Virus record (IMG/VR): IMGVR_UViG_3300027983_000063
Coordinates: 1-32,869 of that record
Source: a virus
Length of the DNA: 32,869 bases
Direction: 5' to 3' (one strand)
This document shows, in pieces, positions 1 through 32,869 of this stretch; the stretch's first letter is position 1; each line of letters begins with the position of its first letter. The notes under the pieces were generated by a model that had not been told where the DNA came from, ran no database searches, and saw only the letters and a list, made by a program, of their open reading frames with translations. Both the position numbers and the translations under genes were made by a program.

Positions 1-665
1 CATAAACAAAGTCTTCTTGTCTCTTGTTTACCAAGGACTTTCTTAATCCTGTTAACAACATATGGGATATCGTATGCTTCGCTGTTCCATCCACTCAACA
101 CATCAGCATCCTCTATAACATCCATGAACGCATTTAGCATTTCTCCCTCTGTGCCAAATAGCACCACATTGCCGACCTCGTCAGCAATAACCTGTGCTTC
201 ATCCCATGTAAGAGTTTCCGGCGGTATTGCGAGACATATTATTTCGTCTATCCATTGTAAGTGTATAGATATGGATGTAATATAGTTGTCTGCGTCACCG
301 GCCTGAGACCATCCTGTCTTTTTATCGAAGCTTGTTTCAATGTCGAAGAATGCTATGTTAAGAGCAGGTGCTTCGGCGTGGAGATAATTGTGTTCCAGAC
401 ATCTGAAGATAGGATCGATGTCCGATTCCCAGCGTTTGACATTATGTGATAATGTCTTAACTAATTTCGTCTTCTCAGCAAAGGATCGTGGTTGTACTTT
501 CTTAACCACATCGCCATAGATAGATTTGTGCGACCCGCGAGGATCATTCATGAAGAAATGGTAATCAGGTGGATACTCTTTGTATACCCTCTTACCATTA
601 ATTCTTTCTACTATCCTGATTACTTCTGCGTCACCGCCTCTGCGGTAAAATGCGTCTATATAAAT
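1..665 (-). CDS. 43: DNA polymerase, family B (T4 gp43-like), N-terminal part, cut by window edge
   Basis: This is the 5' part of the replicative DNA polymerase; the gene runs off the left edge. The reverse-strand frame stays open from position 665. It shows the gp43 N-terminal domain (PDYHFFMNDPRGSHKSIYGD near residue 35), the exonuclease Exo I motif FFDIETSF and the Exo II motif SGWNSEAYDIPYVVNRI. The polymerase domain lies outside the window. The start is odd. In frame there is TAG, AAA, then ATT TAT ATA GAC, with a Shine-Dalgarno-like AAGGGG just upstream but no ATG, GTG or TTG before the internal Met in HFFMND, which is too far in. Either ATT at 665 is the start, or an ATG has become ATAG by a one-base insertion (ATG AAA ATT would give MKIYID). 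It is probably cotranscribed with the DsbA-like gene upstream. Confidence 0.93.
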   Translation of the reverse strand, partial: MYIDAFYRRGGDAEVIRIVERINGKRVYKEYPPDYHFFMNDPRGSHKSIYGDVVKKVQPRSFAEKTKLVKTLSHNVKRWESDIDPIFRCLEHNYLHAEAPALNIAFFDIETSFDKKTGWSQAGDADNYITSISIHLQWIDEIICLAIPPETLTWDEAQVIADEVGNVVLFGTEGEMLNAFMDVIEDADVLSGWNSEAYDIPYVVNRIKKVLGKQETRRLCL

Positions 666-685
666 TTTCTATCCCCTTAAATAAT

Positions 686-934
686 TCAACCTAACCCACC
701 AGCTTTGAATAGTTCTTCTAATTCTTCGAAGTCTTCGCGATGATCGTTCATCTTACCTTTCTGAACAAGCCGAATTAGTTTGGTTAGTTGGCCCGGTTTA
801 ACTTCCAACTCTTCTGCAATTGCTTTAACAGTTTCGCTAAGACCTTGTTTCAGGTCCTCGCATTCTTGCAATACAGCAACTCCGTCATTTACAAGACCTT
901 TTAGTCGTGCGACATTTTCTGGTGATAATTTCAT
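686..934 (-). CDS. dsbA: DsbA-like dsDNA-binding protein
   Basis: An 82-residue protein resembling T4 DsbA, a small double-stranded DNA-binding protein linked to late transcription. The shared part is the C-terminal half: AIAEELEVKPGQLTKLIRLV followed by an acidic helix (HREDFEELEELF), matching the T4 layout of a DELGV..KMFNRLLALYHKDNRDVFE segment. It is helical, with no Cys and no membrane segment. GGAGAG stands eight bases before the ATG, and a near-consensus sigma70 promoter lies 41 bases upstream, so early expression is likely. The polymerase gene follows directly. The family assignment is from remembered sequence similarity. Confidence 0.72.
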   Translation of the reverse strand: MKLSPENVARLKGLVNDGVAVLQECEDLKQGLSETVKAIAEELEVKPGQLTKLIRLVQKGKMNDHREDFEELEELFKAGGLG

Positions 935-974
935 AACTCTCCTGTGCTTTAGATACTTACTTAGCTATGTTGTT

Positions 975-1003
975 ATTATAGCAGTTCGATTTGCGAAAGT
1001 CAA
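975..1003 (-). promoter_or_regulatory. Sigma70-type early promoter for dsbA-like gene and DNA polymerase
   Basis: On the minus strand TTGACT and TATAAT are separated by 17 bases, with TGC before the -10 box (extended -10). It faces the DsbA-like gene and then the polymerase. Confidence 0.85.
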
Positions 1004-1016
1004 TTAGCCTGGAGTG

Positions 1017-1147
1017 TTATATGCCTCGCTCACATCCGACTAATTCATATCGTGCAGAAGCTTTATTAAATATCACTGACCCTTGTTTGGCCAGAGCAAA
1101 TGCAATACTCTCGGATTCGGCGCGCAGTTTATTATGTTCTCCTTCAT
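1017..1147 (-). pseudogene. Small unrecognised gene, one base out of frame near its start
   Basis: From the ATG at 1147 the frame closes after 24 codons. The overlapping frame reads on as a protein-like stretch containing AESESIAFALAKQGSVIFNK and SARYELVGCERGI, ending at TAA (1017-1019), but has no start of its own. Adding one A to the AA after the ATG joins them into a 43-residue protein beginning MKGEHNKLRAES. No family recognised. It lies between iscA and the dsbA promoter. It may be a real small gene with a sequence error, a decayed gene, or noncoding. Confidence 0.35.
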
Positions 1148-1186
1148 TTTATCCAGTTGAAGGAAAATACAACTTTTATTAGGCTT

Positions 1187-1513
1187 TTAGACCCGGAACG
1201 ACTCACCACAACCGCATTTGTCGCGTTCATTGGGGTTGTTGAAGCGAAATCCTTCGTTCAATCCCTCGCGGATGTAGTCCAGTTGCGTACCGTCGATATA
1301 GACCATGCTTTTCGGATCTACCAGTACCTTGACGCCGTGCTCTTCGAACACGACATCCTCGCCTAACATTTCGTCGACGTATTCGAGTGTGTAGGCCAGA
1401 CCGGAACAGCCGGTCGTCTTGACACCCAGACGCACGCCCAGGCCCTTGCCACGTTTGGTGAGGTAACGGTTGACATGCCGTGCTGCGGCTTCTGAGAGCG
1501 TCAACGTCGTCAT
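1187..1513 (-). CDS. iscA: IscA-type iron-sulfur cluster carrier
   Basis: A-type Fe-S carrier (HesB/IscA family), 108 residues, the usual length. It accepts clusters from a scaffold and passes them to target proteins in the cytoplasm. The three conserved cysteines are present: one in [10 protein letters not shown] (about residue 34) and the pair in the C-terminal DKCGCGESF. The start [13 protein letters not shown] at 1513 fits the family; an upstream in-frame ATG at 1552 would add 13 residues in another reading frame's territory. This stretch is visibly richer in G+C than its neighbours (many CGC and CTG codons on the coding strand), which suggests a recent arrival from a bacterial genome. 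An IscU gene lies just upstream; no IscS, HscA or HscB is seen in the window. Confidence 0.95.
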
Positions 1514-1625
1514 TTTAATGTTTCCATAAATTCGGCTAAGTCGCTTTCCCAAACCACTGTTAGTGTGTAACCCAGAGATTCCAGGTACGTGCCGGCTCTT
1601 CTGAGTTCTTTATTACAAATTTCAT
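1510..1625 (-). pseudogene. Remnant resembling the C-terminus of a Vsr/REase-fold endonuclease, one base out of frame
   Basis: A good ribosome site (AGGGAG) precedes an ATG at 1625, but that frame closes after 20 codons. The adjoining frame reads [20 protein letters not shown] then [11 protein letters not shown] and stops at a TGA overlapping the iscA start codon (ATGA). The LE..GY.l.VVWE.D pattern is that of the last strand and helix of Vsr-like and related REase-fold mobile endonucleases. Adding one A to the AAA after ATG gives a continuous 38-residue frame beginning [12 protein letters not shown]. It could be the tail left by a deleted endonuclease, with a late promoter box upstream. Family link is tentative. 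Confidence 0.4.
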
Positions 1626-1645
1626 TATATATTACTCCCTGTTAT

Positions 1646-1653
1646 TATTTATC
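1646..1653 (-). promoter_or_regulatory. T4-type late promoter box GATAAATA
   Basis: GATAAATA on the minus strand, upstream of the ribosome site AGGGAG and ATG at 1625. It could drive late transcription of the small remnant and iscA. Confidence 0.5.
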
Positions 1654-1703
1654 AAATAAACTTTAACAGGGGTAATGTAGTGGCTTTACACCCTATACCA
1701 GGA

Positions 1704-1738
1704 GCTGATTACAAATTATTTTTGTTTTTGTAATCAGC
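1704..1738. repeat. 12-bp perfect inverted repeat at the 3' end of iscU
   Basis: Arms GCTGATTACAAA (1704-1715) and its reverse complement (1727-1738) with an 11-base A/T loop. It covers the last codons of the restored iscU frame. There is no T-run after it on the minus strand, so it is more likely an mRNA 3'-end stem-loop than a strong terminator. Confidence 0.5.
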
Positions 1739-1764
1739 GATAGCAGCCTTTAGGCTATCTTCTG

Positions 1765-2094
1765 CTAGTATAGAGCAATGGATTTTACTGGCGGGAGAGC
1801 CAACTCCTCTGCAATTTCACTATTTTTAATTTTGCTGGCTTTATCAAGGGTTAGCCCCTTGACCATCTCGGTGACTAGGCTGCTTGCTGCAAGAGCGCTG
1901 CCACATCCGTATGTTTTAAAACGAGCTTCAGTGATGATCTGTGTAATAGGATCGACTTTGATACTGAGTTGTAAAACATCCCCGCAAGCCGGGGCTCCCA
2001 CAAGTCCCACTCCTACGTCGGGGTCATCTTTGGCAAATCTGCCAACGTTGCGTGGATTCTCAAAGTGATCCAAAACTTTATCTGAATATGCCAT
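1765..2094 (-). CDS. iscU: IscU-type iron-sulfur cluster scaffold, frameshifted near the C-terminus
   Basis: IscU assembles [2Fe-2S] clusters before handing them to carriers such as IscA. The start MAYSDKVLDHFENPRNVG, the cysteines in GAPACGDV and KTYGCGSA, and EELALPPVK are family hallmarks. As read the frame ends after 109 residues in LPPVKSIALY. The third ligand region is in the next frame: KIHCSILAEDSLKAAIADYK, ending at a TAA at 1709-1711. The switch is at GTAAAATCC: one more A restores 128 residues, the standard IscU length, with the conserved LPPVKIHCSILAE. A -1 slip on the AAA codon would give the same protein, so a sequence error, a mutation and ribosomal frameshifting are all possible. 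If the frame is truly closed, the third cluster cysteine is lost. Confidence 0.93.
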   Translation of the reverse strand: MAYSDKVLDHFENPRNVGRFAKDDPDVGVGLVGAPACGDVLQLSIKVDPITQIITEARFKTYGCGSALAASSLVTEMVKGLTLDKASKIKNSEIAEELALPPVKSIALY

Positions 2095-2116
2095 ATATAC
2101 CTCTGTTAATACTTAC

Positions 2117-2674
2117 CTAGTCGTCAGACTGTTCCGGTACGACCACCCAACCTAGTTTCAATAAATCTTCGCGTATCTCATCGGTGACAACAGCTTCATT
2201 CACATACTGTCGTGAAATTCCGCTAGCCGGATCGACGCTGGCAACCAATTCGTCATCTTCACGAATACCGGAGCAATACCAGTCAATATAGTCGCCTTCT
2301 TCACGCATGTCTGCAACTATGCCACCAGCACCTCGCCAAGAACAGGACCACCGTTGATCCTTAAGTATGGGCCAAACTTCATTTTTAGTAAATTCTCTGT
2401 TGCACATGGCGGCATATAGATTCTGTGCATAGCTAGTCTGTGCTTTCACTTTTTCCACAATCCACTCGGTTGATCGTAGATCATGCTCCATATTATCAAT
2501 CTTCCATTCAGCAGATGCTTCTCGAACCATCGCATCTGCATCCATTTTAGTATACATTTCGAGCATAGCAACCGTAACAGTATCTGTAATAGTTCCTGTC
2601 TTCTCTAATATATGCTTTATAGCAGAATCCCGTTGAAATGTGTTACGTTCTGGACTCTTAGATATTTTTGTCAT
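2117..2674 (-). CDS. Conserved phage protein of unknown function (SCSWR..GGIVADMR)
   Basis: 185 residues, soluble, no signal or membrane segment. The N-terminal half is helical and charged. The C-terminal half has a compact conserved-looking block, RWSCSWRGAGGIVADMR then GDYIDWYCSGI, and ends with EIREDLLKLGWVVVPE. The W/C-rich block with CSWR and DWYCSG resembles a motif I remember from uncharacterised proteins of other large phages. The two cysteines could pair or bind metal, but nothing proves this. The gene ends 22 bases before iscU and starts one base after the ART-like gene ends, so all are probably cotranscribed. Confidence 0.85.
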   Translation of the reverse strand: MTKISKSPERNTFQRDSAIKHILEKTGTITDTVTVAMLEMYTKMDADAMVREASAEWKIDNMEHDLRSTEWIVEKVKAQTSYAQNLYAAMCNREFTKNEVWPILKDQRWSCSWRGAGGIVADMREEGDYIDWYCSGIREDDELVASVDPASGISRQYVNEAVVTDEIREDLLKLGWVVVPEQSDD

Positions 2675-2675
2675 T

Positions 2676-3137
2676 TTAATCTTTCAGTAATTTTACATAT
2701 TTGATCGCGTCGGCATAATCGGACTCATCCATTAGATAGTCAAACTTACCTGCTAATACACCAGACAAAGTCTTTGGGTTGTCCAGGATATATCTAGCTC
2801 TAGCATGCCACGGTAGATGCACTGCAATGAATTGTGATGGCAGCACTTCGTCCTGGATAACAAACGGTGCATCCCAGTTTTTCTCAGGCACCTGAAATTC
2901 GATTGTGGGTATTTTCGTTGCGGAGCCGTAAAAGGGCTCCTCACCAGCCCATATAGCGCGCGGGCCTTCGATGCCCCTGGCTCTGGATAGTTGGATGCCT
3001 TCTCTTGCAACTTGATCAATCATGTCTCTGCTTGTTTGATGGTAAAGACGGACGTGACCTGGCTTTATTGGAGATGTGCCAGGCAGCGGTGGCAGGTCAG
3101 AGACAATTCCTCGCGTGATAACTTCATTTATCTTCAT
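2676..3137 (-). CDS. ADP-ribosyltransferase-like protein with MKINEV leader
   Basis: 153 residues. After a short leader (MKINEVITRG) comes RLYHQTSRDMIDQVAREGI, the H.TS...i...GI opening seen in several ADP-ribosyltransferase-fold families (DarT, KptA and relatives). RAIWAGEEPFYG and DEVLPSQFIAVHLPWHARAR follow, giving a candidate E or D late in the fold. The fold assignment is an inference from this pattern; I cannot place it in a named family or prove activity. The leader matches those of other genes here (4300, 7630, 28928, 31112, 31491, 31786). T4 packages an ADP-ribosyltransferase (Alt) in its head with an N-terminal targeting peptide, which makes a packaged role worth testing. The start codon overlaps the upstream stop (TAATG), so translation is coupled. 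Confidence 0.8.
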   Translation of the reverse strand: MKINEVITRGIVSDLPPLPGTSPIKPGHVRLYHQTSRDMIDQVAREGIQLSRARGIEGPRAIWAGEEPFYGSATKIPTIEFQVPEKNWDAPFVIQDEVLPSQFIAVHLPWHARARYILDNPKTLSGVLAGKFDYLMDESDYADAIKYVKLLKD

Positions 3138-4300
3138 TATCTTCTTCCGAATGCATTACCAGATATTGGGTCATTAGTCCCTCTATACATTCTCGGATCA
3201 TATCCATGTATTGGTGATAGCAACCCTATCTGTTGCTTGTAATCCGGTTCATCACCTGTGAATCTGTACATTTGATCTGGCATAACTCTCTTAAACCATT
3301 CGACAATAAGTGGCCTGACATCCATGTCTGGATTCGAATCCTCTAATGACAATAGTTGGTCATTAAATTCATCGTCCTCTATAATCTCCTGAATGTAGAT
3401 AGGAGCAATGGCAGCAGGAATAGGCTTCATCATTAGTTCTTTAACTAAGTCGAAATCTTTGTGGGAAATTGGCAATTTATGTACTGCTTCTGAAATTTGT
3501 TTATTCTTGACTGGTTTAGTTATCAGAAATGTCCCGGACTGTTCATCTGCATCCCACTTCGGCAATAATCTGGAAATCATATGTCTGTACAATTTTTTTC
3601 TACTGGGCTCATTTGCTGAAAAAGATAATCCAGTAACATTAGGATAATGGTGTAGAAAATTCTTCATAATATCAACCACGGTGGAAAATACTGTAGACGA
3701 ATTTCCTGTTCCTGTTACTCCGAAAACACCATATGGTGCACCTCGACGATTGGTATAACTTTCTGGCTTTACACGAAATTCCATTTCCCAAAAAGTCGGA
3801 TCATTAGAATGTGCATGACCGGAAAACTGATATTCTATTTTGTCGATTCGGAATTTTGCAATAACTTCATTATCTGAAGTGTATTCCCATTCCCACTGGT
3901 TGCCACCTTGAAACAATTCTGTTAAGGATTTTGTGGGCCTATATCCGTATCTAACTGCACCGTACTCTAAGTCTTTCTTGTCGGCAGCGTGTGATGCTCG
4001 CCTCATATTAGAGTATGGCCCAGCTACCTTGTACCCTGTGCGTTTATCATATACTTCGTATTTCTCTGAAACTTCTTCTGCAACTGCATGAAATCTTGGA
4101 AGTTTACCCTTTAGTTCAAGGTAGTCATCGCGGAGTCTTGATTTTAGAAATTCTCTACCAGCAGCGCTCGTAGCCGGGCTCATGATTTTATCTACGTAAG
4201 AATCCATACGTTGTTGCAAGAGACCTATTTTACGGGCATCGCCTGGTGGCAGACTTCTGTCACTTGTGCCTTTCGGCAATAATATTTCTAAAATTTTCAT
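3137..4300 (-). CDS. Large phage protein with MKILEIL leader, several internal domains
   Basis: 387 residues from ATG 4300; an in-frame ATG at 4369 lies upstream of the late promoter and is unlikely. The leader MKILEILLPKG is followed by a helical part, a segment with YEVYDKRTGYKVAGPYS, then KSLTELFQGG, itself leader-like, and a beta-rich part. The section around GVFGVTGTGNSSTVFSTVVD, with FSANEPSRKKLYRHMISR, recalls acetyltransferase-like (GNAT) folds in which SR.KLY closes the domain; this is tentative. The C-terminal 110 residues are acidic. The late promoter box ends five bases before the ATG and there is no Shine-Dalgarno, so the message may be leaderless. The internal second leader-like motif suggests a protein cut into parts during head maturation. 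Confidence 0.83.
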   Translation of the reverse strand: MKILEILLPKGTSDRSLPPGDARKIGLLQQRMDSYVDKIMSPATSAAGREFLKSRLRDDYLELKGKLPRFHAVAEEVSEKYEVYDKRTGYKVAGPYSNMRRASHAADKKDLEYGAVRYGYRPTKSLTELFQGGNQWEWEYTSDNEVIAKFRIDKIEYQFSGHAHSNDPTFWEMEFRVKPESYTNRRGAPYGVFGVTGTGNSSTVFSTVVDIMKNFLHHYPNVTGLSFSANEPSRKKLYRHMISRLLPKWDADEQSGTFLITKPVKNKQISEAVHKLPISHKDFDLVKELMMKPIPAAIAPIYIQEIIEDDEFNDQLLSLEDSNPDMDVRPLIVEWFKRVMPDQMYRFTGDEPDYKQQIGLLSPIHGYDPRMYRGTNDPISGNAFGRR

Positions 4301-4305
4301 ATATG

Positions 4306-4313
4306 TATTTATC
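4306..4313 (-). promoter_or_regulatory. T4-type late promoter box GATAAATA, five bases before an ATG
   Basis: GATAAATA is followed by CATAT and the ATG at 4300. In T4 the late start point lies about six bases past the box, which would put +1 on the A of the start codon. Confidence 0.7.
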
Positions 4314-4336
4314 GGAAAAATGATAATACATAAATG

Positions 4337-4359
4337 AATTAAGGGGACAAGCCCCTTAA
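4337..4359 (-). terminator. Stem-loop between the 4372-4731 gene and the MKILEIL gene
   Basis: ATTAAGGGG pairs with CCCCTTAAT around a five-base loop. On the minus strand it follows the stop of the phasin-like gene and precedes the late promoter at 4306-4313. The downstream sequence is T-rich but not a clean T-run. Confidence 0.6.
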
Positions 4360-4371
4360 TGTCACTCAATA

Positions 4372-4731
4372 TTAGATATTGAATTCTTTAGCTACGCTTG
4401 CTGGGATAAGATCCAAGTTATATTCTTTGGAAATCTTGGCAAGAGCCGGGAGCATGAATACTCCGCCTGGTAATGCCATAAGAGTTGCGAATCTGGCTGT
4501 TACGCCTAATTCTGCTGCTGCTTTATTAGCTGCTGCTATTTCATTCGCAGTTGCATCGCCAGAAGATGCCTTTTTATATGTATCCCACATATCGGTGCTT
4601 TTCTTTGTTTCTGCAAGTATAACTGTCTTTGATTTCTCAAATGCTGCTTTAAATTCTTCTTGTGTTTTTGGAAACATTGAAAAATATTCAGTTACCGATT
4701 TTGTAAAGTCTTGTTGTTGTGTTTTTGCCAT
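4372..4731 (-). CDS. Phasin-like / LETM1-like small protein
   Basis: 119 residues from ATG 4731, chosen because GGAGAAAA precedes it; the longer frame to 4785 adds an uncharacteristic 18 residues. The N-terminal half (MAKTQQQDFTKSVTEYF, then FEKSKTVILAETKKSTDMW) is amphipathic helix like phasins, which coat polyhydroxyalkanoate granules. The C-terminal part PGGVFMLPALAKISKEYNLD followed by LIPASVAKEF resembles the LETM1 ribosome-binding domain's closing helices. Both likenesses are by eye. A late promoter box stands 78 bases upstream and a stem-loop follows. Function in a phage is unknown; it may bind a surface or act as a structural helper. Confidence 0.8.
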   Translation of the reverse strand: MAKTQQQDFTKSVTEYFSMFPKTQEEFKAAFEKSKTVILAETKKSTDMWDTYKKASSGDATANEIAAANKAAAELGVTARFATLMALPGGVFMLPALAKISKEYNLDLIPASVAKEFNI

Positions 4732-4808
4732 TTTAATTTTCTCCGTTAGTGCCATAATTGGCCACATGTTAAAACTGCCTCCCAATGAGCACAGTTTGCA
4801 TCACAATG

Positions 4809-4816
4809 TATTTATC
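4809..4816 (-). promoter_or_regulatory. T4-type late promoter box GATAAATA
   Basis: GATAAATA on the minus strand, 78 bases upstream of the phasin-like gene start, leaving a normal leader with a GGAG ribosome site. Confidence 0.6.
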
Positions 4817-4880
4817 TGACGCATGCTGCATTGCAACATATTTAGACAATTATTGCAAGGCAGATTTTAGTGGCTCCACT

Positions 4881-5414
4881 TTAAACTTTACGAATATTCC
4901 TGTACACGAGATTTTTGATTTCTTTACTCAGAGTAGACGGCATGCTTTCCATGAATTTATCTTTCGAACCCGTAGTTGCATATAAACGAGTTTTGGATGA
5001 AGATACACCACTTACATCTGATTCATGTAATGTTCTTCTGCCAGATGAAATAATACTTAGTTTAGAACCCCACTGTTTAGCATACGGAGTCATTCTTTCT
5101 CTGAAGTTTGCTATTCTATCGGATCCAACGACAAAATAAATGTCGTCGTATTTTTCACATAATAACTCTAGTGCCTGGAATGGTGTTTTTATTGATATTT
5201 CAGAGGACATATTTACACCCTTGAATGCAGCTTCGCACACACGCCGTTTAAAATTCCATTCTAGTGGATCCGTGCCAGCTTTTTGTATCTGCGATAGATA
5301 TATCATGTGGTCAGCAGATTTAATTTTTGCAATTTCCAAAACTTTAGAGACAAGTTTCTCGTGTCCCTTTGTCGGGGGATTCATTCTTCCAAAGGAAAAG
5401 ACTATGCTGCTCAT
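4881..5414 (-). CDS. Nucleotidylyltransferase (NMNAT/cytidylyltransferase-like)
   Basis: 177 residues of the HxGH nucleotidylyltransferase superfamily, which transfers AMP or CMP from a nucleoside triphosphate. FSFGRMNPPTKGHEKLV carries the T/HxGH signature (residues 15-18) and SGVSSSKTR the ISSTxxR-type motif near residue 138; FVVGSDR lies between. The best-known phage members act in NAD salvage (NMN adenylyltransferase), but the sequence does not fix the substrate. I take ATG 5414 rather than 5438, because the longer version would begin inside the promoter. The -10 box ends six bases before ATG 5414 and no Shine-Dalgarno is seen, so the early message may be leaderless. Confidence 0.9.
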   Translation of the reverse strand: MSSIVFSFGRMNPPTKGHEKLVSKVLEIAKIKSADHMIYLSQIQKAGTDPLEWNFKRRVCEAAFKGVNMSSEISIKTPFQALELLCEKYDDIYFVVGSDRIANFRERMTPYAKQWGSKLSIISSGRRTLHESDVSGVSSSKTRLYATTGSKDKFMESMPSTLSKEIKNLVYRNIRKV

Positions 5415-5420
5415 TGCTAT

Positions 5421-5448
5421 ATTATAGCAACTTCTCAATAATAGTCAA
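5421..5448 (-). promoter_or_regulatory. Sigma70-type promoter for the nucleotidylyltransferase
   Basis: TTGACT, 16 bases, TATAAT with TGC before the -10. Transcription should start at or next to the ATG at 5414. Confidence 0.8.
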
Positions 5449-5449
5449 A

Positions 5450-5758
5450 TTAGTCTTTTGACGATTTTTGAGGCTCGTCTTTATTTAAAGCTCGGGCCTG
5501 GGTCATCCGTGCATCATCTTTATTATCGAGTAATTTATTCACAGTCTGGTAACCTGTACCATAAGCAAGATACAGTGCAAACATTTCTACAGACATGGAT
5601 CCCATAAATGCAATTTTCCACATAAACACTGTGGCCCCGAATGCAACTAGCATAGCAATAATCCTGGAGTGTGAGTATTTTCCCGTGGCATTGTCTCTAC
5701 ATGCTTCTTTTATTATTGTAGAAAACGATACACCCATCCTTGCAATTGATTTAAACAT
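5450..5758 (-). CDS. Holin-like two-segment membrane protein
   Basis: 102 residues. After an N-terminal part with ACRDNATGKYSHSR come two hydrophobic stretches, IIAMLVAFGATVFMWKIAFM and VEMFALYLAYGTGYQTV, then a charged tail rich in D and K. Short length, paired membrane segments and a charged C-terminus suit a phage holin or similar inner-membrane protein. No endolysin gene is visible next to it, so the role is not certain. The early promoter for the nucleotidylyltransferase lies immediately before its stop codon. Upstream toward 5828 is an A/T-rich spacer and the tail-fibre terminator. Confidence 0.75.
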   Translation of the reverse strand: MFKSIARMGVSFSTIIKEACRDNATGKYSHSRIIAMLVAFGATVFMWKIAFMGSMSVEMFALYLAYGTGYQTVNKLLDNKDDARMTQARALNKDEPQKSSKD

Positions 5759-5827
5759 TCTGTGTCCTCGGTTAAGTATATTTATTTAAAATTAGGATAT
5801 TTTTAAGTGGGCATATTTTAGTCGTGG

Positions 5828-5851
5828 AAAAGCCCCACGGATGGGGCTTTT
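5828..5851. terminator. Rho-independent terminator (bidirectional shape)
   Basis: AAAAGCCCCA and TGGGGCTTTT pair around CGGA, with A and T runs on both flanks. On the minus strand it ends the tail-fibre unit. Confidence 0.88.
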
Positions 5852-5866
5852 ATTAATCAAATGCTA

Positions 5867-6252
5867 TTAAGCGATCTGGTATGTTACGATAACGCTGACC
5901 GAACGCAATACGTTACCAGTTGCAATATCATCCAATTGAGCCAACGATGTTGTTGTGTTTGCATATAGCAAATCACCAACTGCATATGAAGCTAATCCAG
6001 TACCGCCGTTGGCCAGAAGAATACCTGTTACCATTGTTGTTAGATTAACACCGCCAGCTGCAATTGCAGTACCAGTTGATGTTACTGGGCAAGTTAGGTC
6101 GGCGTTAGTTGTTACTGTACTTGCATTGCCAGTTGTCGAACCAGATGAACCAGCAATTGCTGCGTGACAGTTAATACAGCTAATGTACCGACACTTGTCA
6201 AACTAGATGCTGTTACGCCTTCTACCATTAAGATTCTTGCTGGTGTGCTCAT
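5867..6252 (-). pseudogene. Partial tail-fibre copy, one base out of frame
   Basis: It begins with the same MSTPARILMVEG as the full gene at 7427 but jumps straight to VTASSLTSVGTLAVLTVT, a part some 200 residues further into the full copy. There GCGGTGAC of the full gene is GCGTGAC here, and the frame breaks. One more G restores 128 residues: a shared middle with a 12-base in-frame deletion, then a unique C-terminus with LLANGGTGLASYAVGDLLYA and NVLRSVSVIVTYQIA, typical of fibre or tail-tip proteins. Its start overlaps the stop of the full gene (ATGA). It could be a second short fibre protein with a sequence error, or a recombination by-product. Confidence 0.7.
6093..6210. repeat. Direct repeat B, copy 1 (tail-fibre coding)
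   Basis: Nearly identical to 6730-6860 apart from a 12-base deletion and one missing G. It encodes the TSVGTLAVLTV...NASTVTTNADLT part of the fibre. Confidence 0.88.
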
Positions 6253-6366
6253 AATATTGCTATAACTCCATAATTTTCTATTAAGCCGTCAATTTCAAGT
6301 TCACCAGTCACTATATATTGGTGTCTCGTAGAAACAACAAATGTTTCTGCAGTGGATACTAAATCT
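6218..6366. repeat. Direct repeat A, copy 1 (fibre C-terminus plus next fibre N-terminus)
   Basis: Nearly identical to 7393-7537. It spans the last codons of the full fibre gene and the first codons of the following copy, differing by small indels (a 6-base deletion and a TA insertion in copy 2). Confidence 0.88.
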
Positions 6367-7427
6367 ATAACTGTTGTATCAACGTGCTGTGTTGTGATTA
6401 GTGTGACCAACCCCTTAGCATTAACTGTGATTGTCGGGACAAGGTGGTCATCGCCATATACGCCGGGCGACAAATTTACTGTTGCTAACGTTGTCGGAAT
6501 TGTGCCCGACCCTGTGCCTGCAACATCGCCGGTTAAGGTTGTTACACCACTTGATGTCGGTATCCAAGACAACGTGGTTCCGTCAGTTGTTAAAAGCTTA
6601 CCTGCATTAGCAGTCTGCGATGGCATCAATGCATTTATTGCAGTGCCGGCAGTTGTTTGCCCAGTTCCGCCTTTTGCAATAGAAACTGTAGCAAGTGTTG
6701 TTGCATTACCAGTTGATGTCACATCGCCAGTTAGGTCGGCGTTAGTTGTTACTGTACTTGCATTGCCAGTTGTCGAACCAGATGAACCAGTTACTGAACC
6801 AGCAATTGCTGCGGTGACAGTTAATACAGCTAATGTACCGACACTTGTCAAACTAGATGCAGTAACACCTGCTGCCAATGTTGCACCAGTTAATGTGCCT
6901 GCGGGTGCAACTACTGCTGCTGTGGTTATTGCTGTTACCAATCCCTTGTTGTTGAATGTAACAACTGGTATAGCTGTACTTGAGCCAGTTGTTGCACCTG
7001 TCGCTACTGTGGCAAGTGTCAATGCTGTTGCCCCGGTTGCATCACCCGTGTGAGTGGCATTAGTGACCAAACCAGAATATAATGTATTGACTGAATTGTC
7101 GCCAGTATTTGTGCCAGAGAGGTTAGAACCAGTAACTGTGCCTGATGCAGCCACAGAAGTAGGAGTGATAGCGCCCAGCGTAATGGTAATTGCTGGCGTT
7201 GTTGTAGCAGTTGCTACAGACCCAGAGACGCCAGCAACTGTTGACACCGAGACAGAAGTAACTGTACCACTGCCGCCACCGCCGCCGGACAATGGAGTTT
7301 CGGTTCCCGACGAATCGAGTGAATAAAAAGTTCCGCTAGTCTTAGCGTATAACAGTATTTGTCCTGATGTGGGCGATGAAGGTACTGTATCCCCTTCTAC
7401 CATTAAGATTCTTGCTGGTGTGCTCAT
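6249..7427 (-). CDS. Repetitive tail-fibre or tail-tip protein
   Basis: 392 residues, almost entirely Thr, Ser, Ala, Gly and Val with few charges, in short beta-type repeats (GTVTSVSV, GDATGATALTLATVATGATT, VTFNNKGLVTAITT, TVNAKGLVTLITT). A Gly-rich hinge (GGGGGSG) near residue 50 separates a small N-terminal head, SGQILLYAKTSGTFYSLDSS, from the shaft. The C-terminus, VSTRHQYIVTGELEIDGLIE then NYGVIAIL, is the trimer-tip type found in many phage fibres. This is a structural host-recognition component as judged by composition and repeats; no named T4 homologue can be given. It starts inside the stop of a short leader frame, with a late promoter further up, and partial copies lie on both sides. 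Confidence 0.85.
   Translation of the reverse strand: MSTPARILMVEGDTVPSSPTSGQILLYAKTSGTFYSLDSSGTETPLSGGGGGSGTVTSVSVSTVAGVSGSVATATTTPAITITLGAITPTSVAASGTVTGSNLSGTNTGDNSVNTLYSGLVTNATHTGDATGATALTLATVATGATTGSSTAIPVVTFNNKGLVTAITTAAVVAPAGTLTGATLAAGVTASSLTSVGTLAVLTVTAAIAGSVTGSSGSTTGNASTVTTNADLTGDVTSTGNATTLATVSIAKGGTGQTTAGTAINALMPSQTANAGKLLTTDGTTLSWIPTSSGVTTLTGDVAGTGSGTIPTTLATVNLSPGVYGDDHLVPTITVNAKGLVTLITTQHVDTTVIDLVSTAETFVVSTRHQYIVTGELEIDGLIENYGVIAIL
6730..6860. repeat. Direct repeat B, copy 2
   Basis: Intact coding copy inside the full fibre gene; partner of 6093-6210. Confidence 0.88.
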
Positions 7428-7537
7428 AATATTGCTATAACTCCATAATTTTCTATTAAGCCGTCAAGTTCACCAGTCACTATATATATTGGTGTCTTGT
7501 AGAAACAACAAATGTTTCTGCAGTGGATACTAAATCT
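7393..7537. repeat. Direct repeat A, copy 2
   Basis: Partner of 6218-6366. It carries the 3' end of a lost upstream fibre copy joined to the start of the full gene. Confidence 0.88.
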
Positions 7538-7543
7538 CTCCAT
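7424..7543 (-). pseudogene. Short frame made from the 3' end of a lost fibre copy
   Basis: A 39-residue frame from ATG 7543, preceded by AAAAAGGA. Its last 20 residues (VTGELDGLIENYGVIAIL) are in the same frame as the C-terminus of the full fibre gene, while the first part reads the same DNA out of frame because of a TA insertion. Its stop overlaps the start of the full fibre gene (ATGA). It may now act only as a translated leader that couples ribosomes onto the fibre gene. Confidence 0.55.
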
Positions 7544-7563
7544 GTTATTCCTTTTTGCTTTGT

Positions 7564-7571
7564 TATTTATC
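7564..7571 (-). promoter_or_regulatory. T4-type late promoter box GATAAATA for the fibre unit
   Basis: GATAAATA on the minus strand, 20 bases before the leader frame's ATG at 7543, with AAGGA between. It fits late expression of tail proteins. Confidence 0.7.
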
Positions 7572-7617
7572 AGAAACCCACAATTACAATAACAATATAG
7601 AAAATCTATTTTATTTT

Positions 7618-7625
7618 GATAAATA
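7618..7625 (+). promoter_or_regulatory. T4-type late promoter box GATAAATA, four bases before an ATG
   Basis: TTTTGATAAATA is followed by ATGG and the ATG at 7630. There is no ribosome site, so a leaderless or near-leaderless late message is predicted. Confidence 0.65.
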
Positions 7626-7629
7626 ATGG

Positions 7630-8316
7630 ATGAAGCTTTTCGAACTTATTAATACTCAGACCAAGACAACTGATATAAAATCTCCGTTTGACATGGACAA
7701 ATTAAATAAAGAATACGAGAAGAAAAAAAATGGGCCGGAATCCGGATCCTATGCAAGGGCCCGGCCTAATAAGAAAGATCCGCATATGTATTCCAAGTAT
7801 ACATATTTTCCAACCGATCTTAAGAAAGATGCATATTATCAATACATAAAGGCTATCGAACCTCATATTGGTTCCAATCCGTATTTTCCCAGAGTCTATG
7901 TTGTCGAACTAATACGTGACCCGCAAGGTCAAGTTAAGCCCAACTATGGCATGGAAAAATTGGTTACTGCTGATAGTTTTGATACAGATGCAATTATTGC
8001 AATGGGTGACCGGATGTTTAAAGGCTTTGCAGATGATTTTGGGTCAGGCGAAAATACAACAGGCGAGGTATTTAATTCAATAATCAGGCTTGTTGCCGAG
8101 ATAATGGAATGGCCATCTTCGGCCGAATATATAAAAGATGAAGAACTCAGGCAAGCATTATCTTTAATAGACAAAATAGAAAAATCAGATCCGAGTTTTG
8201 AATACGATATGCATACAGGAAATGCTATGATCAGGGGAACATCCAAAGGACCTCAGTTTGTGCTTATGGATCCACTTTGGGATAGATCACGGGGAAGCCA
8301 GATAGGCAAAAAATAA
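7630..8316 (+). CDS. Kinase-like protein with MKLFELI leader
   Basis: 228 residues. After the leader MKLFELINTQT comes a Lys-rich part, then a helical body. The C-terminal EYDMHTGNAMIRG and QFVLMDPLWD look like the catalytic loop (D-x-H-x-x-N) and the metal-binding DP/DFG position of kinase or aminoglycoside-phosphotransferase folds. I remember similar D.H.GN.M.R...lV.tDP endings in proteins of other large phages. No glycine-rich loop is evident, so it may be a minimal or inactive kinase. An alternative ATG lies at 7626 in another frame. A late promoter abuts the start and a clear terminator follows the stop, so this is a one-gene late unit on the plus strand. Confidence 0.85.
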   Translation: MKLFELINTQTKTTDIKSPFDMDKLNKEYEKKKNGPESGSYARARPNKKDPHMYSKYTYFPTDLKKDAYYQYIKAIEPHIGSNPYFPRVYVVELIRDPQGQVKPNYGMEKLVTADSFDTDAIIAMGDRMFKGFADDFGSGENTTGEVFNSIIRLVAEIMEWPSSAEYIKDEELRQALSLIDKIEKSDPSFEYDMHTGNAMIRGTSKGPQFVLMDPLWDRSRGSQIGKK

Positions 8317-8325
8317 GCAGACATA

Positions 8326-8352
8326 AGAAAAGCCACTTTAAGTGGCTTTTCT
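8326..8352. terminator. Rho-independent terminator, perfect palindrome
   Basis: AGAAAAGCCACTT and AAGTGGCTTTTCT pair with one central base. It serves the plus-strand kinase-like gene and could also stop minus-strand transcripts from the clpA side. Confidence 0.9.
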
Positions 8353-8366
8353 ATTATAGTGCAATA

Positions 8367-8528
8367 TTACAGTGTTACGGGTTCTTGTGCAGATTCCAGA
8401 ACAACAATTGCAATCTCGCTATTAACCACATCAACATTCACTTTGCCGCCGAATTTTAACTCGCCAAACAAAATATGCTTAGACAATGGCTTCTTAATCT
8501 TCTCTTCGAACAGTCGCTCAAGTGGTCG
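8367..8528 (-). pseudogene. Detached clpA 3' end
   Basis: On the minus strand 53 codons read as a ClpA C-terminus: RPLERLFEEKIKKPLSKHIL, FGELKFGGKVNVDVV, ending in TAA. They align codon for codon with the last part of the intact clpA (RPLERLAETEIKKPLSKEIL, FGKLRNGG) at 9482-9649, but the two differ at about half the positions after that. There is no start codon, and the HNH gene lies between. This looks like the original end of clpA, cut off when a segment with the endonuclease and a different clpA tail arrived. Similarity begins exactly at the CGACCACT codons. Confidence 0.85.
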
Positions 8529-8534
8529 TATTAT

Positions 8535-8542
8535 GATAAATA
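8535..8542 (+). promoter_or_regulatory. T4-type late promoter box GATAAATA for the HNH endonuclease
   Basis: GATAAATA lies 18 bases before the ATG at 8560, at the left boundary of the inserted segment. Confidence 0.6.
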
Positions 8543-8559
8543 ACAATAGAGACTTAATT

Positions 8560-9498
8560 ATGAATTACCAATTACATTATGATACCCTTATTAATAGGGC
8601 TAAACTTAGGATTTTACCATTAGATCAATATACTGAATCTCATCATATTAGGCCAACATGTATCGGTGGTAGAAATATTAAAGCTAATTTGGTTAAACTA
8701 ACACCCGAGGAACATTTTGTAGCACATCAACTGCTAGTTAAGTTATATCCAGTCAATCCACTTATATTAAAAGCATGTCATATAATGACAAATAGTAACA
8801 GTAAAGTTAAACGAAATAATAAATTATACGGCTGGATAAGAAAGAGGTTAAGTATTCTATCGTCTAAAAGAGTAAACGTCGATGATACAATATACACATC
8901 GATGTTAGAGACTAGTAGGGTGTTCAATATTTCCGCGGATGTTGTCAGGCATAGATGTAAATCAACAAAATTTCCAAACTGGAATTATGCTGATGGCCTT
9001 ATCATTAAGAAAATCGGAATAAGAGAAATAAATAAAATAAATTGCGATGGTATACTATTTCCATCTACCGTGCAAGCTGCCTTACATTTTAATATATCAA
9101 AAGATGCCGTCGGTCATAGATGTAAATCAACAAAATTTCCAAACTGGTTTATTATCGGAAAAGAAAAGACTGAAGAAACAAGAAATAAAAGACCGAATAA
9201 AGGTAAAATATTATGTGATGGTGTTATATTTGATGATATATACGAGGCAGCTAAATATTTTAACGTTTGCACTAATAGCATAAGTGCTAAATGTAACTCA
9301 CTATATCATGAGAACTGGAATTTTTTAAATTCCCCGATAATTAAAATCAAGAAAGTAAAGAAAATTCCAGTGTGTGATAGTATTGAATTTGCATCATTCT
9401 CTGATGCAGCAAAATATTTCGGAATTACATTACAGGGTGTACTATATAGATGTAAGACCGAAACATTTAAAGACTGGTATACTAAATATCTAAATTAA
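8560..9498 (+). CDS. HNH homing endonuclease with NUMOD-type repeats
   Basis: 312 residues from ATG 8560; the longer frame to 8359 runs backwards through the clpA remnant. The N-terminus holds an HNH nuclease: YTESHHIRPTCIGG, NLVKLTPEEHFVAHQLL. It is followed by four or five copies of a DNA-binding repeat of NUMOD1 type with the pattern F.s..eAa..fnis...v..RCkS..f.nW (RCKSTKFPNW occurs twice). Such free-standing enzymes cut an allele lacking them and copy themselves by repair. It reads toward clpA and its end overlaps the clpA end by 17 bases. The broken gene at 14073-14308 is a homologue. Its Lys/Asn/Ile-rich, A/T-rich codons differ from clpA. Confidence 0.93.
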   Translation: MNYQLHYDTLINRAKLRILPLDQYTESHHIRPTCIGGRNIKANLVKLTPEEHFVAHQLLVKLYPVNPLILKACHIMTNSNSKVKRNNKLYGWIRKRLSILSSKRVNVDDTIYTSMLETSRVFNISADVVRHRCKSTKFPNWNYADGLIIKKIGIREINKINCDGILFPSTVQAALHFNISKDAVGHRCKSTKFPNWFIIGKEKTEETRNKRPNKGKILCDGVIFDDIYEAAKYFNVCTNSISAKCNSLYHENWNFLNSPIIKIKKVKKIPVCDSIEFASFSDAAKYFGITLQGVLYRCKTETFKDWYTKYLN

Positions 9499-11704
9499 GA
9501 GATTCAGTAATCGTAGATTCAATTGTTAGGTGTATTTTGTCATCCAACACATCAAATATTGCGTGGCCACCATTCCTTAGTTTACCGAACAATATTTCTT
9601 TAGACAGTGGCTTTTTAATCTCCGTCTCGGCTAAACGCTCGAGTGGTCGAGCACCCATCTTAGGATCGAATCCATGTTCGGCAAGCCAAGCACGGGCCGT
9701 TATTGTCACAGCAATCGTAATGTTCTTAGGAGCCAACATAACTTCTGTCTTCTCGACTTCAGCATTAACAATCAATGCCATTTCTGTCATTGTCAATTTC
9801 TTGTATTTGACAATACCATCCAGTCTGTTTCTAAATTCTGGAGTAAAGAACTTTCTCAACTCGGTTTCAACAGCGGATGAATTGTCCTGATCACCAAACC
9901 CAATTTTCAATTGCTCTGCGGCAGCAGCACCAATGTTAGCTGAAAGAATAATAATAGTGTTGGAGAAGTCAACTGTCTTTCCTTTTGCAGATGTAAGTCT
10001 GCCATCATCCATCACCTGCAATAATACAGTCAGTACATCCGGATGTGCCTTTTCAACTTCGTCCAGCAACAATACACAATTTGGATCAGTATCGACTGCC
10101 TGGATTAATTGCCCTTCGCCCATCTTACCTTCACCGTGCCCAACGTATCCCGGAGGGGCGCCGATGAACTTGGATACAGTGTGCTTTTCCATATATTCCG
10201 ACATGTCGAATCGTGTAAATTTAACACCTAAGATCTCTGCAAGCTTCTTTGCCGTGTATGTCTTTCCGCTGCCAGTTGGGCCAGTAAACAAGAAGCTTCC
10301 AATCGGCTTAGCTGGATTACGCAATCCTGCTTTAGACAAGTGAATTGCATCTACCAACTTGTCTAATGCCTCATCCTGACCATAGACTTTATCTTTGAGT
10401 CTTGGAGCAAGTTCTGCTAATGCATCATTTTCTTTCATATTCATCATCTGTGCAGGAATACGTGACAGCTTCGAAGCTGCTGAAAGAACAACGTCGTCCG
10501 AAACAACTTTCTGTTCATTCAGTTTAGCGTTTGCGCCGGCTGAGTCCATAATGTCGATAGCCTTATCCGGGAAGAACTTTTGTTTCATGTAACGATCAGC
10601 AAGGTCCACACACATATCGAGTGTACCGGGGTTATAAGTTACATCGTGAAATTTCTCATAGTATTTTGCAAGTCCAGCAAGAATCAATTTTGTCTCAGCA
10701 ACAGATGGCTGATTAATATCGTACTTCTGGAATCGACGAAGCAATGCTTTGTCCTTTTCGAAATGTTCATGGAACTCATCATATGTGGTTGCACCGACAC
10801 ACATAAGTTCGCCCTTAGCGAGCATAGGCTTCAATAAGTTGCCTGCATCCATTTGACTGCCAGTCGCGGAGCCAGCACCAAGAATCATGTGAATCTCATC
10901 GATGAACATGATACAGTTGCCGAGCTTCTTAACTTCGTCAAGTACACCTTTGAGGCGCTCTTCGAAATCACCTCGGAACTTTGTTCCTGCAAGCAATGCG
11001 CCGAGATCCAGACTGTATACAACTTTCTCCTGCAATGCTTTAGGAACTTCTTTGTTTGTAATTTTCAACGCCAGGCCTTCCGCAAGGGCAGTTTTTCCTA
11101 CCCCCGGTTCCCCAACATAGATTACATTGTTCTTTTTCCTGCGAGCCAAGATTTCGATAGTATCGATAACTTCTTTCTCGCGACCAATGACAGGATCGAT
11201 CTTGCCGTCTGCTGCTTCTTTATTGAGATTTCGAGCAAACTGGTCGAGTGCAGATTCTTCCTTTTCTTGGGATTTTTCATCTTGTTTACGTAATTTCTCA
11301 ATCAGTTTTTCTCTGGTCACGCCGTTCTTATTCAGGAAATAATATGCGTGGCTTGTTTCCTCGCTAAGGATACTTAGCAAGACCGATTCGTTACTCAGCT
11401 CATTTCTGCCGCTGAATACAAGCTGTGTCAATGCACGTTGGAAGGTTCTGTGAACAACCTGTGTTCGTTTAGCAGGAATTTCCTTTAATGCATCTGGTTT
11501 TTTGAGATTAGGATCTGCAAGAAATGCAATAACATCTGCCTTTATCTTTGCAGGCTGGCAACCAGCAGACAAGATCATCTCATTTACTTCTTTCTGGTGC
11601 AACAGAGAAAGCAAAATGTGTTCCAATGTCACGTACTCATGATTATTATCATTAGCAAACTCTGTTGCTTTTTCAACCATTTTTTCAACTTTCTTAGTAC
11701 TCAT
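9482..11704 (-). CDS. clpA: ClpA-type AAA+ unfoldase
   Basis: 740 residues, close to bacterial ClpA. In order: a Clp N-domain (VTLEHILLSLLHQKEV), first AAA+ module with Walker A GEPGVGKT near residue 197 and Walker B CIMFIDEIH, second module with Walker A GPTGSGKT near 472 and Walker B VLLLDEVEKAHPDVL, then the C-terminal domain. There is no ClpB middle coiled coil. QLKIGFGDQDNSS near residue 600 matches the IGL/IGF loop with which ClpA docks on ClpP, and two ClpPs are encoded at 27.7-28.9 kb. It would unfold proteins for degradation in a phage or hybrid ClpAP. AAGGA precedes the ATG. The last 55 codons differ from the detached end beyond the HNH gene and may be imported. DnaJ and IF-1 lie just upstream in the same run. 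Confidence 0.97.
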   Translation of the reverse strand: MSTKKVEKMVEKATEFANDNNHEYVTLEHILLSLLHQKEVNEMILSAGCQPAKIKADVIAFLADPNLKKPDALKEIPAKRTQVVHRTFQRALTQLVFSGRNELSNESVLLSILSEETSHAYYFLNKNGVTREKLIEKLRKQDEKSQEKEESALDQFARNLNKEAADGKIDPVIGREKEVIDTIEILARRKKNNVIYVGEPGVGKTALAEGLALKITNKEVPKALQEKVVYSLDLGALLAGTKFRGDFEERLKGVLDEVKKLGNCIMFIDEIHMILGAGSATGSQMDAGNLLKPMLAKGELMCVGATTYDEFHEHFEKDKALLRRFQKYDINQPSVAETKLILAGLAKYYEKFHDVTYNPGTLDMCVDLADRYMKQKFFPDKAIDIMDSAGANAKLNEQKVVSDDVVLSAASKLSRIPAQMMNMKENDALAELAPRLKDKVYGQDEALDKLVDAIHLSKAGLRNPAKPIGSFLFTGPTGSGKTYTAKKLAEILGVKFTRFDMSEYMEKHTVSKFIGAPPGYVGHGEGKMGEGQLIQAVDTDPNCVLLLDEVEKAHPDVLTVLLQVMDDGRLTSAKGKTVDFSNTIIILSANIGAAAAEQLKIGFGDQDNSSAVETELRKFFTPEFRNRLDGIVKYKKLTMTEMALIVNAEVEKTEVMLAPKNITIAVTITARAWLAEHGFDPKMGARPLERLAETEIKKPLSKEILFGKLRNGGHAIFDVLDDKIHLTIESTITESLNLDI

Positions 11705-11712
11705 CTTAATCC

Positions 11713-12528
11713 TTATAAATTAATGGTTTCTCTACGCTTCACAGATTTTAGCAATTCTAACTCCTCGGTCGACAACTTAGGGACTGTTATAGAAACTCTT
11801 ACCAACATATCTCCGTATTGATCCGTCTCGGGGTTTTTCATTCCCTTTTTATTTAGCTTTACTATTTTACCAAATTGCATTCCAGCAGGTATTTCGAATT
11901 CGTACTCTGCACCATCCAAGTGTACAAATTTTGCATTAATTCCAAAAATAGCTTCAATTGCTGTTATCTCCACTTCAATCAGCAAGTCATCATTTGATCT
12001 TTTAAATTTTAAATCTGGCAAAACATCCACCCTGAACATTTTACCACCATTGAACAACTTAGTTCCGGTTCTTATGCCTTTCGGTAAGTGTATTGTTGTT
12101 GCAGCATCTATTGTTATTGTACGCCCTATATAAGCATCTTGCAATGATATAGTAATTACATATAAATTTTGTTTGGTCCGGGTAGTGTAAAAGTCGTCTA
12201 AGTTACCGGGTCTATGTTTAAACATTTCAGTGAATGCCTTAGCTACACCGTCCATGTCATCATTACTGTTCCAACCATCCCAGTCTGTCTTATTGTGGAA
12301 TCTCTGCGAGGGATTATCGTGGGCTGCTTTCTTTTCCGGATCACTTAATGTCTCGTAAGCTTCCTTAGCCTCTCTGAATTTCGCCGTGGCATTATTCTTC
12401 TCCGACGATTCGGTAGGGAATTTATCTGGATGATATTTGCTTGCTAGTTTTCTATATGCAGATTTAATCTGCATACTATCTGCATCTTTAGCAAGTCCTA
12501 GGATTGTGTAGTAATCCTGTTTACTCAT
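11713..12528 (-). CDS. dnaJ: DnaJ-family cochaperone (CbpA-like)
   Basis: 271 residues. An N-terminal J domain ([20 protein letters not shown], with HPDKF as the HPD motif that stimulates DnaK) is followed by a linker and the two-lobed substrate-binding C-terminal domain ([55 protein letters not shown]). There is no zinc finger and little Gly/Phe region, so it is of the CbpA class rather than full DnaJ. It would recruit host DnaK, since no Hsp70 gene is seen here. It lies eight bases upstream of clpA and ten bases after IF-1, so refolding and degradation functions are coexpressed. The first 66 residues and HPD are unambiguous. Confidence 0.95.
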
Positions 12529-12538
12529 TATTTTCTTT

Positions 12539-12754
12539 CTAGAATCGGTAAGTGATTCGCCCTAAATTCAAATCATATGGACTCATTTCAACTTCAACCA
12601 CGTCATTTAGTAAAATTTGGATGTTGTTTTTCCTAATCTTACCGCTAACAACTGCGTTCAGTATGTGCCCGTTTTCCAGTTTAATTTTAAATCTGGCGCC
12701 TGGGGAAGCATCTGTTATCTTTCCGCGAGCTGTAATCATATCTTCTTTAGCCAA
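12539..12754 (-). CDS. infA: Translation initiation factor IF-1
   Basis: 71 residues, the normal IF-1 length. It matches bacterial IF-1 along its whole S1/OB fold: (M)[64 protein letters not shown]-1 binds the ribosomal A site during initiation. I choose the TTG at 12754, because it gives the canonical MAKED start, lies one base after the upstream stop and has AGGA nine bases before it; a TTG at 12775 would add seven residues. IF-1 genes are rare in phages but reported in very large ones. The gene sits between a conserved phage protein and dnaJ, so it is part of the phage operon and no isolated host fragment. Confidence 0.95.
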
Positions 12755-12755
12755 G

Positions 12756-13511
12756 TTATCTAGTCCTATTAACAAGTTGAGTGTTCTTCACTAACATTAC
12801 CGTGTCGTCTCTATTAACGCAAAGGTATTTTCCTATCGGTAAAACATCGCAGTTACCAAGCATGTTGCTTAATATGTTAGCTTCATATGGCTTATTTTCA
12901 AGGCCAAATGCAGACTCACTTAAGAAGTTTCTGCCGATAACTGTATCATAGTCGCCGACATCTACAACTTCAGTAACTATAGTTCTACCGTTATGGCTCA
13001 TTGTAACAATGTTCCCGTCAACTGTCAAGTTGGATGCATATGATTCCTTAAGGAACATCTCGATGCCTTCTTTAATATCTTTCATTTTAAATTCGTCCTT
13101 TGGAACATATTGTTCTGGGTTTAATATAACGTAATTGAATAATTCCGGATCGTTGAATGCAAACTCTCTATCGTCTGATAGATATGTTTTCACTGCCCAG
13201 GTTATGCTGCCGGTTAAATTTTCTATATCCTTTAGCAGTGCCTGAAATTTATTTGGGAAAGTGTCATCCCTACCCATTTCCACAAATATTAAATATCTGC
13301 CTTCTTCGTCTGTGCTTGGGCTCACTTCAACATCTAATGTATCTATGAAGCCGCGTTGAATAAATGTATTCAGATCCTCGGCAGGTTCTTCGTCCGTTAA
13401 ATAGAACGCAACAACAATAACATCCTTGTCGTCGCCTGCTTTAGGCGTAAACTCATCGATGGATACATCAGGCAGCAACTTACCATTTAGGTCGCCGTTC
13501 TTTAAACTCAT
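12756..13511 (-). CDS. Conserved phage protein of unknown function
   Basis: 251 residues, acidic, no signal peptide or membrane segment. The N-terminal half has alternating strands ([50 protein letters not shown]), the C-terminal half [18 protein letters not shown] and [13 protein letters not shown]. It may be a virion or morphogenesis protein, but no domain was recognised. Its ATG overlaps the preceding stop by four bases, and IF-1 follows after one base, so all three are translated together. Confidence 0.85.
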
Positions 13512-14080
13512 ACCCCGCCTCCCATTTCTTCATCGGGATTACCCATATCATCCATTTGACCTACTTCGGAGGTTTCGGTCGACATGTCATCCATCTCCGA
13601 TGTTTCGCCATATGCATCCGCTAAGTCCGAATTTGTCTTCTCTATGTCTTTCTGGATTATATCATCTGTATGTTCGATTCCACGATTAATATATTTAATG
13701 GGCATATCTATTGTTACAAGCCAGATTTCAGATTCGTCCATCTTAGCTCGTTTGGTTTCCGGGTCTACCCAATCCTGTGGACCTTTAACTTTAACAGGAC
13801 GTTTGAATACACCCTTCCTGAATCCTATCCTGGCGCCAAGTTTAGTTAGGCGTAATCCGGCATTTGGATCGGGCATCAGTTTTGCCGGATACATCCACAC
13901 AGTTTTAAACCAATACCTGTCGATGTGCGGCCCCTCAACAAGTTCTCCGAGAGTCCAATTTTTATAAGCAAATATTTCTGCATTATCTAAAGTTCTCTCT
14001 AATTCTAATAACATATCGAGTACACTGTCTCCTCTGGATATATTTACTAGCGTATTTTTTATCGAATCGAGATCAGTCAT
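13508..14080 (-). CDS. Conserved phage protein with acidic Met/Gly-rich tail
   Basis: 190 residues. The body has a strongly patterned block, EIFAYKNWTLGELVEGPHID and RYWFKTVWMYPAKLMPDPNA, with IWLVTIDMPIKYI further on; I recall similar blocks in uncharacterised proteins of other large phages. The last 45 residues are acidic and Met-rich (SEMDDMSTETSEVGQMDDMG), like disordered tails of head or scaffold proteins. AGGAAAAAAA gives a good ribosome site. The gene's first codons overlap the end of a broken HNH endonuclease, so that element inserted directly at its start. Confidence 0.85.
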   Translation of the reverse strand: MTDLDSIKNTLVNISRGDSVLDMLLELERTLDNAEIFAYKNWTLGELVEGPHIDRYWFKTVWMYPAKLMPDPNAGLRLTKLGARIGFRKGVFKRPVKVKGPQDWVDPETKRAKMDESEIWLVTIDMPIKYINRGIEHTDDIIQKDIEKTNSDLADAYGETSEMDDMSTETSEVGQMDDMGNPDEEMGGGV

Positions 14081-14308
14081 TTTTTTTCCTACATTGTGTT
14101 CCGTGCCATCTCTTATAATTTCCAGGATGCATTTTTACCAAAAGTTGATGGACCACATAATGTTCTTCTGGGGACAATCGAACAATATTTTCTTTTCTGT
14201 TATTTCCATTCATACATTTGGGGATAATATGGTGTTTTCTAAATATATGTCAACGGGACGATTAATAGATCTGGAAATTAACATTTCATAATGATATTTA
14301 TAATTCAT
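14073..14308 (-). pseudogene. Broken, truncated HNH homing endonuclease
   Basis: From ATG 14308 the frame MNYKYHYEMLISRSINRPVD ends early. The adjoining frame carries HHIIPKCMNGNNRKENIVRL then SPEEHYVVHQLLVKMHPGN and stops at 14073. Adding one A to the AAAA before CACCAT joins them into YLEKHHIIPKC, the normal HNH opening. It is a clear homologue of the gene at 8560 (MNYQLHYDTLINRA, ESHHIRPTCIGG, EEHFVAHQLLVKLYP). All C-terminal DNA-binding repeats are missing, so even in frame it would be only a nuclease core of about 78 residues. A late promoter box stands six bases before the ATG. Confidence 0.82.
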
Positions 14309-14314
14309 ATGTCT

Positions 14315-14322
14315 TATTTATC
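14315..14322 (-). promoter_or_regulatory. T4-type late promoter box GATAAATA
   Basis: GATAAATA six bases before the ATG of the broken HNH gene. It may also transcribe the 14080-9482 gene run late. Confidence 0.6.
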
Positions 14323-14385
14323 ACAATTATGCAGATGTCGAGATTAAAATAAATAGCCCAATTATACTGCATATATCGAATATTG

Positions 14386-14393
14386 TATAAATA
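14386..14393 (+). promoter_or_regulatory. Perfect T4 late promoter box TATAAATA before phoH
   Basis: TATAAATA ends seven bases before the ATG at 14401. It faces away from the GATAAATA box at 14315-14322, giving a divergent pair of late promoters. Confidence 0.72.
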
Positions 14394-14400
14394 CGATTAC

Positions 14401-16287
14401 ATGATATCCTTTTATAGAGATACATTTCACAATATTAATCCTGTTCTTGGATTAGTTGTTCCACAATCTAAAATTCTTAATGGAGAAATAACCTTGAGTA
14501 AAAATCGTAAAATGGCAAAACTATCACCTAATTCTCGCACATCATACAAACCAACAGACGACCAACAGTCTACGGTTGTTAAGTTCGGAAATAGGAACTA
14601 TAAGAAAGTCGAGATGTTACCCAGAAATACAGCGCAGGAAGCTTACGTCGAGGCATTGCTCGATAAACGTATGGTGTTTGCAGTCGGGCCGGCCGGCACA
14701 GGAAAGGCCCAGCCATTAGATGCAAAGATTAAGATCCCCGACGGATGGGTAACAATGGGCAATATAGGCATTGGCGATGTAGTGTCTACGCCGTCCGGCG
14801 GTACAGCAAATGTTGTTGGTGTATTTCCGCAAGGAATGAAAGACATATATCGTATTACATTTTCCGATGGCAGAACTACCGAATGTTGTAAAGAACACTT
14901 GTGGGAGGTTTATTACAGAGATAATTGGGGCAATATATCCAAGGTCATGAGTTTAGGTGATATTATAGAAAAATCTAAGAAATTTAAAAAGAAATTTCAG
15001 ATTAGATTGCCGAAGCACGAAAACACTGCCGATGTTGACCTGCCTATTAATCCATATGTCCTAGGCTGTCTCCTGGGAGACGGATCTATGACTATTACAG
15101 GCAGGATAGAATTTTCGAGTGCAGACAAAGAAATCGTTAATCGACTTAATGAATCTGTACCTGACGGCACATTTAAATTTAAATCCAACTATGATTATAT
15201 ATTTGTGTCAGGAGGAAAAGGGTCTGGCCATACACCAGGGAAGTTCGGATCAGAATTAAGACAAAATATATTTAATCTTGGCCTGTTTGGAAAAAAATCT
15301 TTCGAAAAATTTATCCCATTAGCATATTTGAATTCTTCAGAATCTCAAAAAATTGAATTATTACGTGGATTGCTGGACACCGACGGATATGCTGATTCTA
15401 AAAATAACGGATTGTACTTTACATCTACCAGTAAAATACTTGCAGAACAAGTTCAGTACCTTGTAAGATCCATCGGCGGCACCGCAAAAATTTCATCCAA
15501 GGTCCCTACTTATACATATAAAGGAATTAAAAAATATGGCAGAATTGCATATGATGTAAAGATAGATCGTAAAGACAAAAAAAATCTAGTATCTTTGCAG
15601 AGGAAAAAAGACTGTTTATCTGACAACGGACAATACATAAAATTTAACACTATATCTATTAGTAAGATAGAATTGGCAGGATCTAAAGAAGCACAATGTA
15701 TTATGATTGATTCCGAAGATCATCTGTATATCACCGACGATTTTATAGTGACACACAATACACTGTTGGCTGTTCTTAGAGCAATTAAAGCATTAAGGGA
15801 ACATGAGATAACACGGATTATCATAACTCGCCCTGCTGTTAGCGTTGACGAAAAACATGGATTTTTGCCAGGAGATTTGAATGCTAAAATGGAACCATGG
15901 ACACGACCTATATTCGATGTGTTCGATGAATACTACGGTGTAGTGGAAACAAAGAAAATGCTAGAAGATGGAACAATTGAAATTGCCCCACTAGGCTTTA
16001 TGAGGGGTCGAACTTTTAAACATTCGTATGTGATTTTAGATGAGGCCCAGAATTGCACACCGTCACAAATGACTATGGTCCTAACTCGTTTAGGGGAAGG
16101 TAGTTCTATAGTAGTTACCGGTGACTTAAAACAACATGATAGAGGATTTGAAGAAAACGGATTAAAAGATTTCCTTAAAAGATTTCCTAAATCTGACAAC
16201 GACATAGCTGTATGTACATTTGAAAGATGTCATGTCGAAAGAGACCCACTTGTATCTAAGGTATTAGGCATTTACGGTCAGGATTAA
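14401..16287 (+). CDS. phoH: PhoH-like P-loop ATPase interrupted by an intein
   Basis: The spliced protein would be a PhoH-family ATPase of about 277 residues (628 minus 351). Walker A is GPAGTGK|T, split by the intein at residues 103-453. The rest follows: ITRPAVSVDEKHGFLPGDLN, the Walker B region SYVILDEAQNCTPSQM, sensor VVTGDLKQHD. PhoH is common in phages; its role is unsettled (RNA or phosphate-stress related). Start: ATG 14401 lies seven bases past a perfect late box, while TTG 14494 has GGAGA eight bases upstream and gives 246 residues before numbering the intein, closer to usual phage PhoH length; either may be right. With the intein in place the ATP site is broken, so activity needs splicing. 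It stands alone on the plus strand and ends in a strong terminator. Confidence 0.95.
   Translation: MISFYRDTFHNINPVLGLVVPQSKILNGEITLSKNRKMAKLSPNSRTSYKPTDDQQSTVVKFGNRNYKKVEMLPRNTAQEAYVEALLDKRMVFAVGPAGTGKAQPLDAKIKIPDGWVTMGNIGIGDVVSTPSGGTANVVGVFPQGMKDIYRITFSDGRTTECCKEHLWEVYYRDNWGNISKVMSLGDIIEKSKKFKKKFQIRLPKHENTADVDLPINPYVLGCLLGDGSMTITGRIEFSSADKEIVNRLNESVPDGTFKFKSNYDYIFVSGGKGSGHTPGKFGSELRQNIFNLGLFGKKSFEKFIPLAYLNSSESQKIELLRGLLDTDGYADSKNNGLYFTSTSKILAEQVQYLVRSIGGTAKISSKVPTYTYKGIKKYGRIAYDVKIDRKDKKNLVSLQRKKDCLSDNGQYIKFNTISISKIELAGSKEAQCIMIDSEDHLYITDDFIVTHNTLLAVLRAIKALREHEITRIIITRPAVSVDEKHGFLPGDLNAKMEPWTRPIFDVFDEYYGVVETKKMLEDGTIEIAPLGFMRGRTFKHSYVILDEAQNCTPSQMTMVLTRLGEGSSIVVTGDLKQHDRGFEENGLKDFLKRFPKSDNDIAVCTFERCHVERDPLVSKVLGIYGQD
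14707..15759 (+). other. Class 3-type intein with LAGLIDADG (DOD) endonuclease in the PhoH Walker A motif
   Basis: 351 residues from Ala1 (AQPLDAKIKIPDGW) to the terminal His350-Asn351, inserted between Lys and Thr of GPAGTGK|T. Residue 1 is Ala, not Cys or Ser. Block B is TTECCKEHLWEV with His64 and Trp66, block F is AQCIMIDSEDHLYITDD with Cys331, and block G is IVTHN with Thr349 before His-Asn. Trp at B:12, Cys at F:4 and Thr at G:5 are the WCT triplet that defines class 3 inteins, in which the block F cysteine starts splicing. The +1 residue is Thr, as allowed. Between the splicing blocks are both DOD endonuclease motifs, YVLGCLLGDGSM (about 117-128) and LLRGLLDTDGYAD (218-230), so homing ability looks intact. 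Confidence 0.93.
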
Positions 16288-16304
16288 ATTTTTAATAAGG
16301 TATA

Positions 16305-16342
16305 AAGCTCGTCTTTTGTAATAGAAGACGAGCTTCCTTTTT
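16305..16342. terminator. Rho-independent terminator between convergent phoH and HAD phosphatase genes
   Basis: AAGCTCGTCTT (16305-16315) and AAGACGAGCTT (16325-16335) pair around nine bases, followed by CCTTTTTT. It works for phoH and, with A-rich flank on the other side, for the minus-strand run. Confidence 0.9.
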
Positions 16343-16350
16343 TAAGATTA

Positions 16351-16950
16351 TCAATAGATATTATAATCCTTGCATACTATATCATAAATGTCCTTCCAGG
16401 GAGTATCGAAACTTACCTTAGGAAATAAATCAGTATTGTAATGTGTATTGTATGGGTGATTAATTAGCAACGGTCGCAATCCGTTTTCGTACCCTGCTTC
16501 TGCTTGCCGCATATGGTCCTCGATCCAGAAATATTTAGTCCCCTCCCATGCCTGCAATGTAGTGAATTTGTTTGTGCCCATTGCAATGCAATGTACATCA
16601 TCAAATATGTCACCGAAGTGATTAAGTAGATTACGCTTTCTGTATACAGCAGAAGCTGGATGATCGCTTATGCTTGTCACTACAGTGAATCTAAATCCTT
16701 TTTCTGCTAATTTTCCAACATATTTTACAGAATCTGAGAATGGTGCCAACTCGGCTACATAACTACCTTCGTTAAACTCTTTAATAGAGGAATGTGCTAA
16801 ATCTGGCGAAATTCCATGCCTGCCGGAGATGCTGTAATCAGCATCTGTATCAGGTAATCTCGGATGACCTTTTGATAGCATGAATCTATCGAATCCAGCA
16901 TTCCAATCTAATAGTACGCCATCGGCATCAGTTAATATTATCTTTTCCAT
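16351..16950 (-). CDS. HAD-superfamily phosphatase (5'-nucleotidase-like)
   Basis: 199 residues. Motif I is ILTDADGVLLDW (D-x-D-G-V, residues 6-15), motif II FTVVTSIS, and motif III/IV FWIEDHMRQAEAGYENGL with the acidic pair position. A helical cap separates motifs I and II. Phage members of this kind are usually annotated as deoxyribonucleotidases or polynucleotide phosphatases; the substrate cannot be told from sequence. It is the last gene of the 18470-16351 run and overlaps the preceding gene by 13 bases. Confidence 0.88.
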   Translation of the reverse strand: MEKIILTDADGVLLDWNAGFDRFMLSKGHPRLPDTDADYSISGRHGISPDLAHSSIKEFNEGSYVAELAPFSDSVKYVGKLAEKGFRFTVVTSISDHPASAVYRKRNLLNHFGDIFDDVHCIAMGTNKFTTLQAWEGTKYFWIEDHMRQAEAGYENGLRPLLINHPYNTHYNTDLFPKVSFDTPWKDIYDIVCKDYNIY

Positions 16951-17168
16951 ACACTGTATCCGTCCTGTGTTTCTAGATGACTTACATCTCTCTTTATGTC
17001 GATAAGCGATCGTATCATGAGGTCTATCTCAGTTACCAGGTCCTCATGAATTACCATCGGAGGGTCTATTATCTTATTGCGATTTCTTACCTGATTTTTT
17101 ATATCATTTATTTTACATTTGAGGATATAGAATTCTCTTTCTATATATTGATCGAAGTTAGCTGACAT
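16938..17168 (-). CDS. Small unknown helical protein
   Basis: 76 residues, highly charged, predicted all-helical with heptad-like spacing (FYILKCKINDIKNQVRNRNK, LVTEIDLMIRSLIDIKRDVS). No family recognised. Its start overlaps the stop of the upstream gene by one base and its end overlaps the phosphatase start, so it belongs to the clamp-loader run. It could be a small coiled-coil partner protein. A role cannot be assigned. Confidence 0.75.
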   Translation of the reverse strand: MSANFDQYIEREFYILKCKINDIKNQVRNRNKIIDPPMVIHEDLVTEIDLMIRSLIDIKRDVSHLETQDGYSVWKR

Positions 17169-17521
17169 TATGAATCGAAGACAGTTTTTAATCTAACTGT
17201 TCCAAATTTGTCAGTGTACAATTCTGGTTCAGTGGCCTTTTCTGGCCTATCAGCTTTGTACATACTATCTAGTTGCGATAGTTCTTTTTCATATTTCTTT
17301 CTAACATAACCCTCGAACTGTTTGTAATCGGTCATCCCGCTACGTGAGCCTGTCAGCATCTTTTCATTAAGGTAATCCGCAATAGCTGTCGACATTGTGT
17401 GATGTCTATTTCGGAGTTGGTTAACAAACTCCACAGTCTCGGAAACTTCCCAGTGATCTTTCGTGCCTCTCTTAAGGCTGTGCTTGTGAGATAATACGAT
17501 GAATACTTTTTCTTTTGCCAT
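17168..17521 (-). CDS. Conserved phage protein of unknown function
   Basis: 117 residues. Pattern: FIVLSHKHSLKRGTKDHWEV, SETVEFVNQLRNRHHTMSTA, then DYLNEKMLTGSRSGMTDY and FEGYVRKKYEKE. I remember the W-E-v-x-E-x-v-E-F-V and Y-x-x-F-E-x-Y-v-r-x-k-Y spacing from other large-phage proteins without function. It follows the clamp loader after ten bases, where T4 encodes the small loader subunit gp62, but I see no similarity to gp62. Confidence 0.85.
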   Translation of the reverse strand: MAKEKVFIVLSHKHSLKRGTKDHWEVSETVEFVNQLRNRHHTMSTAIADYLNEKMLTGSRSGMTDYKQFEGYVRKKYEKELSQLDSMYKADRPEKATEPELYTDKFGTVRLKTVFDS

Positions 17522-17531
17522 TTTATTCCCT

Positions 17532-18470
17532 TTACATTACCCCACGTGCAATCATTTCTAACTCTATAAATGTTGCTGCTAAATTTAGCTCTACGTCAGC
17601 ACACATTGTATGCTTTACCAATCCGTCCCGAATAGTTAAAATACATTTATTCTGGATATCACTATCCTCACCCCACACTTCGATGTTTTCATACATGAAT
17701 GTATAGATGTCCTCATATTCGTCCTTGTTAGCCTGAGCACAAACAAGCTGTCTTGCTTCCTTATATTTCTGAGATCTAAATAATGCAATCATATCCAACT
17801 TATAATCTGCAACTTGCTCACTGTCCTCATCGGGCGATACTAATTTTCCATCCATCGAATTTGCTTGCAACATACTAATCCCGCGACGCAAGTCTGGATA
17901 TGTTTTCTCTGTTATAGCACCTAATGCATCAAAATTAATTTCCACATTTTCTGCGGTGAGGATAGCAATGAGTCTCATGTCAAACTCATCCTTATCCAAA
18001 TTCTGGATATGCATTCTGCCGGTTTCACATCTGGACTTAATTGCAGGGATAATCTTATTTGGGTAATTGCAGGTAAGCAGGCATCTTACCGAACTTGCAT
18101 ACTTCTCCATCGTGCCACGCAATACACCCTGGGCTGGTGCGGATAGTCCGTCTGCCTCATCTAGGAAAATATATTTCATTTCTCCATAGCCCATTGTCTC
18201 GGAAAAACGTGTAATAGTTTCACGAATGAAATCTATGCCATTATCTTTGGATGCATTGACTTCTAATACATCAAACGGATCAATCTTTAATTCGCCTAGT
18301 AAGGCTTTAATAAGAGTGGATTTGCCAGTTCCTGGGGAACCAGACAGAAGCATGTGCGGTAATGCCCCTGATTTAATCCATTTTTCTATTTGCGTTCTCT
18401 GTTTTTGATCTTTGAAAACGTAACCATCAATTTCGGCGGGTCGCCATTTTTCTGTCCAAAGTTCTTTCAC
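17532..18470 (-). CDS. 44: Sliding-clamp loader ATPase (T4 gp44 / RFC small-subunit type)
   Basis: 312 residues, AAA+ clamp loader that opens the sliding clamp and sets it on primed DNA for the gp43-type polymerase. N-terminus WTEKWRPAEIDGYVF, Walker A SGSPGTGKSTLIKAL near residue 45, Walker B YIFLDEADG, arginine-finger motif AIKSRCETGR (SRC) and C-terminal collar. The start is GTG at 18470 with AAGGG upstream. A dyad and sigma70 promoter lie directly in front. No gp45 clamp or gp62 subunit is seen in the window. Confidence 0.95.
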   Translation of the reverse strand: MKELWTEKWRPAEIDGYVFKDQKQRTQIEKWIKSGALPHMLLSGSPGTGKSTLIKALLGELKIDPFDVLEVNASKDNGIDFIRETITRFSETMGYGEMKYIFLDEADGLSAPAQGVLRGTMEKYASSVRCLLTCNYPNKIIPAIKSRCETGRMHIQNLDKDEFDMRLIAILTAENVEINFDALGAITEKTYPDLRRGISMLQANSMDGKLVSPDEDSEQVADYKLDMIALFRSQKYKEARQLVCAQANKDEYEDIYTFMYENIEVWGEDSDIQNKCILTIRDGLVKHTMCADVELNLAATFIELEMIARGVM

Positions 18471-18525
18471 GTTATACTACCCTTTTGTTAAAAGTAGTAT
18501 AACTTATTTCCTTATGGAATGTCAA
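18471..18525 (-). promoter_or_regulatory. Sigma70-type promoter overlapped by a 10-bp perfect dyad, before the clamp loader
   Basis: TTGACA (18520-18525) and TATACT (18496-18501) are 18 bases apart. GTTATACTAC (18494-18503) covers the -10 box and its reverse complement abuts the GTG start (18471-18480), with a 13-base loop holding the AAGGG ribosome site. It has the shape of an operator or an mRNA control site. Confidence 0.72.
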
Positions 18526-18857
18526 GTAGATGTGAATTCAGAGAAGATCGCTGTTTCCGGATCTGTGTCAGAGACTAGGGAAACGGATTGTGGCCACTCG
18601 ACGCCCCACATATTTACTTCTGTTCCATCATCTTCTTTAACTGTCATCATGCGTGTCCAACGAACATTGTCGATTAAGATCCACTGTCCTTTCTTAACTT
18701 CGGTTACGTCAGGACCTGCCGAATATACCTTAGCCCAACGTGCTCGAATTCCTTCGCTCTTTCCGTCGTCGTTGGGAATGATAATACCATTGACAACTCT
18801 GGAACCGCGTTCCAAATCTGTAACTAATACTTTACCTTTAAGTGCTCTGATTTTCAT
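18522..18857 (-). CDS. GroES-like cochaperonin (gp31-like role)
   Basis: 111 residues. The GroES beta-barrel is seen in IRALKGKVLVTDLERGSRVV, a mobile-loop segment NGIIIPNDDGKSEGIRARWA and KVYSAGPDVTEVKKGQWILI. The mobile loop IIIPN matches the hydrophobic tripeptide that docks GroES on GroEL. In T4 the phage cochaperonin gp31 replaces GroES so that the major capsid protein can fold in host GroEL; the same role is likely here. The C-terminal 30 residues are acidic and unlike host GroES. The clamp-loader promoter overlaps its stop codon. Confidence 0.9.
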   Translation of the reverse strand: MKIRALKGKVLVTDLERGSRVVNGIIIPNDDGKSEGIRARWAKVYSAGPDVTEVKKGQWILIDNVRWTRMMTVKEDDGTEVNMWGVEWPQSVSLVSDTDPETAIFSEFTST

Positions 18858-18890
18858 TTTTATCTCTCTCGTTGTGTGTAATGCTTATTT

Positions 18891-19229
18891 TCAATTGTCA
18901 TTGTCATCTTCCATGATAATATCGCCAGATAGTAATTCCGTTTCTTTCTGCTTGTTAGCCTTAACCGGCTCCTTTGCTTTCTTCTTAGGAGTTTCGAAAG
19001 CATCTGGTGTTTTCGGCAGAGGACCCTTTAGCCCAGTTTTCACAATCGCAGTATGCGTTCTGTGATTTTCTCTTGCAATTTGGTCTGCTGTTTTGGTTAC
19101 AATCCCGCTTCGAATTTGATCGCCCCTGGCATTTACTGGCATATTTCCGACGGCAGGAACTTTTTCATTTTCCCTTCGCATGGAATCCATGTCGATTGTG
19201 AGACCTCTATATGTTACGTGGTTGCTCAT
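18891..19229 (-). CDS. Conserved phage protein of unknown function (YRGLTIDMDSM)
   Basis: 112 residues. The N-terminus HVTYRGLTIDMDSMRRENEK is followed by VGNMPVNARGDQIRSG and then a Lys/Pro-rich, disordered middle and an acidic end. The GNM.VNARGD block is one I recall as widespread in proteins of T4-like and other large phages, without function. Between the GroES-like and histone-like genes, spaced by eight bases from the latter. Confidence 0.85.
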   Translation of the reverse strand: MSNHVTYRGLTIDMDSMRRENEKVPAVGNMPVNARGDQIRSGIVTKTADQIARENHRTHTAIVKTGLKGPLPKTPDAFETPKKKAKEPVKANKQKETELLSGDIIMEDDNDN

Positions 19230-19237
19230 CTTCCTCC

Positions 19238-19426
19238 TTAGGCTGCTTTAGCTTCTTTTCGTGAATTCTTTTCTGCAGTAATTTCATTTCTACGAGATTT
19301 AATCAACTTCGACATTTCTGCCAATGCTTTACGTGCTCGTGTACCAGCTGCCGAATTACCAGCTTGAAATTTTGCATCTTCTGCAAGAAATGTGTTGTAT
19401 GTTTGTTCTAATTCTGTTGTTGTCAT
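19238..19426 (-). CDS. Histone H1-like small basic protein
   Basis: 62 residues, strongly basic and Ala-rich. KFQAGNSAAGTRARKALAEM then SKLIKSRRNEI matches the small bacterial and phage histone H1/Hc1-like family, whose hallmark is GNkAAGTRARKAL.E.k.L...R.EI. These proteins bind DNA or act as nucleoid-associated factors. In a phage it may compact DNA or act in late transcription. Ribosome site is weak (AGGGAATAAA). It sits between the DnaE-like fragment and the YRGLTIDM gene. Confidence 0.85.
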   Translation of the reverse strand: MTTTELEQTYNTFLAEDAKFQAGNSAAGTRARKALAEMSKLIKSRRNEITAEKNSRKEAKAA

Positions 19427-19434
19427 TTTATTCC

Positions 19435-19968
19435 CTATTTTAAATAATCTTTTATATCCAAATTGTACCGAAGTGAATCAACCCTATGTATTCCTATCAA
19501 ATATAATATATATGACGAAACACTAGAACCCCTCCCTACACCCCATAGAAATTTATTCTTTCTCATGTAGTCAACAAGGTATATAAAGAGTCGAAGAAGC
19601 ATTACTAGTTCTCTTTCTTCGAACATAGTAAATTCAACAGTAACCCTATCTATCTCTTGCTGTGTCTTACATTTATCTAAGAGATACGTCTTAACGTCTA
19701 GTTGTTGATATATTATGGGGAATATCCACTCGTCCGCACGGTTTTCGTGGAATTTGTCAAAGTCTAAGACTTCCTCAGGCGCATCTAAAAAGGTAATTGT
19801 ATCATGTAGCAATTCTGATTGATACTTTTCGAACAGTAATACATCTTCATCGAAAATAACATTCAAATGACTTATGCTTTTGCCCTGTAAAATTAAGTCC
19901 CTTAATTTATCACTCGCAAGAATAGCTTGACCATATATATTTATTTTCAGACTTGTTTCGGTTTCCAT
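19435..19968 (-). CDS. DnaE-like fragment carrying only the first palm motif of C-family polymerases
   Basis: 177 residues. The C-terminal 50 residues, LFIYLVDYMRKNKFLWGVGR then GSSVSSYILYLIGIHRVDSL and RYNLDIKDYLK, closely follow DnaE (DNA polymerase III alpha) around PGRGSAAGSLVAYLLGIT..DPL.YNL.FERFL. That is the start of the polymerase palm. The protein ends there, before the catalytic Asp-x-Asp, and there is no PHP domain, so it cannot polymerise by itself. Similar short DnaE-like proteins occur in other T4-like phages as far as I recall. It may bind DNA or nucleotide, or serve as an accessory to the gp43 polymerase. Its start overlaps the preceding gene by 22 bases. Confidence 0.82.
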   Translation of the reverse strand: METETSLKINIYGQAILASDKLRDLILQGKSISHLNVIFDEDVLLFEKYQSELLHDTITFLDAPEEVLDFDKFHENRADEWIFPIIYQQLDVKTYLLDKCKTQQEIDRVTVEFTMFEERELVMLLRLFIYLVDYMRKNKFLWGVGRGSSVSSYILYLIGIHRVDSLRYNLDIKDYLK

Positions 19969-20654
19969 TTTTCCATTTTAATAATTTTTGCAGGTTCTTT
20001 AAGCATTGTAATATTGCTTGCTGAAATTTCTTCAATTATATTTTCAAATTCGTCCATGGGATCGATAATAGAATCGAAAATCTCATTACTTTCTGCACCT
20101 TCGGGCTTTATAAACTCGAAGCAAAATCCATCATCGCGGAGCCACCATGGAACAATGTCCCTTGCAACTCCTTCCGGGTAATATTCTTTAATAGTATACG
20201 GCAACATATATTCGCTTCCAGCAGAATCGAAAGTATATTGCAAAGATGTATCATTACCCTTTAAATGTGTTTCGCCGATAACAAGTTCTGTTCCAGCTAA
20301 TGTAGATAGTTTATAGTGTATCAACTGTATTAGCAAGTCGTCGCCGGGGTTACCTGGGCAAAAGAGTGCAATATTCGAGGTTAGGTTAGCAAGATACAGA
20401 TCATCTTCATTTTCTGCATCAACCATTACGGAATTATGCAAATTCGTGTCAAGCCAGAAATACAGTCTCTGGTACATCATACTTGCTTTATGTTCCGATT
20501 CTTCCCGGGGTCTGCCTTTTTTAACAGGTGCTATAATGTTAACTGTCAAGTTCCAATCTACGGGGGTAAGATTACTTTCCTGAATTCGTATTCCAGAAAA
20601 AGAGAATTCCAATGTCATGTAGCTTTTTATGACGTGACTTTTGTGCTTCATCAT
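19947..20654 (-). CDS. Unknown phage protein
   Basis: 235 residues, mixed alpha/beta, acidic near the C-terminus (DSIIDPMDEFENIIEEISAS), ending in the basic MEKWKPKQV. Strand-rich middle: YFWLDTNLHNSVMVDAENED, LALFCPGNPGDDLLIQLIH-type segment, ELVIGETHLKGNDTSLQYTF. PWWLRDDGFCFEFIKPEG is distinctive. No family recognised. An ATG ATG pair starts it, with GGAGCTATT upstream. It overlaps the DnaE-like gene by 22 bases, so the two are probably translated together and may act together. Confidence 0.82.
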   Translation of the reverse strand: MMKHKSHVIKSYMTLEFSFSGIRIQESNLTPVDWNLTVNIIAPVKKGRPREESEHKASMMYQRLYFWLDTNLHNSVMVDAENEDDLYLANLTSNIALFCPGNPGDDLLIQLIHYKLSTLAGTELVIGETHLKGNDTSLQYTFDSAGSEYMLPYTIKEYYPEGVARDIVPWWLRDDGFCFEFIKPEGAESNEIFDSIIDPMDEFENIIEEISASNITMLKEPAKIIKMEKWKPKQV

Positions 20655-20663
20655 AATAGCTCC

Positions 20664-20912
20664 TTAATTTTCTATTTTTCCCAATTCGATTGGTTTATTT
20701 GAATCTGGATATTTCTTGTCTACTTCGTCTGCCATTACTTTTTGCATCCTGGTTGATCGTTCTTCTTCCAAAGCTGTAATAACTTCTCGAATACTAACCA
20801 CAGCAGGCATGTGTCCCACAGACTTTTGAAAATTCATAAAAGTGTAAGCTTTGCCTAATCGTTCGATAATTTCCTCATCTGATAATTTAGTAACATCTAA
20901 AAATGGGTGCAT
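20664..20912 (-). CDS. Small unknown protein behind a perfect late promoter
   Basis: 82 residues, helical: LDVTKLSDEEIIERLGKAYT, MPAVVSIREVITALEEERST, then KVMADEVDKKYPDSNKP. The LSDEEI..R...A opening and the E-rich central helix recall small virion proteins of T4-like phages, but no match can be named. GAGGAG is a strong ribosome site and TATAAATA lies 18 bases before the ATG, so it is a late gene. It heads the run toward 19.2 kb. Confidence 0.82.
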   Translation of the reverse strand: MHPFLDVTKLSDEEIIERLGKAYTFMNFQKSVGHMPAVVSIREVITALEEERSTRMQKVMADEVDKKYPDSNKPIELGKIEN

Positions 20913-20930
20913 AAAAACTCCTCAACTATG

Positions 20931-20938
20931 TATTTATA
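20931..20938 (-). promoter_or_regulatory. Perfect T4 late promoter box TATAAATA
   Basis: TATAAATA on the minus strand, followed at normal spacing by GAGGAG and the ATG at 20912. Confidence 0.82.
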
Positions 20939-20979
20939 CCAATTTTTAGATAATTTTCGTATTTGTTGGAAATTTTTTA

Positions 20980-21396
20980 TTATTCTTCAAGGAATTCGTG
21001 TATGGTAAATCTTACGTGTGTGGGCCACATCTTAACATCCCTTGCAGTTTCATCGATTGTAAGTCTGAACTGTAATACATCCATCTCGTCTGTAAAACAG
21101 AAATATCCTCTGTATCTAATTTCGATGTCGCTATCTCCGAATAATGCTGCTAGACTGATAAGTCTGTGATTACTATTCATTGATGCTTGTGGTGGAGCGT
21201 CAGCTGTTCTTTTTACAGATTCCATTTCCAGACGAGAATGGCCCCATGTTCCTTTTATCAGTTTATAGGTCTGCCTGGTAATACTGCTATATTTGTAATG
21301 TGCAGCGGTTTCTGTGATGTCGGCTGAAAATTGTACCCTGACCACAATCGGGTCTGGAAAAAATATCTCCGAATTAGTTCGTATGGCTCTTACCAT
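20980..21396 (-). CDS. Unknown phage protein
   Basis: 138 residues, beta-rich: VVRVQFSADITETAAHYKYS, IEIRYRGYFCFTDEMDVLQF, VKMWPTHVRFTIHEFLEE. It has the look of a small all-beta protein; no motif or family recognised. Its start shares one base with the preceding stop. The final segment recalls the tail of other small early phage proteins, with no known function. Confidence 0.8.
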   Translation of the reverse strand: MVRAIRTNSEIFFPDPIVVRVQFSADITETAAHYKYSSITRQTYKLIKGTWGHSRLEMESVKRTADAPPQASMNSNHRLISLAALFGDSDIEIRYRGYFCFTDEMDVLQFRLTIDETARDVKMWPTHVRFTIHEFLEE

Positions 21397-21638
21397 TACA
21401 CATACTCGTGGTGCTTTCTATGGAAAGATGTTACGTCTTCTTTTTCGGAAAATCGAATAACAACATATTCTCCAAGATCCATTTCTGCGTACAGACCCTT
21501 GACAGCTTTAAGACTTTCCTGGAATTGATCCATCCTTCGGTAAAATGTTGCTGGATGCAACTTAACGGACATCCATTCAGCTGTGAATCTGTCCACGCTA
21601 GTCATATTCCCAATAATACAGTTACCTACTTGTTTCAT
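21396..21638 (-). CDS. Small unknown phage protein
   Basis: 80 residues: GNMTSVDRFTAEWMSVKLHP, ATFYRRMDQFQESLKAVKGL, YAEMDLGEYVVIRFSEKED. A helical centre between short strands. No family recognised. It begins two bases before the stop of the 56-residue gene upstream and ends on the start of the next gene, so it belongs to a coupled run. Confidence 0.8.
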   Translation of the reverse strand: MKQVGNCIIGNMTSVDRFTAEWMSVKLHPATFYRRMDQFQESLKAVKGLYAEMDLGEYVVIRFSEKEDVTSFHRKHHEYV

Positions 21639-21639
21639 A

Positions 21640-21810
21640 TCATTCCTTATTGATTTTTAACCACTTATCGACTACAGATTGGAGAAGGGCGGCCAACGAA
21701 TTAATAGACACAGTGTGATCCTTGCCGGAGACAGTCATTATCTGGAATGTCGTGTCGTCCCTGAGTTTGTCAACAGTTTGTAGTTCGTCGTCCGAATATC
21801 CAAAATTCAT
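21640..21810 (-). CDS. 56-residue unknown protein
   Basis: ATG 21810 opens a 56-residue frame: MNFGYSDDELQTVDKLRDDT, TFQIMTVSGKDHTVSINSLA, then ALLQSVVDKWLKINKE. The pattern is an acidic helix, a short strand pair and a terminal amphipathic helix. The same frame stays open upstream for about 17 more codons (SRRCIIVHFKFIES), and an ATG ATG TCC pair just beyond is one base out of frame, so the true protein may be longer. No family recognised. It fills the space between 21638 and 21881. Confidence 0.7.
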   Translation of the reverse strand: MNFGYSDDELQTVDKLRDDTTFQIMTVSGKDHTVSINSLAALLQSVVDKWLKINKE

Positions 21811-21880
21811 ACTTTCGATAAACTTAAAATGGACTATGATACACCGTCTGCTATAAGGACATCATATGGGTAGCAATAGT

Positions 21881-22150
21881 TCACAGAAGGCTGAGATACA
21901 AAGCATTTGATTCCTCAAAGTCTACTCTGTAAATATAAATATTTGGAGATACGGTCTTGCCCTGCTTAAGGATTCGCAGAACTCGTCCTTCCATAGTCCA
22001 TTTATCTTCTCCTTTGCCGACGTTCGTATTAAGCCAGTTCACAATTTTGTAAAAGTGTGGCTGATCACGGATAGTTACACGGAAGGTATGGCTTGCATTT
22101 TTCTCTTTCATGTTTACAGGTTGTTCGCCGGTAGTTTTTTGCTTAGTCAT
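21881..22150 (-). CDS. Conserved phage protein of unknown function (QPHFYKIVNWLN)
   Basis: 89 residues. After a basic tail, FRVTIRDQPHFYKIVNWLNT, NVGKGEDKWTMEGRVLRILK, IYIYRVDFEESNALYLSLL. The mixture of a strand, a helix and a final strand pair suggests a small compact fold. I recall W-T-M-E-G-x-V-L-R-x-L-K from other T4-like phages, without function. A perfect-consensus sigma70 promoter stands 32 bases upstream, so this is an early gene. Confidence 0.83.
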   Translation of the reverse strand: MTKQKTTGEQPVNMKEKNASHTFRVTIRDQPHFYKIVNWLNTNVGKGEDKWTMEGRVLRILKQGKTVSPNIYIYRVDFEESNALYLSLL

Positions 22151-22181
22151 ATTACACTTTCTATATGTGAGTTGAGATTTA

Positions 22182-22210
22182 ATTATAAACTATAGCGTTA
22201 ATTATGTCAA
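22182..22210 (-). promoter_or_regulatory. Consensus sigma70 promoter
   Basis: TTGACA, 17 bases, TATAAT: full consensus in both boxes and spacing. Confidence 0.92.
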
Positions 22211-22216
22211 CTGGTG

Positions 22217-22405
22217 CTATATGAATTTGAAAGATCCGCACATTTTACACTTGTAGGCAACTTCATCCGCGTATCCATTTATGTATGTCCAGCCCTTATT
22301 ATGTGGGCACTCGTCCTTAAGGACGAGTATTGCTTGTTCCTCAATGGACGGTGCTAAGTGTTCATATTCATATTTTTGCTTCGACGATTCTGACTCCAGC
22401 TTCAT
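22217..22405 (-). CDS. Small zinc-ribbon-like protein, paralogue 1
   Basis: 62 residues ending in CPHNKGWTYINGYADE then VAYKCKMCGSFKFI. A Cys-x-His and a Cys-x-x-Cys could bind one zinc. The protein at 23521-23703 has the same layout (CSHESGWSYV, ITYKCKVCDKIE), so the two are paralogues. Its start overlaps the dCMP deaminase end by 38 bases; no closer in-frame Met exists. Small zinc proteins of this kind are often regulators or inhibitors in phages, but no target is known. Confidence 0.72.
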   Translation of the reverse strand: MKLESESSKQKYEYEHLAPSIEEQAILVLKDECPHNKGWTYINGYADEVAYKCKMCGSFKFI

Positions 22406-22823
22406 TTAACATCTCCATTGATACTATCATATCTTCTTTCCAACGCTCTGGCATTTTATCTGCTGCATATTCTGCATCCACAACTATGGTTGCAATATTA
22501 CGTTGGATGATTGACTGGGCGCAGCTCGAGCATGGGAAGAATGTAACAAACATTACACATCCGGATAAATCAGATCTGGATGCTAAGTCCATTGCATTGC
22601 GTTCTGCATGGGCGAACCATTTATATTTTAGTGGACGCTCTTGCCTTTCCGGCAGCGTATCATTTACGCCCATCGGCATACCATTAAATCCCCACGATAT
22701 AGGCTTTCCATCCTCGGTAGTAATAACTGCACCTACTTTTGTAGATTCATCCTTGGACCAACTTGCGACTTCCTTTGCCATGTTGAGCAATCTGCTTGCC
22801 CATTTATCATTAGTTATATCCAT
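22368..22823 (-). CDS. cd: dCMP deaminase
   Basis: 151 residues, zinc-dependent deoxycytidylate deaminase that makes dUMP for dTMP synthesis. Zinc motif KWFAHAERNAMDLA (H-A-E near residue 71) and TFFPCSSCAQSII (P-C-x-x-C near 98); the N-terminus WASRLLNMAKEVASWSKDES and GAVITTEDGKPISWGFNGMP are typical. T4 has the same enzyme (gene cd). The early promoter region lies downstream of it. The ATG overlaps the previous stop by 14 bases. Confidence 0.95.
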   Translation of the reverse strand: MDITNDKWASRLLNMAKEVASWSKDESTKVGAVITTEDGKPISWGFNGMPMGVNDTLPERQERPLKYKWFAHAERNAMDLASRSDLSGCVMFVTFFPCSSCAQSIIQRNIATIVVDAEYAADKMPERWKEDMIVSMEMLNEAGVRIVEAKI

Positions 22824-23019
22824 ATTTTAATTCCCATATTAATCTCTCGGACTCGTCTATGAAATTAAATTCTGCACTCAGCCCTCCTTCTATCTCGTTG
22901 CAAATTACCGAATAGTCGCCGGGATATTTCTGTTTAATGTCTGCTTCCACATTCCTAATAGTAAATTTATCAGCAGGTCCAAACATATGGCCCTCGAGAA
23001 GTCTCGAAATATTTGACAT
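22810..23019 (-). CDS. Small unknown protein of the DAxLFxLxWG-like set
   Basis: 69 residues from ATG 23019, which shares a base with the preceding stop (TAATG); an ATG at 23034 is possible. Ends GGLSAEFNFIDE then SERLIWELKYGYN, resembling the C-termini of the proteins at 23315, 23694 and 26484. The first part, ISRLLEGHMFGPADKFT, is helical. No function known. In the coupled run with dCMP deaminase. Confidence 0.75.
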   Translation of the reverse strand: MSNISRLLEGHMFGPADKFTIRNVEADIKQKYPGDYSVICNEIEGGLSAEFNFIDESERLIWELKYGYN

Positions 23020-23318
23020 TATCTTGTTAAGCATTCGATTGTAATGATTTGTGCTATTTCTTCGCCAAGGTCCTCCTCGTCAGTTACAATATATAACTTG
23101 GATTTATGCTGATCTTTTACGGGATCATATGAACTAAGTTGGATTACTTTTCCACCAATTGCACTAAAGACTGTAAAGTTTATTCCATTATTGAAATCTT
23201 TTATGGACATCCTTGTCACACTATTGCTGTACAATGATACCGACTCTTGTTCCTGTTTATTATCAGAATTATTTGCCCAGCGAATTATTCTTTTTACCAC
23301 ATTTCTTAATATCTTCAT
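23019..23318 (-). CDS. Conserved phage protein of unknown function
   Basis: 99 residues. A basic N-terminal helix (MKILRNVVKRIIRWANNSDN) precedes a beta part, FNNGINFTVFSAIGGKVIQL and KSKLYIVTDEEDLGEEIAQI. I recall G-i-x-F-x-v...a-x-G-G-x-v-v with a terminal lyii..ed.ge.l..I from cyanophage and T4-like proteins of unknown role. The N-terminus begins MKIL like the leader set but continues basic, so I do not include it there. ATGA overlap with its upstream neighbour. Confidence 0.8.
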   Translation of the reverse strand: MKILRNVVKRIIRWANNSDNKQEQESVSLYSNSVTRMSIKDFNNGINFTVFSAIGGKVIQLSSYDPVKDQHKSKLYIVTDEEDLGEEIAQIITIECLTR

Positions 23319-23524
23319 TTAATATATCCTCCCCATTTTAATTTAAAAATCAGTGCTGTATCTTCATGCTTGAATGCAAATACGTCTCCCGTACCGGATT
23401 CGTGAACTATCCAGTCACCATATTCTATGCCAGTTTGTTGCCGACACCAAATACACATTTTACTTGTCATGTCTGAATCCACTCTTATCGACACGGGCCA
23501 GTATTTTTTATTTAATACTCTCAT
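23315..23524 (-). CDS. Small unknown protein of the DAxLFxLxWG-like set
   Basis: 69 residues, ending VFAFKHEDTALIFKLKWGGY. It holds a C-x-x-C pair (MCIWCRQ) and GDWIVHESGTGD, the same order (W, strand, acidic turn, FKLKWG) as the proteins at 23694 and 26484. No function known. Overlaps both neighbours by ATGA junctions. Confidence 0.78.
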   Translation of the reverse strand: MRVLNKKYWPVSIRVDSDMTSKMCIWCRQQTGIEYGDWIVHESGTGDVFAFKHEDTALIFKLKWGGYIK

Positions 23525-23703
23525 TTTTCTATAAGTTGAACCATATTGTGAGTTTCAATTTTATCACATACCTTACATTTGTACGTTATGGATGCGCCCT
23601 CACGAATAACATATGACCAACCACTCTCGTGACTGCAACCTTTTAGGATAGTGATTATCCTTTCGGCCTCTTGTCTCTTATTCCTGCACTTAATCAGGGC
23701 CAT
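23521..23703 (-). CDS. Small zinc-ribbon-like protein, paralogue 2
   Basis: 60 residues. GCSHESGWSYVIREGASITY then KCKVCDKIETHNMV parallels the protein at 22217-22405 (Cys-x-His, Gly-Trp-x-Tyr, Tyr-Lys-Cys-Lys-x-Cys). A single zinc site is likely. The N-terminus CRNKRQEAERIITILK is a basic helix. No function known. Confidence 0.78.
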   Translation of the reverse strand: MALIKCRNKRQEAERIITILKGCSHESGWSYVIREGASITYKCKVCDKIETHNMVQLIEK

Positions 23704-23915
23704 GTTAATTCGAATAAGGTTCCATCTTCTTCTCTGGAAAATCCTATCTCTAGATTATCCATATTATCCCTACAAATATCCCAATTCCAGGCTTTGCCCT
23801 GTTGACCTATATTCTCTTCGAGCCATAGTCGATAACGATCATTGGGTTCCTTGTCTGAGCCCTTTATCATAAATTCTCTATGAGCTATATGTGCATAAAC
23901 TATGTTTGCCATCAT
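23694..23915 (-). CDS. Small unknown protein of the DAxLFxLxWG-like set
   Basis: 73 residues, or 72 from the second ATG. NIVYAHIAHREFMIKGSDKE, RYRLWLEENIGQQGKAWNWD and the terminal GFSREEDGTLFELTWP. The last part, with acidic turn and LFELTW, is shared with three other small proteins nearby. AAAGG precedes the start. It begins the coupled run that ends with dCMP deaminase. Confidence 0.78.
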   Translation of the reverse strand: MMANIVYAHIAHREFMIKGSDKEPNDRYRLWLEENIGQQGKAWNWDICRDNMDNLEIGFSREEDGTLFELTWP

Positions 23916-23963
23916 GAAGTGCCTTTATTATAAATCTGATATTAACGGGTGCATAGTTTTTCC

Positions 23964-24860
23964 TTAATTTCGAGTTCTAATAATAGTGTACTTGATTGTA
24001 AGTAACTTTCCTAGTAATTCTTTTTCATTATCTCTTGCAACACTTTCTGCAATGGTAGTAAGATTTGTTTTCCACGGATATGCTTTTTTATTCCCATCAG
24101 TGCTTGCCTCATCGATTGTGTAATGAAATGGTCCGTGGTATTCTAATATTTCAACAACCTTAGATTTGTTACCCCTGTAACCTAGTTCAAACACTACTAA
24201 ATCGTATAGTACCCATCTACCATTATGGTATATTCCCCATTCGTGTAACTCGCTCTCTGCATCGGCGTATGCACATTGTTCTGTTAAATACCCGTTTTCA
24301 TTGATATAATTTCTAATGTATAAGGTTGCCTCTCTACTTGAATTTGACTTAGTAAATCCTCCATTTGCAATTTTAGTAGCAACTATTTTAGCAGATATTT
24401 CCTTATTTTTTGACGGAACATCAACTCCATATCTTTTAATATTTGTGTTTCTTGTTCTTTCGCGAACTACTTTGGATTTATTAGGATTAGTTACTCCGTA
24501 ATTTTTCAAACACGTAGCTTCTTTTTTCTGCTTAATTGCTTGGTCCTTTGACGGATTATCAACGCCGTATACTTCAATGAATTTAGCCTTAATCTTGTTT
24601 TTTATTTGGTCCGAAGAGGCTGGATTCTTCGTTCCGTATTTTTCCAGATTTGTGTCTATTGCCTTGATCCTTCCGCATTTTGCACAACCTGATCCTCTTC
24701 TGTGGTCTCCGGCTCGCTGTTCGAATTCTCCGTGTGCTTTACATACTATAGTAAGTTTATTATCGTTGCCACTATACTCGGATTTACTATAATCGTAACT
24801 CTGAGCATTATCTTTTCGAGTCAAGGCTAGTTTTTCTAAATATTGTGCGGTAGTAATCAT
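23964..24860 (-). CDS. Putative homing endonuclease with zinc ribbon, NUMOD-type repeats and REase-fold end
   Basis: 298 residues. The N-terminal segment YDYSKSEYSGNDNKLTIVCK, AHGEFEQRAGDHRRGSGCAK, CG is a treble-clef-like zinc site common in phage mobile endonucleases. Then come repeats of the type N-x-x-K-Y-G-x-x-N-P-S-x-x-x-x-I-K-x-K (three copies: KYGTKNPASSDQIKNKIKAK, VYGVDNPSKDQAIKQKKEA, NYGVTNPNKSKVVRERTR, and a fourth RYGVDVPSK), a DNA-binding array. The C-terminal part, WVLYDLVVFELGY and KVVEILEYHGPFHY, fits a Vsr/REase-fold catalytic core with Asp and Glu. Cleavage specificity is unknown. The ribosome site is covered by a hairpin (see 24859-24913). Confidence 0.88.
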   Translation of the reverse strand: MITTAQYLEKLALTRKDNAQSYDYSKSEYSGNDNKLTIVCKAHGEFEQRAGDHRRGSGCAKCGRIKAIDTNLEKYGTKNPASSDQIKNKIKAKFIEVYGVDNPSKDQAIKQKKEATCLKNYGVTNPNKSKVVRERTRNTNIKRYGVDVPSKNKEISAKIVATKIANGGFTKSNSSREATLYIRNYINENGYLTEQCAYADAESELHEWGIYHNGRWVLYDLVVFELGYRGNKSKVVEILEYHGPFHYTIDEASTDGNKKAYPWKTNLTTIAESVARDNEKELLGKLLTIKYTIIRTRN

Positions 24861-24913
24861 AATAACACCTTTAATATATTATTTATCAATATATGTGACT
24901 TAGGTGTTATTAT
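24859..24913 (-). promoter_or_regulatory. RNA hairpin hiding the ribosome site of the endonuclease, with a late promoter in its loop
   Basis: ATAATAACACCT (24859-24870) and its perfect reverse complement (24902-24913) bracket a 31-base loop. The proximal arm covers AGGTG and the ATG at 24860. The loop carries TGATAAATA (24880-24888), a late promoter whose start point falls after the distal arm, so late RNA lacks one arm and can be translated, while readthrough RNA from upstream folds shut. Confidence 0.85.
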
Positions 24914-24916
24914 GTA

Positions 24917-25324
24917 TTATATGTCTCCTGCTTCTCTTTTCTCAGACCTCTCTACCGAAAACCCTCCAGGATACCTGGCAGACAGTTTACTGACATTTTC
25001 GTTAATAACATCATTCGGGTCTAAATCAAGCGCACGGCAAGCATTAATCCAGTAAAACATAACGTCTCCAAGCTCACGCTTCATATGGAAAATGTTATCA
25101 GCATTATATTCCTTGCCCTGAAACAAAATCTTCTTAACGATTTCATCGAACTCGCCGCCCTCACTTGCTAAGCCGATACCAGCTGTGCTAAGTCTTGCAA
25201 CCTGCATACCTTGTGCTGATAATTCGCGAATTCTTGCGATAAACAGCTCGTCATCTTTGCTGACTTGGCTTGTTACACCATCTACGAATTCTGCATACTT
25301 ATTTAAGTCTAATTTCTTTGCCAT
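24917..25324 (-). CDS. mazG: MazG-type nucleotide pyrophosphohydrolase
   Basis: 135 residues. LASEGGEFDEIVKKILFQGK and HMKRELGDVMFYWINACRAL give the two helices with E-x-x-E and E-x-x-D that hold magnesium in the all-alpha NTP pyrophosphatase family; DLDPNDVINENVSKLSARYP closes the fold. Phage MazG proteins hydrolyse dNTPs or (p)ppGpp-like nucleotides; substrate not determined here. Ribosome site AGGAAATAAA. A sigma70 promoter is 45 bases upstream. It lies directly upstream of the hairpin-controlled endonuclease. Confidence 0.93.
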   Translation of the reverse strand: MAKKLDLNKYAEFVDGVTSQVSKDDELFIARIRELSAQGMQVARLSTAGIGLASEGGEFDEIVKKILFQGKEYNADNIFHMKRELGDVMFYWINACRALDLDPNDVINENVSKLSARYPGGFSVERSEKREAGDI

Positions 25325-25335
25325 TTTATTTCCTG

Positions 25336-26484
25336 TTATATGTAAGTGTTATTCTTTACATGTTTGACTATTTTATAGAATTTCGCAAAAAAGTCAAGTT
25401 TATGTGTTTCGGTACTTTTGTAGCCCCATACCTGTTTTTTATTTTTGCGAGAAATACTAAATTCGTCGATTAGTGCATCTATTTCTACAGCATTAAACGA
25501 TATGGGATCAGGTATAATACTATTATTGTACCCATACATAAAATTTGCCATATACTGTTTGCAATTTTTTGCTTCGAACAGCAAAACACCTGTATCTGAA
25601 TATCCGAATGCTTCCTTAAATAACGCTGCTGCCTCGTTAATATCTATCTCTACTAACTTCAAAGTAGCTTTAGTAACAGTATCAGTTGAGGCAAAAGATA
25701 TCATACCGTGAGTAGAGTACAATGTTTGCGGACTTCCGTCAGTATAAGACGTGAAGTTTGCAGTCTTAGCCTGAATTCCATCATTTAACTCTTTCATTAC
25801 CTGCTGCTTTGTTCCGGGTGTCAAGGTGACCTTTGTTACTTTTAATATCTTAGTATCTGCTTGATAAAAATAGTTGTTAGGTGACAATTCGACAACTTGG
25901 CGCCTTGGGTAAACCTTAGCAGTAGATGTTGAGCCGGAGTATCCCATATTTGTAAGCGGTCCGTATAAGGAAATGATTCCCTTATAGATTCCAGTTTTAC
26001 CATTTTGAAGCAAGACCTCGTCGCCAATCTGTATGTCCTTACGACTAACTTTATCTTCTAGCAGTTTAGTATTATCCTGAGCAAGTTGGTAATCAGGTGA
26101 ACTGATTGGCACCAATGTTAGTTTTGTTTGACTATCTTGTCTTGCCCAAATGCATCTTTCCTGTATAAGCCCTTCGGTTATTCCTGTAACTAATAAAATG
26201 TCAGATAGGTTATCATTTGTAATCCTGACAAGGTAGCCTCGTGGGTCAATAACAAGCCATGACATGTCTGCCGATCCCCGGTATTGTCTATCAGGTTTAT
26301 GCAGCGTAAAACCAGGCAATGCTGTGTTCTCAAATTCTTTGATATTTAAATACTTCGAGGTCGCCTTTGATAGTTTTTTCTTTTCGTTTGTTGTGTCACC
26401 ATGCGGTACTATAGTAACTTCCGGTAATGATTTCGTTGGTGCAACAGACCATGCTGCATATATTTGTCTAGAAACATTTAGCAT
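25336..26484 (-). CDS. Large unknown phage protein
   Basis: 382 residues, soluble, mixed fold. N-terminus NVSRQIYAAWSVAPTKSLPE; middle with an OB or SH3-like segment, QIGDEVLLQNGKTGIYKGII; long strand-turn stretches (ILKVTKVTLTPGTKQQVM); C-terminus lysine-rich. A promoter for mazG lies inside its 3' end. No family recognised; the size and late place in the coupled pair with 26484-26717 leave role open. The start codon shares a base with the preceding stop (TAATG). Confidence 0.85.
   Translation of the reverse strand: MLNVSRQIYAAWSVAPTKSLPEVTIVPHGDTTNEKKKLSKATSKYLNIKEFENTALPGFTLHKPDRQYRGSADMSWLVIDPRGYLVRITNDNLSDILLVTGITEGLIQERCIWARQDSQTKLTLVPISSPDYQLAQDNTKLLEDKVSRKDIQIGDEVLLQNGKTGIYKGIISLYGPLTNMGYSGSTSTAKVYPRRQVVELSPNNYFYQADTKILKVTKVTLTPGTKQQVMKELNDGIQAKTANFTSYTDGSPQTLYSTHGMISFASTDTVTKATLKLVEIDINEAAALFKEAFGYSDTGVLLFEAKNCKQYMANFMYGYNNSIIPDPISFNAVEIDALIDEFSISRKNKKQVWGYKSTETHKLDFFAKFYKIVKHVKNNTYI
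25370..25397 (-). promoter_or_regulatory. Sigma70-type promoter for mazG
   Basis: TTGACT, 16 bases, TAAAAT on the minus strand inside the 3' end of the upstream gene. Confidence 0.6.
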
Positions 26485-26717
26485 TATGATACTCCGAAGC
26501 CGAATTGGATTTTAAATAGTGTTGCATCTTCTCCGTCCTCGAATGCAAATTTATTTCCTCCCAGCATCGTCCATCTTCCCTCTAAGTTTTCAATGCACCA
26601 CATAACAATTCCGTGTTTGGCAATTTCTATGTATTCCATATTTAAGTGTGTAAATGTCCATTCAGTTTTTTTATCTTTTACAAGATTATTCATTGGTATA
26701 TATTTGTGTTTGTCCAT
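26484..26717 (-). CDS. Small unknown protein of the DAxLFxLxWG-like set
   Basis: 77 residues. WTFTHLNMEYIEIAKHGIVM, WCIENLEGRWTMLGGN and the terminal KFAFEDGEDATLFKIQFGFG, the clearest copy of the acidic turn plus DATLFKIqfG motif shared with 22810, 23315 and 23694. GGGAG is a good ribosome site. A strong promoter lies just upstream. No function known. Confidence 0.8.
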   Translation of the reverse strand: MDKHKYIPMNNLVKDKKTEWTFTHLNMEYIEIAKHGIVMWCIENLEGRWTMLGGNKFAFEDGEDATLFKIQFGFGVS

Positions 26718-26733
26718 GTGTCTCCCGTGGTTA

Positions 26734-26763
26734 ATTGTAACAAATTTTGTTACAGAATGTCAA
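26734..26763 (-). promoter_or_regulatory. Sigma70-type promoter overlapped by a near-perfect palindrome
   Basis: TTGACA (26758-26763), 18 bases, TACAAT (26734-26739). TGTAACAAA and TTTGTTACA (26736-26754) form an odd palindrome between and over the boxes, an operator-like arrangement. Confidence 0.75.
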
Positions 26764-26775
26764 ATTTGGCAGGGA

Positions 26776-27504
26776 TTATTTTAAGTACGGAGTCCAGCAC
26801 TCTTTCGTATTTAGAAGTCTGTTTGCTATGATAAAGACAGAAATGGGATTATGGCCTAGTCCCAAATGGCTTGCTCCGGGAATTTCTATGTTTTCATAGA
26901 ATGGCCCACTGTCCTCGATAGAGCATTCCCAATGTACCACGCCGTCCGATTTACTATACATTGATGTAAATGGGACCGGTGGTGCAGTGCCGATTTTTTT
27001 AATTATTTCGGGATCAAGATGACTCTTGTCCTTGCTAAGTAACTCGTACAGAGCACTTGCATTTGTGCTGTTATTTGCTGATTTAAACGGTGTACCGAGG
27101 GTGATTACTTGTCTGACCAAGTCTGGGCAAATTTTTGCAATTTCCCGACCATAAATCCCACCCAAACTCCACCCAATAATGCTAACTTCGCTATTGTCAT
27201 GCAACTGTGAGATTTCAGAGACTCTGGCAGACAGTTTATCCATCATATTATCCATACCATCTCTTGGACCGTAATTACGACCTAGATTCCAAGTCTGTGG
27301 CTTATATCCGATTTTTTCTAAGAAATTTCTTAAATAATGTGTAGACGAGTCGCCTGCGCCGAGTCCTGGTAATATAAGAACAGGATGACCATCTCCCTTT
27401 GGGGAAATATATTGAAGTGGCATATTAAGCAACCATCCTATTCCGAATTCATATAGTCCACGAATTGCTTCAACACTTAGCAATATTTTAGATGGGCCTG
27501 ACAT
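26776..27504 (-). CDS. Alpha/beta-hydrolase (esterase/lipase-like)
   Basis: 242 residues. The nucleophile elbow is SIIGWSLGGIYGREIA (G-W-S-L-G, Ser near residue 114). The oxyanion region is PVLILPGLGAGDSSTHYLRN, and the other triad members are probably Asp in MYSKSDGVVHWE and His in PGASHLGLGHNP. There is no signal peptide, so it acts in the cytoplasm or on release. The N-terminal 25 residues include a hydrophobic helix. Such hydrolases are uncommon in phages; substrate could be a lipid, ester or storage polymer, but none can be named. AAAGGA precedes the ATG. It is upstream of the promoter at 26734-26763. Confidence 0.9.
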   Translation of the reverse strand: MSGPSKILLSVEAIRGLYEFGIGWLLNMPLQYISPKGDGHPVLILPGLGAGDSSTHYLRNFLEKIGYKPQTWNLGRNYGPRDGMDNMMDKLSARVSEISQLHDNSEVSIIGWSLGGIYGREIAKICPDLVRQVITLGTPFKSANNSTNASALYELLSKDKSHLDPEIIKKIGTAPPVPFTSMYSKSDGVVHWECSIEDSGPFYENIEIPGASHLGLGHNPISVFIIANRLLNTKECWTPYLK

Positions 27505-27647
27505 TTGCGTCCTTTAGTTTATACATGTAGTTATCAGAAACCTGCTGAACTTCCGCATCTACTTTTCTTATTTGAATCATTTTATACAAAGGTTTCGCCC
27601 ATTGAATATCCTTTGTAATCCAAATCGATTCCTCGGCAAGTATTCAT
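27488..27647 (-). pseudogene. Small unrecognised frame upstream of the hydrolase, not in phase with its ATG
   Basis: The minus strand reads LAEESIWITKDIQWAKPLYK then MIQIRKVDAEVQQVSDNYMY and stops inside the start of the hydrolase gene. The ATG at 27647 is one base out of phase (ATGAATACTT; ATG ATA CTT would join). A Met within this frame would give a 30-residue peptide. No family recognised; it may be a real small gene with an error, or noncoding. Confidence 0.3.
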
Positions 27648-27679
27648 ATAATTTTTCTTTTGCTTTTAAGTTACTTTAA

Positions 27680-28276
27680 TCAAGCCCTTTTATCTACTAT
27701 ATGATCTGCAAGTCCCAATTCCAATGCCATCGGCGCCGGCAACCATTTATCACGGTCCATTAGTTCTGCAAACTTTTCGTACGATACTCCTTTCGAATTA
27801 TGTTTAACATATAGTTCTGTCATTTCTTTCTTGATACGCAAACTCTCAATAAGATCAATTTCCATATCAGACACCTTACCACGTGTGCCGGATGATGGCT
27901 GATGGATCATTGTTATCGCCCTTGGCAAAAGATATCTATGTCCAGGTGTACCAGCTTGTGCAAGAAAAGACCCCATACTGGCTGCCATCCCCGTAACATA
28001 TGTGTGGACTGGACTTTTGATATATTGCATAACATCATAAACTGCCAGACCGTCATAAACAGAACCCCCCGGACTATTTATGTACATGCTAATAGGCATT
28101 TCTGGATTCTCTGCTTCGAGGAATAACATCTGTGCAACCAGGATATTACACATGTGTGTTTCTACCGGGCCCGTAAGGAAAATTACACGTTCCTTCATTA
28201 AACGAGAATATAGATCGTAAGACCTTTCCCCACGTGGTGTTTGTTCTACTACCATTGGGATTAAAGCGTTTTGCAT
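27680..28276 (-). CDS. clpP: ClpP protease subunit 1
   Basis: 198 residues, close to bacterial ClpP. Ser in [17 protein letters not shown], His in [15 protein letters not shown] and Asp in the MDRDKW region form the catalytic triad; [20 protein letters not shown] and [12 protein letters not shown] are conserved in the family. It would form the barrel that ClpA feeds. [20 protein letters not shown] fits the propeptide region. It follows a second ClpP-like gene by 13 bases. With the IGF-loop ClpA at 9.5-11.7 kb the phage has its own ClpAP pair. Confidence 0.96.
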
Positions 28277-28289
28277 GTGTGTTTTCCTT

Positions 28290-28862
28290 TTAAATAAGTT
28301 TTGTCGATATTCCCATCTGAAGCGATTCTTCAGCTGTAAATTTTTGATCTGTATTTACAGATCTTCTGTCGTGAAATTGCTTCTTTGTTAGTTTAGCCCT
28401 CGAACGGAATATTTCATCAGTATAATCCTCAATTTCATTCAATCTCGTAGTAGCTGTATTCAACAATGATTGTAAAGTATACACTTCTGCTAAGGTCAAA
28501 ATCAAATCGCCATTGTTGTTAAGAGACTTATATGTTCTTAGAAAGCTATATGCACCCCATAATGTCCAAGATGTCGGATGAATCATAAAATTAACTTTCT
28601 TCCCTGCAAGTCTTATATCGGCTGCAAGAAATATTAACACTGCTGAACTCATGCAATCTCCATTTGAAATTGTAGTTGTCCTGTCTCTAAAATTTTCTAA
28701 AGAATCGTAAATAACTTTTGCTGCATCCGGATCTCCACCGTTAGAATCGATAGTTATTTCTAATAGCAATTCCGGATCATTTTCTAAAAGCGTGATGGCA
28801 GATTGCACAATGTTTATATGAACGTCATTAATAGATCCGAATATGTTAATACTATGTGCCAT
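28290..28862 (-). CDS. ClpP-like protease subunit 2, divergent
   Basis: 190 residues from ATG 28862, with AAGGA upstream; the in-frame ATG at 28886 is less likely. ClpP fold: [34 protein letters not shown], nucleophile region [16 protein letters not shown] (Ser in C-M-S-S-A), His in [10 protein letters not shown] and Asp-containing end [12 protein letters not shown]. It is far from ClpP1, so an inactive or regulatory partner of a mixed barrel is possible, as in some bacteria with ClpP1/ClpP2. Adjacent genes and shared orientation point to coexpression. Confidence 0.9.
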
Positions 28863-28914
28863 CCGTGGTCCTTCTTTCTTCAACATAGTATTTACTCTCT
28901 TAGCTTATTATTTT

Positions 28915-28922
28915 GATAAATA
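28915..28922 (+). promoter_or_regulatory. T4-type late promoter box GATAAATA, five bases before an ATG
   Basis: GATAAATA, CGATT, then the ATG at 28928. The late start point would fall on the A of ATG; no ribosome site is present. Confidence 0.7.
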
Positions 28923-28927
28923 CGATT

Positions 28928-29317
28928 ATGAAATTAAAAGACATATTGCTAGAATCCCCGACGGACGTAGTTGCTCGATTTTATATCGAGGCAAGTGCTG
29001 CGTCTGACAAATTCTATAACCCCGAAGATGTTAAGTATAAGGAAAAAACTTCTGCATACTATAAAGAACACTTTGATAGTTGGTTTAAAGAAGGTAAAGT
29101 CCCTGTTTTTGAAAAGCCTACAGATTTAGTCCAACCGGAATATACTAACGAACCTAAACAAGGTAAATTACAATCTCCAGGTTTCCGTGGATTACAATAT
29201 GCTTTAGCTGCGGCCGGTTTACCATATAATCACAAACTACAAGCATACGAACCAAATGCTGCCGGGATTGTCGCTACTCCGACGATGGACGCGGCTCAAA
29301 ACAATAACGGGCAATAA
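28928..29317 (+). CDS. Small phage protein with MKLKDIL leader
   Basis: 129 residues from ATG 28928; the TTG at 28913 is upstream of the likely start point. Leader MKLKDILLESPT, then a Tyr/Lys-rich middle (ASDKFYNPEDVKYKEKTSAY, HFDSWFKEGKVPVFEKP) and FRGLQYALAAAGLPYNHKLQ. Gln/Asn-rich, probably extended end (DAAQNNNGQ). No family recognised. It is alone on the plus strand with a late promoter touching the start, so it is likely a late, virion-associated protein. Confidence 0.83.
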   Translation: MKLKDILLESPTDVVARFYIEASAASDKFYNPEDVKYKEKTSAYYKEHFDSWFKEGKVPVFEKPTDLVQPEYTNEPKQGKLQSPGFRGLQYALAAAGLPYNHKLQAYEPNAAGIVATPTMDAAQNNNGQ

Positions 29318-29542
29318 TCATTTCCCAAACCTGTTAAACACAAACTGCATTAATTCATCTTCTGTGAATTTATGAGCTACCATTGCGTAGTCATTATAAT
29401 CAATAGTCATATCTTGTAATAGTTGGTCGATTTCAATCTGGGAATATCTAATTACAGGCAATGTAGCATGCTCTTTCGGTATAAATATGGTCATTTGACC
29501 GACTTTGCATAAGATACTATCCTTAAGACGTATTCCGTACAT
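29318..29542 (-). CDS. Small unknown phage protein
   Basis: 74 residues: GIRLKDSILCKVGQMTIFIP, LPVIRYSQIEIDQLLQDMTI, then YAMVAHKFTEDELMQFVFNR. Strand followed by helices. The end of this gene abuts the convergent plus-strand gene with no gap, and its start shares a base with the exonuclease stop (TAATG). No family recognised. Confidence 0.78.
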   Translation of the reverse strand: MYGIRLKDSILCKVGQMTIFIPKEHATLPVIRYSQIEIDQLLQDMTIDYNDYAMVAHKFTEDELMQFVFNRFGK

Positions 29543-30288
29543 TATAATACTTCGTTTATACTCGCCGCCAAGTCTGGATCATAGTTATCGGCTTCATCAT
29601 TAAACCAGTCTGTATTTTTCATACCCCACGCCCAGTAGCTCTTAGGAATATCTTTCATCAGTTCGCCTTTGTGTTTACCGAATGGCATCCTCTTATAAAT
29701 GATAGGTGCTTTAGCCCATTCTGCAATCTGTGGACCATATGGAATACTTGTGTCTATTAGATTAGATTTTTCCATAAAATCTACAAAGAATTCAAGCAGT
29801 CTTGCAGTAACATATGAGTCGTTACCTGCACGATGGCAATGTAGTTCGATGGGAACATCGAGTTTCAAAGCAAATCGTAAATATGGGAGATTGGTTTCTT
29901 CTACTTCAGGGACATCGTTGAAGATTTTCTTAGCCATACGCCAAGTACAAATCCAGGAATGATCCTCAGTATTGATTCCGTGATTCGCTAATACACGCAT
30001 ATCATAAAAATGATTATGGGCAACGAGATAACCATCGGAATATCCGTTTATAACTGTTTGGAATGTTTCGCTTGAATCGAGGAAGGATGGTTTGTCTTCG
30101 ACCATTTCATTTGTAATGTAACAAATGGACGATACTGTCGGCGGAACATCGGTGTCTATAGGCTTATGCAATTCTTGAAAGATGGTCCAATCGATTCCTT
30201 CACGAATGACAAATCCAGACTCGATTATTTCTGCAGTTTTATAATCTTTTCCTGTCGTTTCAGTATCTAAAACTTCTTTATGTGACAT
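29542..30288 (-). CDS. DnaQ-type 3'-5' exonuclease with a C-terminal DUF3820-like domain (ExoX-like)
   Basis: 248 residues. Exo I VLDTETTGKDY (Asp8, Glu10), Exo II VAHNHFYDMRVL, Exo III HRAGNDSYVTARLL mark a DEDD exonuclease of the Exo X/DNA polymerase III epsilon group. After residue 195, IYKRMPFGKHKGELMKDIPK, SYWAWGMKNTDWF matches the small C-terminal domain seen in ExoX-like proteins. It could act in repair, recombination or host DNA turnover. The start overlaps the end of the GIY-YIG gene by 11 bases, with AAAGG upstream. Confidence 0.92.
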   Translation of the reverse strand: MSHKEVLDTETTGKDYKTAEIIESGFVIREGIDWTIFQELHKPIDTDVPPTVSSICYITNEMVEDKPSFLDSSETFQTVINGYSDGYLVAHNHFYDMRVLANHGINTEDHSWICTWRMAKKIFNDVPEVEETNLPYLRFALKLDVPIELHCHRAGNDSYVTARLLEFFVDFMEKSNLIDTSIPYGPQIAEWAKAPIIYKRMPFGKHKGELMKDIPKSYWAWGMKNTDWFNDEADNYDPDLAASINEVL

Positions 30289-30909
30289 TTTCTTTACCTT
30301 TATTTTCTTTTATTTTTGCCCATCTTTTCCTGTGGGCTGCTGACATCTTTTGTTTCCACTCTTCCGAAAAGGGTTTCCGTTTTAATCCAGTCTTAGATTT
30401 AGAAACATTGTTGTTATGTTCTACAGATTTCGGTTTTCCTGCTAATGATTTGGATCTCTTCTGTTTAGTTTCTTCGGAATGTATATTTCCTGTATTGGAA
30501 ATTTGTATTTTCTTTCTTGTGTTTTCCGAATGGGGAATTCCCAGATTCCATGGAACAGAACCTTTTCTACTTTGTGAAATTTTATTTCGTGTTTCGGGAG
30601 TGCAGATCCATCCAGTGTTGCCCTCTCCACCGTCTGTCAGATTCAACAATGAACCTTTACCTAAATCCTTTCTTCCGAATCTAGATATAAGTTCCATTTC
30701 TAACAAATGTGCAAATTCTTCATCTAATCCAGAATACATTCCTATTATAGGTCTTATATTATTTCGCTTCATAAGTTGTAATCGCTGAACAAATGGATGT
30801 TTTTCTGTTCTGTACGAATGTTCCCATGCTCGTGGGCATGTCCTTTACCTACATAAATAGGTTCGTTATTTCTAGATGGATCGTAATAAATGTAAGCGTA
30901 AAATATCAC
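30278..30909 (-). pseudogene. GIY-YIG homing endonuclease with NUMOD3 repeats, one base out of frame
   Basis: From GTG 30909, with AAAGG eight bases before it, the frame reads IFYAYIYYDPSRNNEPIYVG then KGHA, a GIY-YIG nuclease opening, and then breaks. The next frame continues RAWEHSYRTEKHPFVQRLQL, then MKRNNIRPIIGMYSG and LLEMELISRFGRKD. As read, only 164 residues from ATG 30772 survive. Adding one C to CCC (GCC CCA CGA) joins the two into about 210 residues. Downstream are NUMOD3 repeats: ETRNKISQSRKGSVPWNLGI, HSENTRKKIQISNTGN, HSEETKQKRSKSLAGK, which bind DNA. It has a consensus early promoter upstream and lies against the ExoX-like gene. Confidence 0.85.
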
Positions 30910-30929
30910 AAATAATGCCTTTATGTAAT

Positions 30930-30958
30930 ATTATAGCAGATGTCAACGGGAATGTCAA
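30930..30958 (-). promoter_or_regulatory. Consensus sigma70 promoter for the GIY-YIG and exonuclease run
   Basis: TTGACA, 17 bases, TATAAT, with TGC before the -10. It overlaps the stop of the upstream small gene. A second TTGACA sits between. Confidence 0.92.
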
Positions 30959-31112
30959 CGACGGTTTGTGGGATTGCTTGGAGTTGGCGATTCTATCTTT
31001 TCCGTAGTAAATAAGTCTTGTATAACTTTTCTATTTACTGGATCCGCAGCCTTTTTCATGAATTTGCCAATGATTGCAGAACTCCTCCCTTTACTACGTC
31101 TTCAACTTTCAT
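30955..31112 (-). pseudogene. Small head-type protein with MKVEDVV leader, one base out of frame
   Basis: ATG 31112 opens MKVEDVVKGGV but the frame closes after 18 codons. One more A in GGAGTT (GGA GGA AGT TCT) gives MKVEDVVKGGSSAIIGKF then MKKAADPVNRKVIQDLFTTE and a Pro/Ser/Asn-rich tail, 52 residues, stopping at 30955. The leader resembles those of other proteins here. Its start shares a base with the preceding stop (TAATG), which supports a real gene. No family recognised. Confidence 0.62.
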
Positions 31113-31261
31113 TAATGCTGTGAATACGGGACCACCGGCCTATCGTAACCATCAGGTTCCGGATAAACTGGATACTGATCTTTATTGTATTCTCCTGGAA
31201 AGGTCATTTCGTTTATCATCGAGCGTAAAACCATACGATCTTTGGTCGTGTTGTAGTTCAC
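31112..31261 (-). CDS. 49-residue unknown protein, GTG start
   Basis: GTG 31261 overlaps the preceding stop (GTGA). The frame reads VNYNTTKDRMVLRSMINEMT, FPGEYNKDQYPVYPEPDGYD and ends RPVVPYSQH. A short helix followed by a Pro/Tyr-rich extended tail. No family recognised. Both ends make one- or four-base overlaps with its neighbours, which is the main support for coding. Confidence 0.6.
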   Translation of the reverse strand: MNYNTTKDRMVLRSMINEMTFPGEYNKDQYPVYPEPDGYDRPVVPYSQH

Positions 31262-31491
31262 AGTAATTCTAATATCTCAGTATAGATAGCACTTATTAAT
31301 TCGCTTTTTAATATCCAGATTTCTAAATTTTCTCTATCATAATACACCCGTTCTTTAGACAAATTTATTAATTGTAAAAATTCTGGAGTAAGTGTTCTTG
31401 TTGTCGAACCTGCCAATAAAACAGTATGTATATCTTTTAGGTTTCTGTATACAATCTCAATAGTATCTCCAGATATCTCATCAATCCTCAT
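31258..31491 (-). CDS. Small protein with MRIDEIS leader
   Basis: 77 residues: MRIDEISGDTIEIVYRNLKD, IHTVLLAGSTTRTLTPEFLQ and LEIWILKSELISAIYTEILE. The leader is nearly the same as that of the upstream gene (MRLDEIS). The rest is short helix and strand. No family recognised. Overlaps the upstream gene by 11 bases; no separate promoter is seen. Confidence 0.78.
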   Translation of the reverse strand: MRIDEISGDTIEIVYRNLKDIHTVLLAGSTTRTLTPEFLQLINLSKERVYYDRENLEIWILKSELISAIYTEILELL

Positions 31492-31786
31492 ACAATCTGT
31501 TTTGTGCTTTAAGATAGTTGAATTGTTTTACGATGTCGGATACTGCAGGGAAAAAAGTTTCCTTCAAATTACGATATGATTGTTCGAGTGCTTCATCCGA
31601 ATTACTACTTTCTTTAACAGACTTCTTAGCATCGTTATCAAACTGCTTCTTAGTAGCTTTTACAATCCCGGCAAAGCGTTTATCGCCCTTCTTAAAGTCG
31701 CCCTTCTTATCGGCAGCAGACGCGTCTTTGCCTGCGGCTGTTTTATAGTCCGCAAGCTTCTTTGTCGATATTTCGTCAAGGCGCAT
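31481..31786 (-). CDS. Lysine-rich small protein with MRLDEIS leader
   Basis: 101 residues. MRLDEISTKKLADYKTAAGK, then a Lys/Asp/Ala-rich stretch DASAADKKGDFKKGDKRFAG and IVKATKKQFDNDAKKS, then SYRNLKETFFPAVSDIVKQF. I recall the D-E-I-S-T-K-K-L-x-D-Y-x-x-A-A opening from proteins of other large phages. Basic, charged and probably helical; a prohead-core or packaged internal protein is a reasonable guess, no more. It starts one base after the stop of the large acidic protein. Confidence 0.82.
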   Translation of the reverse strand: MRLDEISTKKLADYKTAAGKDASAADKKGDFKKGDKRFAGIVKATKKQFDNDAKKSVKESSNSDEALEQSYRNLKETFFPAVSDIVKQFNYLKAQNRLYED

Positions 31787-31787
31787 G

Positions 31788-32869
31788 TTAGCGTCCGTAG
31801 CCCTTCATGTTGCCAAGCTTAGAAAAACGGCTCATCCATTCTAAAACTTCTGGATCAGCACCTTCGTCTAGGTCATCTTTCTTATCTTTCTTCTTTTCTT
31901 TGTCAGCTTCTTTGCCTGTGTAGCTCTTACCTTTTACGGCTGTACCAGACTGCTCTTTGCCGGACTTGTCTGTCCAAGGCTTGTCAGACTTTTCTTCGTC
32001 GACTTTTTCTTTCTTGTCCTTAGCTGCTTTAGCAATGGATTCATCTTTGTCGCCGTCTTTGTCAAGATCAGGGAAGTCTGGCTTCTTCTTTTCCATCATT
32101 GGTGATTTTGATGCCTTAAGGTCATCATATGCTTTGAATCTTCCGATCCAATTTTGAATATCTTTATCTGCGTGTTCCATCATACTTCCTTTATTTGTAA
32201 TTGATTCCGGCATAGTTGGTGCTGTGCCTGGAGGATAGCCACCGCCACCTCCGCCCATCCCGGCACCACCGCCACCCAATGTGCCGCCAGTTGCCATATC
32301 TCCACCCATCTGGGCATCCTGCGGCATCATTTCGTCTTCAGAGACTGTGCCCATAACTCTGTCGAGACATTGTTTTAATTCCTCGTGGTCATAAGACATA
32401 AGTTCATCATACGTGTATGATCTGTCATCATTCGATAATCCCATATACTGCAACTCCATGATACTCTTTGCTGTTTCTTCCTGTTCTTGTCGGAAATCTC
32501 CATATCCCGCGTCGTCTTCATTTTCGACCATGCCGAAGTTATCTTGTTGATAGCGGCCAGCTTTGCCATACTCGTCGCCCGATGTATCTGGCATTTGAGT
32601 AAAGTCCATTGCCTCTTCTTCCATTCCGCCGCCCATGTCTCCGCCGAGGTCGTCTCCGTGTGTCAGCGGGGATTCTTCACCGGCCGACACATACTTCTGC
32701 ACAATGCTACCAAGCTTAACACCCTTACCCGAACGTGGTTTTTCAACTGAGCCTGGTTCTTCGTCCATCATATGTTCTGGCTCTTCGCCTACAACAGGTT
32801 TTGTGCGAGGATTATTTGGCAAGCTTACATTGGCGGCCTTTCCCCGCTGTTGGGATATATTACCCTTCC
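31788..32869 (-). CDS. Large low-complexity acidic/lysine-rich protein, 5' end cut by window edge
   Basis: The frame stays open to the right edge (upstream codons read NISQQRGKAANVSLPNN before the TTG at 32822), so the start lies outside. In order: acidic Met/Gly-rich part (DDLGGDMGGGMEEEAMDF), a helical block, a Gly-rich stretch (GGTLGGGGAGMGGGGGGYPP), then IQNWIGRFKAYDDLKASKSP, an EF-hand-like PDFPDLDKDGDKDESIAKAA and a Lys/Asp-rich tail ending in LEWMSRFSKLGNMKGYGR. The DxDxDGDxDE loop may bind calcium. Composition suits a scaffold or prohead-core protein, but no T4 homologue is recognised. The next two genes follow with one-base and overlapping junctions. Confidence 0.85.
   Translation of the reverse strand, partial: KGNISQQRGKAANVSLPNNPRTKPVVGEEPEHMMDEEPGSVEKPRSGKGVKLGSIVQKYVSAGEESPLTHGDDLGGDMGGGMEEEAMDFTQMPDTSGDEYGKAGRYQQDNFGMVENEDDAGYGDFRQEQEETAKSIMELQYMGLSNDDRSYTYDELMSYDHEELKQCLDRVMGTVSEDEMMPQDAQMGGDMATGGTLGGGGAGMGGGGGGYPPGTAPTMPESITNKGSMMEHADKDIQNWIGRFKAYDDLKASKSPMMEKKKPDFPDLDKDGDKDESIAKAAKDKKEKVDEEKSDKPWTDKSGKEQSGTAVKGKSYTGKEADKEKKKDKKDDLDEGADPEVLEWMSRFSKLGNMKGYGR

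Follow-up and report, generated by a model that had tools for sequence, protein, structure and literature searches.

The phoH gene in the window (as we term the whole stretch of DNA analyzed, 32,869 nucleotides in length) is interrupted by an insertion that, on the evidence of sequence and structural modeling, is very probably a full-length mobile class 3 intein lodged in the Walker A motif of a phage PhoH ATPase.

Anatomy of the interrupted phoH gene

Translation of positions 14707-15759 reveals an in-frame insertion of 351 codons between the Lys and Thr of GPAGTGK/T (the slash marks the insertion point), starting with AQPLDAK and ending with FIVTHN, with GPAGTGK immediately before it and TLLAVLRA after it. 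When it is taken out, GPAGTGK is joined to TLLAVLRA, which is the sequence of empty relatives. A preliminary description of this DNA had placed an intein at precisely these coordinates and between these two Walker A residues; the translation bears this out exactly, with matching junctions and empty relatives that read GPAGTGKT, and the anatomy of the insertion is confirmed as first read. In Pfam searches with the ORF, the PhoH domain is recovered in the flanks (8e-65) and LAGLIDADG_3 inside the intein (4e-14). Hence, the extein is predicted to be a PhoH ATPase whose Walker A motif, GPAGTGKT, would be rebuilt upon splicing. The calculated products are a precursor of 597 aa and 67.0 kDa from TTG 14494 and a spliced PhoH of 246 aa and 27.8 kDa. 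The features of the locus are as follows:

14386..14393, + strand: T4-type late-promoter-like octamer TATAAATA, matching (T/C/G)ATAA(A/G)TA, a motif that 18 of 19 sequences, the window among them, have at the corresponding position upstream of phoH
14399..14493, + strand: phoH 5' leader, outside the protein, flanked by the conserved octamer and the invariant TTG
14484..14487, + strand: Shine-Dalgarno-like GGAG, which precedes the invariant TTG in the 19 aligned sequences
14494..14706, + strand: PhoH N-extein, 71 aa, with a TTG start invariant in 19 sequences, ending in the Walker A GPAGTGK
14707..15759, + strand: class 3-type intein, 351 aa, 39.2 kDa, delineated by translation, alignment to relatives and crystallized inteins, and an AlphaFold2 model
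14896..14904, + strand: block B His64-Leu65-Trp66 (B:10 to B:12), matching His65-x-Trp67 of 6bs8/6rix in the alignment; 90 of the 91 distinct relatives have the Trp
15007..15618, + strand: predicted LAGLIDADG homing endonuclease domain, approximately intein residues 101-304 (Pfam LAGLIDADG_3), with Asp125, Lys201, Asp224 and Asp226 kept
15697..15699, + strand: Cys331, predicted block F nucleophile (F:4), aligned with Cys118/Cys124 of 6bs8/6rix and present in all 91 relatives
15751..15759, + strand: Thr349-His350-Asn351 (block G:5 to G:7), invariant in the 91 relatives
15760..16287, + strand: PhoH C-extein, 175 aa, with a TAA stop; its +1 Thr completes the Walker A motif

The class 3 signature of the splicing domain

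Class 3 inteins are defined by a Trp at B:12, a Cys at F:4, a Thr at G:5 and a Ser or Thr at the +1 position (PMC5222942). The intein in the window has neither Cys nor Ser at its first position, which is Ala1, and displays His64, Trp66, Cys331, Thr349, His350 and Asn351, followed by Thr+1; thus, the complete signature is present. We took the solved DnaB inteins from M. smegmatis and from M. chimaera as the standard of comparison for class 3. When the PDB was searched with phmmer, both Msm DnaB1 (6bs8) and Mch DnaB1 (6rix) matched the intein over its N-terminal portion and again over the C-terminal block (QCIMIDSEDHLYITDDFIVTHN). The register agrees at H-x-W, C and THN, the C-terminal segments being low-scoring on their own. 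The preliminary description had read an Ala start and the full W-C-T signature from the sequence and had proposed an alignment to known class 3 inteins: both features are seen in the translation and the alignments, and in the comparison with 6bs8 and 6rix Trp66 falls on the B:12 Trp, Cys331 on the F:4 Cys and THN on THN. The Msm and Mch DnaB1 mini-inteins (6bs8, 6rix, 6riy) share the HINT fold and the W-C-T residues in register but, unlike the intein in the window, they have no endonuclease domain and reside in DnaB.

The same pattern is seen across an alignment of 91 distinct viral relatives, whose inteins are mostly situated in P-loops: the block B His is found in 91, the Trp in 90, the block F Cys in 91 and THN in 91, with the full W-C-T set in 90. 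Likewise, His64, Trp66, Cys331 and Thr349-His350-Asn351 are invariant in an alignment of 60 relatives. Position 1 varies among the 91 (Ala in 66), and the +1 residue is Thr in 74, Ser in 15 and Cys in two. A variable first position coupled to a constant block F Cys is what would be expected if the Cys, rather than residue 1, were the nucleophile. Beyond viruses, W-C-T is retained in all 38 relatives inspected from bacterial genomes, most of which lie in the P-loops of DnaB, ClpB-like and helicase exteins, in the form GK/AQPLD...THN/T (the extein names being drawn from motifs only). Taken together, the sequence, the match to class 3 inteins of known structure and a confident model support assigning the intein to class 3 and placing it within Walker A; from homology, we further infer that splicing would depend on Cys331.

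Fold, endonuclease domain and selective constraint

An AlphaFold2 model built from a 60-row alignment (pLDDT 94.6, pTM 0.93) predicts a HINT domain with a LAGLIDADG domain. In Foldseek searches with this model the best full-length matches are the intein-endonucleases TliVMA and PI-SceI, while the class 3 DnaB inteins, in their best chains, superpose on the splicing domain with deviations of 1.3-1.7 A across 69-83 columns. The two LAGLIDADG motifs, LGCLLGDG (119-126) and LLRGLLDTDG (218-227), both keep their acidic residues (GDG at 124-126 and DTDG at 224-227), and the block D Lys201 is retained. Thus, the earlier observation that both motifs are preserved stands, with the Pfam match and the PI-SceI fold match agreeing with it. 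Comparison of the window with two same-site inteins (contigs L045 and L003, see below) gave saturated pS values of 0.74-0.84, against pN values of 0.20 (splicing domain) and 0.22 (endonuclease domain). The low and similar pN against saturated pS suggests that both domains are functional, and the endonuclease domain is apparently intact.

Distribution of same-site inteins and empty alleles

Two viral contigs carry inteins that share with the window the Walker A insertion point, A1, H-L-W, C, THN/T and the LAGLIDADG domain. That of the IMG/VR contig L045 is 69.5% identical, with a C-extein of 77% identity and a phoH gene in the same clade as that of the window. That of L003, a 239-kb phage contig, is 69% identical (68% in one comparison), with a C-extein only 51% identical; here pN is 0.35 for the extein vs 0.21 for the intein. 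In the extein tree the window and L045 stand among 17 empty genes (17 of the 19 clade rows), and the nearest phoH to that of the window (L020, with a C-extein of 90% identity) is itself empty. Overall, the empty alleles identified are L020-L044. The tree further contains nine same-site class 3 PhoH inteins from viral contigs (L118, L126, L135, L136, L143, L146, L164, L176 and L179); Pfam confirmed the PhoH extein for seven of these and for L003. The junction sequence of L139 also resembles a same-site PhoH intein, and this contig was kept out of the tree with its extein broken off.

This patchy distribution suggests homing or lateral transfer, even as losses could also account for it. Lateral transfer is the best account because L003 combines a distant extein (51%) with a 69% identical intein and because the nearest gene, L020, is empty. 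Branches outside the main clade are long, and the tree does not fix the number of transfers.

PhoH proteins also have a second insertion site, GFLPG/T, which holds an intein of class 3 type in Salicola phage SCTP-2 and in L130, as well as the second intein of L010. The SCTP-2 example (gene 75; L101 1315-2922), which is annotated as a plain PhoH, is a mini-intein that has lost the endonuclease motifs and seemingly starts with Pro, with no Cys or Ser at residue 1. The PhoH-like gene of L010 (6001-8421 in this 320-kb phage contig) seemingly holds two class 3-type inteins, one at GYPGSGK/T and one at the GFLKG site.

Predicted splicing and homing, and alternative interpretations

We infer the splicing chemistry by analogy with the known class 3 mechanism, and the endonuclease activity and promoter use are likewise predictions. 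The phoH mRNA would probably arise from a T4-type late promoter and be translated from TTG 14494 into the 597-aa precursor. There, Cys331, aided by His64, Trp66 and Thr349, would attack the Lys-Ala1 bond and form a branched thioester, Thr+1 would then receive the N-extein, and Asn351 would cyclize with His350 assisting. The exteins would be joined as GPAGTGKT in the 246-aa PhoH, and the 39.2-kDa intein would be freed. Cleavage of empty phoH genes by the LAGLIDADG domain would fall around the AGTGK/T codons (near GGTACAGGTAAA/ACA) and lead to the intein being copied in; homing into phoH is the likely implication of the intact domain and the patchy distribution.

An Ala1 and a nucleophile at +1 would fit equally well the needs of a class 2 intein, in which Thr+1 attacks the N-terminal junction directly and Cys331 is dispensable. 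That route does not require Trp66, Cys331 or Thr349, which are nonetheless kept in essentially all relatives, and class 2 inteins lack the block F Cys and the W-C-T set that is complete here. Further, three class 3 inteins that were tested needed the block F Cys absolutely (PMC5222942), and we consider the class 2 route very improbable. We give scarcely any credence to the view that the intein has decayed, no longer splices and leaves PhoH inactive: nothing speaks directly for it beyond the existence of degraded class 3 inteins (going by the title of one report, the Arth_1007 intein is a pseudogene; PMC3196547), and it is at odds with the full set of intact catalytic residues, the lack of stops, the intact exteins, the equal constraint on both domains and the confident model.

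It has also to be considered whether, beyond being a mobile parasite, the intein is retained as a conditional switch of the PhoH ATPase, redox-responsive through Cys331. An interrupted Walker A as such cannot bind ATP, and the Msm DnaB1 class 3 intein is reported to sense oxidative stress (PMC6195587). However, an empty phoH is the rule among close relatives (17 of the 19 rows), which implies that such a switch is dispensable, and regulated splicing is not supported. We consider it rather unlikely that the intein holds back the PhoH ATPase during late infection by acting as a post-translational and perhaps redox-sensitive switch. A more modest proposal, which shares this low estimate, is that a single mobile lineage of class 3 inteins has landed repeatedly at the phoH Walker A site as it moved between distantly related large phages. 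The reading that we favor remains that of a mobile class 3 intein that splices through Cys331.

Relationship to previously described PhoH inteins

The preliminary description had called it unusual for a phage PhoH to carry a class 3 intein. This does not hold: about a dozen viral contigs (L003, L045 and the nine further contigs listed above) have same-site PhoH inteins, as does Vibrio phage 1.161.O, and class 3 inteins in the PhoH proteins of M. fortuitum (OBK00716) and M. xenopi (EID13626) were published in 2018 (PMC6195587). These last share with the window the W-C-T class and the PhoH extein but come from bacterial hosts, and are known here by publication rather than by sequence or site. 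The intein of the Vibrio phage (AUR91592.1 in MG592529) is also of class 3 with LAGLIDADG motifs and lies at the PhoH Walker A (GAAGSGK/T) with about 42% intein identity; its extein, unlike that of the window, is a PIN-PhoH (PhoH2-like) protein. In its record (L100 1769-4216), this PIN-PhoH ATPase with a Walker A class 3 intein is annotated only as a hedgehog/hint domain protein. An intein in the PhoH of a phage was reported as early as 2012 from Campylobacter phage IBB_35 (PMC3322345), but it is of the class 1 type, starts with Cys1 and is inserted at Walker B (VDE/C...N/C); given the Cys1 and the different site, we set it aside as a precedent. More generally, the P-loop Lys/Thr junction is a classic insertion site, and class 3 inteins are found among mycobacteriophages (PMC5050341). 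Moreover, the window matches PHROG 32482, a PhoH family of 589 positions, across the intein-extein junction.

Hence, the intein in the window is a textbook object of a well-known type that has already been published for PhoH, and it leaves the picture of the nature and whereabouts of class 3 inteins unchanged. What it adds is a further clean example of a class 3 intein, full in length and with an endonuclease that appears intact, along with a matched set of phoH alleles, some filled and others empty, whose origin in related phages makes them suitable material for testing homing and the block F mechanism.

The phoH start codon, leader and promoter-like element

The 19 phoH upstream regions that we aligned have a common layout, with the octamer followed by approximately 100 nt and then GGAG and TTG. 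TTG makes up 21% of the Leu codons in these phoH genes and yet occupies the start position in 19 of 19, which marks it as the start codon. The start of phoH is thus almost surely TTG 14494, in preference to the rejected alternatives TTG 14383 (the start of the ORF, upstream of TATAAATA) and ATG 14401; the upstream frame is broken in L034 and L041.

The gene had earlier been placed under a late promoter. The number of matches does not support this reading: the window has five copies of TATAAATA where 3.9 would be expected, a chance-level count that renders a single match insignificant and that we rejected as promoter evidence. What stands is the conserved position of the motif upstream of phoH, which makes a late promoter plausible. 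A search for T4 gp55 in the related contigs with the IBB_35 protein as query, run without a positive control, returned no match at E<=1.

In most relatives the leader (14399-14493 and its equivalents in L022-L045) could form three small hairpins (GTAT..ATAC, TCGATA..TATCGA and GGACA..TGTCC). Pairing is seen in 94% of cells, and two pairs are changed on both sides, which provides modest support. RNAalifold on a wider leader set recovered almost nothing, the leader of the window is itself divergent, and Rfam gave no match.

Phage context of the window

The window (1-32869) appears to be part of a large T4-related phage. A megablast search of its positions 1-25000 against known phages gave no match; at the protein level its clamp loader is nearest to those of the PA5oct group of Pseudomonas jumbo phages (48%), and its PhoH is 53% identical to that of the same group. 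A 62-kb contig (L002) is identical to the window over the 13 kb compared and, if collinear, reaches past 32869. The window also encodes two apparently free-standing homing endonucleases, at 8359-9498 (+) and 23964-24860 (-), corresponding to PHROG 655 and PHROG 3339.
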